Source of the DNA: Erythrobacter sp. JK5
Lineage (GTDB): Bacteria > Pseudomonadota > Alphaproteobacteria > Sphingomonadales > Sphingomonadaceae
Assembly (NCBI RefSeq): GCF_018205975.1
Contig: NZ_CP073577.1
Location: 2,418,001 to 2,482,000 of the forward strand
Direction of reading: 5' to 3'
Length of the DNA stretch: 64,000 nt
Shown one piece after another: positions 1-64,000 of the stretch. Within the stretch, counting starts at the first letter, position 1, and each line of letters opens with the position of its first letter. The position numbers and the translations under genes were made by a program. The notes beneath the pieces were generated by a model. The model was not told where the DNA came from and made no database searches. It saw only the letters and a list, made by a program, of their open reading frames with translations.

Positions 1-1317
1 TCCGAACGCCAGGTGTTCCTCGCGCGCGAGCGGATCGAACTGACGGAAACCCCGCGTTCGACCAGTTTCTGCGCGCACACGATGCTCGGGTCGGAGATCC
101 TCGAAGTGCTCGATGCGACCGACGACGATCGGTTTTCGGGCTTTGCGATGGTCACCGGCGAAGCGCACCTGCGCTATTACGCGGGCGTCCCGCTGATCTC
201 GTCCGAGGGCGCGCCGCTGGGAGCGCTGTGCGTGCTCGACACCGAGCCGCGCAGCACTGGCCTGTCCGAGGTGCAGATCGAAGGGCTGATCACCCTCGCC
301 GAGGCCGTCAGGCGACGGATCGAGACCCATCGCTATGCCAACCGCGCGTCGGAAGAAATACAGGCCAGCGCCGAACGGCTGCAATTCATGCTCGACAGCG
401 TGCCCGATATCGCCTGGTCGGCGGCTCCCGGCCCGACATGGGATTATTTCAACGCCCGTTTCGGCGAAGTGACGGGAAAATCGGCGCTGCACGGAATCGA
501 CGACTGGCGCGAAGTCATCCACCCGGAAGATTTCGAGGCTTCGCTGGTCAAGTTCTCGCACGCGCTCGAAACTGCCTCCCCGTTCGAGGACGAATGGCGG
601 CTGAAACAGGCCGACGGCAGCTATCGCTGGATCATTTCCCGTGCCGTTCCCTCCAGCAACGATCCCGCGACGGCGCGATGGTTCGGCACGCTGACCGATA
701 TCGACGACCGCTACCGCATCTCGCAGGAGCGCGAATTGCTGGCGGGGGAGCTGGCGCACCGGATCAAGAATATCTTCGCCGTCATCAGCGGCCTGATATC
801 GATGACGGCAAGGGGCGACGCGAGCCTCCAGACCTATGCCGGCAAGCTGACGGATACCGTCCGCGCCCTGTCGCAGGCGCAGGAGGCCGCGCTCAAGACC
901 GGATCGAATTCGGGCGGCAACCTGCGCGAATTGCTCGCGATCCTCACGGCTCCCTATGGCTCCGCCGTCACCGATTCGGTGCGGATCGACGGGGACGCGG
1001 TGACATTCGGTTCGCGCTCGGCCACCCCGCTGGCTCTGGTGTTTCACGAGCTGGCCACCAATTCCGCCAAATACGGCGCACTCAGCACCCCCGAAGGAAC
1101 GGTCGACATCGCCATCTCGCGCGGCGAGGAAGACGTCAGGATCGACTGGCGCGAAAGTGGCGGCCCGCCCGCGGTCGCGCCCGAACAGACCGGCTTCGGA
1201 TCGCGCCTGGTCACGCTCGCGATCGGCAACCAGCTGGGCGGGAACATGGTGCAGAACTGGCACGCAGAGGGGCTTCACGCCGAAATCACCCTGTCGCTGG
1301 AGCGGCTGGCCCAGTGA
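1..1317 (+). CDS. HWE-family sensor histidine kinase (5' end cut by window)
   Basis: The reading frame is open from base 1, so the true start lies outside the window. The visible 438 residues hold the second half of a GAF domain (about 1-105, with the TPRSTSFCAH motif typical of these GAFs), a PAS fold with PAC tail (about 120-240), then an HWE/HisKA_2 dimerisation helix with the phospho-acceptor histidine at about residue 253 (ELAHRIKNIF) and an HWE-type ATPase domain (FHELATNSAKYGAL as N box, DWRES as the W-x-E signature). HWE kinases autophosphorylate on His and often take part in light, redox or general-stress signalling. No transmembrane segment is visible, suggesting a cytosolic sensor. 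No partner response regulator follows, so the kinase looks orphan in this window. The signal sensed cannot be told from sequence. Confidence 0.9.
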   Translation, partial: SERQVFLARERIELTETPRSTSFCAHTMLGSEILEVLDATDDDRFSGFAMVTGEAHLRYYAGVPLISSEGAPLGALCVLDTEPRSTGLSEVQIEGLITLAEAVRRRIETHRYANRASEEIQASAERLQFMLDSVPDIAWSAAPGPTWDYFNARFGEVTGKSALHGIDDWREVIHPEDFEASLVKFSHALETASPFEDEWRLKQADGSYRWIISRAVPSSNDPATARWFGTLTDIDDRYRISQERELLAGELAHRIKNIFAVISGLISMTARGDASLQTYAGKLTDTVRALSQAQEAALKTGSNSGGNLRELLAILTAPYGSAVTDSVRIDGDAVTFGSRSATPLALVFHELATNSAKYGALSTPEGTVDIAISRGEEDVRIDWRESGGPPAVAPEQTGFGSRLVTLAIGNQLGGNMVQNWHAEGLHAEITLSLERLAQ

Positions 1318-1354
1318 CTGTTCCGTGGCCATGTGACCGCGGTTCGCAGTGCCG

Positions 1355-2140
1355 ATGACCACTCCGCCCGACGATTCCGGCACGCTTCTGCGGTTCGAGC
1401 AGGTCACCCGCCGGTTCGGCGACGTGGTGGCGCTGAACGGCGTAGACTGCACCATCGCAGCGGGCAGCTTCGTGGCGCTGGTCGGCGCATCGGGTTCGGG
1501 CAAGTCGACCCTGCTCAAGATGGTCAACACCTTGATCTACCCGAGCGAGGGGCGCGTGCTGTTTGCGGGCGAGGATGTCGCCGATCTCAATCCGTCGCGG
1601 CTGCGGCGGCGGGTCGGATACGTGTTTCAGGGAATCGGCCTGTTTCCGCATTTTGCGGTGGGGGAGAATATTGCGATCGGCCCGCGGCTCCACGGCGAAA
1701 AACTGCCGCAGCACCGCATCGCCGAGCTGCTCGATCTGGTCGAGCTCGATCCCGAGATGGCGAGCCGGATGCCCGATGAGCTTTCGGGCGGTCAGCGCCA
1801 GCGGGTCGGGGTGGCGCGCGCGCTCGCGGGCGAACCCGAACTGCTGCTGATGGACGAACCGTTCGGCGCGCTCGATCCGATCACCCGCAACGCGCTGGGC
1901 GAGAAGGTCCGCGAGCTGCACGAGCGGCTCGGCCTGACGACCGTGATGGTCACCCACGACATGGCCGAAGCCTTGCTGCTCGCCGACCGGGTGCTGGTGC
2001 TGGATGCGGGCGAGCTGGTCGCCGATTGCACGCCGCAGCAATTGCTCACCGGTGCCGGAGGGGAGATCGCGCAAGGGCTGGTTGCGGTGCCGCGCCAGCA
2101 GGCGGAAAGACTCGCCGCGATGGAAGGGCGGCTCGCTTGA
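1355..2140 (+). CDS. ABC transporter ATPase, glycine betaine/choline (OsmV/OpuCA) type
   Basis: ATPase subunit of a quaternary-amine importer. It carries a Walker A (GASGSGKST), the signature LSGGQRQRVGVARAL, Walker B (LLLMDEPFGALD) and the switch histidine (MVTHDMAEAL). Length is about 261 residues, shorter than OpuAA/ProV types because the C-terminal CBS pair is absent. The ATG at 1355 is preferred; a GTG two codons upstream is also possible and neither has a strong ribosome-binding site. Its stop overlaps the start of the permease/binding-protein gene by one base (TGATG), so the two are translationally coupled. The substrate (betaine, choline, carnitine or other osmolyte) is inferred from the family only. 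Confidence 0.9.
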   Translation: MTTPPDDSGTLLRFEQVTRRFGDVVALNGVDCTIAAGSFVALVGASGSGKSTLLKMVNTLIYPSEGRVLFAGEDVADLNPSRLRRRVGYVFQGIGLFPHFAVGENIAIGPRLHGEKLPQHRIAELLDLVELDPEMASRMPDELSGGQRQRVGVARALAGEPELLLMDEPFGALDPITRNALGEKVRELHERLGLTTVMVTHDMAEALLLADRVLVLDAGELVADCTPQQLLTGAGGEIAQGLVAVPRQQAERLAAMEGRLA

Positions 2141-3677
2141 TGGACGGGTTCGGCGAAATCCTGCTCGGTCTCGGCGACAAGCTCGCCGCGCATGTCGTGC
2201 TCGCCGCCAGTGCGATCGGGCTCGGGATCCTGGTCGCGCTGCCGCTGGCGGTGTGGGCGGGTCGGTCTCCCGCGGTCTCGCGGGTCGCGCTGGGTTTCGC
2301 GAGCCTCGTCCAGACCATCCCGGCGCTGGCGCTGCTCGCGCTGTTCTTCCCAATCCTGCTGTCCCTGCGCGCGGTGTTCGGCGAGGACCTGCCGACGCTC
2401 GGTTTCCTGCCGGCGTTGCTGGCGCTGGCGCTCTATGCGCTGCTGCCGATCCTGCGCAACGCCGTCACCGCGCAGGCCAATCTCGATCCGGGTGCGCTCG
2501 AAGCCGCCGATGGCGTGGGGATGACGCGCTGGCAAAAGCTGTACCTGGTCGAAGGGCCGCTGTCGGCGCCCTACATCATGGCCGGCATTCGCACCGCGAG
2601 CGTATGGACGATCGGCGCGGCGACCCTGGCGACGACGATCGGGCAGCCGAGCCTCGGCGATCCGATCTTCGCGGGATTGCAGACCCAGAACTGGGCGCTG
2701 GTGCTGGCCGGATGTTTCGCCAGTGCGGGCTGGCGCTGGCGGCGGACTGGCTGCTGTGGTGGATCGAGCGCGGCCTGATCGAACGCAAGAGATGGCTGTG
2801 CGGCGGGGCGATGGCGGCGGTTGCGCTCGGTATCGCGGCGGCGCTCATCTATCAGGGCGGCGGCGACGACGAGGACACGATCGTTATCGCTTCCAAGCAA
2901 TTTTCCGAACAGTACATCCTCGCCCAGCTGATCGGCGCACGGCTCGAAGCGGCAGGTTACGCAGTCGAATATCGCGACGGGCTCGGTTCGGCGGTGGTGC
3001 ACAATGCCGTCGCCAATTCGAGCATCGACATCTCGGTCGATTACACCGGCACGATCTGGACCAACAATCTCAAGCGCACCGACAATCCCGGGCGCGAGGC
3101 GATGTACGACACCATCGTCGAGTGGGAACGCGAAACCAATGGCGTGCGCGTGCTCGGGCGGCTCGGGTTCGAAAATGCCTATGCCTTTGCCATGCGCGCC
3201 GATCGCGCGGCACGGCTCGGCGTATCCTCGCTCGAGGACCTGGTGGCCGTCGCTCCGCAATTGACGGTCGGCGGCGATCCCGAATTCTTCGAACGCCCCG
3301 AATGGATCGCGGTGCGCGACGCCTACGGCATGCGGTTCGGTGAGACGCGCAATTTTGCGCCGACCTTCATGTACAACGCGCTGCGTTCGGGAGAGGCCGA
3401 CGTAATCAGCGCCTACACGTCGGACGGGCGGATCGCGGCGGACCGGCTGGTGGTGCTCGCGGACCCGCGCGGAGCGCTGCCGAGCTACGATGCGATGATC
3501 ATGCTTTCCCCGCGGATCGCCGACGACGAGGATATTGCCGCGGTGCTGAAGCCGCTGATCGGCGCGATCGACGTCGCAGCGATGCGCGAGGCGAATTTCG
3601 CGGTCGACCGCGAGGGCGAAGGCAAGCTCTCGCCGAAGGATGCGGCGAAAGCGCTGGCGGACAGGATCGGGTTGTAG
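2140..3677 (+). CDS. Permease/substrate-binding fusion of osmolyte ABC importer, split by a one-base frameshift
   Basis: The first frame (to 2778) encodes a BPD-type inner-membrane permease with about five hydrophobic segments and the EAADGVGMTRWQK coupling loop. The second frame encodes one more hydrophobic segment and an OpuAC-type binding domain (from IVIASKQFSEQYIL to the end; the motif DISVDYTGTIWTN is typical of betaine/choline-binding proteins). The frames meet at a GGG at 2727-2729. Adding one G turns the garbled tail into ...FASAGLALAADWLLWW and joins both parts into a 512-residue protein. Permease-binding-protein fusions of this kind are a known architecture, so the intact protein was very probably one chain with the binding domain tethered in the periplasm. 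No slippery heptamer is evident, so I favour a sequencing error, then a real mutation. Confidence 0.85.
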
Positions 3678-3699
3678 GTCGTAGCGGGGCAGGTTGGAC

Positions 3700-4124
3700 C
3701 TACCGCGCCCGCTTCCACACTTGCGTCTGGCAGAATGGGCCGATGCAGCCCTTGACCTCGAGCGTGTTCGCGCCGGTCCGCCGCACCACCGAACGGTAGC
3801 TCTTGCCGCTCTTGGGATCGTAAATCCGCCCGCGCCACAACGCCGCTTCCTCGGTAAAGCCGAACAGCACCGGCAGACCGAGCAGCTTGCGCTGCTTGAG
3901 CCGGGGATCGGGGTTGTTGATATCGCGCTGGTCCGGGCCATCGGGGGCGGAACAAGGAACCGCGCGACCTTGCCGCACGTACTCGCTCCGCACCGACCGA
4001 TCTCGACCACCGCATCCCGATCCTGCGTCACCCAGCGCCCGGCGATCGAATCCGCCGCCACCGCAGGATAACCGTACGCGGCCGCCAGCGCAGCGAGAAG
4101 TGCAGCAAGTCGGCGCGCAGGCAT
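3700..4124 (-). CDS. DUF2147 family secreted protein, split by a one-base frameshift
   Basis: Small exported protein of unknown function. The first frame starts at 4124 with a signal peptide (MPARRLAALLAALAAAYG, cleavage near AVA-A) and the family opening GRWVTQDRDAVVEIGRC with two paired cysteines. The second frame carries the DUF2147 core (lLGLPVLFGF, WRGRIYDPKSGKSY, LEVKGCIGPFCQTQVW) and ends at 3700. The frames join at a run of five G (3943-3947; five C in the coding strand). One extra C restores LVPPPDGPDQRDINNPD and a 141-residue protein of normal family length. It follows the methyltransferase gene by 62 bases on the same strand and converges with the ABC importer. DUF2147 proteins are periplasmic or surface-linked; the function is not known. 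Confidence 0.82.
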
Positions 4125-4186
4125 GAACGTCTCCCAGGTCGGCTCGATCGGTATTCGCGCGAATGCAACGCACGGTTACATTTCGC

Positions 4187-6352
4187 TCAGTCGAAGCCGA
4201 CGCCCATCGGCCAGCGGCGTCCGCAAATACCCATGACCTTGAACAGCGCTCCCATTTCGCCATCGCTCACCAGCCGATCGTATTGCCGCTGCAGCGTCTT
4301 GGCCTGACCCGGCGACTTGCGCTGGAGCGCTTCGAGCCGCACGTCGATCCCCAGCTGGCGCAGCCAGTCGCCCTGCATCTGAAGCCCCATTATGTCGGCG
4401 CCGTTGTTCGCGGCGACTTCGTGCAGCATTTCGAAATCGACATGCGCGGTCATATCGGCCTCGCCTGGATGCGAGAGCGGGTCGACCTTCTTGTGATTCT
4501 TGAGCGCCTGCAGGGTCGATCCGGCGCGCAGTTCGGTCGGGCCGTAATCGATGATCAGCGCCGCCCCGCCCTGATTGACCAGCCGCTGCGCGATCTCGCC
4601 CATCAGCGTGGCCGCCGCCGGGCTGGTTTCGATCATCGATCCCTGCGCGGCGCTCTTCCAGCTGGACGGGACCACCGAATCCATCGGCTTGTCCCCGGCG
4701 ACGAAGACAAACCGATCATCTTCCAGCCCCACCATGCGCTCGTGCCACCCCTGCGCCGAGCGGACCAGCTGGTGCACCGGCAGCGCATCGAAGAATTCGT
4801 TGGCGACGATCAGCAGCGGGCGGTCTTCGGGCAGCGTTGAAAGATCGTTGTGGAACCGCACGGTCGGGAATTCCGTACGCTGGATCTGGCGCAGCGCGAT
4901 CGATCCTTCGACGAAGTGCAGGTGCGGATCGAATCCGTATTTTCCGGCGGCGCGCAGGATATCCTTGGTCAGCGTCCCGCGTCCGGGCCCGAGCTCGACG
5001 AAGTGGATGTTGTCGGACGAGCCCATCCTGACCCACAGGTCGGCGAACCACAGCCCGATCAGTTCGCCGAACATCTGACTGACTTCGGGAGCGGTGATGA
5101 AATCTCCCTCTTCGCCCAGCGGATCGCGGCTGGCGTAATAGCGCGCGTTGGATTCGCCCATGAACTGCGCAAGGCTGATCGGTCCGTTTTCGCGGATCAG
5201 GCGGCGGAAGCTCTTGCCGAGATCGAGCTTGGCGAGTTCGGCAGCCTCGGTTTCGGCCTTGGCCTTTGCCTCAGCCTCGGCCTCTGCCTCTTTCTTGGCT
5301 TTGGCTTCGGCAGCCGCTTTTTCCTTGGCTTCCTGCTTGACCTTCGCTTCAGCCTCTCGCTTCGCCCGCTCTTCGGCCTCGCGCTTGGCTTTTTCCTCGG
5401 CCTCTTTCTTCGCCTTGGCCTCGGCTTCCGCTTTTGCCTTCGCTTCGGCAGCGGCTTTCTTTTCCGCTTCCTTCCTGGCCTTGGCTTCTGCTTCGGCCTT
5501 TGCCTTTTCTTCGGCTTCCTTTTTCGCCTTGGCTTCAGCCTCAGCCCGAGCCTTCTCCTCGGCTTCTTTCTTCGCTTTCGCTGCTGCGGCTGCCTTGGCG
5601 GCCTCTGCCCTGGCTTCTTCTTCCGCCTTGCGCGTGGCCTCGGCTTCCCGCTTGGCTTTTTCCTCGGCCTCTTTCTTCGCCTTTGCCGCCGCTTCGGCCT
5701 TCGCCTTACTCTCGGCCTCTAGCTTCGCTTTCTGTTCGGCTTCTGCTTTGGCCTCCGCCTCCGCCTTGGCCTTCGCATCGGCTTCCTTCCGGGCCTTTTC
5801 TTCCGCTTCCTGCTTGGCTCTGGCTTCCGCTTCCTTGCGAGCCTTCTCCTCGACCTCTCGTCTCGCTTTGGCTTCCGCCTCGGCCCGGGCCTTCTCTTCG
5901 GCTTCCTTCTTTGCCTTGGCTTCCGCTGCAGCCTTCGCCCGCGCTTCCGCTTCGAGCTTGGCCTTGGCCTCGGCTTCGGCCTTCGCCTCGGCCTCCGCAG
6001 CGGCCTTGGCGCGCGCTTCCTTCTCTGCCCCGGCCTTGGCCTCGGCAGCCGCCTTCGCTTCAGCCTCTTTCCGGGCCTCGTCTTCCGCTTTCTTTCTGGC
6101 TTGCGCTTCGGCCGCTGCCTCCGTCGCTTGCGCTTCTTCGCGCGATCGGGCTTCCGCCTCGGCGAGGCTCAGGAGAAGTGTTTCGCTGCCGTCGGGCTCG
6201 ATCAGCCGCAGCGTGGGGCGCCAGAGGCGCGGGTCGTCGTCGAGGATCAGGCCGCCTGCGTCATGCTCCCCGCGCCCGTGCCAACCGGCTTGCGGGTCAC
6301 CGCGTAGAGCGTGACAATCAATCCAGTCAGTATCAGCGGTATCGTCAGCCAT
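4187..6352 (-). CDS. SAM-dependent methyltransferase (NDUFAF7/MidA family) with long Ala/Glu/Lys helical extension
   Basis: The C-terminal ~345 residues (from about 377, [21 protein letters not shown]) are a class I methyltransferase of the COG1565 family: [16 protein letters not shown], the SAM loop [17 protein letters not shown], and [13 protein letters not shown]. Mitochondrial NDUFAF7 dimethylates an arginine of complex I; the bacterial role is not settled. Ahead of it lie about 310 residues made almost only of A, E, K and R in an approximate 8-residue pattern ([16 protein letters not shown]), predicted to form a charged single alpha-helix or coiled coil. No ATG, GTG or TTG lies between the repeat and the enzyme, so the repeat must be translated with it. 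The first canonical start (ATG 6352) overlaps lgt by 106 bases; a CTG at 6250, overlapping the lgt stop as CTGA, is an attractive alternative. Family members are usually about half this length. Confidence 0.88.
5235..6170 (-). repeat. Low-complexity Ala/Glu/Lys-coding repeat within the methyltransferase gene
   Basis: Imperfect tandem units encoding K-A-x-x-E-A-E-x, roughly 24 bases each, with heavy use of GCC/GCT, GAG/GAA and AAG/AAA. Because both strands avoid stops, long open frames appear on the opposite strand; they are byproducts. Variation in synonymous codons between units argues for an old, selected repeat and not a recent slippage expansion. Confidence 0.85.
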
Positions 6353-7113
6353 TGCCCCATCGATAGCCCGGTTCGCACTGCAAAGTCAGCCAATTGTTCG
6401 TCGGGTTCCCGGAAGAATTCGTTAACAAAGCGCGCTGCACCCATGCCGAGCGTGAATATCCCGACCAGCAGGCCGCGACGATACCGGGCGCGGGTCGTCC
6501 AGAACAGCAACAGCAGGATCACCAGCAGCGCCAGCCCTTCGAGCCCGGCCTGATACAGCTGGCTCGGGTGCCGGACGACCTCTCCGCCGCCGGGAAACAC
6601 CATGCCCCACGACACGTCGGTCGTGCGTCCCCACAGCTCGCCGTTGTTGAAATTGGCCAGCCGCCCCAGCAGCATCCCCATCGGAACGCTGACCGCGATG
6701 TAATCGCACACCCGCAGGAAATCGAGCTTGTCGCGCCAGGTGACGTAGATGATCGCCAGCAGCACCCCGATAAGCCCGCCATGGAAGCTCATCCCGCCTT
6801 CCCACAGCTTGAGCACCTCGATCGGGTTGGCCCACATGTCGGGCTTGTAGAAAATCGAATAGCCGATCCGCCCGCCGAGGATCACGCCCAGGGTGCAATA
6901 GAAGAACAGGTCGTCTGCATGCCGCTGCGCCATCGGTGCGCCCGGCGCCTTGAGCATCTTCGAAGTGTGCCAGTAGGCGAAGAACACCCCGATCAGATAG
7001 GCCAGCGAATAAAACCGCAGTGTGAAGAATCCGAGGTCGATCCCCGGCCGCAGCCCAAGATCGGACCAGTAGATCGGGTCGGCGGCGCCGCTCGCAGCGA
7101 GTAGTGACAGCAC
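6247..7113 (-). CDS. lgt: Prolipoprotein diacylglyceryl transferase
   Basis: Inner-membrane enzyme that moves diacylglycerol from phosphatidylglycerol to the lipobox cysteine of prolipoproteins, the first step of lipoprotein maturation. The 288-residue protein has about seven membrane helices, the [10 protein letters not shown] segment, and the Lgt signature [14 protein letters not shown] with its conserved Asn/Gly/Glu residues. Length is normal. The stop codon at 6247-6249 is embedded in CCTGATCC, so a CTG start for the following methyltransferase would overlap by four bases. Several predicted lipoproteins in this window (PstS, alkaline phosphatase, small acidic lipoproteins) would be its clients. 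Confidence 0.97.
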
Positions 7114-7222
7114 GGAGTTAACCTCTTAAGAGCGATGAGACGTCGTATCGGCGGCTCTGCCGGGCGGCTTTTGGCACAGCCGGTGGACAAGGGGAAGCCT
7201 CGCGCAGGCCGAGACACGCAAA

Positions 7223-7243
7223 CGTCGCCGCATGGCGGCGACG
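7223..7243. promoter_or_regulatory. Perfect GC-rich palindrome ahead of the acyl-CoA synthetase gene
   Basis: Nine-base arms CGTCGCCGC and GCGGCGACG flank the trinucleotide ATG. It lies in the 168-base gap between the divergent lgt and acyl-CoA synthetase genes, about 40 bases before the start at 7282. It has no T tract on either side, so it is not a simple terminator; a leader hairpin or operator is possible. Confidence 0.4.
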
Positions 7244-7281
7244 ACGGACAGACGAGCGAATTTGACAGGAGAGAACTCTGC

Positions 7282-8994
7282 ATGCCCACCCAGCTGGACA
7301 CCGCACTAGAAACAATCATCGGTGAGCTGACCAAGGAAGGACAGCCGTTCGCGACTGTGCCGTTCGATCGCGACGGCGTCGCCATGCCCGCTTTCGCGGT
7401 GTGCCCTCCGACGCTGGCGTATTACTTCGCGCACTTCTGCAACGAGCACAAGGACGTCGAATTCCTCGTCGATGGCGACATTCGCCTGACCTTCGGCGAA
7501 GCCTACGGTGCCGCGGTCTGCGTGGCCGAAGGGCTTGCGACCAGGCACGGCGTCGGGAAGGGCGACCGCATCGGGATCGCGGCGCGCAACTCCACCAGCT
7601 GGATCATCGCCTATATGGGCATCGTCATGGCCGGTGGCTGTGCGACGCTGCTCAACGGGTTCTGGTCGGGAGAGGAACTGGCCTACGGGATCGATCTCGC
7701 CGAGTGCAAGCTGGTGCTCGCCGATGCGGGCCGCGCCAGGCGGCTTGAAGGCCATGCGCACAAGGCCGCGCTGGTCATGATCGAGCATGACAAGGCCCCC
7801 GCCGAAGCACTCGAAAATGTCTGGGCTGCACCCGGTTCGCCAGGCGTCGCGATGGCGATGCTCGGCCAGCTTGGCCCCGACGACATTGCGACGATCCTCT
7901 ACACCTCCGGATCGACCGGCAAGTCAAAGGGCGCGTGGTCGGATCATCGCGGGGTCATGCACGGCGTGATGAGCTACGTCAGCCAGAGCGCGATGGCCAA
8001 GATCCTGCTCGAAAGCCAGGGCGAAGATGTGTCGGCGCAGCCCGCCGCGCTGGTCGCGGTGCCGCTGTTCCACGTCACCGGCGAAGTGCCGCTGTTCCTG
8101 CAGAGCTACGCGATTGCGCGCAAGCTGGTGCTGATGCCGAAGTGGGATGCCCAGGAGGCCTTGCGCCTGATGGCGGAGGAAAAGGTCACCTATTTCGTCG
8201 GCGTGCCGCTGATGAGCTATGAAATCGCCAACCACCCGGCGCGCGAGAAGTATGATCTTTCTGCTTGCCGCAGCTTTGCCGCCGGCGGTGCGCCGCGTCC
8301 GGTCGAACATGTGACCAAGATCAAGGAAGCCTTCCCCAAGGGTTTCCCGCTGCTCGGCTACGGCCTGACGGAAACCAACGCGGTCGGCTGCGGCAATTTC
8401 AACGAGAACTACATGGCCAAGCCCGGATCGACCGGGCGCGCAAGCGTGCCGATGGTCGATCTCGCGATCCTCGACGATGACGGCAACAAGCTCGAACAGG
8501 GCAAGGTAGGCGAGGTCTGCATCCGCTCGGTCGCCAATTTCCGCGGCTACTGGAACAACGACGAAGCGACCGATGCGGCCTTCACCAAGGACCAGTATTT
8601 CCGCACCGGCGATCTCGGCTATCTCGACGAGGACCATTACCTGTTCATCGTCGACCGCAAGAAGGACATCATCATTCGCGGTGGCGAGAACATCACCTGC
8701 ATCGAAGTCGAAGACGCGATCTACGCGCATGACGACATTGCCGAATGTTCGGTGTTCGGCCTGCCGGACGAGCGCATGGGCGAAGTCCCGGCGGCGGTGT
8801 TCCGGGTGAAGACCGGGCGCGATGCGATGACACCCGCGCAATTGCGCGAATTCCTGCTGAGCCGGATCGCGCCCTTCAAGGTGCCGCTCGAAGAGCATAT
8901 CTGGGTTGTGACCGAAGTGCTGCCGCGCCTCGGCACCCAGAAGATCGACAAGAAAACGCTGCGTGAGCAATATCGCAAGAAAATCGCCGCCTGA
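7282..8994 (+). CDS. AMP-dependent acyl-CoA synthetase/ligase
   Basis: Adenylate-forming ligase that activates a carboxylic acid to acyl-CoA through an acyl-AMP. The 570-residue protein shows the phosphate-binding loop ILYTSGSTGKSKG, the LLGYGLTETN A5 motif, YFRTGDLGYLDED (A7) and the C-terminal catalytic lysine region RLGTQKIDKKTL. The start at 7282 follows a good ribosome-binding site (GACAGGAGAG); a longer open frame upstream has no such support. The substrate (fatty acid, aromatic or other) cannot be read from sequence. The gene stands ahead of glnD with a 42-base gap on the same strand, but the functions do not obviously belong together. Confidence 0.92.
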   Translation: MPTQLDTALETIIGELTKEGQPFATVPFDRDGVAMPAFAVCPPTLAYYFAHFCNEHKDVEFLVDGDIRLTFGEAYGAAVCVAEGLATRHGVGKGDRIGIAARNSTSWIIAYMGIVMAGGCATLLNGFWSGEELAYGIDLAECKLVLADAGRARRLEGHAHKAALVMIEHDKAPAEALENVWAAPGSPGVAMAMLGQLGPDDIATILYTSGSTGKSKGAWSDHRGVMHGVMSYVSQSAMAKILLESQGEDVSAQPAALVAVPLFHVTGEVPLFLQSYAIARKLVLMPKWDAQEALRLMAEEKVTYFVGVPLMSYEIANHPAREKYDLSACRSFAAGGAPRPVEHVTKIKEAFPKGFPLLGYGLTETNAVGCGNFNENYMAKPGSTGRASVPMVDLAILDDDGNKLEQGKVGEVCIRSVANFRGYWNNDEATDAAFTKDQYFRTGDLGYLDEDHYLFIVDRKKDIIIRGGENITCIEVEDAIYAHDDIAECSVFGLPDERMGEVPAAVFRVKTGRDAMTPAQLREFLLSRIAPFKVPLEEHIWVVTEVLPRLGTQKIDKKTLREQYRKKIAA

Positions 8995-9036
8995 ACCGCG
9001 CCCCTTGGGCCATGCACGCCTGAAGGCGGACACAGT

Positions 9037-11796
9037 ATGAGCGCGAAGCGCGTTTCGGCGCAGCGCGCCATCATCGATCGCCGCGTGCTGTCCGAAGAGG
9101 TCGCGGCGCTGGCGCGGGAACAGGGGGCGAAGGCGCGCCCTGCGATCCTCGCCGCACTGCGAGCTGCGCTCGATAGCGGGCGCGAACAGCTCGCGTTGCG
9201 GCTCTCGGAAAAGCCCTCCGCCGGCCACGAAAACACGGCGGGGCATTCGTTCCTGATCGACCAGCTGGTGCGGGTGATCCACGAATACGTGACCGAATAT
9301 GTCTATCCGGTGGCGAACCGCAGCGCGGCGGAACGGCTCGCGATCCTTGCGGTGGGCGGCTACGGCCGGGCCGAGATGGCGCCGCATTCCGACGTCGATA
9401 TCGCCTTCATCACCCCGCTGCGCCGCGCGCCGTGGTGCGAGCAGGTGATCGAGGCCATGCTCTACCTGCTGTGGGATCTCGGGCTCAAGGTCGGACATTC
9501 GAGCCGCACCGTCGCCGACACGATGAAGATGGCGAAAGAGGATCTGACGATCCGCACTTCGCTGCTCGAGGCCCGTCTGGTGTGGGGCGATCAGGCGCTC
9601 TACGAGGAGCTGCGGAGCCAGTTCTGGAACGACGTGGTCAAGGGGAACGCGCGCCAGTTCCTGACGCAGAAACTGCAGGAGCGCGAGGCCCGGCACAAGC
9701 GCATGGGCGACAGTCGCTATGTCGTCGAACCCAATGTGAAGGACGGCAAGGGCGGCCTGCGCGATCTCCAGACGCTGTACTGGATCGGCAAGTTCATCCA
9801 CCGCGCCAACACCGCCGCCGAGCTGGTCGATGTCGGCTTGCTGACCCAGGCCGAATATCGCAGTTTCCGGCGCGCGGAGGGTTTCCTGCTGGCGGTTCGG
9901 TGCCACATGCACACCATCACCGACCGCGCCGAGGACCGGCTGACCTTCGACCTCCAGCGCGAAGTCGCCAAACGCATGAACTTTGCCGATCGCACCGGCA
10001 AGAGCGCGGTCGAACGGTTCATGCAGTTCTATTTCCTTCAGGCCAAACGGGTGGGCAGCCTGACCGGCGTGTTCCTGGCGCATCTCGACGAGGAATTCGC
10101 CAAGAAGCGCACCCGCACCGGTTTTTTCGCCGGCTGGAACGCGAGGCCGCGCTCGCTTAAGGGCTATGTGGTCGAGGGCGGGCGGATCAAGACGCCGGGC
10201 GACGACTGGTTCCGCAAGGACCCCGTGCGACTGATCGAGGTGTTCCAGCTGGCTGAAGCCAACCAGTTCGAGGTGCATCCCGAAACGATGCGGCAGGCCG
10301 ACCGCGATGCGAAACGGATCAATGGCGAAATCCGCGACGATCCACGCGCCAACGCGCTGTTTCTCGATCTGCTGGGCGGCAAGAACGATCCCGAAACGGC
10401 GCTGCGCTGGATGAACGAAGCGGGCGTGTTCGGTCGGTTCGTTCCCGATTTCGGGCGAGTCAATGCGCAGATGCAGTTCGACATGTATCACCATTACACC
10501 GTCGACGAACACACGATCCGCGCGATCGGCCTGCTCAGCCAGATCGAGCGCGGGTTGCTGGCGAAGGATCATCCGCGCGCGACCAAGCAGATTCACAAGG
10601 TTTCCTCGCGCCGCGCGCTGTTCGTCGCGGTGCTGCTGCACGATATCGCCAAGGGCCGCGGCGGCGACCATTCGGTGCTGGGCGCCGAGGTTGCACAAGA
10701 GCTGTGCCCGCGCTTCGGGCTTGACGACAAGGAAACCGAGCTGGTCGCTTGGCTGGTGCTGCAGCACCTCCTGATGAGCTCGACCGCGCAGAAACGCGAC
10801 CTGACCGATCCCAAGACGATCGAGGATTTCGTCGCCGAGGTGAAGACGCTGGACCGGCTGCGCAATCTGGCGATCCTGACCGCCGTCGATATCCGCGCGG
10901 TCGGGCCGGGAACGTGGAACAGCTGGAAGGGCCAGTTGCTCGGCGAGCTGTACGATTCCGCGCAGGAGCGATTGCGACTGGGCCATATGCGCCATGGTCG
11001 CAAGGAGCGGGTAGCCGCCAAGAAGGAGGCTGCGGCCCAGGTGCTCGGCGACAAGGCCTATCTGCTCGAAAGCGTCGGCCGGATGATGAGCGATGCCTAC
11101 TGGATCGCCGAACCCGAAGACATCATCGCCAAGAACTTCATCCAGTACGAAGAGGCGAAGCGGATCGAAGAGCACCTGTCGATCCATTGCGAGCCGGACG
11201 AAGAACGCGGAGCAACGCTCGTCAGCGTCATCGCCGCCGATCATCCGGGATTGTTTTACCGGATCGCGGGCGGCATTCACCTGGCCGGGGCCAACATCAT
11301 CGATGCCCGCATCCACACCGCGATGAACGGCTACGCGGTCGACAATTTCTTGGTGCAGGACCAGCACGGCGAGCCGTTCAGCGAGGCGAACCAGATCGCC
11401 CGGCTCAAGAAAGGCATCCGCGATGCGCTGCTCGCGCAGGTCGAGTTGGTGCCCAGGCTCGCGGCGCGTCCGCTGTCGCATTCGCGCGCCAAGACCTTCA
11501 ATGTCGTCCCGCGGGTCAATTTCGACAACACCGCATCCAATCACTTCACCGTGATCGAAGTGACCGCGCGCGACCGCCCGGCGCTGCTCAACCGGCTCGC
11601 GCATGCGCTGTTCAAGGCGAACCTGATGGTCCAGTCGGCGCACATCACGGCATATGGCGAAAGCGTTGCGGATACGTTTTACGTCACCGATCTGACCGGC
11701 GGCAAGGTCACCGCGCCCGATCGCCTGGCCGAAATCGAGGCGGCGCTGCTCGCTGCGGCGAGCGACGCGCGGCAACAGCAACTCGAAGACGCCTGA
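9037..11796 (+). CDS. glnD: Bifunctional uridylyltransferase/uridylyl-removing enzyme (PII control)
   Basis: Nitrogen sensor that uridylylates PII proteins when glutamine is low and removes UMP when glutamine is high. In order: nucleotidyltransferase domain with GGYGRAEMAPHSDVD (about residues 105-120), PII-uridylyltransferase helper domain, HD hydrolase domain (LLHDIAKGRGGDHS, about 535-548), and two C-terminal ACT domains (about 725-800 and 840-915) that bind glutamine. All catalytic residues appear present and the length of 919 is normal for alphaproteobacteria. No glnB or glnK lies in the window. Confidence 0.97.
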   Translation: MSAKRVSAQRAIIDRRVLSEEVAALAREQGAKARPAILAALRAALDSGREQLALRLSEKPSAGHENTAGHSFLIDQLVRVIHEYVTEYVYPVANRSAAERLAILAVGGYGRAEMAPHSDVDIAFITPLRRAPWCEQVIEAMLYLLWDLGLKVGHSSRTVADTMKMAKEDLTIRTSLLEARLVWGDQALYEELRSQFWNDVVKGNARQFLTQKLQEREARHKRMGDSRYVVEPNVKDGKGGLRDLQTLYWIGKFIHRANTAAELVDVGLLTQAEYRSFRRAEGFLLAVRCHMHTITDRAEDRLTFDLQREVAKRMNFADRTGKSAVERFMQFYFLQAKRVGSLTGVFLAHLDEEFAKKRTRTGFFAGWNARPRSLKGYVVEGGRIKTPGDDWFRKDPVRLIEVFQLAEANQFEVHPETMRQADRDAKRINGEIRDDPRANALFLDLLGGKNDPETALRWMNEAGVFGRFVPDFGRVNAQMQFDMYHHYTVDEHTIRAIGLLSQIERGLLAKDHPRATKQIHKVSSRRALFVAVLLHDIAKGRGGDHSVLGAEVAQELCPRFGLDDKETELVAWLVLQHLLMSSTAQKRDLTDPKTIEDFVAEVKTLDRLRNLAILTAVDIRAVGPGTWNSWKGQLLGELYDSAQERLRLGHMRHGRKERVAAKKEAAAQVLGDKAYLLESVGRMMSDAYWIAEPEDIIAKNFIQYEEAKRIEEHLSIHCEPDEERGATLVSVIAADHPGLFYRIAGGIHLAGANIIDARIHTAMNGYAVDNFLVQDQHGEPFSEANQIARLKKGIRDALLAQVELVPRLAARPLSHSRAKTFNVVPRVNFDNTASNHFTVIEVTARDRPALLNRLAHALFKANLMVQSAHITAYGESVADTFYVTDLTGGKVTAPDRLAEIEAALLAAASDARQQQLEDA

Positions 11797-11886
11797 GCGC
11801 CACTCGTCGAGCGCGGGGCCCAACTAGGTTGCAATTCGAGAACCTTTCGCTAATGGCGGGTGCCCTTACGTCAGGGAGACCCTTCA

Positions 11887-14220
11887 ATGAATTTTCGTAC
11901 CGCAACGCGTCGCACCCCCCTTGTTGCCAAGGCCGCGCTGCTGCTGTGTTCCTCGGCTGCCTTCCCCTTCGCAGCTCATGCCCAGGATACCGACCCCGAC
12001 GCCGGTGATCAGCCGGCCGAAGAACGTCGCGCAAGCGCGCTCGACAGCTTCGGCGATATCGTCGTCACCGGCACCAAGACCCAGGATCCGGAAAACGTGC
12101 AGGACGTGCCGCTGGCCGTCACCGCGTTCAACGCCGACACGCTCGAAGCGCTCAAGGTGCGCGACGTCCAGGGCCTGACCTATTCGGCCCCGAACGTGTC
12201 GCTCGACCAGATCGGCACCAGCCGCGGCACCGCCAACTTCTCGATCCGCGGGCTCGGCATCAACTCGTCGATCCCCTCGATCGACCCGACCGTCGGCGTG
12301 TTCGTCGACGGGGTGTATCTCGGTTTCAACGGCGGGGTCGTGTTCGACCTGTTCGACCTCGACAGTGTCGAAATCCTGCGCGGCCCGCAGGGCGTGCTGT
12401 TCGGCCGCAACGTGACCGGCGGTGCCGTGCTGATCAACACCGGCAACCCGACCGAAGATTTCCGCGGCAAGTTCCGCGCGGCGGTCGATGGCCCGCTGCT
12501 CGATGGCGGTCGCGGCGGTGCCAACTACACCGTCAGCGGAGTGGTGTCCGGCCCGATCGTCGAAGACACGCTGCTGTTCAAGCTCGGCGCGTATTACAAC
12601 AACGACGAAGGCTATTTCCGCAATCTGTTCGACGATTCGAACCACGGTGCGGCGGAAACGCTGATCCTGCGCGGCGCGCTCGAAGCGCGGCTGGGCGATC
12701 TCACCCTCACCGGCAAGCTCGATTACTTCGAAAGCGAAGGCGACGGGCCCTCGGCGCAGAACCGGGGCACGTTCGATCGGGATTCGTTCGATTTCGCGAT
12801 CGACTTTCCCGGCTTCTACGACAACACGATCTGGACCGGCTCGCTGACCGCCGAACTCGATATCGGCCCGGGCACGCTGACCAACATCTTCGGCTATCGC
12901 GACTACGAAGCCGTAACCGGAGGCGATATCGACGCGCTGCCGGTGTTCATCTTCCACTCCGACACCGAAACCGCGCAGGACCAGATTTCGAACGAGCTGC
13001 GCTACGCGGTCTCGACCGACACGTTCGATCTCACCGTCGGCGGGTTCTATTTCGATCAGTCGATCGCCTACACCGAAATCCGCAACATTCCCTCTGCGCC
13101 GACATCGTTCTTCGGAGGAGGGGCGCAGGATCACGAGGTGCTCGGCGCATTCGCCGCCGGCCAGTTCAATCTTACCGACAGTTTTTCGGTCATCGCCGGA
13201 ATCCGCTGGAGTCAGGAGACCAAGGACGCTGCGGTCACCTATGTGCGCCCGCGTCCGCCGTGCTCGGTGCTGGACGGGACCTGCCCGGTTTCCGGCACCA
13301 ACCCGATCATCCCGACCGAGAACAACGGCTTTACCGACCGGGTGCGGTTCACCAACTGGTCGCCCAAGCTGGGCGTGCAGTACGAATGGAACGACAGCCA
13401 GGTCTACGCGCACTGGACCCGCGGCTTCCGTTCGGGCGGCTACAATTTCCGCATCACCAATGCCAACGCCTTCGAAGCGATCGCGCTGGCACCGGGCGGC
13501 AGCTTCAACTTCGACGAGGAACAGGTCGACAATTACGAAATCGGCGGCAAGTTCCAGACTGCCGACGGCTCGCTCACGCTCAACGTCGCGGCCTACATCA
13601 CCGAAATCGGCAACATGCAGCGCGAGGTCAACCAGGCCTCGCTCACCTCGGGCGTGGCGCAGTCGATCTTCAACACCGCCAACGCGACCATCACCGGTTT
13701 CGAAGCCGAAGCGCGGGTGCGGCTGAGCGACAGCCTGATCGTCACGGCGAATATCGGCCTGATCGACGACGAATACGACGAGATCCTGTTCGATATCTCG
13801 GGCGATGGCGTGATCAACGACACCGATCTCGACCTGCGCCTGCCGCGCGTTCCGGAAGTCACCTGGGGCGTGGGCTTCATCCACGAGGCGCTGCTCGACA
13901 ACGGTGAAATCCTGACCCGCGTAAACTACCAGTATCGCGACGAATTCGCCTACACCGACAACAATTTCGGGTTCGTGCAGGACATCTCGAACCTCGAAGC
14001 GAACGTCACCTGGGTGACCCCGATCGAAGGTTTCTCGCTGTCGGTCTACGGCCGCAACCTGCTCGACGAAGTGCAGGTCGGCGGGGACACGCAGGTTCCG
14101 TTCGGCGGCCCCCTGTCGAACGGCGTGAACCGTCCGTTCGACCAGTTCCCGGCGGCCGGCACCTTCTCGCCGCTGTCGAAGGGCCGCAATGTCGGCGTCG
14201 AGGCGACGTTCGAGTTCTGA
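11887..14220 (+). CDS. TonB-dependent outer-membrane receptor
   Basis: Outer-membrane active transporter powered by TonB-ExbBD. The 777-residue protein has a signal peptide ending AAHAQ-DTD, a TonB box region (DIVVTGTKT), a plug domain (to about residue 215, with VEILRGPQGVLFGRNVTGGAV) and a 22-strand barrel ending in the aromatic residue of VEATFEF, as required for outer-membrane insertion. The ATG at 11887 follows CAGGGAGACC. It belongs to the sphingomonad-rich receptors without a known substrate. Near residues 636-649 the barrel contains a calcium-loop-like stretch, DISGDGVINDTDLD. Two hairpins follow the gene. The cargo may be a plant or marine carbohydrate, siderophore or aromatic; sequence does not decide. 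Confidence 0.94.
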   Translation: MNFRTATRRTPLVAKAALLLCSSAAFPFAAHAQDTDPDAGDQPAEERRASALDSFGDIVVTGTKTQDPENVQDVPLAVTAFNADTLEALKVRDVQGLTYSAPNVSLDQIGTSRGTANFSIRGLGINSSIPSIDPTVGVFVDGVYLGFNGGVVFDLFDLDSVEILRGPQGVLFGRNVTGGAVLINTGNPTEDFRGKFRAAVDGPLLDGGRGGANYTVSGVVSGPIVEDTLLFKLGAYYNNDEGYFRNLFDDSNHGAAETLILRGALEARLGDLTLTGKLDYFESEGDGPSAQNRGTFDRDSFDFAIDFPGFYDNTIWTGSLTAELDIGPGTLTNIFGYRDYEAVTGGDIDALPVFIFHSDTETAQDQISNELRYAVSTDTFDLTVGGFYFDQSIAYTEIRNIPSAPTSFFGGGAQDHEVLGAFAAGQFNLTDSFSVIAGIRWSQETKDAAVTYVRPRPPCSVLDGTCPVSGTNPIIPTENNGFTDRVRFTNWSPKLGVQYEWNDSQVYAHWTRGFRSGGYNFRITNANAFEAIALAPGGSFNFDEEQVDNYEIGGKFQTADGSLTLNVAAYITEIGNMQREVNQASLTSGVAQSIFNTANATITGFEAEARVRLSDSLIVTANIGLIDDEYDEILFDISGDGVINDTDLDLRLPRVPEVTWGVGFIHEALLDNGEILTRVNYQYRDEFAYTDNNFGFVQDISNLEANVTWVTPIEGFSLSVYGRNLLDEVQVGGDTQVPFGGPLSNGVNRPFDQFPAAGTFSPLSKGRNVGVEATFEF

Positions 14221-14233
14221 GCGTTTTCGGATT

Positions 14234-14258
14234 TCGCGCCCCATCCGGGGCGCGATTT
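14234..14258 (+). terminator. Terminator-like hairpin after TonB receptor
   Basis: Arms TCGCGCCCC and GGGGCGCGA with an ATCC loop, followed by a short TTT. It lies 14 bases after the stop of the receptor gene. Confidence 0.6.
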
Positions 14259-14348
14259 CCTCGCTCACGCAACCTGACCGTCGCATCGCTGCAGGGGTGG
14301 TCGGTCGCTCTCGCGATTGCTGCGCTATCGATCTGTACAGGATCTTGA

Positions 14349-14379
14349 AGGGGCGTTCCGTGTGGAGCGCCCCTTTCTT
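14349..14379 (+). terminator. Second rho-independent terminator between TonB receptor and YggS gene
   Basis: Arms AGGGGCGTTCC and GGAGCGCCCCT (one G-U pair) with a four-base loop and a TTTCTT tail. It sits at the point where the receptor gene and the YggS gene converge, so it probably stops leftover receptor transcription. It nearly abuts the stop codon of the YggS gene. Confidence 0.75.
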
Positions 14380-15040
14380 ATCCGCGCGCTCCGAACAGCG
14401 CGGTCCCGACCCGCACATGGGTCGCGCCGAGCTGCACCGCGGTTTCGTAATCGCCGCTCATTCCCATGCTTAGACCGGCAAGCCCGTGGTCCTGCGCCAG
14501 CTTGTAAAGCAGCGCGAAGAACGGCGCGGGTTCGATGTCGGCGGGCGGCAGGCACATCAGGCCCGCGACCGGAATGTCGGCATCACGCGCCTTTGCCAGG
14601 AACGCGGGCAGGTCCGGGATCGCGCAGCCGCCTTTCTGGTCCTCGTCGCCGATATTGACCTGCACGAAGCACGGCACGCGCTTGCCCGCCTTGTCCATCG
14701 CTTTGGCCAGCGCCTTGAGCAGGCTTGGCCTATCGAGCGAATGGATCACGTCGAACAGGTCCACCGCGTCCTCGGCCTTGTTCGATTGCAGCTGGCCGAT
14801 GAGGTGCAGTTCGACGTCGGGGTAGTCGGCGCGCAGCCCCGGCCACTTGTCCTGCGCTTCCTGCACCCGGTTTTCGCCGAACACCCGGTGCCCGGCTTCG
14901 AGCAAAGGGACGATCCGCCCGGGCGGATGGGTCTTGCTGACCGCGATCAGAGTCACCTCGTCGCGGTCGCGCCGGGCGATCTTGCACATCCGGGCAATGT
15001 TGGTGTCGACTTCGGCAAGTCGTGTGGCTGCACTTTCCAT
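14378..15040 (-). CDS. YggS/PLPBP family pyridoxal-phosphate homeostasis protein
   Basis: Small PLP-binding protein (220 residues) of the alanine-racemase fold that lacks racemase activity and helps control PLP and amino-acid pools. Visible motifs are the PLP lysine in IAVSKTHP, FGENRVQEAQDKW, LHLIGQLQSNKAE, and the phosphate-binding region GMSGDYETAVQLGATHVRVGTALFG. The length is normal. It is divergent from the ThiE-like gene with a 22-base gap, so their promoters must overlap the neighbouring coding sequence. Confidence 0.95.
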   Translation of the reverse strand: MESAATRLAEVDTNIARMCKIARRDRDEVTLIAVSKTHPPGRIVPLLEAGHRVFGENRVQEAQDKWPGLRADYPDVELHLIGQLQSNKAEDAVDLFDVIHSLDRPSLLKALAKAMDKAGKRVPCFVQVNIGDEDQKGGCAIPDLPAFLAKARDADIPVAGLMCLPPADIEPAPFFALLYKLAQDHGLAGLSMGMSGDYETAVQLGATHVRVGTALFGARG

Positions 15041-15062
15041 GGCGCGTCGCTATAGCCGAGCC

Positions 15063-15605
15063 ATGGTGCGAGACCAGTCCCCCAACGCCGCGCTTCCGCT
15101 GCTGTGGCTGCTGAGCGACGCGCGCAACGACGCGGCGCTCGAAACCGCCATTGCACGTCTGCCCGCAGGATCGGGATTCGTGTTCCGGCATTACCACCTG
15201 CCGCAAGAGGCCCGTGCGGCGCGGTTTGCTTCTGTCCTGCCGCTGCTTCGCGCGGGTCAGCACTGGGCAATCGTCTCCGCCAGCCACGACATCGCGGCAC
15301 AGTGGGGCGCCGATGGGGTATACGGGCCATTCCGCCGCATGCCCCCGGCAGGCATGAAATGGATCGCAACCGCACACGACGAAGACGAGCTGGTCGCTGC
15401 CGATCGCGGGGCGGCCGACGCGGTCATGCTTTCGCCGGTGTTCCCCACCCGCTCGCACCCCCGGGGCGAAGTGCTTGGAATCGATGAATTCCATCGTCTC
15501 GCACGGGCGTGTGCAACCCCGGTCATCGCGCTCGGCGGGATGACTGCCGAGCGCGCGCGGAAACTCGAATGGCCGCGCTGGGCCGCAATCGACGGGTTGA
15601 GCTAG
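15063..15605 (+). CDS. Thiamine-phosphate synthase/TenI-like protein (short)
   Basis: A TIM-barrel protein of the ThiE/TenI family: the features GADGVYGPFRRMP, GAADAVMLSPVFPTRSHP and TPVIALGGMTAERA correspond to the second half of ThiE. At 181 residues it is shorter than the usual ~210, and the N-terminal substrate-binding motifs (the TDR and Q-R/K-D pair) are not clear. It may be a true but divergent ThiE, or a TenI-like accessory protein. The ATG at 15063 lies just past the start of the divergent YggS gene. No other thiamine genes are nearby. Confidence 0.75.
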   Translation: MVRDQSPNAALPLLWLLSDARNDAALETAIARLPAGSGFVFRHYHLPQEARAARFASVLPLLRAGQHWAIVSASHDIAAQWGADGVYGPFRRMPPAGMKWIATAHDEDELVAADRGAADAVMLSPVFPTRSHPRGEVLGIDEFHRLARACATPVIALGGMTAERARKLEWPRWAAIDGLS

Positions 15606-15679
15606 GCGCATCCACTCGCCGCTCTTTCCTTGACCGCGAGTCCACGAGGATTCATGGTGTGTTCCGGCAGGAGGATTGG

Positions 15680-18054
15680 ATGGCCACGCGCGCGATAAAC
15701 ACCCGCAAATCGACCGCCGACTGGCGCGCCGGACTGCGCCGGTCGCTGCGACGCGCGGCGCAGATGACCGGTGCCGGCGTGCTGCTGCTGACGATGATCT
15801 TCCTCGCGCTGGCGCTGGCCAGCTACACCCAGACCGATCCCAGCCCCTCGACTGCCGCCGCTCTCGACCGGGTGGACAACTGGATGGGCTTGAGTGGCGC
15901 GTGGGCGGCGGACCGGGCGCTGTTCGCATTCGGCCTCCCCGCGATCCTGCTGCTGCCGCTGCTCTACATCTCGGCGCGCAAGCTGTGGCGCGACGTCGAA
16001 AACGGCGACGAGGAGGAGACCACGCGCTGGTGGCTGCCGACCGGACTGCTGCTGATTGCGATGGTGCTGCTCGGTACGGTGCTGTCGCTCGCGTTCGATA
16101 CGCGCACCGGCACTCTGCCCGCACAGATGGGAGGCGTTGCCGGACTGCTCGGAGCGGGCGCGATCGAAGCGATCGCCGCACGGTTCGGCGAGGGGGCGCG
16201 GGGCTGGATCATTTTCGGCGGTGCGCTCGTCTGCCTGGCGGGAGCGACCGCGCTGTTGACCCGGATCTTCGCGATCGACTGGCGCGCTCTGCTGACCCTG
16301 CCCGATTTCCTGACCCGCGATGGCGGCCCGCTCGCCCGGCTGCCGTTCCTGGGTGGGTCGAGGCGGCTCGCTTCGCCCGAAGAGGATGATGCGCTCGCCG
16401 CGCCCAAATCGCGCCGCAAGCCCCGGGCCGAACCCGAAGCCCGCGCCGAACCCGCGCCGCGCCGCTCACCCGAGATCACCGATCCTTCGGCCCCGCCGAA
16501 AAGGGCGGCTCCGGCCAAGGCCAACCAGCGCGATATGTTTGCGGCGTACGAATTGCCGAGCCTCGACCTGCTCGCCGATCCGCCCGCCGACAACGCGCCC
16601 AAGCTCGACAAGCTGGCGCTGGAACGCAACGCACGGCTGCTCGAAAACGTGCTCGACGACTTCAACGTCAAGGGCGAGATCACTGCGGTACGCACCGGCC
16701 CGGTGGTGACGATGTACGAGCTCGAGCCTGCTCCGGGCATCAAGGCCAGCCGGGTCGTCGGCCTGGCCGAAGATATCGCCCGCAACATGAGCGCGATCTC
16801 GGCCCGCGTGTCGCCGATCCCCGGCAAGACGGTGATGGGCATCGAACTGCCCAATGCCGATCGCCAGATGGTGATGCTCAAGGAACTGGCCGCCAGCGCC
16901 AGCTTTGCCGAGCACAAGGGCAACCTGCCGATCATTCTCGGCAAGGACATTGCCGGGGAACCGATCATCGCCGATCTCGCCGCCATGCCGCACCTGCTTG
17001 TCGCGGGGACCACCGGTGCGGGCAAGTCGGTCGGGCTGAACTGCATTCTCCTGTCGCTGCTCTATCACTTCACGCCCGCCGAATGCCGCCTGATCCTGAT
17101 CGATCCCAAGGTGCTCGAGCTCAAGAGCTACGACGATATCCCGCACCTGCTCTCGCCCGTGGTGACCGAACCGCACAAGAGCGTTCGCGCGCTCAAGTGG
17201 GCGGTCGAGGAGATGGAGCGACGCTATCGCATGATGAGCAGCATCAATTCGCGCAACATCAACAGCTTCAACGACAAAGTCCGCGCCGCGATCGCCAAGG
17301 GCAAGCCGCTGGGCCGCAGGGTCCAGACCGGGTTCGACCCCGACACCGGCGAACAGCTCTACGAGGAAGAACAGCTCGATTACACGCCGCTGCCGCAGAT
17401 CGTGCTGATCGTCGATGAGCTCGCCGACCTGATGGTGACGGTCGGCAAGGAGATCGAGGTTCTGATCCAGCGGCTCAGCCAGAAATCGCGCGCGGCGGGC
17501 ATCCACCTAATCATGGCGACGCAGCGTCCGTCGGTCGACGTCATCACCGGCGTGATCAAGGCCAACCTGCCGACCCGGATCAGCTTCAAGGTGACGAGCC
17601 GGATCGACAGCCGCACGATCCTGGGCGAACAGGGGCGGAGCAGCTGCTGGGCAAGGGCGACATGCTCTACAAGCCGAACACCGGCGCGATGGTGCGCGTC
17701 CACGGCCCGTTCGTCAGCGACGAGGAAGTCGAAGCCGTGGCCGATTTCTGGCGCGCGCAGGGTGCCCCCGAATATGTCGACGCGGTGACCGAGGAACCCG
17801 AGGAGGGCGGCTTCAGTTTCGAAGACGAATTCACCGCTTCGGACAATCCCGACGAGCGCAAGTACCGCCAGGCCTGCCAGATCGTGATCGAGAACCAGAA
17901 GGCCTCCGGATCATGGCTCCAGCGGCAGATGGGCGTGGGCTACAACACCGCGGCCAAGTGGATCGAACGGATGGAGAGCGAAGGGCTGGTCGGCCCCGCC
18001 AACCATGTCGGACGCCGCGAGATTTTCCGCGATCAGGACGGCAACCCGATCTGA
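15680..18054 (+). CDS. ftsK: DNA translocase FtsK, split by a one-base frameshift
   Basis: Septum-linked DNA pump that clears chromosome termini and activates XerCD at dif. The start at 15680 follows CAGGAGGA. Four N-terminal membrane segments (about residues 30-210) are followed by a short Ala/Pro/Glu linker, the alpha and motor domains with Walker A (VAGTTGAGKSVG) and Walker B (IVLIVDELADLM), and a C-terminal gamma winged helix (YRQACQIVIENQKASGSWLQRQMGVGY). The frame breaks at a run of four G (17632-17635): GEQGRSS should read GEQGAEQLLGKGDMLYKPN. One extra G gives a continuous 791-residue protein of normal length. Loss of the gamma domain would be expected to harm dimer resolution, so an assembly error is more likely than a true mutation. 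Confidence 0.93.
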
Positions 18055-18209
18055 CCGTCGGTTTCGACGCGCACATATCGACTGTAGCCGTAATGTCACA
18101 AACCCGAAGGATCGTTCGCCCCTGCTGCAATTATCTTTCTGACACAATCGACTGACTGTAATTTCCCGCCATTCGCGGCCCGGGGCCGTCGCTTTCAGGG
18201 AAACTGCCA

Positions 18210-20780
18210 ATGTCTTCACGGTTTGCATTCCACTCCGGCTGCGCGATCGCGGCTCTTGCTATTTCCAGCCTCGCCACGCCGGCCCACGCGCAGGATGGCG
18301 AAACCGCCGAGGCGGCCAGCGCCGCGGACAACCCGCTGATCATCGTCACCGGCACGCGCCGCACTGACCGGACCGTGGCCGACAGCACCGTGCCGATCGA
18401 CATCATCGCCTCGGATTCGCTGCTTAACCAGGGCGCGACCGAAACCAACCGGCTGCTCAACAACCTTGTGCCGTCGTTCAACTTCCCTCAGCCCTCGCTG
18501 ACCGACGGCACGGACTCACTGCGCCCGGCGACGCTGCGCGGCCTCGCGCCCGACCAGGTGCTGGTGCTGGTCAATGGCAAACGGCGTCACATCTCCTCGC
18601 TGCTCAACCTCAACGGTTCGGTCGGGCGCGGTTCGTCGGGGGTCGATCTCAACGCGATCCCGGCGCTCGCGATCGACCGGATCGAGGTACTGCGCGATGG
18701 TGCAGCCTCGCAATACGGCTCCGATGCGATCGCCGGGGTGATCAACATCCAGCTGAAACGCAGCGAGGGTGGCCGTGCGCAAGCGACCTTCGGCAAGTAC
18801 ATCACGACCATGGACGGCGTCGACCAGGTCGCCACGGTGGCGCCCACCACCGGCACGGGCGACAATCCCGACATTACCTTCACCGGCAAGGATCGCACCC
18901 GCCGCGACGGGGATACCTTCACCTTCGCCACCAATATCGGTCTGCCGGTCGGGGCCAGCGGATACTTCAACTGGACCACCGAATATCGCGACCGCCAGCC
19001 GACCAACCGCTCCGGGCCCGATCTGCGGCGGCAATATTCGGGCGTAGGCGATCCGCGCGAAACGACGTTCGATCGCTACAGCCACCGCTTCGGCGACGGC
19101 AAGTCGCAGGACCTCAACTTCTTCGTCAACGCCGGGGCCGACCTCGGGACAGATTTCGAACTCTACGCATTCGGTAGCTACGGCACCCGCCAGGCCAACG
19201 GCACGGGCTTCTATCGCCGCTCGCTCGATGCGCGTAACCGCGATTTCGCCAATGGCGGTCAGCCGTTCTACCCGGACGGCTTCCTGCCGCAGATCGACAG
19301 CGACATCGAAGATATCGCCGGCGCAATGGGCATTCGCGGCGAAGCCGGCGGATGGAATCTCGACCTGTCGGTCAATTACGGCTCGAACCGGCTCGATTAC
19401 GGCGTATCCAACAGCTGGAACGCCTCGCTCGGCGGGATCCAGAGCCCGACCAATTTCGATGCCGGCGGACTGCGCGCAGGCCAGACTTCGGTCAATGTCG
19501 ACGCCCAGCGCGAAATCGACCTCGGAATCGCCGTCAGCTCGGTCGCGTTCGGAGCGGAATGGCGCAACGAGAATTACAAGATCATCGCCGGACAGCTCGA
19601 AAGCTATGTCGCAGGGCCCTTCACCTTCTCCAACGGCTCCGCTCCAGGGGCGCAGGTGTTCCCCGGCTTCGCCCCGTCCACCGCGATTGACCGTTCGCGC
19701 GATTCCTACGCCGCCTATCTCGAAATCGACACCGACCTGTCGGACATGTTCAATATCCAGGTTGCCGGCCGGTTCGAGGATTTCTCCGATTTCGGCAGCA
19801 CCGTGAACGGCAAGCTCGCAGCGCGGTTCGAGCCGGTCGACGGTCTTGCGATCCGCGGTTCGGTATCGACCGGTTTCCGCGCGCCGGGGATGGCCCAGCA
19901 ATTCTTCTCCACCACCTCGACCAACAACATCGCCGGGGTCGGGCTGGTCGAGGTCGGGACTTTCCCGGTCGATTCGCCGATTGCCGTGGCGCTCGGCGCG
20001 GAGCCGCTCGAACCCGAGGAATCGGTCAATATCAGCGGCGGCGTGGTGTTCACCATGGTGCCGGGGCTGAATGTCACGGTCGATTACTACAACATCAAGA
20101 TCAACGAACGCATCGTGCTGACGGAAAACCTGCAAGGGGCCGATGTGGTCGCGATCCTGCAGGCGGCGGGCGTGGTCGGCACCTCGGCGCGATTCTTCAT
20201 CAACGGGATCGACACCCGCACCGAAGGGGTCGATATCGTCGCCAGCTACCGCCTACCCGATTTCGGGCTGGGGCGCTTCACGCTGACCGCCGGCTACAAT
20301 ATCAACGACACCGAGATCACCGACCGCCGGACCTTCAGCGGGTTCACGGCCCAGCGGCTGTTCGCCCGGCCGGAAAGCTTCCGCCTGACCGACGGTCAGC
20401 CGTCGAACAAGCTCAACCTCGGGCTCGACTGGGATCTCGCGCCGTTCGGCGCCACCTTGCGCGCCAACCGCTTCGGTTCGGTGTTCCTGCCGATCGGCAG
20501 CAATGGCGACATCGCCATCGCCAAGGGCGACGCGCCGGGCGATGTGACGCTTAGTCCGTCATGGGTGGTCGATCTCGAAGCCCGGTTCGATGCGCTCGAC
20601 AATGTGCAGCTGGCGGTGGGTGCGAACAACCTGCTCGACGAATACCCCGATCGCCTGCCGTTCGGGACTGTCGACGGGTTCAACTTCGGTCTCAACAACA
20701 GCTTCCTGCCCTATTCGTCGCAGTCGCCGTTCGGCTTCAGCGGTCGCTTCCTCTACGGGCGGGTCAGCATCGACTTCTGA
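18210..20780 (+). CDS. TonB-dependent outer-membrane receptor
   Basis: Second TonB receptor, 856 residues. Signal peptide (to PAHAQ-DGE), TonB-box-like IIVTGTRRTDRT, plug domain with VLVLVNGKRRH and the IEVLRDGAASQYGSDAIAGVINI motif, then a barrel ending in GRVSIDF. The plug type (TLRGLAPDQVLVLVNGKRRH) is that of the long receptors often induced by plant-derived or peptide substrates; the cargo is unknown. It shows little likeness to the receptor at 11.9-14.2 kb beyond the fold. A 155-base gap separates it from ftsK; one TGTCACA occurs there but without the second repeat needed for a Pho box. Confidence 0.94.
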   Translation: MSSRFAFHSGCAIAALAISSLATPAHAQDGETAEAASAADNPLIIVTGTRRTDRTVADSTVPIDIIASDSLLNQGATETNRLLNNLVPSFNFPQPSLTDGTDSLRPATLRGLAPDQVLVLVNGKRRHISSLLNLNGSVGRGSSGVDLNAIPALAIDRIEVLRDGAASQYGSDAIAGVINIQLKRSEGGRAQATFGKYITTMDGVDQVATVAPTTGTGDNPDITFTGKDRTRRDGDTFTFATNIGLPVGASGYFNWTTEYRDRQPTNRSGPDLRRQYSGVGDPRETTFDRYSHRFGDGKSQDLNFFVNAGADLGTDFELYAFGSYGTRQANGTGFYRRSLDARNRDFANGGQPFYPDGFLPQIDSDIEDIAGAMGIRGEAGGWNLDLSVNYGSNRLDYGVSNSWNASLGGIQSPTNFDAGGLRAGQTSVNVDAQREIDLGIAVSSVAFGAEWRNENYKIIAGQLESYVAGPFTFSNGSAPGAQVFPGFAPSTAIDRSRDSYAAYLEIDTDLSDMFNIQVAGRFEDFSDFGSTVNGKLAARFEPVDGLAIRGSVSTGFRAPGMAQQFFSTTSTNNIAGVGLVEVGTFPVDSPIAVALGAEPLEPEESVNISGGVVFTMVPGLNVTVDYYNIKINERIVLTENLQGADVVAILQAAGVVGTSARFFINGIDTRTEGVDIVASYRLPDFGLGRFTLTAGYNINDTEITDRRTFSGFTAQRLFARPESFRLTDGQPSNKLNLGLDWDLAPFGATLRANRFGSVFLPIGSNGDIAIAKGDAPGDVTLSPSWVVDLEARFDALDNVQLAVGANNLLDEYPDRLPFGTVDGFNFGLNNSFLPYSSQSPFGFSGRFLYGRVSIDF

Positions 20781-20819
20781 CGGGTCCGGGGGAATATCGG
20801 GCAGGCGATCGCGTCTGCC

Positions 20820-21434
20820 CTATTCCTCCGGGGCCTGATCCTCGGTCATGATCGCGGGCACCGGCGCGATGTCATCGACCTCAGCTTCCGCCTCCGCCGC
20901 GCGCTCGGCCCGTTCGGCTTCGGTCAAGGGGCGGAACCGTATGTCGAACGGCGTGATCGTGCCGTCGTCGCGTTGTCGGATCCGGACGATCCCAACCTGG
21001 TTGGGATCGAGCATCTCCTGATCGATTTCCCGTGCCCGATCCTGCCCCAGATAGAACCTCCCGCGTTCGAGGCTGCTGAAGCCATAGACGCTGGCGAGGT
21101 TGGCCCGGACCGGATGCGCGCAGGCTTCCACCTGCGCTTCCTCGATACGCACGGCGCGCTCGAGCTTGGGTGCAGAGCCATACAGGCACAACAATTGCGG
21201 GGCGGGTTCGAAGACAATGCCCTCCTCGTCCTCTTCGCTCTCTTCACCGGGCGATTCGGGCCAGTCATAGGAGAATTCGACATAGTGACCGCGCAGCAGG
21301 TCGCGCGGGTCGTAACCCTGGATCGCGACATCCCATTCGGTGCCCTGCCGACTGAGATGGTCGCTCCAGCCCCACAGTCCGGCCAGCCCCGCGACGGGCA
21401 GCACGATTGCGGCGAGGATGGCGGTGCGGGGCAT
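20820..21434 (-). CDS. GDYXXLXY family protein
   Basis: A 204-residue protein with one N-terminal membrane helix and an otherwise periplasmic body. The name-giving motif appears as GHYVEFSYDW (about residues 49-58) after GYDPRDLLR, with an acidic insert (SEEDEEG) and an acidic, Ala-rich tail. It starts inside the stop codon of the DUF2157 gene (TGATG), the usual arrangement for this pair. The family function is unknown; partners are DUF2157 and DUF4401 membrane proteins. Confidence 0.88.
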   Translation of the reverse strand: MPRTAILAAIVLPVAGLAGLWGWSDHLSRQGTEWDVAIQGYDPRDLLRGHYVEFSYDWPESPGEESEEDEEGIVFEPAPQLLCLYGSAPKLERAVRIEEAQVEACAHPVRANLASVYGFSSLERGRFYLGQDRAREIDQEMLDPNQVGIVRIRQRDDGTITPFDIRFRPLTEAERAERAAEAEAEVDDIAPVPAIMTEDQAPEE

Positions 21435-22597
21435 CAGTTGCGAGCCTCGCCGTCAACTTCCGCGGGCGGCGCGAACCGGCGGCTGACCCTCACAGCGACA
21501 AAGGCGATGCAGAGGATCAGGACGCCCGACAGAATCAAGCCGAAACCGCTGAGCAACAGGTCGCTCGCCAGCTCGAAGCTCAGGATGATCAACCGCAGCG
21601 CGATGACCGCGACGGCCGCCTGGAACACCCAGCGCCAACCCGCCTGCAGCGCGGCCGTAGCGATTCCGACCCACAGCACCATGAGCAGCAGGGCGGCGAA
21701 CACGCCCTGATCGTTGACGACCCTGGCGAACGCGATCGTCAGCCCCGCTCCGATGACGATCGCGCCCGACATACGTCCGGAGATACCCGGTCTTGCAACA
21801 ACAACCAGCAGCCCGGCGACGATCCCGGTAACGGCCCGGACATACTGGCTTGCCGCGCTGATCACGTCGTCACTGGCCGAATAGCCATCTGCGCTGGCAA
21901 TCGCGCAGGACAATGAGGCCCCGATCACGGCATAAACCAAGGCCAGTTGTTCGATCCGGCGCCAGAAGTCAGGCCGGTCGCCGCGCCCGCGCATCCACGC
22001 GCCGAGCGGGGCGAAAAACAGGGGCAGCGCGGTGACGAGCGCCATCCCGATGTAGGGCGGCGATTGGCCCGCGATCCGCCGCACCAGCTCGTCCTGCGCG
22101 TAGCTGAACTCCCACGCGCAATAGATCGCGCCGCCGACCAGCACTGCGGCGGTGAGCCAGCTGCGCCCCAGCAGCAGCAGAATCGGGCCGAACAGCACCA
22201 GCCAGATCGCCAGCGGCTCCCACAGCGGCGAACTGGTCTGGTAGACCTGCCCGAGATGGCCGAAGAAAGTGAGGCCGAGCGCAGCAGCCACGAACAGCAG
22301 CGCCTCGACCGCCCACGGGTGGGATTGCCTCAGCGGGCGTTCGCGCAGGAACAAGGCCGCCAGTGCGCCGACGATCAGCGCAAGATGGATCGCCAGCCGC
22401 ACCCGCCCCGGAATGTCATCCCAGTTGGCGGCAACGACCGAGATCAGGCCGAGGCCGATGGCAAGCGCACCGATTCCGAACACCGCCCACAACGCCAGCG
22501 GGCGGGCGTGCTCGTCTTCGTAGGCGATCAGGCGTGCGCGCGTTTCCGCATCGATCAATCCGGCGCCGTGCCAGGCCTCGATCTTGCGCGTGCTCAT
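21434..22597 (-). CDS. DUF2157 membrane protein
   Basis: A 387-residue protein with a cytosolic start (KIEAWHGAGLIDAETRARLIAYEDEH, the DUF2157 N-terminus) and about ten hydrophobic helices. It forms a two-gene unit with the GDYXXLXY protein downstream. The family is widespread and uncharacterised; a role in envelope or membrane adaptation is only guessed from topology. Confidence 0.88.
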   Translation of the reverse strand: MSTRKIEAWHGAGLIDAETRARLIAYEDEHARPLALWAVFGIGALAIGLGLISVVAANWDDIPGRVRLAIHLALIVGALAALFLRERPLRQSHPWAVEALLFVAAALGLTFFGHLGQVYQTSSPLWEPLAIWLVLFGPILLLLGRSWLTAAVLVGGAIYCAWEFSYAQDELVRRIAGQSPPYIGMALVTALPLFFAPLGAWMRGRGDRPDFWRRIEQLALVYAVIGASLSCAIASADGYSASDDVISAASQYVRAVTGIVAGLLVVVARPGISGRMSGAIVIGAGLTIAFARVVNDQGVFAALLLMVLWVGIATAALQAGWRWVFQAAVAVIALRLIILSFELASDLLLSGFGLILSGVLILCIAFVAVRVSRRFAPPAEVDGEARN

Positions 22598-22635
22598 ATG
22601 CCCGATCTACCCGTGCCCTGCGCCCGCTTCAACGC

Positions 22636-22672
22636 AAAACGCCGCCCCGCCGGAATGGCGGAGCGGCGCTTT
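22636..22672 (-). terminator. Rho-independent terminator after pstS
   Basis: On the minus strand, a GC stem with arms CGCCGCTCCGCC and GGCGGGGCGGCG and an ATTCC loop is followed by TTTT. It lies 20 bases past the stop of the phosphate-binding protein gene and separates it from the DUF2157 pair. Confidence 0.85.
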
Positions 22673-22692
22673 GTCCATCCGTGGGGAAGAGC

Positions 22693-23745
22693 CTACTTCT
22701 TGGCCAGCTCTTCCTTGGTCAGCGGGGTAAGATTGGTCACCTTGGCTTCGTTGGCCGCCATCACGTCGGGGGGCGAGGCGACCAGTCCGATCTTCGCCAG
22801 CGGGCCATCGGCCGTCCAGCTCTTGACCCACTCCTGCAGGTATTCGGCAAGGCCGGGGATCGCGCTCAGATGCGCTTTCTTGACGTAGACGAACAGCGGG
22901 CGGGCGCCGGGATATTCGAAGCTTGCGATATTTTCGTAGGTCGGGGCAACGCCGTTCATCGGCAGACCCTGAACCTTGTCGAGGTTTTCCTCGAGATACG
23001 AATAGCCGAACACGCCAACCGACTTCGGATTGCTCTCGATCTTCTGGACGATCAGATTGTCCTGCTCGCCCTGGTCGACATAGGCGCCGTCCGAACGCAC
23101 TTCGGTGCAGACCTGGTCGTAGCGATCTTCATCGGATTCCTTGAGCGCTTCCATGTCCGGGTTCGACTTGCAACCGGCTTCGAGCACCAGTTCCTTGAGC
23201 GCGTCGCGCGTACCCGAAGTGCTGGGCGGACCGTAGACGAGGATCGGCTCGGCCGGGAGCGATGGGTCGACATCGGCCCAGGTCTTGGCAGTCTGCTCGC
23301 CGCCATAGGGGCTCGCCGCGAGCGCTTCGTAAACGATCTTGGGCGAGAGGTTGAGCATGATGCCGTCCTTGGCGGAGGCGAACGCGATGCCATCGAGCCC
23401 GACCTGCAGTTCGATCACGTCGGTCACACCGTTGGCGACGCACTTTTCGAATTCGCTCACCTTCATCCGGCGCGACGCGTTGGCCATGTCGGGCGTGTCG
23501 GCACCGACACCCGAACAGAACAGCTGCATGCCCCCGCCGGTGCCGGTCGATTCGATCAGCGGCGATTTGAAGTTCGGCTGCGAGCGCGCGAAGCTTTCGG
23601 CAACCTGCTTGGCGAACGGATAGACGGTCGAGGAGCCGACCGCGCGGATCGAATCGCGGTTACCCCCGCCGCTTCCCGCATCGCTGCATGCCGCGAGCGC
23701 AAGGGTCGCCATCAGGGCCAGCGCAACTGTCTTCGTCGATTTCAT
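22693..23745 (-). CDS. pstS: Phosphate ABC transporter substrate-binding lipoprotein, PstS-like
   Basis: Periplasmic high-affinity phosphate-binding protein. The 350-residue precursor has a lipobox signal peptide (ALMATLALAAC, acylated cysteine near residue 20), the phosphate-binding segments VGSSTVYPFA and PSTSGTRDAL, and a C-terminal PstS fold. The ATG at 23745 has AAGGA nine bases upstream; the ATG at 23754 sits on that site and is less likely. A Pho box lies 48 bases upstream. No pstC, pstA or pstB is in the window, so it works with a permease encoded elsewhere. It is followed by a terminator and preceded by a phosphate-selective porin. Confidence 0.93.
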   Translation of the reverse strand: MKSTKTVALALMATLALAACSDAGSGGGNRDSIRAVGSSTVYPFAKQVAESFARSQPNFKSPLIESTGTGGGMQLFCSGVGADTPDMANASRRMKVSEFEKCVANGVTDVIELQVGLDGIAFASAKDGIMLNLSPKIVYEALAASPYGGEQTAKTWADVDPSLPAEPILVYGPPSTSGTRDALKELVLEAGCKSNPDMEALKESDEDRYDQVCTEVRSDGAYVDQGEQDNLIVQKIESNPKSVGVFGYSYLEENLDKVQGLPMNGVAPTYENIASFEYPGARPLFVYVKKAHLSAIPGLAEYLQEWVKSWTADGPLAKIGLVASPPDVMAANEAKVTNLTPLTKEELAKK

Positions 23746-23792
23746 CGGTTTCATCCTTGATAGGTGGTCTGCAGACGCCGCTATGCAGCGCG

Positions 23793-23809
23793 TGTGACAG
23801 GGTTGTGAC
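23793..23809 (-). promoter_or_regulatory. Pho box of pstS
   Basis: On the minus strand two GTCACA repeats stand 11 bases apart (TGTCACAACCCTGTCACA), the spacing of PhoB half-sites. Six bases downstream is GCATAG, a candidate -10. The box is about 48 bases upstream of the pstS start and implies activation by PhoB when phosphate is scarce. Confidence 0.88.
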
Positions 23810-23829
23810 ATGGCCGGGCGGAAGACCGA

Positions 23830-25200
23830 TCAGAAATCGATCTGCGCCCGTACCGCAAACGTATCGACTCCATAGTCGCGACTGCCGGAAGCGGTCGGAA
23901 AGACGGCGTCTTCATAATCCAGTCGCCCATAATTCGCGAGCAGCATGGTGTAATCGGTCGGTTTCCACACCAGCGAGGCGAAAATGCCGTCCTGCGTTCC
24001 GCCAACAATCCCCGCATCGGAAAGGTCGAGCCGATCGTATCGCAGGTTGACCTGCAGTGAGCCCATGCCGCCTTCGCCGACCGGGTTGGCGGGCTTGGTG
24101 CGATCGAATTTGCCGCCCTTGTAGCCGCGGGTATCGCCCTTTGTCAGGAAGTAGCCGACTTCGGCATAACCGCCGAAAAAGGTCGGGTTGTCGATCGCGG
24201 TGGGGAGGCTAACGTTCTGCCAGAACCCTTCGGCGGCAGCGTGGAACGGGCCGGAAATGAAGGCGCCCTCCACCCCGAAGCCGAATTCGCTGCTGGCACC
24301 GAGCTGGCCGGTGTTGACGAACCGTTCGGAGGTGAAGTGCACCAGCGGACGCTGGCGATAGCGCACGGTCGAACCGGTTTCGAGGTCGGTGTAATGCACC
24401 GAGCCGCCGAGATGCAGCTGGCCATCGCCGAGCTTTGGCATGAACACCACGCGGCCATCCGCGCTCCAGTTCTTGTTGGAAAGGTCTTCCATGTTGTCGG
24501 TGAAGACGCCTGCCTGGACGAGCACGTTCTCGCCGCCGAATTCGACCGCCGCACCGACCCGCCGCTCGAATCCGAACGCGTCGGTGAACGCGGCGCGCTC
24601 GATGAAGCTGGTGTGCAGGCTGCTGGTCAGCTCTTCGAGCGACTGGAACGTGTTGAATTGCCCGACCGAGATTTCCGCGCCACCGGCATCGTAGGAGATG
24701 AGCGCGTCAGTCACGGAGACATCGTTTCCGGCAAAATCGACTTCGAACTTGTAACCGAAACCGCCGGGAATATCGCCCGACACGCCCAGCCGCGCGCGCC
24801 GCGCTTCGCTGCCGAACCCGTCTTCGCGACCGGTTGAATCCGGTGCGTTGACGAAGCCCGCGTCATACTGAAGGCGACCGCGCGGCTTGAAGCTCCAGCC
24901 GCCCTCGCCCTTGATCTCGGGCGCGCCCTTGAAGGCTATCGCGGGGCTCTTGCCGGAATCGGAACCCGCGCTCGCGGCTGCCACCTGGGCCGCATCGGCC
25001 TTGGCGTTTGCCGCAGCTGCCTGCGCCTCGGTCTGCGCCAGTTCGGCTTCGAGCGCGGTCATGCGCTCTGCCATCTGCGCCATCATGGCGCGCATTTCGG
25101 CAAGCTCCTCCTGCAGCTGTTCGGTATCCTGCGCCGCCAGCGGGCTGGACGCGAACGCCAGCGCTCCGGCAAGCGCGATATGGGAAACTCTGAAGGTCAT
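23830..25200 (-). CDS. Phosphate-selective porin (OprO/OprP family)
   Basis: Outer-membrane channel for phosphate or polyphosphate. The 456-residue precursor has a signal peptide (to SPLAAQ), an N-terminal coiled coil (QLQEELAEMRAMMAQMAERM and following, about residues 28-75) as in trimeric porins, a short Gly/Ser-rich linker, and a 16-strand barrel of the Porin_O_P family that ends in VRAQIDF. Its own strong Pho box lies directly upstream. Together with pstS it forms a phosphate-capture pair: outer-membrane entry and periplasmic binding. Confidence 0.93.
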   Translation of the reverse strand: MTFRVSHIALAGALAFASSPLAAQDTEQLQEELAEMRAMMAQMAERMTALEAELAQTEAQAAAANAKADAAQVAAASAGSDSGKSPAIAFKGAPEIKGEGGWSFKPRGRLQYDAGFVNAPDSTGREDGFGSEARRARLGVSGDIPGGFGYKFEVDFAGNDVSVTDALISYDAGGAEISVGQFNTFQSLEELTSSLHTSFIERAAFTDAFGFERRVGAAVEFGGENVLVQAGVFTDNMEDLSNKNWSADGRVVFMPKLGDGQLHLGGSVHYTDLETGSTVRYRQRPLVHFTSERFVNTGQLGASSEFGFGVEGAFISGPFHAAAEGFWQNVSLPTAIDNPTFFGGYAEVGYFLTKGDTRGYKGGKFDRTKPANPVGEGGMGSLQVNLRYDRLDLSDAGIVGGTQDGIFASLVWKPTDYTMLLANYGRLDYEDAVFPTASGSRDYGVDTFAVRAQIDF

Positions 25201-25223
25201 CGCACACTCGTTCTGGTTTGAGT

Positions 25224-25262
25224 TGTGACGCCCCTATGACCGGCATGTGACACGTATGTGAC
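25224..25262 (-). promoter_or_regulatory. Extended Pho box (four 11-base-spaced repeats) of the phosphate porin
   Basis: On the minus strand GTCACA, GTCACA, GTCATA and GTCACA begin exactly 11 bases apart. The upstream pair (25246-25262) is followed after six bases by TCATAG, the same geometry as at pstS, and so is probably the functional PhoB site. The two downstream repeats then overlap the -10 region and early leader. The last repeat lies only 23 bases from the start codon. Confidence 0.9.
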
Positions 25263-25303
25263 GATCCCGGCGGCTATTTTTCCACAAGGCGGGCTTGTGA
25301 TCG

Positions 25304-25699
25304 TCAGTCCGCTGCGAACGGCGCGATCACCTCGGGCCGGACGCGCGCGAGCCGCCCGCTTGCCCGGTCGAGCATCGCCCAGGTGGTTTGCGCGCTGACC
25401 AGAATCTTGCCGGCTTCATCCCTGAATTCGACATGGCGCACCGACTTCGCGCCTTTGGCCGGATCGGGGATGAAGGTCTCGCCAACAGCGCTCTCGCCCG
25501 CTGCGATATTGCCCCGGTAATCAATCTCGTGGCGGATCACGACCCAGAAAAATTGCGCCACGTCCTCGGGCCGGGCAACCGCTTCCCAATGCGCGGTCGC
25601 GAGGTCCTGGATCCACTGCACCCAGACCGAATTGTTGACGTGTCCCAGCTCGTCGATGTGTTCGGGCGCGGCGGTGAACGTCCGGGTAAAGCGGCTCAC
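25304..25699 (-). CDS. Acyl-CoA thioesterase (4HBT hot-dog fold)
   Basis: A 131-residue hot-dog protein with HIDELGHVNNSVWVQWIQD, the core of 4-hydroxybenzoyl-CoA thioesterase-type enzymes, including the catalytic Asp/His/Asn region. It hydrolyses acyl-CoA; the preferred acyl group is unknown. It starts with GTG, overlapping the stop of the S9 peptidase by four bases (GTGA), so the two are coupled. Confidence 0.9.
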   Translation of the reverse strand: MSRFTRTFTAAPEHIDELGHVNNSVWVQWIQDLATAHWEAVARPEDVAQFFWVVIRHEIDYRGNIAAGESAVGETFIPDPAKGAKSVRHVEFRDEAGKILVSAQTTWAMLDRASGRLARVRPEVIAPFAAD

Positions 25700-27891
25700 T
25701 CGCCCTCGCTCTCTTTAGCCATCCCCATCTGCCACAGGATGAAGGCGAACTCCTCTGCCGTCTCATACAGCGAATTCCAGCGGCCCGACTTGCCGCCGTG
25801 GCCTGCGCCCATGTTGGTCTTGAGCAACAGCACATTGTCGTCGGTCTTGGTGTCGCGCAGCCTGGCGACCCATTTGGCGGGCTCCCAATAGGTCACGCGC
25901 GGGTCGTTCAAGCCTGCGGTGACCAGCATCGGCGGGTAATCCTGCGCCTTGACCTGATCGTAGGGCGAATAGCTGAGGATGTAGGCAAAGGCCTGCTTGT
26001 CCTCGATCGGGTTGCCCCATTCCTGCCATTCGCCCGGCGTCAGCGGCAGCTCGGCGTTGAGCATGGTGTTGAGCACGTCGACGAACGGCACATGCGCCAC
26101 CACCGCGCCATACTGCGCCGGGTCCTGGTTGACGATCGCGCCCATCAGCTCGCCGCCTGCCGAACCGCCGCTCGCCGTGACTTTGCCTTCGGCGGTATAG
26201 CCCCTGGCGATCAACCCGCGCCCGACATCGACGAAATCGTTGAAGGTGTTGGTGCGCTCGTACAACTTGCCCTGCAGGTACCAGCGCCGCCCGAGGTCGT
26301 CGCCGCCACGAATATGCGCAATCGCATAGGCGAAACCGCGATCGACCAGGCTCAGGCGCGAGGTCGTGAACCCCGGCGGGATGGCGTAACCATAGGCACC
26401 ATAAGCGTAGAGGTGCAGCGGGCCGCCAGCCGGACGATCCTTGCGCATCAGGATGCTGACCGGGACCATCGTCCCGTCGCGCGCTTCGATCTCGATGCGC
26501 TCGGTAGTGTAGAGCGAGGCATCGTAGCCGCTCGGGATTTCCTGCTGCTTGAGCAATTCGAGCGCGGCACCGGCAACGTCGTAATCGTACACCGAATCGG
26601 GCGTGATCATGCTCTCGTAGGCGAGCCGCAGCTTGCTCTGATCGTATTCGGGATTGTTCGAAAGCCCCGCCGAATAACTCGCTTCGGGGAAGGCAATCGG
26701 GGTGGCTTTAGTCGGCGCGTCATAAGTGCGGATTTCAACCTGATCGAGCCCATTCAACCGTCCTTCGGTGACGAAGAAATCCCTGAACAGCTGGAAATCG
26801 GTCAGGTAGAACTCGTTCGACCCGGCAATCACCGTCTCCCAATCGCCCGGCGCCTCGAGCGTAGCCTTGGCGAGGCGGAAATTGAGGTGGTCGTCGTTGG
26901 TCAGGACGAACACCTCGCCGTCCCGGATGTCGATCGCGTATTCGACGCCTTTCTTGCGCGGCCTGACCAACACCTGCTCGCCGGTTGGATCGGCGGCGGA
27001 AACGAAACGCACTTCGCGCGTCTCGTTGTCGCCGCTTTCGATGATGAGCCAGTCTTCCTGCGCCGACAGCCCGGTGTCGACGCCGAAGCTTTCGTCCTGC
27101 TCCCGATAGAGGGTCACGTCGTCTTCGACAGGGGTCCCGACAACATGCAGCCTGGCTTCGAGCGTACGCCAGTTCTCGGTCGAAGGGCCGTAAACCAGCG
27201 CGGTATCATTCGCGACCCAGGTCAGGCCGCTGCGCAGGTTCGGAATCTCGTCGGGCAGCAATTCTCCGGTTTCGAGATCCTTGATTCGCGCGGTGAATCG
27301 CTCCGACCCGTTGGTGTCGGTCGAATAGGCGAGATAGCGGCCGTTCCTGCTCACAGAGGCCGCGCCGAGGCGGAAGTATTCGAGTCCCTGGGCCAGCGCC
27401 GTTTCGTCGAGGATCAGCTGCGGCTCGGCATCCTCGCCCGCGCCGACCGGTTTGCGGTAATGCTTGCGGTACTGCGCGCCTTCTTCGAATTCCGACCAGT
27501 AGAGGTAGTCGCCCTCGCGCTGGGGAACGGTGCTGTCGTCTTCCTTGATGCGCGCGCGCATCTCCTTGAACAGCGCCTCGGTGAATGCCTCGCGCGGGGC
27601 CATGTTCGCTTCGAACCAGGCGTTTTCGGCCTTGAGGTAATCGAGCACGTCCTCGTCATCGACCGTCGGATACGACTTGTCATAAAGCCAGTCGTACGGA
27701 TCGGCGATGGTGATGCCGTGATGCGAATAGCTGTGTTCGCGCTTTTCCGCGATCGGAGGAGAGGTGGGAATAGCGGCGTCGGCGGTTGTCACGCTTTGAT
27801 TGTCCTTGCTGGTTTGGGCCAGCGCGGCGCCCAGAGGCGCGATGGCGATGGCGGCGGCACAGGTGAGGGATGCGATCCGGAGGCAGGTCAT
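25696..27891 (-). CDS. S9 family oligopeptidase (oligopeptidase B-like)
   Basis: Serine peptidase that cuts short peptides after basic residues. The 731-residue precursor has a signal peptide (to GAALAQ), a seven-bladed propeller (about 90-440) and an alpha/beta hydrolase domain with the nucleophile in VTASGGSAGGELMG, the Asp in TAGLNDPRV and the His in GAGHGGKSGR. Proposed periplasmic location rests on the leader. It is divergent from the M24 aminopeptidase gene with a 125-base shared control region, so the two peptidases may act together on peptides. Confidence 0.94.
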   Translation of the reverse strand: MTCLRIASLTCAAAIAIAPLGAALAQTSKDNQSVTTADAAIPTSPPIAEKREHSYSHHGITIADPYDWLYDKSYPTVDDEDVLDYLKAENAWFEANMAPREAFTEALFKEMRARIKEDDSTVPQREGDYLYWSEFEEGAQYRKHYRKPVGAGEDAEPQLILDETALAQGLEYFRLGAASVSRNGRYLAYSTDTNGSERFTARIKDLETGELLPDEIPNLRSGLTWVANDTALVYGPSTENWRTLEARLHVVGTPVEDDVTLYREQDESFGVDTGLSAQEDWLIIESGDNETREVRFVSAADPTGEQVLVRPRKKGVEYAIDIRDGEVFVLTNDDHLNFRLAKATLEAPGDWETVIAGSNEFYLTDFQLFRDFFVTEGRLNGLDQVEIRTYDAPTKATPIAFPEASYSAGLSNNPEYDQSKLRLAYESMITPDSVYDYDVAGAALELLKQQEIPSGYDASLYTTERIEIEARDGTMVPVSILMRKDRPAGGPLHLYAYGAYGYAIPPGFTTSRLSLVDRGFAYAIAHIRGGDDLGRRWYLQGKLYERTNTFNDFVDVGRGLIARGYTAEGKVTASGGSAGGELMGAIVNQDPAQYGAVVAHVPFVDVLNTMLNAELPLTPGEWQEWGNPIEDKQAFAYILSYSPYDQVKAQDYPPMLVTAGLNDPRVTYWEPAKWVARLRDTKTDDNVLLLKTNMGAGHGGKSGRWNSLYETAEEFAFILWQMGMAKESEGE

Positions 27892-28016
27892 CGAGACTTC
27901 GTCCTTGGCAGGCGGCGAGGCGGGTGGAAAGCCGCTCGCCCGGGGCTATGCTCACGCTATCTAGAGAAACAATCCTGCGCAGCAAGATGCGGCGCAGCCA
28001 TCCGGGAACAGACCCA

Positions 28017-29831
28017 ATGCTGATGCAAACCCACGAAGCCCGCCTTGCCGCCCTGCGCGCGGAGCTCAAACGCCGCGACCTCGACGGTTTTGTCGTGCCC
28101 ATCTCTGACGAGCACATGAGCGAATATGTCGGCGAATATGCGCAGCGACTCGGCTGGCTGACCGGGTTCGGCGGTTCGGCAGGGTTCGCCGCGGTCACGC
28201 TCGATCGCGCGGCGATCTTCGTCGACGGGCGCTACACCGTGCAGGTGCGCGAGCAGGTCGACGAAAAATTGTTCGAATACCGCAGCATTCCCGGCGACAA
28301 GCTGGCGGACTGGCTCAAGGATGCCTGCGGCGACGGCGCGAAAATCGCCTACGATCCGTGGCTGCACACCTGGAAATGGGTCGAGGCGCTGGAGCAGCAG
28401 GTCGAACCGGCGGGAATCGCGATGGTCCCGGCCCAGAGCAATCCGATCGACGCGGTGTGGGCCGACCGCCCGCAGCCTTCGGCAGCGCAGGCGATCGTGC
28501 ACGAAGATGCGCTGGCCGGACGCCCGTCGGCAGAGAAGCGCGGCGAAATCGCCGATTGGCTGGGCAAGGAGGGCCTCGATGCGGTGGTCGTGCCGGCGCT
28601 CGATTCGATCGCCTGGCTGCTCAACATCAGGGGCGCGGACGTGTCGCACACCCCCGTCGCATTGTCGTATGTGATCGCGCACGCCGATGGCAGCGCGGAA
28701 CTGTTCATCGCGCCCGGCAAGGTCACGCCCGAGCTTTCCCAGCACCTCGGCAATGCGGTCAGGGTCCGCGATCGCAGCGAATTCGTCGCGGCGCTCGGCG
28801 AGTTCGCGGGCAAGAAGGTCAGCGTCGATCCCGATTTCGGAGTGGTCGCGATCGCGCAGGGCCTGCGCGCGGGCGGTGCGCAGTTCGTGTTCCGTCAGGA
28901 CCCGACGATCCTCGCCAAGGCGATCAAGAACGAGCGCGAGCGGCAGGGCCACCGCGATGCGCAGGCGCAGGACGGCGCGGCGGTCAGCCGGTTCCTGCGC
29001 TGGCTCGGGGAAACCGCACCGGGCGGCGAGGTCGACGAGCTGTCGGCCGCCGCCAAGCTCGAAGGCTTCCGCCGCGAACACGGCGATCTGCGCGACACCT
29101 CGTTCGATACCATCTCGGCCGCCGCCGGGCATGCCGCACTGCCGCATTACAAGGTCGATGAAGACAGCAACATCCCGATCCCACCCGGGTCGATCTACCT
29201 GGTCGATTCCGGCGGGCAGTATCCGGCGGGCACCACCGACATCACCCGCACGGTGTGGATCGATTCGCCCGGTGGCGCGCAGCCGACGGCGGAAATGAAG
29301 GACCGCTTCACCCGAGTGCTCAAGGGGCACATCCAGATCGACCGCGCGGTCTTCCCGCAGGGCACCACCGGCGGGCAGCTGGACGTGCTCGCGCGGCAGT
29401 ATCTGTGGGAAGCCGGGGTCGATTACGCCCACGGCACGGGCCACGGCGTCGGCAGCTTCCTCGGCGTCCACGAAGGCCCGCAGCGCATCGGCAAACCGTC
29501 CGGAGGGCAGGCGGGGACCGACCAGGAACTGCATGCCGGAATGATCCTCTCCAACGAGCCCGGCTATTACAAGGCGGGCGCGTTCGGCATCCGGATCGAG
29601 AACCTGGTGCTCACCGAGGAGCGCGCAATCGATGGCGCAGAGGGGCGTTACCTCGGATTCGAGACGCTCACCTTCGTCCCGCTCGATCGCAAGCTGATCG
29701 AGCGCAGCCTGTTGTCCGCGGCCGAGATCGCGTGGGTCGATACCTACCATGCGCGGGTTCGCAACCTGCTGGCTCCGCGCCTGTCTGGCGAGGACCTGGC
29801 GTGGCTCGAGCGGGAGACCGAACCGCTGTGA
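28017..29831 (+). CDS. Aminopeptidase P family (M24 Xaa-Pro aminopeptidase)
   Basis: Metallopeptidase that removes an N-terminal residue ahead of proline. The 604-residue protein has two creatinase-like N-terminal domains and a C-terminal pita-bread domain with the metal ligands in VDSGGQYPAGTTDITRT, HGTGHGVGSFLGVHEG and NEPGYYKAG...RIENL. The ATG at 28017 or the one two codons later (28023) could start it. No signal peptide, so cytosolic. Confidence 0.94.
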   Translation: MLMQTHEARLAALRAELKRRDLDGFVVPISDEHMSEYVGEYAQRLGWLTGFGGSAGFAAVTLDRAAIFVDGRYTVQVREQVDEKLFEYRSIPGDKLADWLKDACGDGAKIAYDPWLHTWKWVEALEQQVEPAGIAMVPAQSNPIDAVWADRPQPSAAQAIVHEDALAGRPSAEKRGEIADWLGKEGLDAVVVPALDSIAWLLNIRGADVSHTPVALSYVIAHADGSAELFIAPGKVTPELSQHLGNAVRVRDRSEFVAALGEFAGKKVSVDPDFGVVAIAQGLRAGGAQFVFRQDPTILAKAIKNERERQGHRDAQAQDGAAVSRFLRWLGETAPGGEVDELSAAAKLEGFRREHGDLRDTSFDTISAAAGHAALPHYKVDEDSNIPIPPGSIYLVDSGGQYPAGTTDITRTVWIDSPGGAQPTAEMKDRFTRVLKGHIQIDRAVFPQGTTGGQLDVLARQYLWEAGVDYAHGTGHGVGSFLGVHEGPQRIGKPSGGQAGTDQELHAGMILSNEPGYYKAGAFGIRIENLVLTEERAIDGAEGRYLGFETLTFVPLDRKLIERSLLSAAEIAWVDTYHARVRNLLAPRLSGEDLAWLERETEPL

Positions 29832-29911
29832 TGCTTGCAGCCGATAATTTGTTCTTGTAATGTTCCGATATCGCGAGTCGCAGCGCGTGGCTTCGGATGG
29901 GAGGAACGGAC

Positions 29912-30295
29912 ATGATCGGCTATGTAACCCTGGGTACCAATGATCTGCCGCGCGCGGCAAAATTCTACGACGCGATCGCCGGGCATTTCGGCGTCGGGCG
30001 GATGATGGAGTTCGAGACCTTTATCGCCTGGGGTGCCATGGGGGGCGCACCCGGCGTGGCGGCGACCGTGCCGTTCGATGGCGAGGCCGCCACGGTCGGC
30101 AACGGCACGATGGTCGCGCTGCAGGTCGATAGCCCGGATCAGGTCAAGGCGGTCTACGATACCGCGTTGGCAAACGGCGGCAGCGACGAAGGCGCGCCCG
30201 GCCCGCGCGGCGATGACGGGTTTTATGCCGGCTATTTCCGCGATCCGGACGGCAACAAGCTGAACGCGTTCTGCATGGTCGCGCCGTCCTCATGA
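29912..30295 (+). CDS. VOC family (glyoxalase/bleomycin-resistance fold) protein
   Basis: A 127-residue single VOC module (IGYVTLGTNDLPRAAKFYDA ... YFRDPDGNKLNAFCM) of the kind found in glyoxalase-like and dioxygenase-like proteins. The ATG at 29912 follows GGGAGGAAC. It overlaps the cupin gene by four bases (ATGA), which suggests a shared role in small-molecule handling. Substrate unknown. Confidence 0.88.
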   Translation: MIGYVTLGTNDLPRAAKFYDAIAGHFGVGRMMEFETFIAWGAMGGAPGVAATVPFDGEAATVGNGTMVALQVDSPDQVKAVYDTALANGGSDEGAPGPRGDDGFYAGYFRDPDGNKLNAFCMVAPSS

Positions 30296-30687
30296 CCGCG
30301 CGCAGGCTCAGCGACAGCTTCCTGCATCTGGGGCTCGGCGCGACCGCCGTGCCCCAGCCGCCCTTCACCGGGCTGGAATGGTACGAACAATACGGCGCGC
30401 GCCACGGCGGGGACGGGGCGGAAGGGCGGCTGGTCTCGCAGCACACCTTCACCGAAGGCTGGGATTCCTGGGAAATGCACCCGAACGGCGCCGAAGTGGT
30501 GATCTGCACCCACGGCGCGATGGTGCTGACGCAGGAGTTTCCCGACGGGCATCGCGAGGAGGTGACGCTCGAAGCGGGCGAATACGCGATCAACCCTCCC
30601 GGTGTGTGGCACATCGCCGATGTCGCCGACAGCGCGACCGCGATCTTCATCACCGCCGGCGAAGGCACTCAGCACCGCCCGCGCTAG
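30292..30687 (+). CDS. Cupin-domain protein
   Basis: A 131-residue small beta-barrel with cupin motif 1-like SWEMHPNGAEVVICTHG and motif 2-like GEYAINPPGVWHIADV; the usual metal histidines are partly kept (H in EMHPNG, H in VWHIAD). Translationally coupled to the VOC protein. Probable isomerase, dioxygenase-like or sugar-binding role cannot be told apart. Confidence 0.85.
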   Translation: MTARRLSDSFLHLGLGATAVPQPPFTGLEWYEQYGARHGGDGAEGRLVSQHTFTEGWDSWEMHPNGAEVVICTHGAMVLTQEFPDGHREEVTLEAGEYAINPPGVWHIADVADSATAIFITAGEGTQHRPR

Positions 30688-30967
30688 CCGCGCATGTCGC
30701 GCGGATGAACGCGCTCGTCCGCCCGATACAATCTGCGACACAGTCGCCGCGATCGGGCATAATCGTGCGACACGGGCGCGCTAGAAGGGTTCTCGTGAGT
30801 TGCGGCGAGCGTACCCGTGCGACACCTCTCCCAAGGCCTTCTGGCCCCGACGTCGGCTGACCTTATGCCCCTCGGGCAGCCGGAAACCGTCGCCGTTGCG
30901 CCCCCTTGCGCGGCGTCAGGACGCCTCGCCGCAGCTCTTGTGTTACGATGAACTCAGGAGAACCCGA
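30688..30967 (+). other. Gap upstream of the EF-hand gene with three TGCGACAC octamers
   Basis: No gene is seen in these 280 bases. The octamer TGCGACAC occurs at 30734, 30766 and 30818 in the same orientation. A ribosome-binding site (CAGGAGAA) lies at the right end. The repeated octamers could be regulator sites for the EF-hand gene; this is a guess from repetition alone. Confidence 0.4.
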
Positions 30968-31657
30968 ATGCGAAAACTTGCTCTATCCCTGTCTGCCGCC
31001 GCTCTCGCGCTGGGCGGCGCCGGCATCGCCCTTGCCGATCATCACGGCGGCGATCGCTCGCTCGATGCGAATGGCGACGGCGTGGTCACGCTCGCAGAAG
31101 CCAGGGCGAAGGCCGACGAGCGCTTTACCAAGATGGACGCGAACGCCGACGGCCAGCTCGACCAGTCCGACCGCGAGGCCATGCGGGCACGCCGCTTTGC
31201 CGAAGCCGACACCGATGGCGACGGCGAACTCAGCGCCGCCGAAATGACCGCCGCGCACGAGGCCCGCGACGCCCGCCGTGCCGAACGCCGCGCGCAGCGG
31301 CAGGCGCACCGGTTCGAGCGGATGGATACCGATGGCAACGGGTCGATCAGCGAAACCGAAATGCTCGCCGCACGCGAAGCTCGCGGAGAGGCCCGCACCG
31401 AGCGGCGCGGCGAAATGCGGCGCGGCGGTCGCGGCGGCGGCAAGGGCATGCGGATGCTGCGCCATGCCGACAGCGACGGCAACGAAATCGTGACCCGCGC
31501 CGAATTCGATGCGGCGGTCGAGGCGCGCTTTGCCCGCATCGATACCGACGGATCCGGCACCATCACCGCCGCAGAGCGCGAAGCCGCCAGGGAAACGCGC
31601 AAGCAGCGCCGGATGGAACGCCGCGGGCAGCGCCCCGGCGAAGCCGGCTCGCTCTAG
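30968..31657 (+). CDS. Secreted EF-hand calcium-binding protein (six loops)
   Basis: A 229-residue protein with a signal peptide (to ALADH) and six EF-hand loops of the D-x-D/N-x-D-G type: DANGDGVVTLAE, DANADGQLDQSD, DTDGDGELSAAE, DTDGNGSISETE, DSDGNEIVTRAE (variant) and DTDGSGTITAAE. Between them run Arg/Ala/Glu-rich helices and a Gly/Arg tract. It probably binds calcium in the periplasm. It is followed by a response regulator and a sensor kinase on the same strand (85-base gap), so calcium or envelope sensing by that pair is plausible but unproven. Confidence 0.9.
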   Translation: MRKLALSLSAAALALGGAGIALADHHGGDRSLDANGDGVVTLAEARAKADERFTKMDANADGQLDQSDREAMRARRFAEADTDGDGELSAAEMTAAHEARDARRAERRAQRQAHRFERMDTDGNGSISETEMLAAREARGEARTERRGEMRRGGRGGGKGMRMLRHADSDGNEIVTRAEFDAAVEARFARIDTDGSGTITAAEREAARETRKQRRMERRGQRPGEAGSL

Positions 31658-31679
31658 GCCGACGCTGTCGCAACGCACT

Positions 31680-31723
31680 CCGGCCCGGCTGCCGTCGCCG
31701 CTATGGCGATCGCGTCGGGCCGG
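31680..31723 (+). other. Nested hairpin between EF-hand gene and response regulator
   Basis: Outer arms CCGGCCCG and CGGGCCGG enclose an inner stem TCGCC/GGCGA. There is no T tract, so this is more likely a leader or mRNA-processing hairpin than a terminator. Confidence 0.4.
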
Positions 31724-31741
31724 GTCTATGCAACCGCTCGG

Positions 31742-32482
31742 ATGACTGACGCGCCCATCTCCATCCTGCTGGTCGACGACGAGCCGACCCTGCGCGAGCC
31801 GCTCGCCGAATATCTCGCGGGGCAGGGCTTTGCGGTGACCGAGGCCGCCAGCGCCGCCGCGGCGCGCAGCACTCTCGCCGCGATCACCCCCGACCTGGTG
31901 CTGCTCGACATCATGATGCCGGGCGAAGACGGGCTTTCGTTCTGCCGCCACCTGGTCGAAACCCGCAAGCTGCCCGTGATCTTCCTCACCGCCCGGACCG
32001 AAGCGACCGACCGCATCGTCGGCCTCGAACTCGGGGCGGACGATTACGTCGTCAAGCCGTTCGAGCCGCGCGAACTGGTCGCGCGCATCCGCACCGTGCT
32101 GCGCCGCGTCGCGCGCGGGCCTGCACCGCAGCACCGTTCCGAAGACTGGCACTACACCTTCGAAGGGTGGGTGCTCGATCCCCTGAAGCGCAAGCTGACC
32201 GATCCCGAAGGGGTGAGGATTCCGATCTCCACCGCCGAATTCCGGCTGCTGCGCGCGCTGCTCGACAATCCGCGCAAGGTAATGGATCGCGACCTGCTGC
32301 TCGATCTGGTGCAGGGCCGCAGCGCGCACCTGTTCGACCGCGCGGTCGACAACCAGGTCAGCCGCCTGCGCCGCAAGGTCGAAACCGACAGCCGCAACCC
32401 GCACTTCATCCAGACCGTGCGCGGCGGCGGCTATCGCTTCGCCGCCCGCGTCGAGCGCGTCGCGCCCGAGCTTGACGCGTGA
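31742..32482 (+). CDS. OmpR-family response regulator
   Basis: Two-component regulator, 246 residues: receiver domain with the acidic pocket VDDEPT, the phosphorylated aspartate in LLDIMMP and the lysine in ADDYVVKPFEP, then a winged-helix DNA-binding domain (about 145-240, HLFDRAVDNQVSRLRRKVE and TVRGGGYRF). Its stop overlaps the GTG start of the sensor kinase (GTGA), so the pair is coupled. Likely targets are close by or envelope genes; nothing in the sequence names them. Confidence 0.95.
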   Translation: MTDAPISILLVDDEPTLREPLAEYLAGQGFAVTEAASAAAARSTLAAITPDLVLLDIMMPGEDGLSFCRHLVETRKLPVIFLTARTEATDRIVGLELGADDYVVKPFEPRELVARIRTVLRRVARGPAPQHRSEDWHYTFEGWVLDPLKRKLTDPEGVRIPISTAEFRLLRALLDNPRKVMDRDLLLDLVQGRSAHLFDRAVDNQVSRLRRKVETDSRNPHFIQTVRGGGYRFAARVERVAPELDA

Positions 32483-33887
32483 GGCGCTTCCTGCCCCGCA
32501 GCCTGCTGGGCCAGGTCATGCTCGTGCTCGCACTCGGGCTGCTGATCGCACAGGCGATTTCGGCGGTCCTGCTCTACCAGGCGGCCGAACAGCGACGCGA
32601 GACCGCGATCGTCAGTTCGATCGCGTTCCGCCTGATCGCCGACGGCAACCGGCCCGAACGCGCCGAACGCCGCAGGGACCAGATCGAGCGGCTGCGCGGG
32701 CGCGGGATCGAGCGCGACCGGCCCTTCCCGCGGCGCCCCAATCTCGGGATCGAGCGCAGCGCGCAGTCCACTATCGCCCCGCACGAACAACGGATCGCAG
32801 GTTACGAAGCCGCGCTGCGCGACGTGCTCGATCAACAGGGGGTCGCGGCCGGTCGCATCGCCGTTACCCGCCGGCTGGCGAGCGACGATCCCTACATCCG
32901 GACCCTGGCGGAGCACCGGCCGCGTTTCGCCGGGCCGGCATGGCAGGACCGCGCGATCCTGCTCGCCGCAGTCGAGCGGGCCGACCAAGGCGGCTGGGTC
33001 ACCGTGCGCGTGCCCGAGCCGCGCCGTCGCGGCGGCGGGCTGACCACTATCGTATTGCAGACGGCGGTGATCCTCACCGTGCTGGTGCTGTTGTTGTTCC
33101 TCGTCCTGCGCCGGATCACCCGCCCCTGGCGCTGTTGACCGAGCGCGTGAGCGACTTTTCGCGCAATCCCGATCGACCGGTGACGATCGCGGAATCGGGC
33201 CCCGCCGACACGCGCCGGCTGATCGCCGCGCACAACGCGATGGAAGCACGGATTGCGGCTCTGCTCGACGAGAAGGACGTGATGCTCGGCGCGATCGGGC
33301 ACGATCTCAAGACGCCGCTCGCCGCGCTGAGGGTGCGGATCGAAAGCGTGCCCGACGCCACGCAGCGCGCCCGCATGGCCGACAGTATCGAGGATATCAC
33401 CCGCACGCTCGACGATATTCTCTCGCTTGCGCGGGTAGGGCGCAATGGCGGGGAGCTCGAACCGCTCGATCTTGCGGCGCTGGCCATCGGCGTGGTCGAG
33501 GAATTCGAGGATCTGGGCGCACCGGTAACCATCGCCGATCCGCCGCGCATGGTCGCGAAAGTGCAGGAAACCTGGCTCAAGCGCGCGCTGCGCAACCTGA
33601 TCGCCAATGCGGTGCGGTACGGTGGCGGCGCGGCGGTCTCGCTGGTCGACGATGGCGCTTCGATAATCCTGCGGGTCGAGGACGACGGGCCGGGCATTCC
33701 GCCCGACCGGATCGCGGCGATGCTGGAACCCTTCACCCGCGGCGAAGCTTCGCGCAACCGCGCGACCGGCGGAGCGGGGCTGGGGCTGACGCTGGCGCGG
33801 GCGATCGCCGAACAGCACGGTGGAACGCTGGTGCTGGCCAACCGGGCCGAAGGCGGACTGCGCGCCGAAATCCGCCTGCCCGGATAG
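32479..33887 (+). CDS. EnvZ/PhoR-like sensor histidine kinase, split by a one-base frameshift
   Basis: Membrane sensor paired with the regulator upstream. First frame: N-terminal membrane helix (about residues 8-33), a ~150-residue periplasmic sensor rich in Arg/Glu, second helix (TAVILTVLVLLLFLVL). After the break: HAMP, the H box (GAIGHDLKTPLAALR), N box (LIANAVRYGG), and G boxes (DDGPGI, GAGLGLTLARA). The break is a run of four C at 33123-33126: TRPWRC-stop should read TRPLALLTERVSDFS. One extra C gives a normal 469-residue kinase. Confidence 0.9.
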
Positions 33888-33898
33888 AGCGCACTCGC

Positions 33899-35521
33899 TC
33901 AGTTCTTGACGAGCACCAGATCGTCGCCGTCGAATTCGTAGCCGAAATAGAACCACTTCTTCTTTTCGCTGGCGGTCTCGATCCGGAATGCCGCGATCAG
34001 GCGCTGCCCGTCGGTCTTCACGTAAATCGCCCCGTCGACCAGCACGTTGGTGCCGCCGAGTTGGTCGACCGCCTTGTCGATCCGTTCCTTGCGGGCCTTG
34101 GTCTGCCGCTCGATCTGTGCGGCGATATCCTTGCGCAGCCGTGCGACCAGCCTGGCGTCCTCGCGTTCGCGGGTCGAACGCTGGAGCTCGGTCGACAGCA
34201 GGATCGGCGAGTCCCCGCGCCCCAGCCGACCGAGGCGACCCAGCAGATCGGGGCGAGGGTGGACGTGCCCCTCGGCATCGCCCGAAGAGATGACGAACGC
34301 GGCCGGGTTGACCGTTTCGAGGAACTCGTCAGTTACGTCCGCTGCACCATGATGGCAGACCTTCATCACCGAGCTTTCGAACACTTCGCGCGCGGCGAGG
34401 ATCATGTCCTGGCGCGCGATGGTGGTGCTCGGCCAGCGCGAAATGCCGGCATAATGCTTGAGCAGGAATTTCTCGGCGGGCGTATTGAGGTCGCCGCCGA
34501 ACAGGATGTCGAACCGCCCGAACCGCAGCTTGAGCAGCACCGAATGACCGTTCTTGGTCTTGCCGTAGGCGGATAGTCGGCGCAGCCGCGGTGCGCCGTT
34601 CGCATCGCGCTCGACCACCGGGCCGAGGACCCGGATCGAATAGCTGCGCTGCCCGTCGCGGAATTCGGGCAGCCAGCTGCGTCCCTGCGCATCGAGATCG
34701 CCGTGCGCGGTCGAAAGCATTGCGAATTCGGTGCGGCCCTGCGTCCCGTCGCGCCGGGTGAAACTGCCGTTGTCGAGCGCCGCGCGCACCACTTGCGGGA
34801 ACTTCTTGGCGTTGCCGCCGGTCGCGATGACCACCGGGGCACCGAAGATGCGCTCGATATCGGCATGATCGACCGCGAGATCGTGGACGTAGTCGATCCC
34901 GGTGACGGGGTCTTCGACAAGCCCGCCGACCTGCGCCCAGCCCGAAAGGTCGGGACGTTCGACGATCCCGTTGTGATAGACCTTTTCAAACCGCACCGCC
35001 TTCGCCTCGGGCGAGCCAGCGGCGCCCGCCGGGCGCGGGGTGTCGAAAATGTCGAGGAAGCCGAGATAGTGGTCCTTGTCCGGATGGGTGATGACCGCCG
35101 CGTGAAACAACAGGTCCCTGCGGTATCCGCCGAACCGTTTGCCGAGGAATTCGCGCATGTGATCGCCCTCGCCCGCATCGATGACGATGATCCGCTCGGC
35201 CTCGTCGCGCTCGGGCGTGATCAGGATCGAACCGTCGCCCTGCCCGACATCGACGAAGATGATTTCGAGCGGGCGCTCGCGGGCGACGTGTTCGGACCTG
35301 ATGCGGAGATATTCGGGCTGTTCCGGAGCCTCCCGGTTGGGGCCCCAGACAATGAAGGTCCAGTCGGGGTCGTGCGGCAGCGCCGGGTCGTCATCGACAT
35401 AGAGAAAATCGCCCCACAGGACCTGTTTTGCCGTGATCAGCTTCCCGTCCGATGCGACGTGGCGCTGATACAGGTAAACCTTCGAATAATCATCCGGCAG
35501 TTGTACGAATACGTGATCCAT
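33899..35521 (-). CDS. ComEC/Rec2-like metallo-beta-lactamase fold hydrolase without membrane domain
   Basis: A 540-residue soluble protein. Residues 1-90 form an uncharacterised N-terminal region. Residues ~88-440 hold a metallo-beta-lactamase domain of the ComEC type: FVDVGQGDGSILI, VIDAGEG, the metal motif THPDKDHYLG, KVCHHGAADVTDEFL, and SSGDAEGHVHPRPDLLGRL. A Lys/Arg/Glu-rich helix (about 455-490) and a short C-terminal domain (VDGAIYVKTDGQRLIAAF) follow. Stand-alone ComEC-type hydrolases include nucleases and predicted defence effectors; here the neighbours (sensor kinase, HerA-type ATPase) do not define a system. The true activity is unknown. Confidence 0.82.
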   Translation of the reverse strand: MDHVFVQLPDDYSKVYLYQRHVASDGKLITAKQVLWGDFLYVDDDPALPHDPDWTFIVWGPNREAPEQPEYLRIRSEHVARERPLEIIFVDVGQGDGSILITPERDEAERIIVIDAGEGDHMREFLGKRFGGYRRDLLFHAAVITHPDKDHYLGFLDIFDTPRPAGAAGSPEAKAVRFEKVYHNGIVERPDLSGWAQVGGLVEDPVTGIDYVHDLAVDHADIERIFGAPVVIATGGNAKKFPQVVRAALDNGSFTRRDGTQGRTEFAMLSTAHGDLDAQGRSWLPEFRDGQRSYSIRVLGPVVERDANGAPRLRRLSAYGKTKNGHSVLLKLRFGRFDILFGGDLNTPAEKFLLKHYAGISRWPSTTIARQDMILAAREVFESSVMKVCHHGAADVTDEFLETVNPAAFVISSGDAEGHVHPRPDLLGRLGRLGRGDSPILLSTELQRSTREREDARLVARLRKDIAAQIERQTKARKERIDKAVDQLGGTNVLVDGAIYVKTDGQRLIAAFRIETASEKKKWFYFGYEFDGDDLVLVKN

Positions 35522-35613
35522 CTGCTCGCTCCCCCGATTGCGGCAGCGCCCCCAATTCTTCTTATATTTGCATGCGGCCTATCATAGAGTGCGGCTCTAT
35601 TCAGCCGTTATTG

Positions 35614-37188
35614 TCATCGCATCAATCCGCCGATCAGGTTCCTGACGAACCGCCCGGCGATCGGACCCGCAAGATCGGTCGCGATCGAGCCTGCGGCTGA
35701 GGTGATCCCGGAGGCGACCGGGTTGGCGCGGCTCTTCTTGCCCAGCACCGCGGATGCCGCCGCACCGGCCATGCCGCCCGCGGCGACCTTGGTCCCGCGC
35801 GAAATCGCCTTTTCCCAGATGCTCTTCGACTTGCGCGGCTGCTTGCGCACCTCTTCCTCGCCCTGCTCGGCGACTTCCTGCGCCGTCTCGGCCGCGTCGG
35901 CGCCCTTTTGCGCCAGCACTTCCTCGGCGCTCTCGCGATCGACTGCTTCGTCGTATTTGCCGCCGAACGGGCTGACCGACTGGATGATCGCGCGCTCCTT
36001 GGCCGTGACCGGCCCGAGCCGCGAACGCGGCGGCTTGATCAACGTGCGCTGCACCACCGTGGGCGCGCCGTCCTCGTCCAGTGTCGAGACCAGCGCCTCG
36101 CCGACCTTGAGCTCGGTGATGGCCTGCTCGACATCGAGATCGGGGTTGATCCGGAAGGTTTCCGCCGCCGCCTTGATCGCGCGCTGATCGCGCGGGGTGA
36201 AGGCGCGCAGCGCGTGCTGGACGCGGTTGCCGAGCTGGCCGGCAACCTCTTCGGGAATGTCGATCGGGTTCTGGGTGACGAAGAAGACCCCAACCCCTTT
36301 CGACCGGATCAGCCGCACGACCTGTTCGATCTTGTCCTGCAACGCCTTGGGCGCATCGTCGAACAGCAGGTGCGCCTCGTCGAAGAAGAACACCAGCGTC
36401 GGCTTTTCGGGGTCGCCCACCTCGGGCAGCGTCTCGAACAGCTCCGCCAGCAGCCACAGCAGGAAGGTCGCATACAGCTTGGGCCCGCGCATCAGCTTGT
36501 CAGCGGCGAGCACGTTGATGAAGCCGCGCCCCTGCTCGTCGACTCTGAGGAAATCGTCGATCTCGAGCGCCGGCTCGCCGAAGAAATGATCGGCCCCCTG
36601 CGCCTCGAAACTCAGCAGCTGGCGCTGGATCGCGCCGACCGATTGCTTCGACACGTTGCCGTATTGGCCCGATAGCTCGCTGGCGTTCTCGTTCGCCCAC
36701 TGCAGCATCGCCTGAAGGTCGCCGAAATCCAGCAGCAACAACCCATTGTCGTCCGCATGGCGAAAAACGATCTGCAGCACGCCTTCCTGCGTCTCGTTGA
36801 GATCGAGCAGTCGCGACAGCAACAGCGGCCCCATCTCGGATATGGTGGTGCGGATCGGATGGCCCTGTTCGCCGTAAAGATCCCAGAAAATCACCGGATT
36901 GTCGGAATATGCGTAATCGTCCATGCCGAGTTGCTTGGCCCGGCTCTCCAGCTTGTCGGCGTGCTTGAAGCTTGGGCTGCCCGGCATTGCCACGCCCGAC
37001 AAATCGCCCTTCACATCGGCCACGAACACCGGGACGCCGTTGGCAGAAAAACTTTCGGCGAGACCTTGCAAGGTCACAGTCTTGCCGGTGCCGGTCGCGC
37101 CGGCGATCAGGCCGTGCCGGTTCGCGCGGCCCAGCGCCAGGCTCTGGTTCTCGCCATTGCCGCCAAGTCCTAGGAAAATCTCGCTCAT
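35614..37188 (-). CDS. HerA/DUF853-type helicase-like ATPase (YjgR family)
   Basis: A 524-residue DUF853 ATPase: Walker A ([13 protein letters not shown]), [14 protein letters not shown], Walker B ([12 protein letters not shown]), an arginine-finger region ([28 protein letters not shown]) and a C-terminal Glu/Lys and Ala/Gly-rich tail. The start at 37188 fits the family's [10 protein letters not shown]; an earlier frame extension has no support. The family resembles HerA DNA pumps but its role is not established. It is divergent from pabBC. Confidence 0.9.
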
Positions 37189-37281
37189 CGTGGTGGGTCC
37201 CTCGCCCGTTTCTGGTCTGCGGGCGGTGTGCAGAGGCAAAGCCGGACGGTCAACCTCTCGACTTGGGCGAACGATGGTCTA

Positions 37282-39102
37282 ATGCTGGCAGCGATGGGAG
37301 CCCCGCCGCAATTCGTGTTGCTCGACGATGCCCGCGCCAGCGGTGCGGCGGATGCCTTGCTGTACGAAAACCCGGTCGAGGTGTTCGTCGCATACCGGGC
37401 GGACGACGTGGAGCGTGTGCTGGCCGAAGCCGAAGCCGCGCGAAAAAGCGGCGGCGGATCGCTGGCGGGCTACATCGCCTACGAAGCCGGGCTGGCGCTC
37501 GAACCGAAGCTGATGCCGCTCGCCGATGCACGCAGCGGGGCCGCAGGGCCGCTGGTGTGGCTCGGCCTGTTTGGCGATCCGCAGCGGATCGAGGCGCAGG
37601 ACATACCGGAATGGCTGGCGAGGCGTGCGCACGGACCTGCCAGCATCGGTCCGCTCGACCCGCAGCTTTCGCCGGGCGGGTACGTCGAGGCGTTCGAAAC
37701 GCTGCGCGAGGCGATCCACGCGGGCGACATCTACCAGGCCAACCTCACCTATCCGCTCGCCGGATCGTATCGCGGCGATCCGCTGGCGCTCTATGCCGCG
37801 CTGCGTCCGGCAGGGCAGGCGGGCTATGGCGGGGTGGTGTTCGACGGTTCGCACTGGCTGCTGAGTTTCTCGCCCGAACTGTTCGCCGCGCTCGATGGCG
37901 AGATGGCGAAGGTCAAGCCGATGAAGGGCACCAGGCCGCGCGGCGCCGACGAGGCTAGCGACACCGCGCTGGCGCAGGAACTCGCAACCTCGGTGAAGGA
38001 CAAGGCCGAAAACCTGATGATCGTCGACCTGATGCGCAACGACCTGTCGCGGGTCGCGGTGCCGGGCAGCGTCAGGGTCGATGCGCCGTTCGCGATCGAA
38101 AGCTATCCGACCGTGCACCAGATGGTCTCGACCGTCCGCGCCCGGCTCGAACCAGGCAAGGGTGCGGAAGACCTGGTGCGGGCGCTGTTCCCGTGCGGAT
38201 CGATCACCGGCGCGCCGAAGATCCGGGCGATGGAACTGATCGATGCGGTCGAGCGCGATCCGCGCGGTCCGTATTGCGGCGCCATCGGGCGGATCGATGC
38301 CAACGGCAACGCCGCCTTCAATGTCGCGATTCGCACGCTGCGCCTGACCCCGGTCGAAAACGGGCAGGGGACGGCGGTGCTGGGGGTCGGCTCGGCGATC
38401 GTGGCCGATAGCGACGCAATGGCGGAGCGACGCGAATGCGAGATCAAGGCCGCGCTGGTGCGCCGCGCTGCGCCCGATCTCACCGCTCCCGCGTGCGACC
38501 TGATCGAGACCATGCGCTTCGAGCCCGAGACCGGCATCGCGCTGCTCGAACTGCACCTGGCGCGGATGAAGCGCAGCGCACAGGCGCTGGGCTTCGAGTT
38601 CGATCGCCACGCTGCGCGCAACCAGATCCAGGCACTGTGCTTCGCGCTCGAGCAACCGGCACGGCTCCGCTTGCTGGCAAGCCGCAGCGGCGCAACCGCG
38701 CTCGAAACGGGGCCGCTGCCCGAAGCCTTCGACGGCCCGCTCACGGTCGTCGCGCTGCCGAACCCGCTCGATCCGGGCGACTGGAGGCTGCGCCACAAGA
38801 CGACCGACCGCAGCTTCTACGAAGAGGCGTTGTTGGCGGCCAGGGGCATGGGTGCGGGTGAAGCGATCCTGGTGCGTGAAGACGGGCTGGTGACAGAGGG
38901 CAACTTCACCAACATCTTCATCGAACGCGACGGCGAATTGCTGACCCCGCCCGCCGAACTCGGGCTGCTTCCGGGCATCCTGCGCGAACACCTGATCGCA
39001 GAGGGTCGCGCGCGCGAAGCGAAACTGACGCTCGGCGATCTTGCCGACGGATTCCTGCTCGGCAACGCGCTGCGCGGGCTGTTCGCGGCGGAACTGATGT
39101 GA
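37282..39102 (+). CDS. pabBC: Aminodeoxychorismate synthase component I fused to 4-amino-4-deoxychorismate lyase
   Basis: Folate-pathway fusion of about 606 residues making p-aminobenzoate. The first ~370 residues are PabB (chorismate-binding fold; IHAGDIYQANLTYP, GTRPRG-like region, CGSITGAPKIRAMELI). The last ~230 are PabC, a PLP-dependent lyase (the LRHKTTDRSFYEEA lysine, TEGNFTNIFIE). The start at 37282 or 37294 is uncertain because no clear ribosome-binding site is seen. The glutamine amidotransferase PabA is not in the window. Confidence 0.93.
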   Translation: MLAAMGAPPQFVLLDDARASGAADALLYENPVEVFVAYRADDVERVLAEAEAARKSGGGSLAGYIAYEAGLALEPKLMPLADARSGAAGPLVWLGLFGDPQRIEAQDIPEWLARRAHGPASIGPLDPQLSPGGYVEAFETLREAIHAGDIYQANLTYPLAGSYRGDPLALYAALRPAGQAGYGGVVFDGSHWLLSFSPELFAALDGEMAKVKPMKGTRPRGADEASDTALAQELATSVKDKAENLMIVDLMRNDLSRVAVPGSVRVDAPFAIESYPTVHQMVSTVRARLEPGKGAEDLVRALFPCGSITGAPKIRAMELIDAVERDPRGPYCGAIGRIDANGNAAFNVAIRTLRLTPVENGQGTAVLGVGSAIVADSDAMAERRECEIKAALVRRAAPDLTAPACDLIETMRFEPETGIALLELHLARMKRSAQALGFEFDRHAARNQIQALCFALEQPARLRLLASRSGATALETGPLPEAFDGPLTVVALPNPLDPGDWRLRHKTTDRSFYEEALLAARGMGAGEAILVREDGLVTEGNFTNIFIERDGELLTPPAELGLLPGILREHLIAEGRAREAKLTLGDLADGFLLGNALRGLFAAELM

Positions 39103-39114
39103 AAGGAAACCGCT

Positions 39115-39172
39115 GCTGCTGAGCCTGTCGAAACATGAGCGAGCAGCATAGCTCGCCCTTCGGCACGCCCAG
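39115..39172. repeat. Degenerate interspersed-repeat fragment (GAGCCTGTCGAA type)
   Basis: The gap between pabBC and the pseudouridine synthase holds TGAGCCTGTCGAA and, after about 20 bases, CCCTTCGGCACGCCCAGAACGAG. Repeats with these words recur in sphingomonad intergenic regions; this copy looks decayed. The match is from memory of such repeats, not from a search. Confidence 0.35.
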
Positions 39173-39188
39173 AACGAGCGAGAATGAC

Positions 39189-39848
39189 ATGACCAATTCC
39201 ATTCCCATTCTCTACGAAGACGGCGAAGCGCTGGTGATCGACAAGCCTTCCGGCCTGCCGGTCGACCGGCCGCGCAGGGGCGGTCCGTGCCTCGAAGACC
39301 AGCTCGATGCGCTCAGGCTCGGCTTCCAGCGCCCGCCGGTTCCGGTACATCGGCTCGATACCGATACCAGCGGCTGCCTGTTGCTGGCGCGCAATCCGAA
39401 GGCGCTGAAGCGGTTCAACCGCGCGTTCGAGGAGCGCGTGGTCGAAAAATCGTACCTCGCCATTCTCGCCGGCCACCCGCCTTCCGATCACGGCACGATC
39501 GAACTCGCGCTCGCCAAGATCAGCTCGGTCGAAAAGGGCTGGCGGATGATCGCAGCGAAGAAGGGCAAGCCCGCGATCTCGCACTGGGAACTGGTCGAAA
39601 CGATCGGCGCCCATGCCGTCATCCGGTTTCGGCCCGAAACCGGGCGCACCCACCAGCTGCGCGTCCACGCGCTCAAGGGGCTGGGCGCGCCGCTGCTCGG
39701 CGACCCGGTCTATGGCGACGGGCGCGGTGCGGGGCGCACGATGCTGCACGCCGAATCGCTGCGCGTGCCGCGCGCGGGCAAGACCGCCATCGAGGGCCGC
39801 GCCCCGCTGCCCCCGGATTTTCTCGCGCTGGGCGTATCCGATGGATAG
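39189..39848 (+). CDS. RluA-family pseudouridine synthase
   Basis: RNA pseudouridine synthase, 219 residues, without an S4 domain. Motif I/catalytic aspartate HRLDTDTSGCLLLARN and motif III RPETGRTHQLRVHALKGLG are intact. The start at 39189 matches the family opening IPILYEDGEALVIDKPSGLPV. Target (rRNA or tRNA position) is not certain. It overlaps arfB by eight bases. Confidence 0.92.
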   Translation: MTNSIPILYEDGEALVIDKPSGLPVDRPRRGGPCLEDQLDALRLGFQRPPVPVHRLDTDTSGCLLLARNPKALKRFNRAFEERVVEKSYLAILAGHPPSDHGTIELALAKISSVEKGWRMIAAKKGKPAISHWELVETIGAHAVIRFRPETGRTHQLRVHALKGLGAPLLGDPVYGDGRGAGRTMLHAESLRVPRAGKTAIEGRAPLPPDFLALGVSDG

Positions 39849-40257
39849 CGGCCTCATCGACCGCGCCCACGCACTTGCGGAGGAAACCTTTCTCGCCGGT
39901 TCGGGGCCCGGCGGGCAGAACGCCAACAAGGTCGCGACCGAGGTTCAGCTGCGCGTCAATATCTATGCCCTGCGCCTCCCGCCGCCGGTGTTCGCGCGGC
40001 TGCGCGAGCTGGCAGGGTCGAAACTGACCGCGAGCGGCGACCTGCTGATCACCGCGCGCCAGCACCGCACCCAGGACGCCAACCGCCAGGCGGCGCGCGA
40101 GAAGCTCGAGGACCTGCTCGAAGCCGCACACCGCCAGCCGAAAAAACGCGCCCGAACCCGCGTCAACCGGGTCGGCAAGACCCAGCGGCTGAAGGCCAAG
40201 AAGGCCCGCGGCGCGGTCAAGGCCAACCGCGGCAAGCCCGGTCGCCACGACTGGTGA
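39841..40257 (+). CDS. arfB: Alternative ribosome-rescue factor / peptidyl-tRNA hydrolase ArfB
   Basis: A 138-residue GGQ-motif release-factor-like protein (AGSGPGGQNANKVATEV) with a basic C-terminal tail (KKARGAVKANRGKPGRHDW) that enters the mRNA channel of stalled ribosomes. It frees non-stop ribosomes. Coupled to the pseudouridine synthase by an eight-base overlap. Confidence 0.95.
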   Translation: MDSGLIDRAHALAEETFLAGSGPGGQNANKVATEVQLRVNIYALRLPPPVFARLRELAGSKLTASGDLLITARQHRTQDANRQAAREKLEDLLEAAHRQPKKRARTRVNRVGKTQRLKAKKARGAVKANRGKPGRHDW

Positions 40258-40263
40258 GTCCGC

Positions 40264-40292
40264 TTGACTTTTGCCGGTGAATCGCCCAATGG
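40264..40292 (+). promoter_or_regulatory. Candidate rpmG promoter
   Basis: TTGACT, 17 bases, then CAATGG, which resembles alphaproteobacterial housekeeping promoters. It begins seven bases past the arfB stop and about 110 bases before rpmG. Confidence 0.5.
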
Positions 40293-40305
40293 CGCGCGTC
40301 TGTGA

Positions 40306-40336
40306 GGCGGCGCAGCACGCGTCGCCCTTTGTTTTT
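40306..40336 (+). terminator. Terminator or attenuator hairpin in the rpmG leader
   Basis: Arms GGCGGCGC and GCGTCGCC (one G-U pair), an AGCAC loop and a CTTTGTTTTT tail. If the promoter at 40264 is real, the hairpin lies inside the rpmG leader and would act as an attenuator; otherwise it ends the arfB transcript. Confidence 0.65.
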
Positions 40337-40376
40337 CCGCTCCGCGAGAGCGAATTCAAGAATTTAGGAAACCGCC

Positions 40377-40544
40377 ATGGCGAAGCCCGCAACCGTCAAG
40401 ATCAAGCTCGTCTCGACCGAGGGCACGGGCTTCTATTACGTGACCAAGAAGAATCCGCGCAACATCACCGAAAAGATGGTGTTCCGCAAATACGATCCGG
40501 TCGCGAAAAAGCATGTCGAGTTCAAGGAAGCCAAGATCAAGTAA
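40377..40544 (+). CDS. rpmG: 50S ribosomal protein L33
   Basis: A 55-residue basic protein of the large subunit ([39 protein letters not shown]). This is the zinc-free type, lacking the CxxC pairs. The length matches alphaproteobacterial L33. It is preceded by its own promoter-like sequence and a hairpin with T tract. An upstream TTTAGGAAACC is a weak ribosome-binding site. Confidence 0.95.
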
Positions 40545-40641
40545 GGTCCGCGGCTGCCGTGCACCGGGCGTCTGGCGCCTTTCCGCTTGCCACTCGTACA
40601 ATTCAGCCGCAGTTCAACGCTTCGGGGGTAGCCCGCGAGCC

Positions 40642-41325
40642 ATGATGACGCTGATCCACGCCATTTCGAAACGTCCCGCGCGCATGATTGCGACGGGTCT
40701 TGCCGGTGCGCTCGCACTGGCACTCCCTGCAGGCGCTCCGTTGTCGCCCGTCGCTTCGGCGCAGGCGCAGTCGAGCGCGAACGATCTCGACCGGGTCGCT
40801 TCCGCACTGCGCGCGATATCGACCATGCGCGCCGATTTCAGCCAGACTGATCGCCAGGGCAATGTCGCGCGCGGCACCATGACGCTGAAGCGGCCGGGCA
40901 AGATCCGCTTCGATTACGGCAAGAACTCCGATCTGCTGGTGGTGTCCAACGGGCGCTCGCTCTACCTCGTCGATTACGAGGTGAACCAGGTGCAGCGCTG
41001 GCCGATCAAGAATTCACCGCTGGGCGCGCTGCTCGATCCCAATCGCGATGTGAAGCGTTATGGAAAGATGATCGCGACCGGCAGCCCCGACGTGCTGAGT
41101 ATCGAGGTGCGCGATCCGAAGAAGCCCGAATTCGGGGTCATCACTCTCATCTTCGTGCGCAACAGCAATGCGCCGGGCGGTCTGCAGCTGACCCACTGGG
41201 TCGCGCTCGACGCGCAGAACCACCGCACCACGGTGCGGCTTTCGAATCACCGCTACGGGGTTTCGGTCGCGGACAGCACTTTCACCTTTCGCGATCCGCG
41301 CAGATCGTCTCGTCGACCGCGTTGA
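40642..41325 (+). CDS. lolA: Outer-membrane lipoprotein carrier protein LolA
   Basis: Periplasmic chaperone that carries lipoproteins from LolCDE to the outer membrane. The 227-residue precursor has a signal peptide (to ASAQAQ) and the LolA half-barrel (LRAISTMRADFSQTDRQG, GKIRFDYGKNSDLLVVSNG, LVDYEVNQVQRWPI). Two start codons lie side by side (40642 and 40645). No lolB is visible, as usual in this group. Confidence 0.92.
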   Translation: MMTLIHAISKRPARMIATGLAGALALALPAGAPLSPVASAQAQSSANDLDRVASALRAISTMRADFSQTDRQGNVARGTMTLKRPGKIRFDYGKNSDLLVVSNGRSLYLVDYEVNQVQRWPIKNSPLGALLDPNRDVKRYGKMIATGSPDVLSIEVRDPKKPEFGVITLIFVRNSNAPGGLQLTHWVALDAQNHRTTVRLSNHRYGVSVADSTFTFRDPRRSSRRPR

Positions 41326-41384
41326 ACGGTTGGTCCGCGTCCGGTTGTAAGGATGCGACAGAATTCGGCAGCTATTCATTTACG

Positions 41385-41534
41385 CGCAAGCCGAAACCGC
41401 GTATTTCTTCAGTTCAAGACGGCTGGAGGCGGGTTTCCCCCCTGTTGCCCTAACCTTCGTGAAGGTCGTCTTGAACAAGCGTGACGAACGCTCACAAGGA
41501 ACCCCTGTCCCATCGCCCCGGGGCAGGGGTTTTT
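41385..41534 (+). ncRNA. Candidate structured RNA (possibly 6S-like) with rho-independent terminator
   Basis: The 301-base gap between lolA and the alkaline phosphatase contains no gene but strong structure. GTTCAAGACG (41412-41421) pairs perfectly with CGTCTTGAAC (41467-41476). Inside is the hairpin ACCTTC-GT-GAAGGT (41453-41466), directly stacked on that helix. After it comes AGCGT-GACGA-ACGCT (41478-41492). A terminator with arms ACCCCTG...CCC and GGG...CAGGGGT ends in TTTTT at 41530-41534. Such order and pairing are typical of a small RNA; the 5' end is a guess. A 6S identity fits size only loosely and is not shown. Confidence 0.55.
41501..41534 (+). terminator. Rho-independent terminator of the candidate RNA
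   Basis: Stem of ACCCCTG(T)CCC with GGG(G)CAGGGGT closed by CATCGCCCC-type loop, followed by five T. It faces the plus strand, away from the convergent alkaline phosphatase gene. Confidence 0.85.
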
Positions 41535-41626
41535 GCTTGTCTTCGGCCCCCATCGCATCGGCAGCGCGAACCTCTCGCGTCTTCGGCATCGCCGGCAGGC
41601 GTAGGCAGGCGAGCGATCGCCGCGGA

Positions 41627-43072
41627 TCACTCCCAGCCGAACGCCGATCTGATGATGTTGTAGATCACGTTCTGCTCGATCACCCCGCGCGCGGCCTGCG
41701 CGCCGGGGCCGGTCGCAAACAGCGCCACGTCCTCGCCGCCATGCGTCTCGCTGTAGAGCGGTACGGTCGCTTGCGGCCGGGCGGCGATTCCCGTGGCCGG
41801 TACCGGACGTTCACCCAGGTTGGCGATCGCGCTGGGTCCGTTGGCATAGCCCAGCGTGGTGTAGGGCTTGCCGTCGGTGGCAGTGGTCACGTCGCCCACT
41901 TCCTCGCCGCCTCCCTCGGGCGGCACGACCACGCCGAGAATGTCGTTACCGCGCCGCGGATAGCCCGCGATGGTGAACACGTGGCTGTGATCGGCGGTGA
42001 CGAGAATGAGCGTTTCGGCGGGATCGGTGTGTTCGACCGCGTATTGGACCGCGCGCGCGAACTCGACCGTCTCCTCGAGCGCGAAGCCAGCCTGGTTGCC
42101 GTGGTGGGCATGATCGATCCGCCCGCCTTCGACCATCAGGTAGTAGCCGTCCGGATCGCTCTCGAGGCGCGCGATCGCCTGCGCCGTCATGTCCGTCAGG
42201 GTCGGCTCGCCTGCACCCTTGAATCCGTCCTTTTCGGCCTCGTAGGTCATGTGGCTGTCCGAAAACAGCCCCAGCACCGGGGCATCCTTCGGGGCGGCTG
42301 CAAGCTCGGCAGCGGTGGTGACATAGGCCCCGCCAGTGCGCGCGACCCAGCGTGCGGGGAGATCGACATTCGTCTCGCGCCGGTCCCCGCCTGCCTCACT
42401 GCCGACGAACGCGCGCGACCCGCCGCCGAGCGCAACGTCGAATTCGCTTTCCACCAGCTGCGTCGCGATGTCCTTGCACCCGGACGTATCCTGCTGGTCG
42501 GCGGTTTCGATATAGGCTTCCCAGTTGCGATCGGCCGCGCGGGCATAGACGCTGGCCGGGGTGGCGTGGGTGATCCGCGCGGTGGAGACGATGCCGAGCG
42601 CCAGCCCGCGCTGCTTCACTTCCTCGCCCAGCAGCGGCAGCGCGTTCGCCAGCCCGGATGCGCAATTGCCGCGTATCACCGCCGGTCCGACACCGAGCAC
42701 GCCGATCTTGGTCTTCTGACCCGAATGCATCGCGGTGGCGGTGCCGGCGCTGTCGGGCACCTGCGCGTTGGAATTGTAGGTCTTGACCAGCGCGACGTTT
42801 TCAAACTTTTCGAAGCTCAGCTGGTTCTCTTCGCCGGTCTCGCCGCGCTTCTGACCTTCGTAGATTCGCGCGGCGGTGATGGTCGAAATGCCCATCCCGT
42901 CGCCAATGAAGAGGATGACGTTCTTCGCCCGTTGCGGCGCCGGTGCGGTGCGAGCGACCTCCGCGGACCCGGCCGCGCTGTCCGGATAGGTGTAGTTGTT
43001 TGTCGTGCTGCAGGCAGCGAGCGGCAGCGCGGCGAAAGCCAGCGCCGCTGCGAATTTGGTCGAACTGATCAT
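41627..43072 (-). CDS. Alkaline phosphatase (PhoA superfamily) lipoprotein
   Basis: Phosphomonoesterase of 481 residues. Lipobox leader MISSTKFAAALAFAALPLAAC, then VILFIGDGMGISTI (first metal Asp), the nucleophilic serine in VPDSAGTATAM, VEGGRIDHAHH (metal His/Asp) and VTADHSHVFTIAGY, and TETHGGEDVALFATGPG-type C-terminal metal histidine (ETHGGEDV). All zinc ligands seem present. The start at 43072 is set by the lipobox; the much longer open frame upstream is antisense to xth. No Pho box is seen in the shared 105-base gap with xth, so PhoB control is not evident. Confidence 0.94.
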   Translation of the reverse strand: MISSTKFAAALAFAALPLAACSTTNNYTYPDSAAGSAEVARTAPAPQRAKNVILFIGDGMGISTITAARIYEGQKRGETGEENQLSFEKFENVALVKTYNSNAQVPDSAGTATAMHSGQKTKIGVLGVGPAVIRGNCASGLANALPLLGEEVKQRGLALGIVSTARITHATPASVYARAADRNWEAYIETADQQDTSGCKDIATQLVESEFDVALGGGSRAFVGSEAGGDRRETNVDLPARWVARTGGAYVTTAAELAAAPKDAPVLGLFSDSHMTYEAEKDGFKGAGEPTLTDMTAQAIARLESDPDGYYLMVEGGRIDHAHHGNQAGFALEETVEFARAVQYAVEHTDPAETLILVTADHSHVFTIAGYPRRGNDILGVVVPPEGGGEEVGDVTTATDGKPYTTLGYANGPSAIANLGERPVPATGIAARPQATVPLYSETHGGEDVALFATGPGAQAARGVIEQNVIYNIIRSAFGWE

Positions 43073-43177
43073 CGAAAAGGGCCTCCCCGGGAATCCACGG
43101 TTCCTCGCTATCGCCTGCGAATGCGTCGGGAAAGTGAAAGGTGGAGTTTCTGCACCGCACATCCTAAGTCGCTGCGC

Positions 43178-43966
43178 ATGATTTCGATCGCCACATGGAA
43201 CATCAATTCGGTCCGCCTGCGGATGCCGATCGTCGCGAAATTCATCGCCGAACAGGCGCCCGACGTGATCTGCCTGCAGGAAATCAAGTGCGAGAACGAC
43301 AAGTTCCCGGCCGAGGCGCTGGCGAAGCTTGGTTATGAGCACCAGGCGGTGTGCGGCCAGAAGGGCTACCACGGCGTCGCGACGGTCAGCCGCATTCCTC
43401 TGAACGAGGTTTCGCGCCACGACTGGCAGGACAATGGCGAGGCGCGGCATATCGGGGTCGAGGTCGGCAATACCGGGATGGTGCTCGAAAACGTCTACGT
43501 GCCCGCCGGCGGCGACGTGCCGGACCGCGCGGTCAATCCGAAATTCGGGCAGAAGCTCGATTTCCTCGCACGCATGACCCGCTGGGCAGACCGGATCGAC
43601 GCACCCACGCTGATCGTCGGCGATTTCAACGTTGCCCCGCTCGAAAGCGACGTGTGGAACCACAAGCAATTGCTCAAGGTCGTCAGTCATACTCCGATCG
43701 AGGTCGAAACGCTGGGCAGGTTCCGCGATGCGCATGGCTGGGTCGATATCGGGCGCGAGCATATTCGCGATCCGGAGCGCTACTTCAGCTGGTGGTCGTA
43801 CCGCTCGCCCGACTGGCGCAAGAACGATCGCGGGCGGCGGCTCGACCATATGTGGGCCAGCCCGGATCTCGCGCGCCAGGCGAAAGCGCACCGCGTGCTC
43901 GAGGATGCGCGCGATTGGGACAAGCCTTCGGACCACATTCCGCTGATCACGGAGTTCGATCTCTGA
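43178..43966 (+). CDS. xth: Exodeoxyribonuclease III
   Basis: AP endonuclease/3'-exonuclease of base-excision repair, 262 residues. Catalytic motifs are in place: TWNINSVRLR, LQEIKCEND, GYHGVATVSR, YVPAGGD, IVGDFNVAP, RRLDHMWAS and the final SDHIPLITEFDL (catalytic His). Its stop overlaps the region where ribA begins. Confidence 0.95.
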   Translation: MISIATWNINSVRLRMPIVAKFIAEQAPDVICLQEIKCENDKFPAEALAKLGYEHQAVCGQKGYHGVATVSRIPLNEVSRHDWQDNGEARHIGVEVGNTGMVLENVYVPAGGDVPDRAVNPKFGQKLDFLARMTRWADRIDAPTLIVGDFNVAPLESDVWNHKQLLKVVSHTPIEVETLGRFRDAHGWVDIGREHIRDPERYFSWWSYRSPDWRKNDRGRRLDHMWASPDLARQAKAHRVLEDARDWDKPSDHIPLITEFDL

Positions 43967-45045
43967 GCGAGCAGCCGTCTCCCGCACGCCGCGCCGCGCA
44001 GGCGGTCGATGCGCTGCGCCATGGCTGGCCGCTCGTCTTCGAGCGCGGGCCCGAAGAACCGATAACGCTGCTGCCGGTCGAAACCGCGATTGCCAGCGGA
44101 GCCAGCGCAGAGCGCATGTTGATTTCGGCGGCGCGCGCGGCGACCCTGAAACTCGCGAACCAGCTCGATGCCGCCGTGCCGCACACCCCGGTGCTGATCC
44201 GGGGCGGGGAGCCGTTCACGCTCGGCGCAGCGGTGCCGATCGCCGATCCCGCGCTCGACCTCAAAAACCCCTTGAAGGGGCCATTCCGCGCCGAAGCGAT
44301 CGGCTGGGCCGCAATCGCCGAAGCCGCCATGGAACTGGCGCGGATCGCGGGCATACTGCCCGCATTCCTGGTCGATCCGGCGGACGGGGGCGAACCGCAG
44401 TCCGTCGCCGCAAGCGATCTCGAAGCCTACGCCGAAGCCGGAGCGCTGCGGATCGTTACCCGCGCGCGCCTGCCCGTAAATGCGAGCGAAGACGCCGAGA
44501 TCGTGGCGTTCCGCTCCTCCGCCGACACCCGCGAACACGTGGCGCTGATCATCGGCGAGCAGCGCGGCGACAGCGCGCCGCTGGTGCGGCTGCATTCCGA
44601 ATGCCTCACCGGCGACATTCTCGGCAGCCTCAAATGCGATTGCGGCCCGCAGCTCGACGCCGCGCTCGACGCCATGGCCGACCATGCGCGCAATGAGGGC
44701 GGCTGGGGCGCGCTGCTGTATCTGCGGCAGGAAGGGCGCGGGATCGGCCTCGTCAACAAGCTGCGCGCCTACCGGTTGCAGGATCAGGGCTTCGACACGG
44801 TCGATGCCAACCGGCGGCTCGGCCTGCCCGACGAAGCACGCGATTTTCCCACCGCTGCGCGGATGCTCGAACTGCTCGGCGCGACGACGATCCGGTTGAT
44901 GACCAACAACCCGGCCAAGGTCGACGCGCTGACCGAGGCCGGGATCGCGGTGACCGAACGCGTCCGGCACCAGCTGCCTGACAATCCCCACAACGCCCGC
45001 TACCTCGCGACCAAGCGCGACCGCTCGGGGCACCTGCTCGAATGA
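43915..45045 (+). CDS. ribA: GTP cyclohydrolase II with degenerate RibB-like N-terminal domain
   Basis: First committed step of riboflavin synthesis: opens GTP to diaminohydroxyphosphoribosylaminopyrimidine. The C-terminal ~200 residues hold the zinc site ECLTGDILGSLKCDCG, LRQEGRGIGLVNKL and the T-NNPAK motif (MTNNPAKVDAL). The N-terminal ~160 residues look like a decayed DHBP synthase: AVDALRHGWPLVFE and LARIAGILPAFLVDPADGG...DLEAYAEAGALRIVTRARL match its layout, but the acidic catalytic motif DDEDRENEGD is missing. There is no ATG or GTG near the start. A TTG at 43915 behind GAGG is the nearest canonical start; a CTG at 43963 overlapping the xth stop (CTGA) is the alternative. Coupled to the GNAT gene (ATGA). 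Confidence 0.9.
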   Translation: MGQAFGPHSADHGVRSLSEQPSPARRAAQAVDALRHGWPLVFERGPEEPITLLPVETAIASGASAERMLISAARAATLKLANQLDAAVPHTPVLIRGGEPFTLGAAVPIADPALDLKNPLKGPFRAEAIGWAAIAEAAMELARIAGILPAFLVDPADGGEPQSVAASDLEAYAEAGALRIVTRARLPVNASEDAEIVAFRSSADTREHVALIIGEQRGDSAPLVRLHSECLTGDILGSLKCDCGPQLDAALDAMADHARNEGGWGALLYLRQEGRGIGLVNKLRAYRLQDQGFDTVDANRRLGLPDEARDFPTAARMLELLGATTIRLMTNNPAKVDALTEAGIAVTERVRHQLPDNPHNARYLATKRDRSGHLLE

Positions 45046-45554
45046 ACGGCCCCGAACTCGCCATCACGATCCGGCCCGAAACGCCGGGCGACGAAGCCAC
45101 GATCCATCGCCTGACCGAAGCCGCTTTTCGCAACATGCCTTTCAGCGAAGGCGACGAGCACCACGTGATCGATCGGCTGCGGCGGGACGGCGATCTGACG
45201 CTGTCGCTGGTCGCCGAGGATGCCGAACGGATCGTCGGTCATATCGCGTTTTCGCCGGTCAGGATAAGCGATGGTGCCAGGGATTGGTACGGATTGGGCC
45301 CGGTTTCGGTCTGGCCCGAGCTGCACCATCGCGGGGTTGGCGGCGCTCTGATCCGGCGCGGCATCGCCGATCTGCGCGCGCGCGGAGCGCGGGGCATCGT
45401 CCTGCTCGGCAGCAACGAATATTACCCGCGCTTCGGCTTCCGGCACGAACCGCAACTGACCTGTCACGGCCCGCCGCCCGAATACTTTCAGTGCCTGCTG
45501 CTCGAAGGCGATCTGCCCCGCGGCGAGGTATCCTACCCTCCGGCTTTCCGCTAA
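45042..45554 (+). CDS. GNAT family N-acetyltransferase
   Basis: A 170-residue acetyl-CoA-dependent acyltransferase. The coenzyme A loop is VWPELHHRGVGGALIRRGI, followed by ARGIVLLGSNEYYPRFGFRHE, the predicted YhbS-type C-terminal pattern. Overlaps the ribA stop by four bases (ATGA). Substrate unknown. Confidence 0.92.
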   Translation: MNGPELAITIRPETPGDEATIHRLTEAAFRNMPFSEGDEHHVIDRLRRDGDLTLSLVAEDAERIVGHIAFSPVRISDGARDWYGLGPVSVWPELHHRGVGGALIRRGIADLRARGARGIVLLGSNEYYPRFGFRHEPQLTCHGPPPEYFQCLLLEGDLPRGEVSYPPAFR

Positions 45555-45586
45555 AGCAGGCCCGAAGCGAAGGGGGCAAAGCGACT

Positions 45587-46309
45587 ATGCGGTACATCAT
45601 TCTGGCGCTCGCGCTGGTCTTTGGGCTGGGCAATGCCGACGAATCGATCGAGCAGATGGTCGATCGCGGCGCATACGAAGAAGCCTTCGAGCGGGCGCAG
45701 ATCGCCGCCAATCGCGGCGATGCCGAGGCACACGACTGGCTCGGTTGGTTCTACGAAAACGGCAATGGCGTCGCGGCCGACATGGAATCGGCCGAAGCGC
45801 ATTACCGCGTTGCCGCCGGGCTCGGCGACGATCACGCCCGCTGGCGACTCGGCGTGCTGATCGACGAGGGCAAGCTTTCAGGCAGTCTCGAGGAAGCGGT
45901 CGCGCTGTTCGAAGCCAATGCGGCCAACGATTACTCCAACGGCATCGTCAGCCTTGCGGTGATGCAGGCCACCGGCCGCGGAACCCCGCTCGATTACGAT
46001 GCCGCCCTGGCGAGCTACATGCGCGCTGCGCGGCTCGGCGACAGCGGCGGCGTGCGCGGCGTTGGGGTGATGTTCTACCACGGTCAGGCGGTCGAGCAGG
46101 ATCCGGAGGAAGCGCTGGCGTGGTTCCTGATATCTGCCGGCATGGGAAACGAAGACGGCGAATCGAGCTTCTACGCAGTCGCCGAAGAACTGCCCGACAC
46201 CGATCTCGGTCAGGTGCAGGAGCGGGCCTTCCGGATCGCCGAGGAACTCGGCCTCGAAATTTCGGACGATGGCGAGGCCGAGGAACCGACCGACTCTTCT
46301 CCCAGCTGA
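45587..46309 (+). CDS. Sel1-repeat protein with signal peptide
   Basis: A 240-residue exported protein (leader to about residue 17) with four to five Sel1/TPR-like helical repeats, e.g. AEAHDWLGWFYENGNGVAADMESA and GVRGVGVMFYHGQAVEQDPEEALAWF, and an acidic C-terminus. Sel1 proteins are scaffold or adaptor proteins; no partner is suggested by the neighbours. It converges with the beta-helix gene with three bases between stops. Confidence 0.85.
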   Translation: MRYIILALALVFGLGNADESIEQMVDRGAYEEAFERAQIAANRGDAEAHDWLGWFYENGNGVAADMESAEAHYRVAAGLGDDHARWRLGVLIDEGKLSGSLEEAVALFEANAANDYSNGIVSLAVMQATGRGTPLDYDAALASYMRAARLGDSGGVRGVGVMFYHGQAVEQDPEEALAWFLISAGMGNEDGESSFYAVAEELPDTDLGQVQERAFRIAEELGLEISDDGEAEEPTDSSPS

Positions 46310-46312
46310 GGC

Positions 46313-47278
46313 TCAGCGCCGCTCGTATTGCGTGAGTCCGTCCGCCAGCGCATTGCCCGTCATCACCACCCGCGACCCCGTCCAGTCGGCGAGAAAGGTG
46401 CTCGATCGGCGCAGGCCGGGGACGAATCGCGCCTCGTTGCCTGACACACGCAAACCGTCAGAGGGATGCAGGCGCTCCTCCGCGCCGAGCGCGATGAAGG
46501 CCGAATAGTTTTCCTTGTCGCGTCCCTGCACGAACCAGTTGTCCGCGATGCTGCCCCGGCTTCCGGCGGGCAGATCGATCATGTAGTTGGTGGCGCGGCC
46601 GCCCGCATCATCGAACGAGTTGTTCTCGATCGTGACCTGGCCCGCGCGGGCCTTGACATAGTGCCCGCCGGTGCCGCGTTCGAAACGGCTTTCGCGTACG
46701 GTCAGTTCGCCGTAATCGCCGACATAGATCGAATGTGCGCATCCAGCGGAATTCTCGCAGGTGCCGAGCCCGCTGAAGGTCGAGCGGGTGATGTAGATCC
46801 GCCCGCCCGGATCGTTGCCGGTCAGGATGCCCTGCTGGCTGTCGAGAAACCAGCTGCCCGCAATGTTGAGACTGCCCTGTTCGAGCCGGATGCCCGCACC
46901 GTTGCCGTCGGGGACAGCGATGCCGCGAAACACCAGCCCGCGAACCTCCGCTCCCGTGCCGCGCAGCACCAGCGCCGCCTTGCCTTCGCACGCGCTGCGT
47001 TCGAACACCGCCTTGCCCGGCTCGGCAGCGACATAGGTGATCACGCCGGCTTCCTGCACGGCGCACTGGCGATAGGTACCCGATGCGATCGCGATCGTGG
47101 CGCGGCGATTGCCGACTGCATTGATCGCGGCTTGCAGCGTGTCGAAACCGCGCCCGGTTTCGGTGACGGTGAACGCGGCGGGTGCCGGTTGGGCAAGCGC
47201 AGCGGCGGCAAGGCCGGCGGTCGCAATCGCGCCCAGCATAGCCGCGCGCAGCATCGGAAAGGGAGGAAATCGAACCAT
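46313..47278 (-). CDS. Secreted right-handed parallel beta-helix protein
   Basis: A 321-residue protein with a signal peptide (MVRFPPFPMLRAAMLGAIA, cleavage near ALAQP) and a pectate-lyase-like beta-helix with repeated G-x-G and N-x-F rungs (LVFRGIAVPDGNGAGIRLEQG, GGRIYITRSTFSGLGTC, QVTIENNSFDDAGG). The start at 47278 follows GGGAGGAAAT. Such folds bind or cut polysaccharides; no catalytic residues can be assigned. Confidence 0.85.
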   Translation of the reverse strand: MVRFPPFPMLRAAMLGAIATAGLAAAALAQPAPAAFTVTETGRGFDTLQAAINAVGNRRATIAIASGTYRQCAVQEAGVITYVAAEPGKAVFERSACEGKAALVLRGTGAEVRGLVFRGIAVPDGNGAGIRLEQGSLNIAGSWFLDSQQGILTGNDPGGRIYITRSTFSGLGTCENSAGCAHSIYVGDYGELTVRESRFERGTGGHYVKARAGQVTIENNSFDDAGGRATNYMIDLPAGSRGSIADNWFVQGRDKENYSAFIALGAEERLHPSDGLRVSGNEARFVPGLRRSSTFLADWTGSRVVMTGNALADGLTQYERR

Positions 47279-47448
47279 GCCCGAAAGATAGGCCGCCGCT
47301 CCGGCAGTCCCAACCGCAATTCCGGCATCGTGCCGTTTCGGTCCAGCATTTCGCGCTTGGCTTAACCCGCCCCGCGTGGCTAAACCCTGCCGGGCCGGAT
47401 GCAGCGGCATCCACCGGTTTTCCGGTATCGAAGGAGGAGACTACCCCG

Positions 47449-47766
47449 ATGAAGAAATTGACCAGCCTGGCCGTGCTCGGCGGCGTATCGCTTGCGCTTG
47501 CAGCGTGCGGCAGCACCGAAGACGCGTCGACCGAATCGACCGCCGATACGGTGGAAATGCCCGCCGACGAGGCGCTTGAGGCGGTTACCGACGAGCCCGT
47601 CGAAGACAGCGCCGCAAGTGCCCCGGTTGAGGAAACCAGCGACGCGACCGCAGCCGTCACGCAGGAAACCGCCGAACGCGCCGCCAATCGCGCGGCCGAT
47701 GTCGCGGCCGAAGCCGCCGCCGCGGCCGAAGCCGCCGAGGCCGCTGCCGGTGTTCCGACCGACTGA
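47449..47766 (+). CDS. Small acidic Ala/Glu-rich lipoprotein
   Basis: A 105-residue predicted lipoprotein: lipobox leader (LGGVSLALAACG) and then a low-complexity, strongly acidic, Ala-rich tail (AANRAADVAAEAAAAAEAAEAAAG near the end) likely helical. Strong ribosome-binding site AAGGAGGAGA. No recognised domain. Resembles the lipoprotein at 55.7 kb in design. Confidence 0.8.
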   Translation: MKKLTSLAVLGGVSLALAACGSTEDASTESTADTVEMPADEALEAVTDEPVEDSAASAPVEETSDATAAVTQETAERAANRAADVAAEAAAAAEAAEAAAGVPTD

Positions 47767-47770
47767 TCCG

Positions 47771-48019
47771 ATGGCGTTCCGCTCGATCGCGGCGCTCGGC
47801 CTTTTCTGCGCGTTGCTCGCCGCCTGCGACGGCGGCAGCAGCGGCAGCGGACCGGGCGGCGTGAGCGAAGGCGAGGCGCGCGCGCTCGATGAAGCGGCGG
47901 AGATGCTGGATGCACGGCAGCTGCCCGATGGCGCGCTGCCGACGGTTGCGACCCCGCCTGCAAATGCGCCCGACGAGAGCGGAGAAACCGCCGAAGTGAC
48001 AGGCGACGGCGAGGGGTGA
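47771..48019 (+). CDS. Small predicted lipoprotein
   Basis: An 82-residue predicted lipoprotein (leader AALGLFCALLAACDGG) with a Gly/Ser stretch and an acidic tail. It starts four bases after the previous gene stops, so the two are likely co-translated. No known family. Confidence 0.72.
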   Translation: MAFRSIAALGLFCALLAACDGGSSGSGPGGVSEGEARALDEAAEMLDARQLPDGALPTVATPPANAPDESGETAEVTGDGEG

Positions 48020-48077
48020 TTCGGGCCACACGGTGCGATCTCCCACCCGATCGCCACCCCGAGAGGAACAGAACGAC

Positions 48078-49280
48078 ATGAATGCCCCCGCGGACGCCAC
48101 GCAGTTCAATGCCGGCATGGACCCCGACACGTTCGAACAATTTGCCGAACAGCTCGAACGCTACGTCAAGGAACGCCTGATCCCGGCCGAGCCGGAGGTG
48201 ATCGAAAACGATGCGGTACCCGCCGACATCGTGCAGGAAATGCGCGACATGGGGCTGTTCGGGATCTCGGTGCCGGAGGAATATGGCGGCGCCGGGCTCA
48301 ACACCTCGCAATATGCGCGCGTGGTCAACCTGATGAGCTACGCCGCGCCCGCCTTCCGTTCGATCTTCTCGATCAATATCGGGATGTTCGCCAGCGCGCT
48401 CAAGAACGGCGCGACCGAGGAACAGCGCGCCGAATGGTATCCCAAGCTGGTCGAAGGCAAGATCGCCTGCTTCGGCCTGACCGAACCGGGCTCGGGCAGC
48501 GATTCCGCCGCGATGCAGACCACCGCCGTGCCCGATCCCGACGGCAATGGCTGGATCCTCAACGGCACCAAACGCTACATCACCAACGCGCCGCACGCCG
48601 ATGTCGCGCTGATCATGGCGCGGACCGAGAAGGAGGCGCTGCCCAAGAACGCGCATGTCAGCGCGTTCCTCGTGCCGATGAACACGCCGGGCGTTTCGAC
48701 CGGTTCGCCCGACAAGAAGATGGGCCAATCGGGCTCGCACATCTCCGACATCATGCTCGACGATGTGAAAGTTCCGGGCGACGCGCTGCTGGGCGGCGAA
48801 ACCGGCAAGGGTTTCCGTTTCGCGATGCAGAGCCTCGACAATGGCCGGATCAGCGTCGGCGCGGCTGCGACCGCCTATGCCCGCCGCGCGCTCGACAGCG
48901 CCTTGCGCTATGCCAACGAGCGCAAGGCGTTCGGCGAGCCGATCGCGCGGTTCCAGCTGATCCAGGCGATGCTCGCCGACAGCGAGACCGAGATCTACGC
49001 CGCCGAATGCATGATGCGCGACGTGACCGCGCGCGCCGACCGGGGCGAGAACATCATCGGCAAGGCAGCGGCGTTTAAGGTCTTCGCCAGCGAAATGTGC
49101 GGCCGCGTGGTCGACCGGGTGGTGCAGATCTATGGCGGCGCGGGCTACCTCGCCGAATACGACGCCGAGCGGTTCTATCGCGATGCCCGCATCTACCGCA
49201 TCTACGAAGGCACGACGCAGATCCTGCAGCTCCAGATCGCCAAGCACATGCTGCGCGAATGGGAAGCCGCGAACGGGTAA
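48078..49280 (+). CDS. Acyl-CoA dehydrogenase
   Basis: FAD enzyme that oxidises acyl-CoA to 2-enoyl-CoA. The 400-residue protein has CFGLTEPGSGSDSAAM (FAD/substrate loop), YNGTKRYITNA-like NGTKRYITNAPHAD, QIYGGAGYLAEY and the C-terminal catalytic base region RIYEGTTQILQLQIA. First gene of a four-gene set that continues with a CoA-transferase, thiolase and dehydratase after a repeat element. Substrate class not fixed by sequence. Confidence 0.94.
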   Translation: MNAPADATQFNAGMDPDTFEQFAEQLERYVKERLIPAEPEVIENDAVPADIVQEMRDMGLFGISVPEEYGGAGLNTSQYARVVNLMSYAAPAFRSIFSINIGMFASALKNGATEEQRAEWYPKLVEGKIACFGLTEPGSGSDSAAMQTTAVPDPDGNGWILNGTKRYITNAPHADVALIMARTEKEALPKNAHVSAFLVPMNTPGVSTGSPDKKMGQSGSHISDIMLDDVKVPGDALLGGETGKGFRFAMQSLDNGRISVGAAATAYARRALDSALRYANERKAFGEPIARFQLIQAMLADSETEIYAAECMMRDVTARADRGENIIGKAAAFKVFASEMCGRVVDRVVQIYGGAGYLAEYDAERFYRDARIYRIYEGTTQILQLQIAKHMLREWEAANG

Positions 49281-49291
49281 TTCTCCTGTTC

Positions 49292-49368
49292 GTCATTCCC
49301 GCGAACGCGGGAACCCAGTTTGGCAAGTCCGGCGGGTGACTCTGGGTCCCCGCTTTCGCGGGGATGAC
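49292..49368. repeat. Intergenic palindromic repeat (GTCATTCCCGCG type)
   Basis: Two oppositely oriented arms: GTCATTCCCGCG...ACCCAG (49292-49318) and CTGGGTCCCCGC...GGGATGAC (49342-49368), each with its own small hairpin. It fills the gap between the acyl-CoA dehydrogenase and the CoA-transferase, ending three bases before the TTG start. Confidence 0.85.
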
Positions 49369-49370
49369 TA

Positions 49371-50615
49371 TTGTATCAATTATTATCCGACCTCTCGATC
49401 ATCGAAGTCTCCAGCTTCGTCGCTTCGCCCACGGCCGGGCTCTACTGCGCACAGATGGGCGCGGAAGTGATCCGCGTCGATCACACGGCCGGCGGGCTCG
49501 ATTACGACCGATACATGCTGACCAAGGAAGGCCGCTCGCTCAGCTGGGAGAACCTCAACCGGGCGAAGAAATCGGTCGCGCTCGATCTGCGCAGCGATGA
49601 GGGGCGCGAACTGTGCGTGGAGTTGGCAGCGAAAACGGGCCAGTGCATCACCAATCTTCCGGAGAAGAGCTTCCTCAGCCACGCCGCCATGGCCGCGAAA
49701 CGCGATGACATGATCAGTGTGCGCATCATGGGCTGGCATGATGGGCGGCAGGCGATGGATTTTACCGTCAACGCCGCAAGCGGCTATCCGCTGATGACCG
49801 GTCCGGAAGAATGGGACCCGGAAACCGCCCCTCCGATCAGCCAGCCGCTTCCAGCCTGGGATTTCATCACCGGCGCCTATTCCGCTTTCTCGCTGATGAC
49901 CGCGCTCCACCACCGCACCGCTACCGGCCATGGCAGCGAAATGCGTGTGCCGCTAGGTGATGTTGCGATCGGCACGATGGCGAACTCGGGGACGCTGGCC
50001 GAAATGCTCTATCGCGGCAGTGATCGTCAGCGTCTGGGCAACGCAATCTGGGGTGCGTTCGGTCGCGATTTCCAGTCGAAGGACGGCAAACGCTTCATGG
50101 TCGCCGCCTTAACGCCCAAGCAATGGACGGGGCTTGTCGAAGCCTTCATTGTGGCCGAACCTATCGCAGCGCTCGAGAAGGAGCTGGGCGTCGATTTCAA
50201 CGCTGGCGACCGCCCGCGCTTCGAAAACCGCCATCGGTTATTCGATATCTTCCAGGCCGCAGCAGAGGCCGAAGACTACGCCGAGCTTTCCAGGCGCATG
50301 GCCGCGCATGGATGCACCTTCGAACATTATCGTTCGCATTACGAGGCCGCGCAGGACCCTGACCTCGTGGCGAACAATCCGCTGTTCGGGCCTTCACCCG
50401 CCAACCCTTCCGGCTTCGAATACCCAGCGACGCGCAGCTTCGCGAATCTGCCGGAGCACGAGGTCGGTGACCCGGCCCCGGCGCCCTATCTGGGTCAACA
50501 TTCCGAGGAAGTGCTTGCCGATCGGCTTGGGCTTTCGAGCGGCGCAATTGCCAAGCTAGTAGACGCTGGAACGGTCGCCCGCTCCGATAAGAACGCCAAC
50601 TACGAGTATCGCTGA
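49371..50615 (+). CDS. CaiB/BaiF-family (class III) CoA-transferase
   Basis: Moves CoA between carboxylic acids. 414 residues with SDLSIIEVSSFVASPTAGLYCAQMGAEVIRVDH (the class III N-terminus), NLNRAKKSVALDLRSDEGRELC, and a substrate domain. The start is TTG at 49371; the only in-frame option that keeps the family N-terminus. Translationally coupled to the thiolase by TGATG. The catalytic aspartate usually in this family lies in the 150-190 region but I cannot fix it. Confidence 0.9.
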   Translation: MYQLLSDLSIIEVSSFVASPTAGLYCAQMGAEVIRVDHTAGGLDYDRYMLTKEGRSLSWENLNRAKKSVALDLRSDEGRELCVELAAKTGQCITNLPEKSFLSHAAMAAKRDDMISVRIMGWHDGRQAMDFTVNAASGYPLMTGPEEWDPETAPPISQPLPAWDFITGAYSAFSLMTALHHRTATGHGSEMRVPLGDVAIGTMANSGTLAEMLYRGSDRQRLGNAIWGAFGRDFQSKDGKRFMVAALTPKQWTGLVEAFIVAEPIAALEKELGVDFNAGDRPRFENRHRLFDIFQAAAEAEDYAELSRRMAAHGCTFEHYRSHYEAAQDPDLVANNPLFGPSPANPSGFEYPATRSFANLPEHEVGDPAPAPYLGQHSEEVLADRLGLSSGAIAKLVDAGTVARSDKNANYEYR

Positions 50616-51841
50616 TGAGCAGAAGAGCAGCCATCGTTTCCCCCCTTCGCACCCCCGTGGGCAAGTTCCTCGGCGGGCTGTCCAGCCTCAATGCAGGCGA
50701 ACTCGGCGCGAGCATCCTGAAAGCGCTGGTCGAGCGGTCGGGCATCGATCCCGAGCGCGTCGACGATGTCGTGTTCTCGCAGGGCTACGGCAACGCCGAG
50801 GCCCCCGCCATCGGCCGCTGGTCGTGGCTCGCCGCCGGACTTCCGCTCGAAGTGCCAGGATACCAGCTGGACCGACGCTGCGGCTCGGGGCTGCAGGCGG
50901 TCGCCAATGCCGCGATGATGGTCGAAACAGGCATGGCGGACGTCGTCGTCGCGGGCGGATGCGAGAGCATGTCGAATGTCGAGCACTACACGCTGCAAGG
51001 GCGCGGCGGCGCGCGGATGGGCGACATCACGCTGCACGACCGCCTGTCGCGCGGGCGGCTGATGAGCCAGCCGATCGAGCGGTTTGGGATCATCACCGGG
51101 ATGATCGAAACGGCAGAAAACCTCGCCAGGGATTACGGCATAACCCGCGATCAGGCCGACGCTTATGCGGTGCGGTCGCACCAGAACGCGGCGGCGGCGT
51201 GGAAAGCGGGCAAGTTCGGCGATCACCTCGTCCCAGTCGACGTTCCGCAACGGCGCGGCGATCCGGTGACCTTCGATCACGACGAGGGCTACCGCGCGGA
51301 CGCCTCGATGGAGACGCTTAGCCAACTGCGCCCGATTGATGGCAAGCGCGACCCCGACGCGATCGTTACCGCCGGGAATGCCAGCCAGCAGAACGACGCG
51401 GCGGCGGCGTGCCTGGTGGTGGCGGAGGACAGACTGGAGGAACTCGGCCTGACGCCTTCGCTGTGGTTCGGCGGCTGGGCGGCGGCGGGCTGCGACCCCT
51501 CGCGCATGGGGATCGGCCCGGTCCCGGCGGTCGAGCGATTGTTCGCACGGCGCGGCTACAGCTGGGACGATGTCGGGCTGGTCGAACTCAACGAAGCCTT
51601 CGCGCCGCAAGTGCTCGCGGTTCTCAAAGGCTGGGGCTGGTCCGACAATGACAGCCGTCGCGACATTCTCAACGTCAACGGCTCGGGCATTTCGCTCGGT
51701 CACCCGATCGGCGCAACTGGCGGTCGCATCCTCGCCGACATGGCCGCCGAAATGCATCGGCGCGAGGTGCGCTATGGCCTCGAAACCATGTGCATCGGCG
51801 GAGGTCAGGGGATCGCTGCGGTGTTTGAACGGGCGGTGTGA
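50615..51841 (+). CDS. Acetyl-CoA acetyltransferase (thiolase)
   Basis: Condenses or cleaves acyl-CoA; 408 residues. Active-site cysteine in DRRCGSGLQAV, catalytic histidine in GHPIGATGGR, and the final cysteine in CIGGGQGIAAVF. Coupled at both ends by single-base overlaps (TGATG). In this operon it probably closes a beta-oxidation-like round. Confidence 0.94.
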   Translation: MSRRAAIVSPLRTPVGKFLGGLSSLNAGELGASILKALVERSGIDPERVDDVVFSQGYGNAEAPAIGRWSWLAAGLPLEVPGYQLDRRCGSGLQAVANAAMMVETGMADVVVAGGCESMSNVEHYTLQGRGGARMGDITLHDRLSRGRLMSQPIERFGIITGMIETAENLARDYGITRDQADAYAVRSHQNAAAAWKAGKFGDHLVPVDVPQRRGDPVTFDHDEGYRADASMETLSQLRPIDGKRDPDAIVTAGNASQQNDAAAACLVVAEDRLEELGLTPSLWFGGWAAAGCDPSRMGIGPVPAVERLFARRGYSWDDVGLVELNEAFAPQVLAVLKGWGWSDNDSRRDILNVNGSGISLGHPIGATGGRILADMAAEMHRREVRYGLETMCIGGGQGIAAVFERAV

Positions 51842-52686
51842 TGGGCGAGTGGGACGCCTGGATCGGGCGCGAGACCCGCGCCACTGACCAACTCGACAAT
51901 GCGCTGGCGGCACGGTGGCTGGCAGCGTTCGACCTGCCATCCAGCGACGCGCTGCCGCAAGGCATCCACTTCGCGCTGTGCACGCCCGACGCGCCGACCG
52001 CAGTTCTGGGCGAGGACGGGCACCCGCGCCGCGACGACAGCCCCGACGGCTTCCTGCCTCCCGTCCCGCTGCCGCGCCGGATGTGGGCCGCGAGCGCGAT
52101 CACGTTCCTCGAAGGCATATTCATCGGCGCGTCGATCGAGCGCGTAAGCAAAGTCGTTTCGATCAAGGAGAAGGAAGGCAGCGCGGGGCCGCTCGTCTTC
52201 GTGGAGATCGAGCACGAAACCCGCGCCAACGGGACGCTCGCGGTGCGCGAGACGCAGACTCTGGTCTATCGCGAGGCTGCGCCGCCCGATGCGCCGCTCA
52301 GTCCTCCCGCAGCAGTCGAAGCGTCATTCGATCCGTCCGAGTGGGACGCGCATCGCGACATCACCCCCGATCCGCGTCTGCTGTTCCGCTATTCGGCGCT
52401 GACCTTCAACAGCCACCGGATTCACTACGACGCGCCGTATGCGCGCGATGTCGAGCGCTATCGCGGGCTGGTGGTGCACGGGCCACTCACCGCGAGCCTT
52501 CTGCTCCAGCTTGCCGCGCGTGAACTCGGCGAGAACCGGTTGGCTCGATTTGAATTCCGAGGGGTGTCACCGGCGATTTCGGACGAGCCGCTGCACCTGG
52601 TGATGCGCCAAGTCGGGAACGCCTACGAAATGGCCGCCTTCGCCGCTGATGGTCGCCAGGTCACCAAGGCAAAGGCCAGCGTCTAA
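51841..52686 (+). CDS. MaoC/HTD2-like dehydratase (mesaconyl-CoA hydratase type)
   Basis: Double hot-dog dehydratase/hydratase of 281 residues. Opening DQLDNALAARWLAAFDLP and the C-terminal LLFRYSALTFNSHRIHYDAPYARDVERYRGLVVHGPL are characteristic of the mesaconyl-C4-CoA/itaconyl-CoA hydratase group. Last gene of the four-gene set, coupled to the thiolase. It converges with an RHH gene with a four-base overlap of stops. Confidence 0.88.
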   Translation: MGEWDAWIGRETRATDQLDNALAARWLAAFDLPSSDALPQGIHFALCTPDAPTAVLGEDGHPRRDDSPDGFLPPVPLPRRMWAASAITFLEGIFIGASIERVSKVVSIKEKEGSAGPLVFVEIEHETRANGTLAVRETQTLVYREAAPPDAPLSPPAAVEASFDPSEWDAHRDITPDPRLLFRYSALTFNSHRIHYDAPYARDVERYRGLVVHGPLTASLLLQLAARELGENRLARFEFRGVSPAISDEPLHLVMRQVGNAYEMAAFAADGRQVTKAKASV

Positions 52687-52883
52687 CCCTCCTTCGGAGG
52701 TCGACCCCTGCGCGGCGCATCCGACCGCCCAACCGCGATCCCGCGCCGCTCCAATGCCTCGCGCAGCAGCACTTCGATCTGCGCATTGGCCGATCGCAGT
52801 TCCGCGCCCGCCAGCCGCTCTACCGCAGCATGGACCGCCGGATCGAGCCGGAGCGCAAATGCCTTCTTCGAAGGTGCAGCCAA
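52683..52883 (-). CDS. Ribbon-helix-helix (Arc/HicB-like) DNA-binding protein
   Basis: A 66-residue protein with an RHH core (AFALRLDPAVHAAVERLAGAELRSANAQIEVLLREAL) and a basic Pro/Gly tail (APRRGRPPKEG). It follows the SPFH gene by 21 bases on the same strand. Although RHH proteins of this size are often called antitoxins, no toxin is next to it. It could regulate its own operon. Confidence 0.85.
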   Translation of the reverse strand: MAAPSKKAFALRLDPAVHAAVERLAGAELRSANAQIEVLLREALERRGIAVGRSDAPRRGRPPKEG

Positions 52884-52904
52884 TGCTGCCTCCCGTCCTG
52901 CGGA

Positions 52905-53810
52905 TTACTGGTAGAGCGTGCCGGTGTTGACAACCGGATGGGCTTCGCGGTCACCGCACAGCACCACCATCAGGTTCGACACCATCGCCGCGCGACGTTC
53001 GTCGTCGAGCTGGACGATACCGTCGGCCGACAGCTTTTCGAGCGCGTCCTCGACCATGCCGACCGCGCCGATCACCACCTTCTTGCGCGCGGCGATCACC
53101 GCATCGGCCTGCTGGCGGCGGAGCATCGCTCCGGCGATTTCGGGCGCGTAGGCGAGGTGGGTCAGGCCCGCCTCGTCGACGTGGATGCCCGCGACCTTGA
53201 GCCGGTCGTTCAATTCCTCGCGCAGCTCGCGATTCACCACGTCGGCGCTGCCGCGCAGCGTCGTCTCGTCCTCGTCAGACATGTCGTCATAGGGATGCCG
53301 CGCGCCGACCGTACGCAATCCGGCTTCGATCTGGATGTTCACGAACTCCTTGTAGTCGTCGACATCGAACACCGCCTGCGCGCTGTCTGCCACGCGCCAC
53401 ACGACGTTGCAGGCGACCTCGATCGGATTGCCGCGCAGATCGTTGATCTTGACCCGTTCCGAATGGATGTTGTGCGCCCGCACGCTGAGCTTGTTCTTAC
53501 CCATCCACGGCCAGATCCACTGCAGCCCCTCCGACCGCACGGTTCCGCGATATTCGCCGAACAGCGTGATGACGACCGCCTGGTTGGGCTGGATCATGAA
53601 GAACCCGATCGCGATCAGGAAGAACGACAGCGCGGACAGCGCCAGCAGCGACACCCCGAGCGCGGGTCCGACCGCCTGCAATGTCGAAGTGACGACCAAT
53701 GCCATCACAAACACCACGATCGCCAGCAACGCCAGCAGCATCGTATATCCGTTAAAGGCCGAACCGGGCCGCTCCCGGCTGGCGGCCATCGCTTTGGTCG
53801 AGTCGGTCAT
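52905..53810 (-). CDS. SPFH/Band-7 domain membrane protein
   Basis: A 301-residue protein with two N-terminal membrane helices (about residues 22-43 and 48-73) and a prohibitin/stomatin domain ([22 protein letters not shown] ... [18 protein letters not shown]) ending in a coiled-coil region. SPFH proteins form membrane-bound oligomers tied to lipid microdomains and proteases. A good ribosome-binding site (GGGAGGGG) precedes the start; a large palindrome lies just upstream. The partner gene encodes an RHH protein. Confidence 0.92.
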
Positions 53811-53820
53811 TTTCCCCTCC

Positions 53821-53854
53821 CGTGATATATTAACGATATCATATTTATATCACG
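53821..53854. promoter_or_regulatory. AT-rich palindromic operator upstream of the SPFH gene
   Basis: Arms CGTGATATA and TATATCACG (9/9 inverted match) flank a central GATATC whose axis is also the axis of the whole 34-base element. It begins 10 bases upstream of the SPFH start codon and stands out as AT-rich in a GC-rich window. A dimeric or tetrameric regulator is expected to bind here; the identity is unknown (a PadR- or RHH-type protein could fit). Confidence 0.7.
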
Positions 53855-53866
53855 TGCTGTAGGCGG

Positions 53867-54646
53867 TCAATCCCCGATCGGATAGCTTTCGATAGGCTTC
53901 AGGACGCCGTACCGCTCGGCCATGGGTTCGCGCCCCAGATCCGGAAATTCTATCTCGGGCGGCGCGACGTGCATATCGGGCAGGTGATCGAGAAGGTGCC
54001 GGATCAAGGTCAGCCGCCCGCGCTTCTGATCGTTGAAATCGACCAGCGTCCACGGGGCGTGCGGGGTGTGGGTTTTCTCCAGCATCCGTTCGCGAGCCTC
54101 GGTGTAGGCGTCGTATTTCTCGCGCGCGGCGAGATCGATCGGCGAAAGCTTCCAGCGCTTGAGCGGATCTTCCAGCCGTTCCTTCAGCCGCTCTTCCTGC
54201 CGGTCCTGATCGGTCGTCAGCCAGTATTTGAACAGCAAGATACCGTCATCGGTCAGCAGCTTTTCGAAGGTCGGAACCTGATCGAGGAACCGCTGGACCT
54301 GGTGTTCGGGCGTAAAGCCCATCACCCATTCCACCCCGGCGCGATTGTACCAGCTGCGATCGAACAGCGCGATTTCGCCGTCTGTCGGCAGATGCTGCAC
54401 ATAGCGCTGGAAATACCACTGCCCGCGCTCGTCGTCGGTCGGCTTGCCCAGCGCAACCGTGCGGCACTGGCGCGGGTTCAGCTTGTCGCGAACGGCGCGG
54501 ATCGCCCCTCCCTTGCCCGCAGTGTCGCGCCCCTCGAAGAGCACGACGATCCGCGCGCCCGTCGTTCTCGCCCAGCGCGACATGCCGACCAGTTCTTCGG
54601 TCAACGGGGCCAGCAGCCTGCGATAGTCCTTGCCGTTCAGCTTCAT
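53867..54646 (-). CDS. Polyphosphate kinase 2 (PPK2 family, single domain)
   Basis: Phosphorylates nucleotides from polyphosphate, or makes polyphosphate. 259 residues: Walker A LFEGRDTAGKGGAIRAV, lid region RQCRTVALGKPTDDE, Walker B EIALFDRSWYNRAGVEWVMGF. One-domain class I type. No signal peptide. Phosphate theme with pstS, porin and phosphatase elsewhere in the window, though no Pho box is seen here. Confidence 0.94.
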   Translation of the reverse strand: MKLNGKDYRRLLAPLTEELVGMSRWARTTGARIVVLFEGRDTAGKGGAIRAVRDKLNPRQCRTVALGKPTDDERGQWYFQRYVQHLPTDGEIALFDRSWYNRAGVEWVMGFTPEHQVQRFLDQVPTFEKLLTDDGILLFKYWLTTDQDRQEERLKERLEDPLKRWKLSPIDLAAREKYDAYTEARERMLEKTHTPHAPWTLVDFNDQKRGRLTLIRHLLDHLPDMHVAPPEIEFPDLGREPMAERYGVLKPIESYPIGD

Positions 54647-54663
54647 GCGCGCTCCTGCGATGT

Positions 54664-54692
54664 TTGTCCTTGTTTCGCCGCAGTGGTAGTAT
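54664..54692 (+). promoter_or_regulatory. Candidate phhA promoter
   Basis: TTGTCC, 17-base spacer, TAGTAT. It lies in the 59-base gap between the divergent PPK2 and phhA genes, 14 bases before the phhA start, so the transcript may have a very short leader. Confidence 0.5.
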
Positions 54693-54705
54693 CACATCCA
54701 GCACC

Positions 54706-55647
54706 ATGGCTACTCTTGCGACCGATGAAACCGATTTCAGCCGGCTCCCCGCGCTCCCGGCAGAGGTGTTCACTGCGCCGCTGAAAAAGCCCGACCATGT
54801 CGGCGAAGACTGGCTGGAACCGGCGCAGACACGCTATTCGAGCGAGGACGACCAGGTCTGGGACGACCTGTTTGCGCGCCAGATGCAGGTGCTTCCGGGC
54901 CGGGCGGCCAGCGCGTTCATGCACGGGCTCGAAAAGCTCGACCTGTCGCGCGGCGGGGTGCCCGACTTCGGCGAATTGAGCGAAGAGCTCGGCAAGCTTA
55001 CCGGGTGGAGCGTCGTGCCCGTTCCGATGCTGATCCCCGATCACGTGTTCTTCTGGCATCTCGCCAATCGCCGGTTCCCGGCGGGCAATTTCATCCGCAC
55101 CCGCGAGACTTTCGACTACATTCAGGAACCCGACGTCTTCCACGACGTGTTCGGCCACGTGCCGATGCTGACCGATCCGGTATTCGCCGATTACATGCAG
55201 GAATACGGCCGCGCCGGGTGGAAGGCGATGCGCTACAACCACCTGAAGGCGCTCGGATCCCTGTACTGGTACACGGTGGAATTCGGCCTGATCCTGGAAC
55301 ATGGCAAGGATCTGCGCGCTTACGGCGCAGGCATCCTGTCGGGACCGACCGAAGCGGTGTTCGCCGTCGAGGCGCAGAGCCCCAACCGCATCATGCTCAA
55401 TGTCGACCGGGTGATGCGCACCGATTACGTCATCAGCGACCTGCAGCCGACCTATTTCGTGATCGAAAGCTTCGAAGACCTGTACCGCCAGACGGTCGAG
55501 CGCGATTTCGACCGGCTGTACCGCAGTCTCGGACCGAGCTTCACCTATGCCAATACGGCAGTGATCGACGTCGACAACGTGCGCGATCGCGGGACGCAGG
55601 AATACCACCTGCGCGGCGGGCGCGGCAGCGGCGCGAAGCCGGTCTGA
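54706..55647 (+). CDS. phhA: Phenylalanine 4-monooxygenase
   Basis: Iron- and pterin-dependent hydroxylase turning phenylalanine into tyrosine. 313 residues. Iron ligands are in HDVFGHVP (two His) and YWYTVEFGLILE (Glu). The start at 54706 (MATLATDE) follows no strong ribosome-binding site; another in-frame start at 54664 would lie inside the promoter. A terminator closes the gene. Confidence 0.95.
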   Translation: MATLATDETDFSRLPALPAEVFTAPLKKPDHVGEDWLEPAQTRYSSEDDQVWDDLFARQMQVLPGRAASAFMHGLEKLDLSRGGVPDFGELSEELGKLTGWSVVPVPMLIPDHVFFWHLANRRFPAGNFIRTRETFDYIQEPDVFHDVFGHVPMLTDPVFADYMQEYGRAGWKAMRYNHLKALGSLYWYTVEFGLILEHGKDLRAYGAGILSGPTEAVFAVEAQSPNRIMLNVDRVMRTDYVISDLQPTYFVIESFEDLYRQTVERDFDRLYRSLGPSFTYANTAVIDVDNVRDRGTQEYHLRGGRGSGAKPV

Positions 55648-55661
55648 CATGCGACCCAATG

Positions 55662-55692
55662 AAAAAGGCGCCGGATCGCTCCGGCGCCTTTC
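55662..55692. terminator. Bidirectional terminator between phhA and a lipoprotein gene
   Basis: Arms GGCGCCGG and CCGGCGCC around ATCGCT. The plus strand has TTT after it; the minus strand has TTTTT, so it can end both convergent transcripts. Confidence 0.9.
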
Positions 55693-55718
55693 CACAATAC
55701 GCGCGATGCGCTGATCGG

Positions 55719-55970
55719 TTACATGCCGTCCATTTCGTCGGCAGCTTCTTCGCCGGCGTCTTCGACGGCGTCGGCCTTGTCTTCAACGGCTTCGACCTGC
55801 GCTTCGGGTGCGCCAGCGTCTTCCATGGCCTCAGCAGTGGCATCGAGTTCCGCTTCCTGCTGTTCGGCCGCGTCTTCCATGGCTTCTTCCTGCGGTCCGT
55901 CGCATGCCGCGAGCGAAAGGCCCAGCGCAGCCAGCGAAAGAGTGGTTGCCTGCTTGAGAGTGAATTTCAT
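55719..55970 (-). CDS. Small acidic lipoprotein
   Basis: An 83-residue predicted lipoprotein: leader TTLSLAALGLSLAACDG, then a nearly all-Glu/Asp/Ala tail (EEAMEDAAEQQEAELDATA and similar) likely helical. The start at 55970 follows CTGGAGGAAAT. No known domain. Similar in style to the lipoprotein at 47.4 kb; very negative charge may bind divalent cations or basic partners, which is only a guess. Confidence 0.82.
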   Translation of the reverse strand: MKFTLKQATTLSLAALGLSLAACDGPQEEAMEDAAEQQEAELDATAEAMEDAGAPEAQVEAVEDKADAVEDAGEEAADEMDGM

Positions 55971-56061
55971 GATTTCCTCCAGTTGTTGCCACGACGGTGT
56001 GGCATGTTGGTAAGTCGCGGTGCGCAAAGTGCTTTGGCGCGGCGACTCTCCGGAAACCCTG

Positions 56062-56319
56062 TTAGACGCCAATACGGCGGCGCAGCAACATGTGATACGC
56101 AATCATGGCGAGAACCGCAGCGACGCTCGCCGCGCCGAGCGCGAGCAGCGACAGCCCGCCCAGAACCGTGCCGGAATTGGCAAACAGCCCCGCCACCACC
56201 GACGCGATTACGCCGAGCGCCATCTGTCGCAAGATCTCGCTCGCTTCCTCGGTCCGGGCCAGGATCGATGCCAGCCAGCCGACCATCGCGCCGAGCAGGA
56301 TGAGAACAATTAACGCCAT
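56062..56319 (-). CDS. GlsB/YeaQ/YmgE-like stress-response membrane protein
   Basis: An 85-residue protein with three hydrophobic segments and the family start LIVLILLGAMVGWLASILA. The group is induced by general stress in many bacteria; molecular function is unclear. A GGAAC-N17-GTT promoter for the general-stress sigma factor EcfG lies 42 bases upstream. Confidence 0.8.
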   Translation of the reverse strand: MALIVLILLGAMVGWLASILARTEEASEILRQMALGVIASVVAGLFANSGTVLGGLSLLALGAASVAAVLAMIAYHMLLRRRIGV

Positions 56320-56360
56320 CGAGTGTCCATCCAGAGTTACAGTTTCACGTTCATTGGCAT

Positions 56361-56385
56361 AACCCCGCCTGCGTCGATTGGTTCC
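56361..56385 (-). promoter_or_regulatory. EcfG-type general-stress promoter
   Basis: On the minus strand GGAAC, 17 bases, GTT, matching the -35/-10 pattern of alphaproteobacterial EcfG (sigT) promoters. It lies 42 bases upstream of the YeaQ-like start. This is the only clear match found among the intergenic gaps. Confidence 0.7.
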
Positions 56386-56409
56386 GGTCGCCGGCGCGCA
56401 TCCAAGGTT

Positions 56410-57204
56410 TCAGAAGAAATACAGCAGCGCGCAGCCCATCGCGATACGATAGGCCACGAACACCAGCATTGACGCACGCTTGAGGAAGTTCATCAAAAAC
56501 GCCATGGTGAGAAACGCGGCCACGAAAGTCATCACCCCCGCAATCAGCGCATCGGCCTGCATCTGCACGCTGGCCTCGGCGAGATCGAGCACCGCGAGCA
56601 GCCCGGCACCGGCCACCGCCGGGATCGCGAGCAGGAACGAGAACCGCGCCGCTTCGACCCGCTTGTATCCCAGCGCGCGGGCCGCGGTCATGGTCGACCC
56701 CGAACGGCTCGTGCCGGGGATCAGCGCCAGAGCCTGGGCCAGGCCGACGAGGATCGCATCGCGCAGCGTGACATCCTCGAAACTCTTTTCCTGCCGCCCG
56801 AAGCGATCGGCCAGCCCCAGCAGCACACCGTAAACAATCAGGTTGGTGGCGACGAGATCGGTCGAACGGAAGCCCTCGAGAAACCCGCCGAGCTTGAGGA
56901 ACAGGCCCAACGCGACTGCCGGGATCGTGCCCACCAGCACCCACAAGAACAGCCGACGCTGCAACGGGTCGTCGCCCAGCCCGATCGTGGCGAAACCGCC
57001 CTTCGCCAGTCCCAGCGCGTCGCGCCAGAAATAGATGATGATCGCCAGCAGCGATCCGACATGCACCGCAACGTCGATCATCGGCCCCTGATCGGGGAAA
57101 TCGGTCAGGAACGGGATCAGGATCAGGTGACCCGACGAGGAAATCGGCAGGAACTCGGTGATCCCCTGGACGACCGCGATGATCAGCAGCTGGAGGAATG
57201 TCAT
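56410..57204 (-). CDS. uppP: Undecaprenyl-diphosphatase
   Basis: Inner-membrane phosphatase that recycles the lipid carrier for peptidoglycan and O-antigen. 264 residues, about eight membrane helices. Both active-site signatures are present: QGITEFLPISSSGHL and PGTSRSGSTM. Normal length. Confidence 0.96.
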   Translation of the reverse strand: MTFLQLLIIAVVQGITEFLPISSSGHLILIPFLTDFPDQGPMIDVAVHVGSLLAIIIYFWRDALGLAKGGFATIGLGDDPLQRRLFLWVLVGTIPAVALGLFLKLGGFLEGFRSTDLVATNLIVYGVLLGLADRFGRQEKSFEDVTLRDAILVGLAQALALIPGTSRSGSTMTAARALGYKRVEAARFSFLLAIPAVAGAGLLAVLDLAEASVQMQADALIAGVMTFVAAFLTMAFLMNFLKRASMLVFVAYRIAMGCALLYFF

Positions 57205-57277
57205 GACCCGCGCTCCATGGCGGAAGCGCGGATCGTGTCAATTTTTTTGTTGCCCGACCGTCACCCGGCAGGCTGCG

Positions 57278-59455
57278 CTACCAGATCCGCACGCGGTCCT
57301 CGGGCGGGATGTACATCGCATCATCGGGCGTCACGCCGAATGCTTCGTACCAGGCGTCGATGTTCCGCACGACGCCGTTCACCCGGTATTCCTCGGGCGA
57401 ATGGCTGTCGGTACGCAGCCGCTGGCGATAGTTCTCCTCACGCTGCGCCGAACGCCACACCTGCGCCCAGGCGAGGAAGAACCGCTGGTCGCCGGTCAGC
57501 CCGTCGATCACCGGCACCTCCGTGTCCTTCGTCGCGATCTTGTAGGCGCGATAGGCGAGGCTCAGTCCACCAAGGTCGCCGATATTTTCGCCCAGCGTCA
57601 ACCGGCCGTTGACGCAGGTCTCGCCCTCGTCGAGCGGACAGAAACCGTTGTACTGTTCGACCAGCGCATCGCCGCGCCGATCGAAATTGGCGCGGTCCGC
57701 GTCGGTCCACCAGTTGCGCAGCTTGCCGGTGGCGTCGTATTTCGATCCCTGATCGTCGAACCCGTGGCCGATCTCGTGGCCGATCACCCCGCCGATCGCC
57801 CCGTAATTGACCGCCGGATCATTGGTCAGCGCGAAGAACGGCTGTTGCAGGATCGCGGCGGGAAACACGATCTCGTTCTTGGTCGGATTGTAATAGGCGT
57901 TGACCGTCTGCGGCAGCATGAACCACTCGGTCCGGTCGATCGGTCCGCCCAGCTTGGCGATATTGTCCGCCAGCGCCCAGGCATCGGCGGCAATCTCGTT
58001 GGCGAGCGGGGTGTCGGGCGAAACCTCGAGCCCCGGATAGGTTTCGAGATTGTCGCGATAGCCGATCTTGGGGTCGAAGCTCGCGAGCTTTTCCAGCGCC
58101 TGCGCCTTGGTCTCCTCGCCCATCCACTCGATCTCGTCGATCGATTCGGCGACCGCGAGCCGCAGGTTGGCGACCAACTCGTACATTGCCGCCTTGTTTT
58201 CGGGCGGGAAATAGCGCTCGACATAGGATTTGCCGATCAGTTCGCCCAGCGCCCCTTCGGCGGCAGCGATCGCACGCTTCCAGCGCGGGCGCTGTTCGGG
58301 CGTTCCCTGCAGCAGCTTGCCGTAGAATTCGAACTGCGCCTCGTCGTATTTGCTCGGCAGCAGGTGCGAACGGTCCGACAGGAATTCCTTGATCGACCAC
58401 GCCTGCAGCGTCGCCAGCGGGGTGCCGTTGAGCAGTTCGAGCATGCCCGGCATGCCCTTGCCGATCTTGGCCAGCGTCTCTTCCGTCAGCCCGAGCTCGG
58501 CAATCTCTTCCTCGGTCGGCGGCATTTCACCGATCACGAAGATCGGCGAAGCGTCCAAGCCGATCCGCGCGAGCATCGCCGCGACCGGAAACTCGCCCGC
58601 CATTGCCCGCAGCTCTTCGGCACTCACCGCGTTGTAGGTTAGGTCGCGGTTGCGGCGGACGCTGCGATCCCACGCGATGGTGCGCGCGATCCGGTCTTCC
58701 AGCGCGTAGACCGCCTGCGCCGCGGCGGCCGGGTCCTCGTAGCCCGCGGCCTCGAGCAACAGCGCCATATATTGCTTGTATTTTTCCTGGATCTCGCGAC
58801 CGCGCTCGCTGTCGTCGAGATAGTAGTCGCGATCGGGCAGGCCCATGCCGTCGCTGCCGAGATACGCGACGTAGCGATCGGGCTGCTTGGCATCGACATT
58901 GACGAAACCGCCGAGCGGGCTCGAATAGCCCGGCTCCGCCCACAGCATCGCCAGCTCCTCGATCGAGGACACCGTGGCCAGCGCATCGATATAGGGTTGC
59001 GCCGGAGCAAGCCCCGCCGCGTCGATCGCGTCGGTGTCGAGGAAGGCGTTGTGCATGTCGACGATGCGCTTCTCATCCGCGCTCAGCGTCGCCGGATCCC
59101 TGGCGATGAGCTCGTCCATCAGCGCCTTTACGTCGGTGGTGGATTTCTCGCGCAGCAGGTTGAACGCGCCGAAACGGCTGAACTCCGCCGGGAGCGGGTT
59201 CGCATCGAGCCATTTGCGGTTCACGTAGGCGAAGAAATCGTCGCCCGGATCGACCGCGTCCGACAGCAGCGCCGGATCGACGCCCCAGCTGCCGAAACTC
59301 ATGGTGGGGGTGGACGATTGCGTTGCGGCGGTGTCGCCATCGTCGAGCAGCGTTTCGATGGCGGCTGCATCGAGCGGCGCTTCCCCGGCCATCGCCGGAG
59401 CGGAAAGGGCGAGCGCGACAACGCCGGCGCACAGAATGGCGGTTTTCTGGATCAT
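57278..59455 (-). CDS. M13-family (neprilysin-like) metallopeptidase
   Basis: Zinc peptidase of 725 residues with a signal peptide (to PAMAG). Zinc motif GGVIGHEIGHGFDDQG and the second ligand ENIGDLGGLS, plus the substrate motif VNAYYNPTKN. Common and multi-copy in sphingomonads, where it likely degrades peptides in the periplasm or at the surface. Follows the ABC exporter gene divergently by 119 bases on the same strand order (exporter downstream). Confidence 0.94.
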   Translation of the reverse strand: MIQKTAILCAGVVALALSAPAMAGEAPLDAAAIETLLDDGDTAATQSSTPTMSFGSWGVDPALLSDAVDPGDDFFAYVNRKWLDANPLPAEFSRFGAFNLLREKSTTDVKALMDELIARDPATLSADEKRIVDMHNAFLDTDAIDAAGLAPAQPYIDALATVSSIEELAMLWAEPGYSSPLGGFVNVDAKQPDRYVAYLGSDGMGLPDRDYYLDDSERGREIQEKYKQYMALLLEAAGYEDPAAAAQAVYALEDRIARTIAWDRSVRRNRDLTYNAVSAEELRAMAGEFPVAAMLARIGLDASPIFVIGEMPPTEEEIAELGLTEETLAKIGKGMPGMLELLNGTPLATLQAWSIKEFLSDRSHLLPSKYDEAQFEFYGKLLQGTPEQRPRWKRAIAAAEGALGELIGKSYVERYFPPENKAAMYELVANLRLAVAESIDEIEWMGEETKAQALEKLASFDPKIGYRDNLETYPGLEVSPDTPLANEIAADAWALADNIAKLGGPIDRTEWFMLPQTVNAYYNPTKNEIVFPAAILQQPFFALTNDPAVNYGAIGGVIGHEIGHGFDDQGSKYDATGKLRNWWTDADRANFDRRGDALVEQYNGFCPLDEGETCVNGRLTLGENIGDLGGLSLAYRAYKIATKDTEVPVIDGLTGDQRFFLAWAQVWRSAQREENYRQRLRTDSHSPEEYRVNGVVRNIDAWYEAFGVTPDDAMYIPPEDRVRIW

Positions 59456-59574
59456 GTTTGCGAGTCCCCGATTGGCAGTTGCGACGTGTCTGCAAGCGCG
59501 TGTTTAATCGGCGCTCGGCGCTCATGTTGTCGCTTGTCAGACGGCGCGCGCGCTTGGTCGAAAAATCGCGAGGA

Positions 59575-61392
59575 TCAGGCGGCCTCCGAAGCCGCGAATT
59601 GCAACCGCGCCAGTCGCGCGTAGAGCCCGCCCAGCGCCGATAGCTCGTCGTGCGTGCCCTGTTCGGAGATGGCGCCTTCATCGAGCACCACGATCCGGTC
59701 GGCCTTGCGCACGGTCGCGAGGCGGTGCGCGATCACCAGCGTGGTGCGCTCCTTCATCAATTCGTCGAGCGCCTGCTGGACCAGTTGCTCGCTCTCGGCA
59801 TCGAGCGCGCTTGTTGCTTCATCGAGCAGCAGGATCGGCGCATCACGCAGCAGCGCGCGCGCGATCGCCACGCGCTGGCGCTGCCCGCCCGAAAGCTGCG
59901 CCCCGCCCTCGCCAAGATAGGTGTCGAGCCCCTCGGGCAACGCCCGCAGGAAGCGTTCGGCGTTGGCCGCGCGCGCCGCTTCCCAGATTTCCTCGTCGGA
60001 AGCTTCCCACCGGCCGTAGCGCAGATTGTCGCGGGCGTTGGCGCTGAACAGCACCCCGTCCTGCGGTACGAAGGCGAGCCGCTCGCGGATATCGGCGGGG
60101 TCGGCCTTGGTCAGCGGCACTCCGTCCATCCGGATGGTGCCCGCCTGCGGATCGTAGAACCGCTCGACCAGCTGGAAGATCGTCGATTTGCCCGCGCCCG
60201 ACGGGCCGACGATTGCCACGGTCTCGCCCGGCTCGATCTCGAGGCTGAAATCCTTCAGCGCGGGCGTTTCTGGTCGCGCGGGATAGCGGAAGGTGACATT
60301 GCGGAACGACAGGCTTCCGCGCGCCGGTTCGGGCAGGCGTTCGGGTCGCTCCGGGGGTGCGATCTGGGGCCTGGCTTCGAGCAGCTCGGCAAGGCGGCTC
60401 GCCGCCCCGGCCCCGCGCAGCAGATCGCCATAGACCTCGGTCAGCGCGCCGAACGCCCCAGCGACCAGGCCGCCGGTCAGCACGAAAGCGGCGATGGTGC
60501 CGCCGCTGATCGCGCCTTCGGTCACGGCAATCGCCCCGCGCCACATTGCCATGGTGATCCCGCCGAAGATCAGCACGATCACCACCGAGGTCATGATGGC
60601 GCGCAGCACGATCCGCTTGCGCGCGGATTCGAACGTCCGCTCGACGACGCCGCCGAAACGCTCGCTTTCGCGCTCTTCCTGACCGAAGCTCTGAACCACT
60701 TTCATGCCGCTCAGCACTTCGGTGACATAGGCCCCGACATCGGCAATCCGATCCTGGTTGGAGCGCGACACCGCGCGGATCTTGCGACCGAAGAACATGA
60801 TCGGCACTATGACGACCGGGATTCCGATCAGCAGGCCGAGCGTCAGCGTCGGCGCGAGATAGAGCAGCAGCAGGATGCCGCCGATGCCCGTCAGCGTGTT
60901 GCGCAGCGCGACCGAAACCGTCGTGCCAACCACCGTCTCGATAATCGCGGTGTCCGACGTCATCCGGCTGGAGATTTCCTTGGGGCTGTTGTCTTCGTAG
61001 AAACTGGGGGAGAGGCGCAGCAGGTTGCGCTGCACCTTGAGCCGGATGTCCGCGACCACCCGTTCGCCGATCCAGCTGACGAAATAGAATCGCATCGCGG
61101 TGCCGATGCCGAGCACCACCACGATCATCATCAGATACTGAAACGCGGTGGCGATATCGGCCTGGCTCGCCGTGCCGCCGAACGCCTCGTCGATTATCAC
61201 CTTGAAACGCCACGGAATCGCCAATGTCGCCAGCGCGGTGACCAGCAGCGCGAGCAGCGCAAGGCCGATCTGGCGCGGATATTTGGCCGCCTCGCGATAG
61301 ACCATGCGCAGCGGCGCAAGCGACCGGCGCTTGGCGGTGTCCGCTGGCTCGACCCGCTCCAGTTCTTCGGTTTCCCCGTCCATTGCGGGCAT
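59575..61392 (-). CDS. ABC exporter, fused membrane and ATPase domains (MsbA-like)
   Basis: A 605-residue half-transporter: six membrane helices (about residues 35-340) followed by an ATPase with Walker A GPSGAGKST, signature LSGGQRQRVAIARAL, Walker B ILLLDEATSALD and switch IAHRLATVRKADR. Such proteins export lipids, peptides or drugs as dimers. The cargo is unknown; similarity to lipid A exporters is general. Confidence 0.92.
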   Translation of the reverse strand: MPAMDGETEELERVEPADTAKRRSLAPLRMVYREAAKYPRQIGLALLALLVTALATLAIPWRFKVIIDEAFGGTASQADIATAFQYLMMIVVVLGIGTAMRFYFVSWIGERVVADIRLKVQRNLLRLSPSFYEDNSPKEISSRMTSDTAIIETVVGTTVSVALRNTLTGIGGILLLLYLAPTLTLGLLIGIPVVIVPIMFFGRKIRAVSRSNQDRIADVGAYVTEVLSGMKVVQSFGQEERESERFGGVVERTFESARKRIVLRAIMTSVVIVLIFGGITMAMWRGAIAVTEGAISGGTIAAFVLTGGLVAGAFGALTEVYGDLLRGAGAASRLAELLEARPQIAPPERPERLPEPARGSLSFRNVTFRYPARPETPALKDFSLEIEPGETVAIVGPSGAGKSTIFQLVERFYDPQAGTIRMDGVPLTKADPADIRERLAFVPQDGVLFSANARDNLRYGRWEASDEEIWEAARAANAERFLRALPEGLDTYLGEGGAQLSGGQRQRVAIARALLRDAPILLLDEATSALDAESEQLVQQALDELMKERTTLVIAHRLATVRKADRIVVLDEGAISEQGTHDELSALGGLYARLARLQFAASEAA

Positions 61393-61465
61393 GATCTAGG
61401 GCCCGCGTTCATCTTTTTCACGTGTAAAAAGCGCACAGTCGCAAGGAAAGGTGGTGAGCCGAAAC

Positions 61466-61486
61466 CGATTGTGCATTGCACAATCG
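61466..61486. promoter_or_regulatory. Perfect palindrome upstream of phaZ
   Basis: Arms CGATTGTGCA and TGCACAATCG around a single T, a perfect 10-base inverted repeat. It contains TGC-ATT-GCA, compatible with the TGC-N3-GCA core reported for PHA regulators of the PhaR type. It lies about 90 bases before the phaZ start, in the 182-base divergent gap with the ABC exporter. Confidence 0.65.
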
Positions 61487-61574
61487 CTCGGAAACCCCCA
61501 TTTCCGCACCCATGGGGATCGGCATTCGAGCGGCATACAAGGTCGCGCGCTCGATATTCTGAAAGGGGGCGCCC

Positions 61575-62810
61575 ATGCTCTATCAGGCCTACGAAATCCA
61601 GCGCAGCTGGCTGAACAGCGTCAGCGCGATGGCTTCCATCAGCGCGGAAATGCTGACCAATCCGGCCAATCCGCTGGGCTACACCGGCATGGGTCCGATG
61701 ATGGCCAACGCGCTCGACGTGTTCGCGCACGCCACCGCGCATTACGGCAAGCCCGCCTTCGCCATCACCGAGATCGAGAAGGACGGCGAGGTCCACCCGG
61801 TCGAGGAAGCAACTGTGGTCAATCGTCCGTTCGGCGATCTCAAGCGCTTCCGTCACACCGGACTGCCCGAGAGTTCGCCCCGACTGCTGATCGTTGCCCC
61901 GATGAGCGGGCACTATGCCACGCTGCTGCGCGGCACGGTCGAGCGCATGCTGCAGAACTACATCGTCTACATCACCGACTGGGCCGATGCGAAAACAGTG
62001 CCGCTGCACGAAGGTCATTTCGATCTCGACGACTACATCGATTACCTGATCGCCTTCCTCGAACAGATCGTCGTCGAGGGCGACGGCGAGCGCCCCCACA
62101 TGATGGCGGTGTGCCAGCCTTCGGTTCCGGCCTACGCCGCGACCGCCTTGCTCAACCTGCACAAGTCACCCGCCACACCGAAGACGCTAACGATGATGGG
62201 CGGCCCGATCGACACCCGCGAAAGCCCGACCACGGTCAACAACCACGCGATGGAGCGCCCGATCGAGTGGTTCCGCCAGAGCGTGATCGCGACCGTGCCG
62301 ATGAATTATCGCGGGGCGGGGCGTAAGGTCTATCCGGGTTTCATGCAGCTTTCGGCGTTCATGAGCATGAACCTGCAAAGCCACATGATGAGCCATTACG
62401 AGATGTTCAAACACCTCACGACCGGCGACGATGCGAGCGCGCAGGCGACCAAGGATTTCTACGACGAATACCGCGCGGTGTGCGACATGACAGCGGAGTT
62501 CTACCTCCAGACGGTCGAGGAGGTGTTCCAGAAGCACTCGATCCCCAACGGCACGTTCGAACACAAGGGCGAAGTCGTCGATCTGACCAGGATCACCGAC
62601 ACCGCGCTGCTCGCGATCGAAGGCGAGCGCGACGATATTTCAGGGCTGGGCCAGACCAAGGCCGCGCTGAAGCTGGCGACCGGCCTGTCAGAGAACAAAA
62701 AACGGTATTACATGGCCGAAGGCGCCGGGCATTACGGCATCTTCAACGGCAGCCGCTGGCGCAACAAGGTCGCACCGGTGGTCGAGGAATTCATCGCTCA
62801 ACACTCGTGA
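61575..62810 (+). CDS. phaZ: Intracellular polyhydroxyalkanoate depolymerase
   Basis: Mobilises stored PHB granules. 411 residues, N-terminal family opening MLYQAYEIQRSWLNSVSAMA and a lipase-like box with cysteine nucleophile, AVCQPSVPAYA, as in intracellular depolymerases. The Asp and His of the triad are expected near 330-385 (HYGIFNGSRWRN carries the His). Ends three bases before a palindromic repeat. No synthase or phasin in the window. Confidence 0.92.
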   Translation: MLYQAYEIQRSWLNSVSAMASISAEMLTNPANPLGYTGMGPMMANALDVFAHATAHYGKPAFAITEIEKDGEVHPVEEATVVNRPFGDLKRFRHTGLPESSPRLLIVAPMSGHYATLLRGTVERMLQNYIVYITDWADAKTVPLHEGHFDLDDYIDYLIAFLEQIVVEGDGERPHMMAVCQPSVPAYAATALLNLHKSPATPKTLTMMGGPIDTRESPTTVNNHAMERPIEWFRQSVIATVPMNYRGAGRKVYPGFMQLSAFMSMNLQSHMMSHYEMFKHLTTGDDASAQATKDFYDEYRAVCDMTAEFYLQTVEEVFQKHSIPNGTFEHKGEVVDLTRITDTALLAIEGERDDISGLGQTKAALKLATGLSENKKRYYMAEGAGHYGIFNGSRWRNKVAPVVEEFIAQHS

Positions 62811-62812
62811 CG

Positions 62813-62910
62813 GTCATTGCGGGCAGTCGCGAAGCGGCTGCGCGGCAATCCGCGAGTCCGCAGTCGGCGACCTTCGACGATGGATCGCCGTGCCTTCGGC
62901 TCACGCTGAC
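62813..62910. repeat. Degenerate palindromic repeat (GTCATTGCG type), copy 1
   Basis: Left arm GTCATTGCGGGCAGTCGCG and onwards to AATCCGCG; degenerate right arm 62882-62910 ending CTGAC. Fills the gap between phaZ and the DUF4126 gene and partly resembles copy 2 at 63.6 kb. Confidence 0.6.
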
Positions 62911-62914
62911 GGAT

Positions 62915-63520
62915 TCAGGGCGGTGATCCGACCTTCGGCGCCCTGAAGAACAATCGCTTGATCACCCGCCGCGCCCACAGCAGCAGCCACACGACCAGCC
63001 CCAGCAGCACCAGCGCGATCACTCCGGCCGCAACCGGGTATTCGTAGGCAAGCCACAACAGGCCGATTGTCGCCACGTCTTCGGTCGTGGACGCCATCAC
63101 GTTGCTGACCGGCTCGGGCGAGGTGTTGACCACTGCCCGCGCGCTGGCCTTGCCGCCATGCGCGAGAAAACTGGCCCCGCCGCCGAGCAGGAACGCAACC
63201 ACCTGCATTGCCGGGTCCGACGGATCGACGATCGCCAGCGCCAGCAACGCGCCGCCGACCGGGCGCACCAACGTGTGGATCGTGTCCCACGCGCTGTCGA
63301 GCCACATCACCTTGTCGGCGAAAAATTCCGCCAGCGCGCCAAATGCCGCGATTCCCATTACCCAGGGGTTTTCGAGCACGGCGAGGCTGGCCAAATGCTC
63401 GGGCACCGGCAGCGCGTCGAGCCGCATTGCCAGCCCGGTCGCAAACACGCACAGGTAAAGCCGCCAGCCCGAAAGCAGGCTCACGCTCCCCGCAATCCCG
63501 ATGATCTCCATGATCCCCAT
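62915..63520 (-). CDS. DUF4126 membrane protein
   Basis: A 201-residue protein with five to six hydrophobic segments; the family has no known function. It stands alone between two repeat copies and is transcribed opposite to phaZ. Confidence 0.85.
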   Translation of the reverse strand: MGIMEIIGIAGSVSLLSGWRLYLCVFATGLAMRLDALPVPEHLASLAVLENPWVMGIAAFGALAEFFADKVMWLDSAWDTIHTLVRPVGGALLALAIVDPSDPAMQVVAFLLGGGASFLAHGGKASARAVVNTSPEPVSNVMASTTEDVATIGLLWLAYEYPVAAGVIALVLLGLVVWLLLWARRVIKRLFFRAPKVGSPP

Positions 63521-63561
63521 TGGGGGAGGATGCGCGCAACATGCCGGAAACTCAATACTTC

Positions 63562-63635
63562 GTCATTGCGAGCCGGCGAAGTCGGCGCGACAATCCAGCT
63601 TCGGAACTGGATTGCGTCGCTTCGCTCGCAATGAC
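63562..63635. repeat. Palindromic repeat (GTCATTGCGAG type), copy 2
   Basis: Left arm GTCATTGCGAGCCGGCGAAG and onwards to CAATCCAG; right arm CTGGATTGCGTCGCTTCGC, ending GCAATGAC. A well-formed copy of the interspersed inverted repeat. Confidence 0.85.
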
Positions 63636-63781
63636 GAAGAGAAAGAGGCGGCGCGGGACCGCTCCCGCACCGCCTCTCGATCCTGGTCACGGCAGTCAAA
63701 GCGCGACTGCGCGCCGGCCGGTCAGGCCGCCCTACGCAGGTTGCGCGCGCCAGCGCGCCTACCGCGAGCGACAAACAGCGC
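63636..63781. other. Gap between repeat and thiolase gene
   Basis: No gene seen. It holds the GC hairpin at 63645-63676 and further GC-rich sequence with small hairpins (TTGCGCGCGCCAGCGCGCC). Confidence 0.5.
63645..63676 (-). terminator. Terminator hairpin downstream of the partial thiolase
   Basis: Arms GAGGCGGTGCGGGA and TCCCGCGCCGCCTC on the minus strand, followed by TTTCTCTT. It lies 106 bases past the stop of the partial thiolase gene. Confidence 0.75.
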
Positions 63782-64000
63782 CTAGAAAACCTCGAACAGC
63801 CCCGCTGCACCCATACCGCCGCCGACGCACATGGTGACGACGACGTACTTGGCGCCGCGGCGCTTGCCTTCGATCAACGCGTGGCCGGTGCAGCGCGCGC
63901 CGGTCATGCCATAGGGGTGGCCGATCGAGATCGAGCCGCCATTGACGTTGAGGATGTCGTTATCGATGCCGAGCTTGTCGCGGCAATAGAGCACCTGCAC
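63782..64000 (-). CDS. Acetyl-CoA C-acyltransferase, C-terminal fragment (cut by window)
   Basis: The last 72 residues of a thiolase: [23 protein letters not shown] region (catalytic His in [10 protein letters not shown]) and the active cysteine in [14 protein letters not shown]. The 5' part lies beyond base 64000. It is a different thiolase from the one at 50.6-51.8 kb, judging by the G-x-S-I-S versus G-S-G-I-S wording. Confidence 0.92.

What the first reader, a model, noticed from the sequence alone, without database searches (positions are those of the whole stretch)
4187..6352. Methyltransferase of the NDUFAF7/MidA family fused to a ~310-residue charged helix repeat
The sequence shows an approximate 8-residue K-A-x-x-E-A-E-x pattern, repeated for about 310 residues and then running straight into the enzyme. 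There is no canonical start between repeat and enzyme, so it must be translated. At 0.15 nm per residue a single helix of this length would reach about 46 nm. Family members I know of lack it. It could be a spacer, tether or scaffold for a target such as a respiratory complex; that is inference.
Basis: partly seen in the sequence, partly recalled or inferred. Interest (0 to 1): 0.7.

Follow-up and report, generated by a model that had tools for sequence, protein, structure and literature searches.

The report
Methyltransferase on a long helical rod
In most examined species of a marine bacterial genus, a widespread enzyme related to a respiratory-complex assembly factor begins inside the preceding gene and carries a long rod of variable length with a conserved tip, which looks like a tether or spacer whose purpose is unknown.

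Summary
Window 4187-6352(-) is one 721-residue frame: an N-terminal segment, 309 residues of charged helix repeat, then a MidA/NDUFAF7-like methyltransferase. It is not a one-off: 87 of 106 examined loci of this genus (relatives named Erythrobacter) carry an extension here; 0 of 54 loci of other genera do. Added findings: (1) The start codon lies inside lgt. The ancestral start at the lgt stop is dead (0 of 76 ATG; 29 of 76 not even NTG), while an ATG inside lgt is kept in 76 of 76, and some lgt wobble bases there are frozen as a second frame would require. (2) A conserved tip around LRLI[DE]P precedes the rod. (3) In four relatives the helix is replaced by a proline-rich rod between the same kind of tip and the same enzyme, as in TolA/TonB spacers. 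The extension is under purifying selection (dN/dS 0.08, 0.11, 0.25 in three gap-free pairs). Best reading: a semi-rigid spacer holding a docking tip tens of nanometres from the enzyme. Anatomy and translation are well supported by sequence; helix shape is predicted; anchor, substrate and purpose are inference.

The parts
4187..6352 (-). midA-like gene, 721 codons plus stop, from the ATG inside lgt
   Evidence: ATG kept in 76 of 76 extension-bearing loci with lgt
6247..6352 (-). overlap with lgt; encodes the N-terminal peptide MADxTADxDWIDCxxLR in a second frame
   Evidence: lgt columns 312, 323, 324 show 0 wobble changes in 76 genomes; upstream columns average 15.4; peptide conservation
6350..6352 (-). 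start codon ATG made by the wobble A of the lgt Gln codon CAA (GQW)
6248..6250 (-). former start site at the lgt stop (NTGA), here CTG
   Evidence: extension-bearing CTG45 CTA15 GTA10 TTA4 TTG2 of 76; rod-less ATG13 GTG2 TTA1 GTA1 of 17
6170..6223 (-). tip [18 protein letters not shown] (residues 44-61), predicted beta-hairpin
   Evidence: strands 49-51 and 57-59 in both AlphaFold2 models, moderate confidence; codons vary synonymously
5237..6163 (-). charged helix rod, residues 64-372 (309 aa)
4187..5236 (-). MidA/NDUFAF7-like methyltransferase (residues 373-721; PF02636 at 4385-5062)
6247..7113 (-). lgt, prolipoprotein diacylglyceryl transferase, host of the relocated start codon

Best explanation
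The gene encodes a MidA/NDUFAF7-type SAM-dependent methyltransferase carried at the end of a long semi-rigid rod. Translation starts at an ATG inside lgt, so the first ~35 residues are overprinted on lgt; then comes a short conserved hairpin-like tip, then the rod (a charged alpha-helix here, a proline-rich rod in four relatives), then the enzyme. Most likely the tip and the overprinted peptide dock on a partner and the rod holds the enzyme at tens of nanometres' reach from it, while the enzyme does its ordinary job, probably arginine methylation of NuoD during complex I assembly. Shown from sequence: anatomy, translation of the extension, start relocation, purifying selection, conserved tip, two rod types. 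Predicted only: the helix and hairpin. Inferred: that the rod is monomeric and extended in the cell, that the tip binds something, what it binds, and the substrate.
For: 87 of 106 examined genus loci carry the extension; 0 of 54 other-genera loci and 0 of 9 further loci picked from the class search. Start relocation. Tip: Lx[LI][ILV][DE]P in 72 of 76 loci (69 by regular expression plus L154, L169, L180 by eye), three with A or G for P, L138 diverged; a Trp within 8 residues before it in 56 of the 72 regular-expression hits; its conserved positions use up to six synonymous codons; L143 carries two tips. Rod: cores of 74 loci, 20703 residues, are 94% A/E/K/R/Q with 78 Pro (23 of them in L196) and 34 Gly, and a median i,i+4 ion-pair z of 12.5; the cores were bounded by an A/E/K/R/Q-rich window, which raises that share by construction, the z-score not. 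dN/dS 0.08, 0.11, 0.25 in the three gap-free equal-length pairs, dS 0.30-0.42. Rod types: (PE)n in L161, Pro-rich in L196, L197, L231, between the same kind of tip and the enzyme. Helix predicted from residue 63 to 375 with breaks. NuoD carries DPHVGLLHRGTEK, like the human Arg-85 peptide KCDPHIGLLHR (PMC3829151 passages).
Against: Extension length runs from 81 to 503 residues, so there is no fixed ruler length; L147 has only a 49-residue core. L159 and L164, which fall among the relatives of the proline-rich loci, lack it. AlphaFold2 confidence is below 50 in parts of the rod, with breaks at about 150-163 and 279-285. The ATG inside lgt has hardly better Shine-Dalgarno pairing than background (mean -2.7 vs -2.1 kcal/mol), whereas 37 of 75 loci have an SD-like stretch before the lgt stop, against 1 of 18 in the comparison set. 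The first test for dual coding was negative (P 0.27). The frozen lgt codon ATT is also what the rod-less congeners with Ile there use (7). No partner was found, and no second tip in the genome better than E 0.76.
Confidence: 0.5

Rival explanations
1. The extension is a tolerated low-complexity expansion: a slippage-prone GCN-GAR-AAR array fused to the enzyme, kept only because it folds harmlessly, with no spacer function.
For: Tandem periods of 24/48/72/120 nt among others; extension length 81-503 aa; L159 and L164 lack it; proline-rich rods in four relatives also fit a permissive linker.
Against: Present in every examined member of the helix-rod clade (27 sampled rows); dN/dS well below 1, and three equal-length gap-free pairs at dS 0.3-0.4; array copies only 60-90% matched at DNA level while the protein pattern persists; conserved tip beyond the rod.
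Confidence: 0.25
2. The rod binds nucleic acid or another polyelectrolyte and brings the methyltransferase to DNA or ribosomes, rather than spacing it from a docking site.
For: A single helix of CAF-1 binds DNA (PMC10335832, title and start of abstract in a listing); a 2025 paper reports DNA methylation by Wolbachia MidA and calls it preliminary (PMC12455994, passages).
Against: The window's rod is neutral overall (85 K+R against 85 E+D) and is replaced by acidic (PE)n in L161.
Confidence: 0.08
3. The rod is an oligomerisation device (coiled coil) that clusters the enzyme.
For: Long predicted helix.
Against: 4 bulky hydrophobics in 309 residues; best 28-residue heptad a/d occupancy 0.125 against 0.8 for the GCN4 zipper on the same crude measure; proline-rich rods in relatives.
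Confidence: 0.08
4. The rod region is not translated, or translation of the enzyme starts after it, and the sequence is an artefact of assembly or of an open frame in GC-rich DNA.
For: No clear Shine-Dalgarno at the ATG inside lgt; long spurious frames do occur at this place, e.g. 1399 codons in G126 where the lgt-enzyme distance is 8 nt.
Against: Seen in 87 genomes; dN/dS; synonymous codon variation in tip and rod; start-codon relocation; 15 of 75 loci have no ATG/GTG/TTG after the lgt stop.
Confidence: 0.02

Closest known systems
MidA/NDUFAF7 (PF02636, COG1565/DUF185) methyltransferases
   Same: Catalytic domain and fold (1zkd TM 0.84, 5zu0 TM 0.76 by target length); the gene follows lgt here and in the rod-less relatives examined
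   Different: The rod-less relatives start at or near the enzyme; this one has an overprinted N-terminus, a tip and a long rod
Stable single alpha-helix (SAH/CSAH) spacers, e.g. in myosin levers (PMC5378345, listing only)
   Same: Alternating opposite charges four residues apart, no hydrophobic stripe, few Pro/Gly
   Different: Attached to a bacterial methyltransferase; a proline-rich rod stands in its place in four relatives
TolA/TonB domain II periplasmic spacers (PMC12204202, passages)
   Same: Length-variable spacer that is alpha-helical in some lineages and proline-rich in others
   Different: The end domains are unrelated by the family scans made; no signal-peptide or membrane predictor was run; weak TolA hits (36.4 bits vs cut-off 59.45) come from the repeat only

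Membership tests
MidA/NDUFAF7 methyltransferase | PF02636 match over its curated cut-off | tested here: met
   194 bits vs 23.3
MidA/NDUFAF7 methyltransferase | Sequence and fold relation to solved members | tested here: met
   1zkd E 1.3e-71, 5ztz E 2.3e-53; Foldseek ranks 1-6
MidA/NDUFAF7 methyltransferase | Glycine-rich SAM motif (assignment recalled) conserved | tested here: met
   ELGPGRGT, each position invariant or at least 90% in 36 sequences
MidA/NDUFAF7 methyltransferase | Methylates the NDUFS2/NuoD arginine | not testable with these tools
   only the substrate motif GLLHRG was found in the host NuoD
Single alpha-helix (SAH) | Opposite charges at i,i+4 | tested here: met
   127 opposite vs 9 like pairs
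Single alpha-helix (SAH) | No hydrophobic heptad, few helix breakers | tested here: met
   4 bulky hydrophobics, 1 Gly, 0 Pro in 309
Single alpha-helix (SAH) | Positive by a dedicated SAH predictor | not tested
   none available; my own charge spectrum peaks at 2.7 residues, a harmonic of 8
Single alpha-helix (SAH) | Monomeric extended helix in solution | not testable with these tools
   AlphaFold2 gives helix 63-375 with low-confidence breaks
TolA | NCBIfam tolA_full over cut-off | tested here: not met
   36.4 bits vs 59.45, repeat only; low-complexity hits to ClfA/ClfB models are far below theirs too
TolA | N-terminal transmembrane helix | not tested
   no predictor run; none evident by eye in residues 1-62

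The most novel reading that the evidence does not exclude
A 'reach' enzyme: a complex I assembly methyltransferase converted into a tethered one. The gene first captured an upstream start inside lgt, making a conserved peptide by overprinting, then gained a conserved docking tip and a rod whose material (charged helix or polyproline) is interchangeable because only reach and stiffness are selected.
Probability: 0.4. Interest if true: 0.75.

Novelty: new variant of a known kind. Interest (0 to 1): 0.6.

Why it matters
Long rods are known mostly from motors, scaffolds and envelope bridges (recalled). A small assembly enzyme that has kept a rod of about 7-65 nm (if helical) across most of a genus, with two chemically different rod types between the same kind of tip and the same enzyme, is a natural experiment on what spacers are selected for. 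It also gives a case of start-codon relocation into an upstream gene with signs of dual-coding constraint that can be read base by base, and points to an unknown partner of bacterial MidA, whose function in prokaryotes had been inferred only in silico according to PMC12455994 (passages).

Tried and rejected
Rejected: coiled coil; TolA membership; a known domain in the N-terminus (Pfam at E<=10 on 9 N-termini gave no hit over its cut-off; a resemblance to translation factor IF3 that came to mind found no support there); start at the lgt stop or at a CTG in the tip (its Leu codons vary); a second copy of the tip in this genome (only a hit at E 0.76). Other KAEAE-type repeats in the own genome: none outside this gene at E<=0.001 with 137 residues of the repeat, 150 of 345 candidates scored.

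Dual coding: mean pairwise wobble difference was not significant (P 0.27). The count of wobble changes on the tree, made after I had seen single columns, was: 3 of 13 overlap columns unchanged vs 2 of 135 upstream, P 0.005; 0 of 9 and 0 of 4 overlap columns in the 17 rod-less and 54 outgroup genomes. Another column choice gave 0 of 118 upstream.

Whether all extension-bearing genes are one clade: on 58 chosen rows (27 of 83 helix-rod loci, all 4 proline-rich, 19 rod-less, 8 others) the helix-rod set is one (SH-aLRT 100), but holding helix-rod plus proline-rich rows together without L159 and L164 is mildly rejected (AU p 0.029). One gain with two losses, two gains, or exchange of the locus between lineages are all open; the shared tip and the shared ATG favour one gain. 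Fewest changes by parsimony were 2 on the enzyme tree and 3.

Full report
What is there. On the minus strand, 4187-6352 is a single open frame of 721 codons. Residues 431-656 match PF02636; the enzyme part is related to 1zkd (DUF185), to the NDUFAF7 homologue 5ztz/5zu0 and to 4f3n/4g67. lgt lies at 6247-7113 and overlaps the frame by 106 nt. The repeat, residues 64-372, has charges of opposite sign four residues apart (autocorrelation -0.73 at lag 4, +0.57 at lag 8). Its codons are diverse (Ala GCC58 GCG38 GCA15 GCT13; Glu GAA47 GAG36; Lys AAG48 AAA17), so it is not a fresh DNA slippage product; TRF gives 19 rows with periods from 6 to 120 nt, 17 of them at most 80% matched.

Distribution. The genus search found PF02636 in 113 of 114 genomes. 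I fetched and parsed 106 of the 113 genus loci: 87 carry an extension, 19 do not. Two of the 87 (L201, L203) are cut by contig ends but show the repeat. One more genome, G066, lacks it; six (G041, G034, G090, G029, G088, G073) were not fetched. None of 54 loci of other genera with lgt has it (lgt-enzyme distance at most 56 nt), nor nine further loci chosen from a class-wide search because their frames were long or their matches began early (2-14 nt). In that class search 319 of 385 genomes matched; in the listed rows only this genome and a congener (G011) align through the repeat; one other early match (G850, from position 86) was not checked, and the list was truncated. The family-wide list (397 genomes) was also truncated, so rare occurrences elsewhere are not excluded.

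Where translation starts. In rod-less congeners the gene can start at an ATG or GTG overlapping the lgt stop (ATG 13, GTG 2 of 17; other genera NTG in 52 of 54). In the 76 rod-bearing loci with lgt that codon is CTG 45, CTA 15, GTA 10, TTA 4, TTG 2: never ATG or GTG, and in 29 not a possible start. Instead an ATG inside lgt, made by the wobble base of the Gln codon in GQW, is present in 76 of 76; this needs CAA, although other Gln codons of lgt are mostly CAG (341 to 146 in 75 loci; at this column rod-less have 12 CAA of 17, outgroup 8 of 54). On the tree this CAA shows 0 changes, against 4-19 at ten other twofold columns, one of which also lies in the overlap. Two more lgt columns in the overlap are frozen, TTG 76/76 and ATT 76/76; their wobble bases begin the second-frame codons of Asp12 and Cys13, invariant in 36 and 41 aligned sequences. 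Overall 3 of 13 overlap columns are unchanged against 2 of 135 upstream (P 0.005); no overlap column is unchanged in the 17 rod-less or 54 outgroup genomes, though few columns qualify there (9 and 4). An earlier, cruder test was negative (P 0.27), and the later test was framed after seeing single columns. Rod-less congeners with Ile at that column also use ATT (7). The tip leucines downstream use six and five Leu codons, so the conserved thing there is the peptide. Against the ATG: no clear Shine-Dalgarno, and SD-like stretches before the lgt stop in 37 of 75, 12 of these followed by an NTA codon at the junction.

By eye, 9 of the 19 rod-less congeners also encode a peptide like the overprinted one (MAxxxxDxxWxDCxxLR), so the overprinting may be older than the rod.

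Tip and rod. Between the lgt stop and the rod lies a motif best written (WRxx)LRLI[DE]P: Lx[LI][ILV][DE]P in 72 of 76, three with A or G for P, L138 diverged; a Trp stands within 8 residues before it in 56 of 72 regular-expression hits. Both AlphaFold2 models draw a small hairpin at 49-51/57-59 and a helix from 63 (block pLDDT 62-78 around the tip, 47-71). L143 has two tips. Rod cores, as bounded by an A/E/K/R/Q-rich window, run 49-430 residues, median 293, in 74 loci. Four loci break the helix rule: L161 has (PE)n with an assembly gap, L196, L197 and L231 have Pro-rich sequence; all keep a tip and the enzyme. L161 also keeps the ATG inside lgt.

Selection. Of 28 close pairs, 22 gave a finite dN/dS for the extension: 21 between 0.08 and 0.32 (0.32 is the proline-rich pair L196/L197) and one 0.71 (L147/L176, lengths 81 and 319, alignment doubtful); six were saturated. 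The enzyme gave 0.01-0.15. Alignment of repeats favours low dN, so the three gap-free, equal-length pairs (0.08, 0.11, 0.25) carry the weight.

History. On enzyme plus lgt (overlap excluded) the rod-bearing loci other than L161, which branches just outside, fall in a clade of 78 (support 1.0) that also holds L159; that clade includes L201 and L203, and the first of these was still scored as rod-less there. On the enzyme alone all 87 fall in a clade of 89 with L159 and L164 (support 1.0). A mixture-model tree of 58 chosen rows makes the helix-rod set a clade (SH-aLRT 100) and puts the four proline-rich loci with L159 and L164 as its sister (80; 89 for the union).

Reading. TolA domain II is helical in some lineages and proline-rich in others while serving as a spacer (PMC12204202, passages). 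Two rod types between like ends here suggest that extension and stiffness, not sequence, are selected. Human NDUFAF7 methylates Arg-85 of NDUFS2 (PMC3829151, abstract and passages); the host NuoD keeps that motif, so the ordinary substrate is available. What the tip holds on to is unknown. A search for papers holding Erythrobacter, MidA and methyltransferase found none; that library lacks most subscription journals, and no other search for this exact architecture was made.

Noticed in passing
window 3700-4124 (-): Downstream gene (a DUF2147-like protein, name recalled) is split into two frames near a C-run; in 19 named relatives both pieces hit one and the same frame. Sequencing error or real frameshift.
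   Followed up: partly
L161 (G015): Same kind of tip and enzyme but a (PE)n rod with an internal acidic segment and a 10-N assembly gap.
   Followed up: yes
L143 (G080): Tip duplicated ([14 protein letters not shown] and RLRLIEADGTVTEV) before the rod.
   Followed up: partly
lgt alignment column 316 (overlap): Ile is encoded by ATA in 66 of 76 rod-bearing genomes, a codon rare in GC-rich genomes (recalled); its wobble A gives Thr5 of the second frame.
   Followed up: partly
rod-bearing loci, just before the lgt stop: SD-like purine stretches in 37 of 75 although in 12 of them no NTG follows at the junction; unexplained.
   Followed up: partly
lgt alignment column 298: A second Gln codon with unusual CAA bias (66 to 8), upstream of the relocated start.
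   Followed up: no
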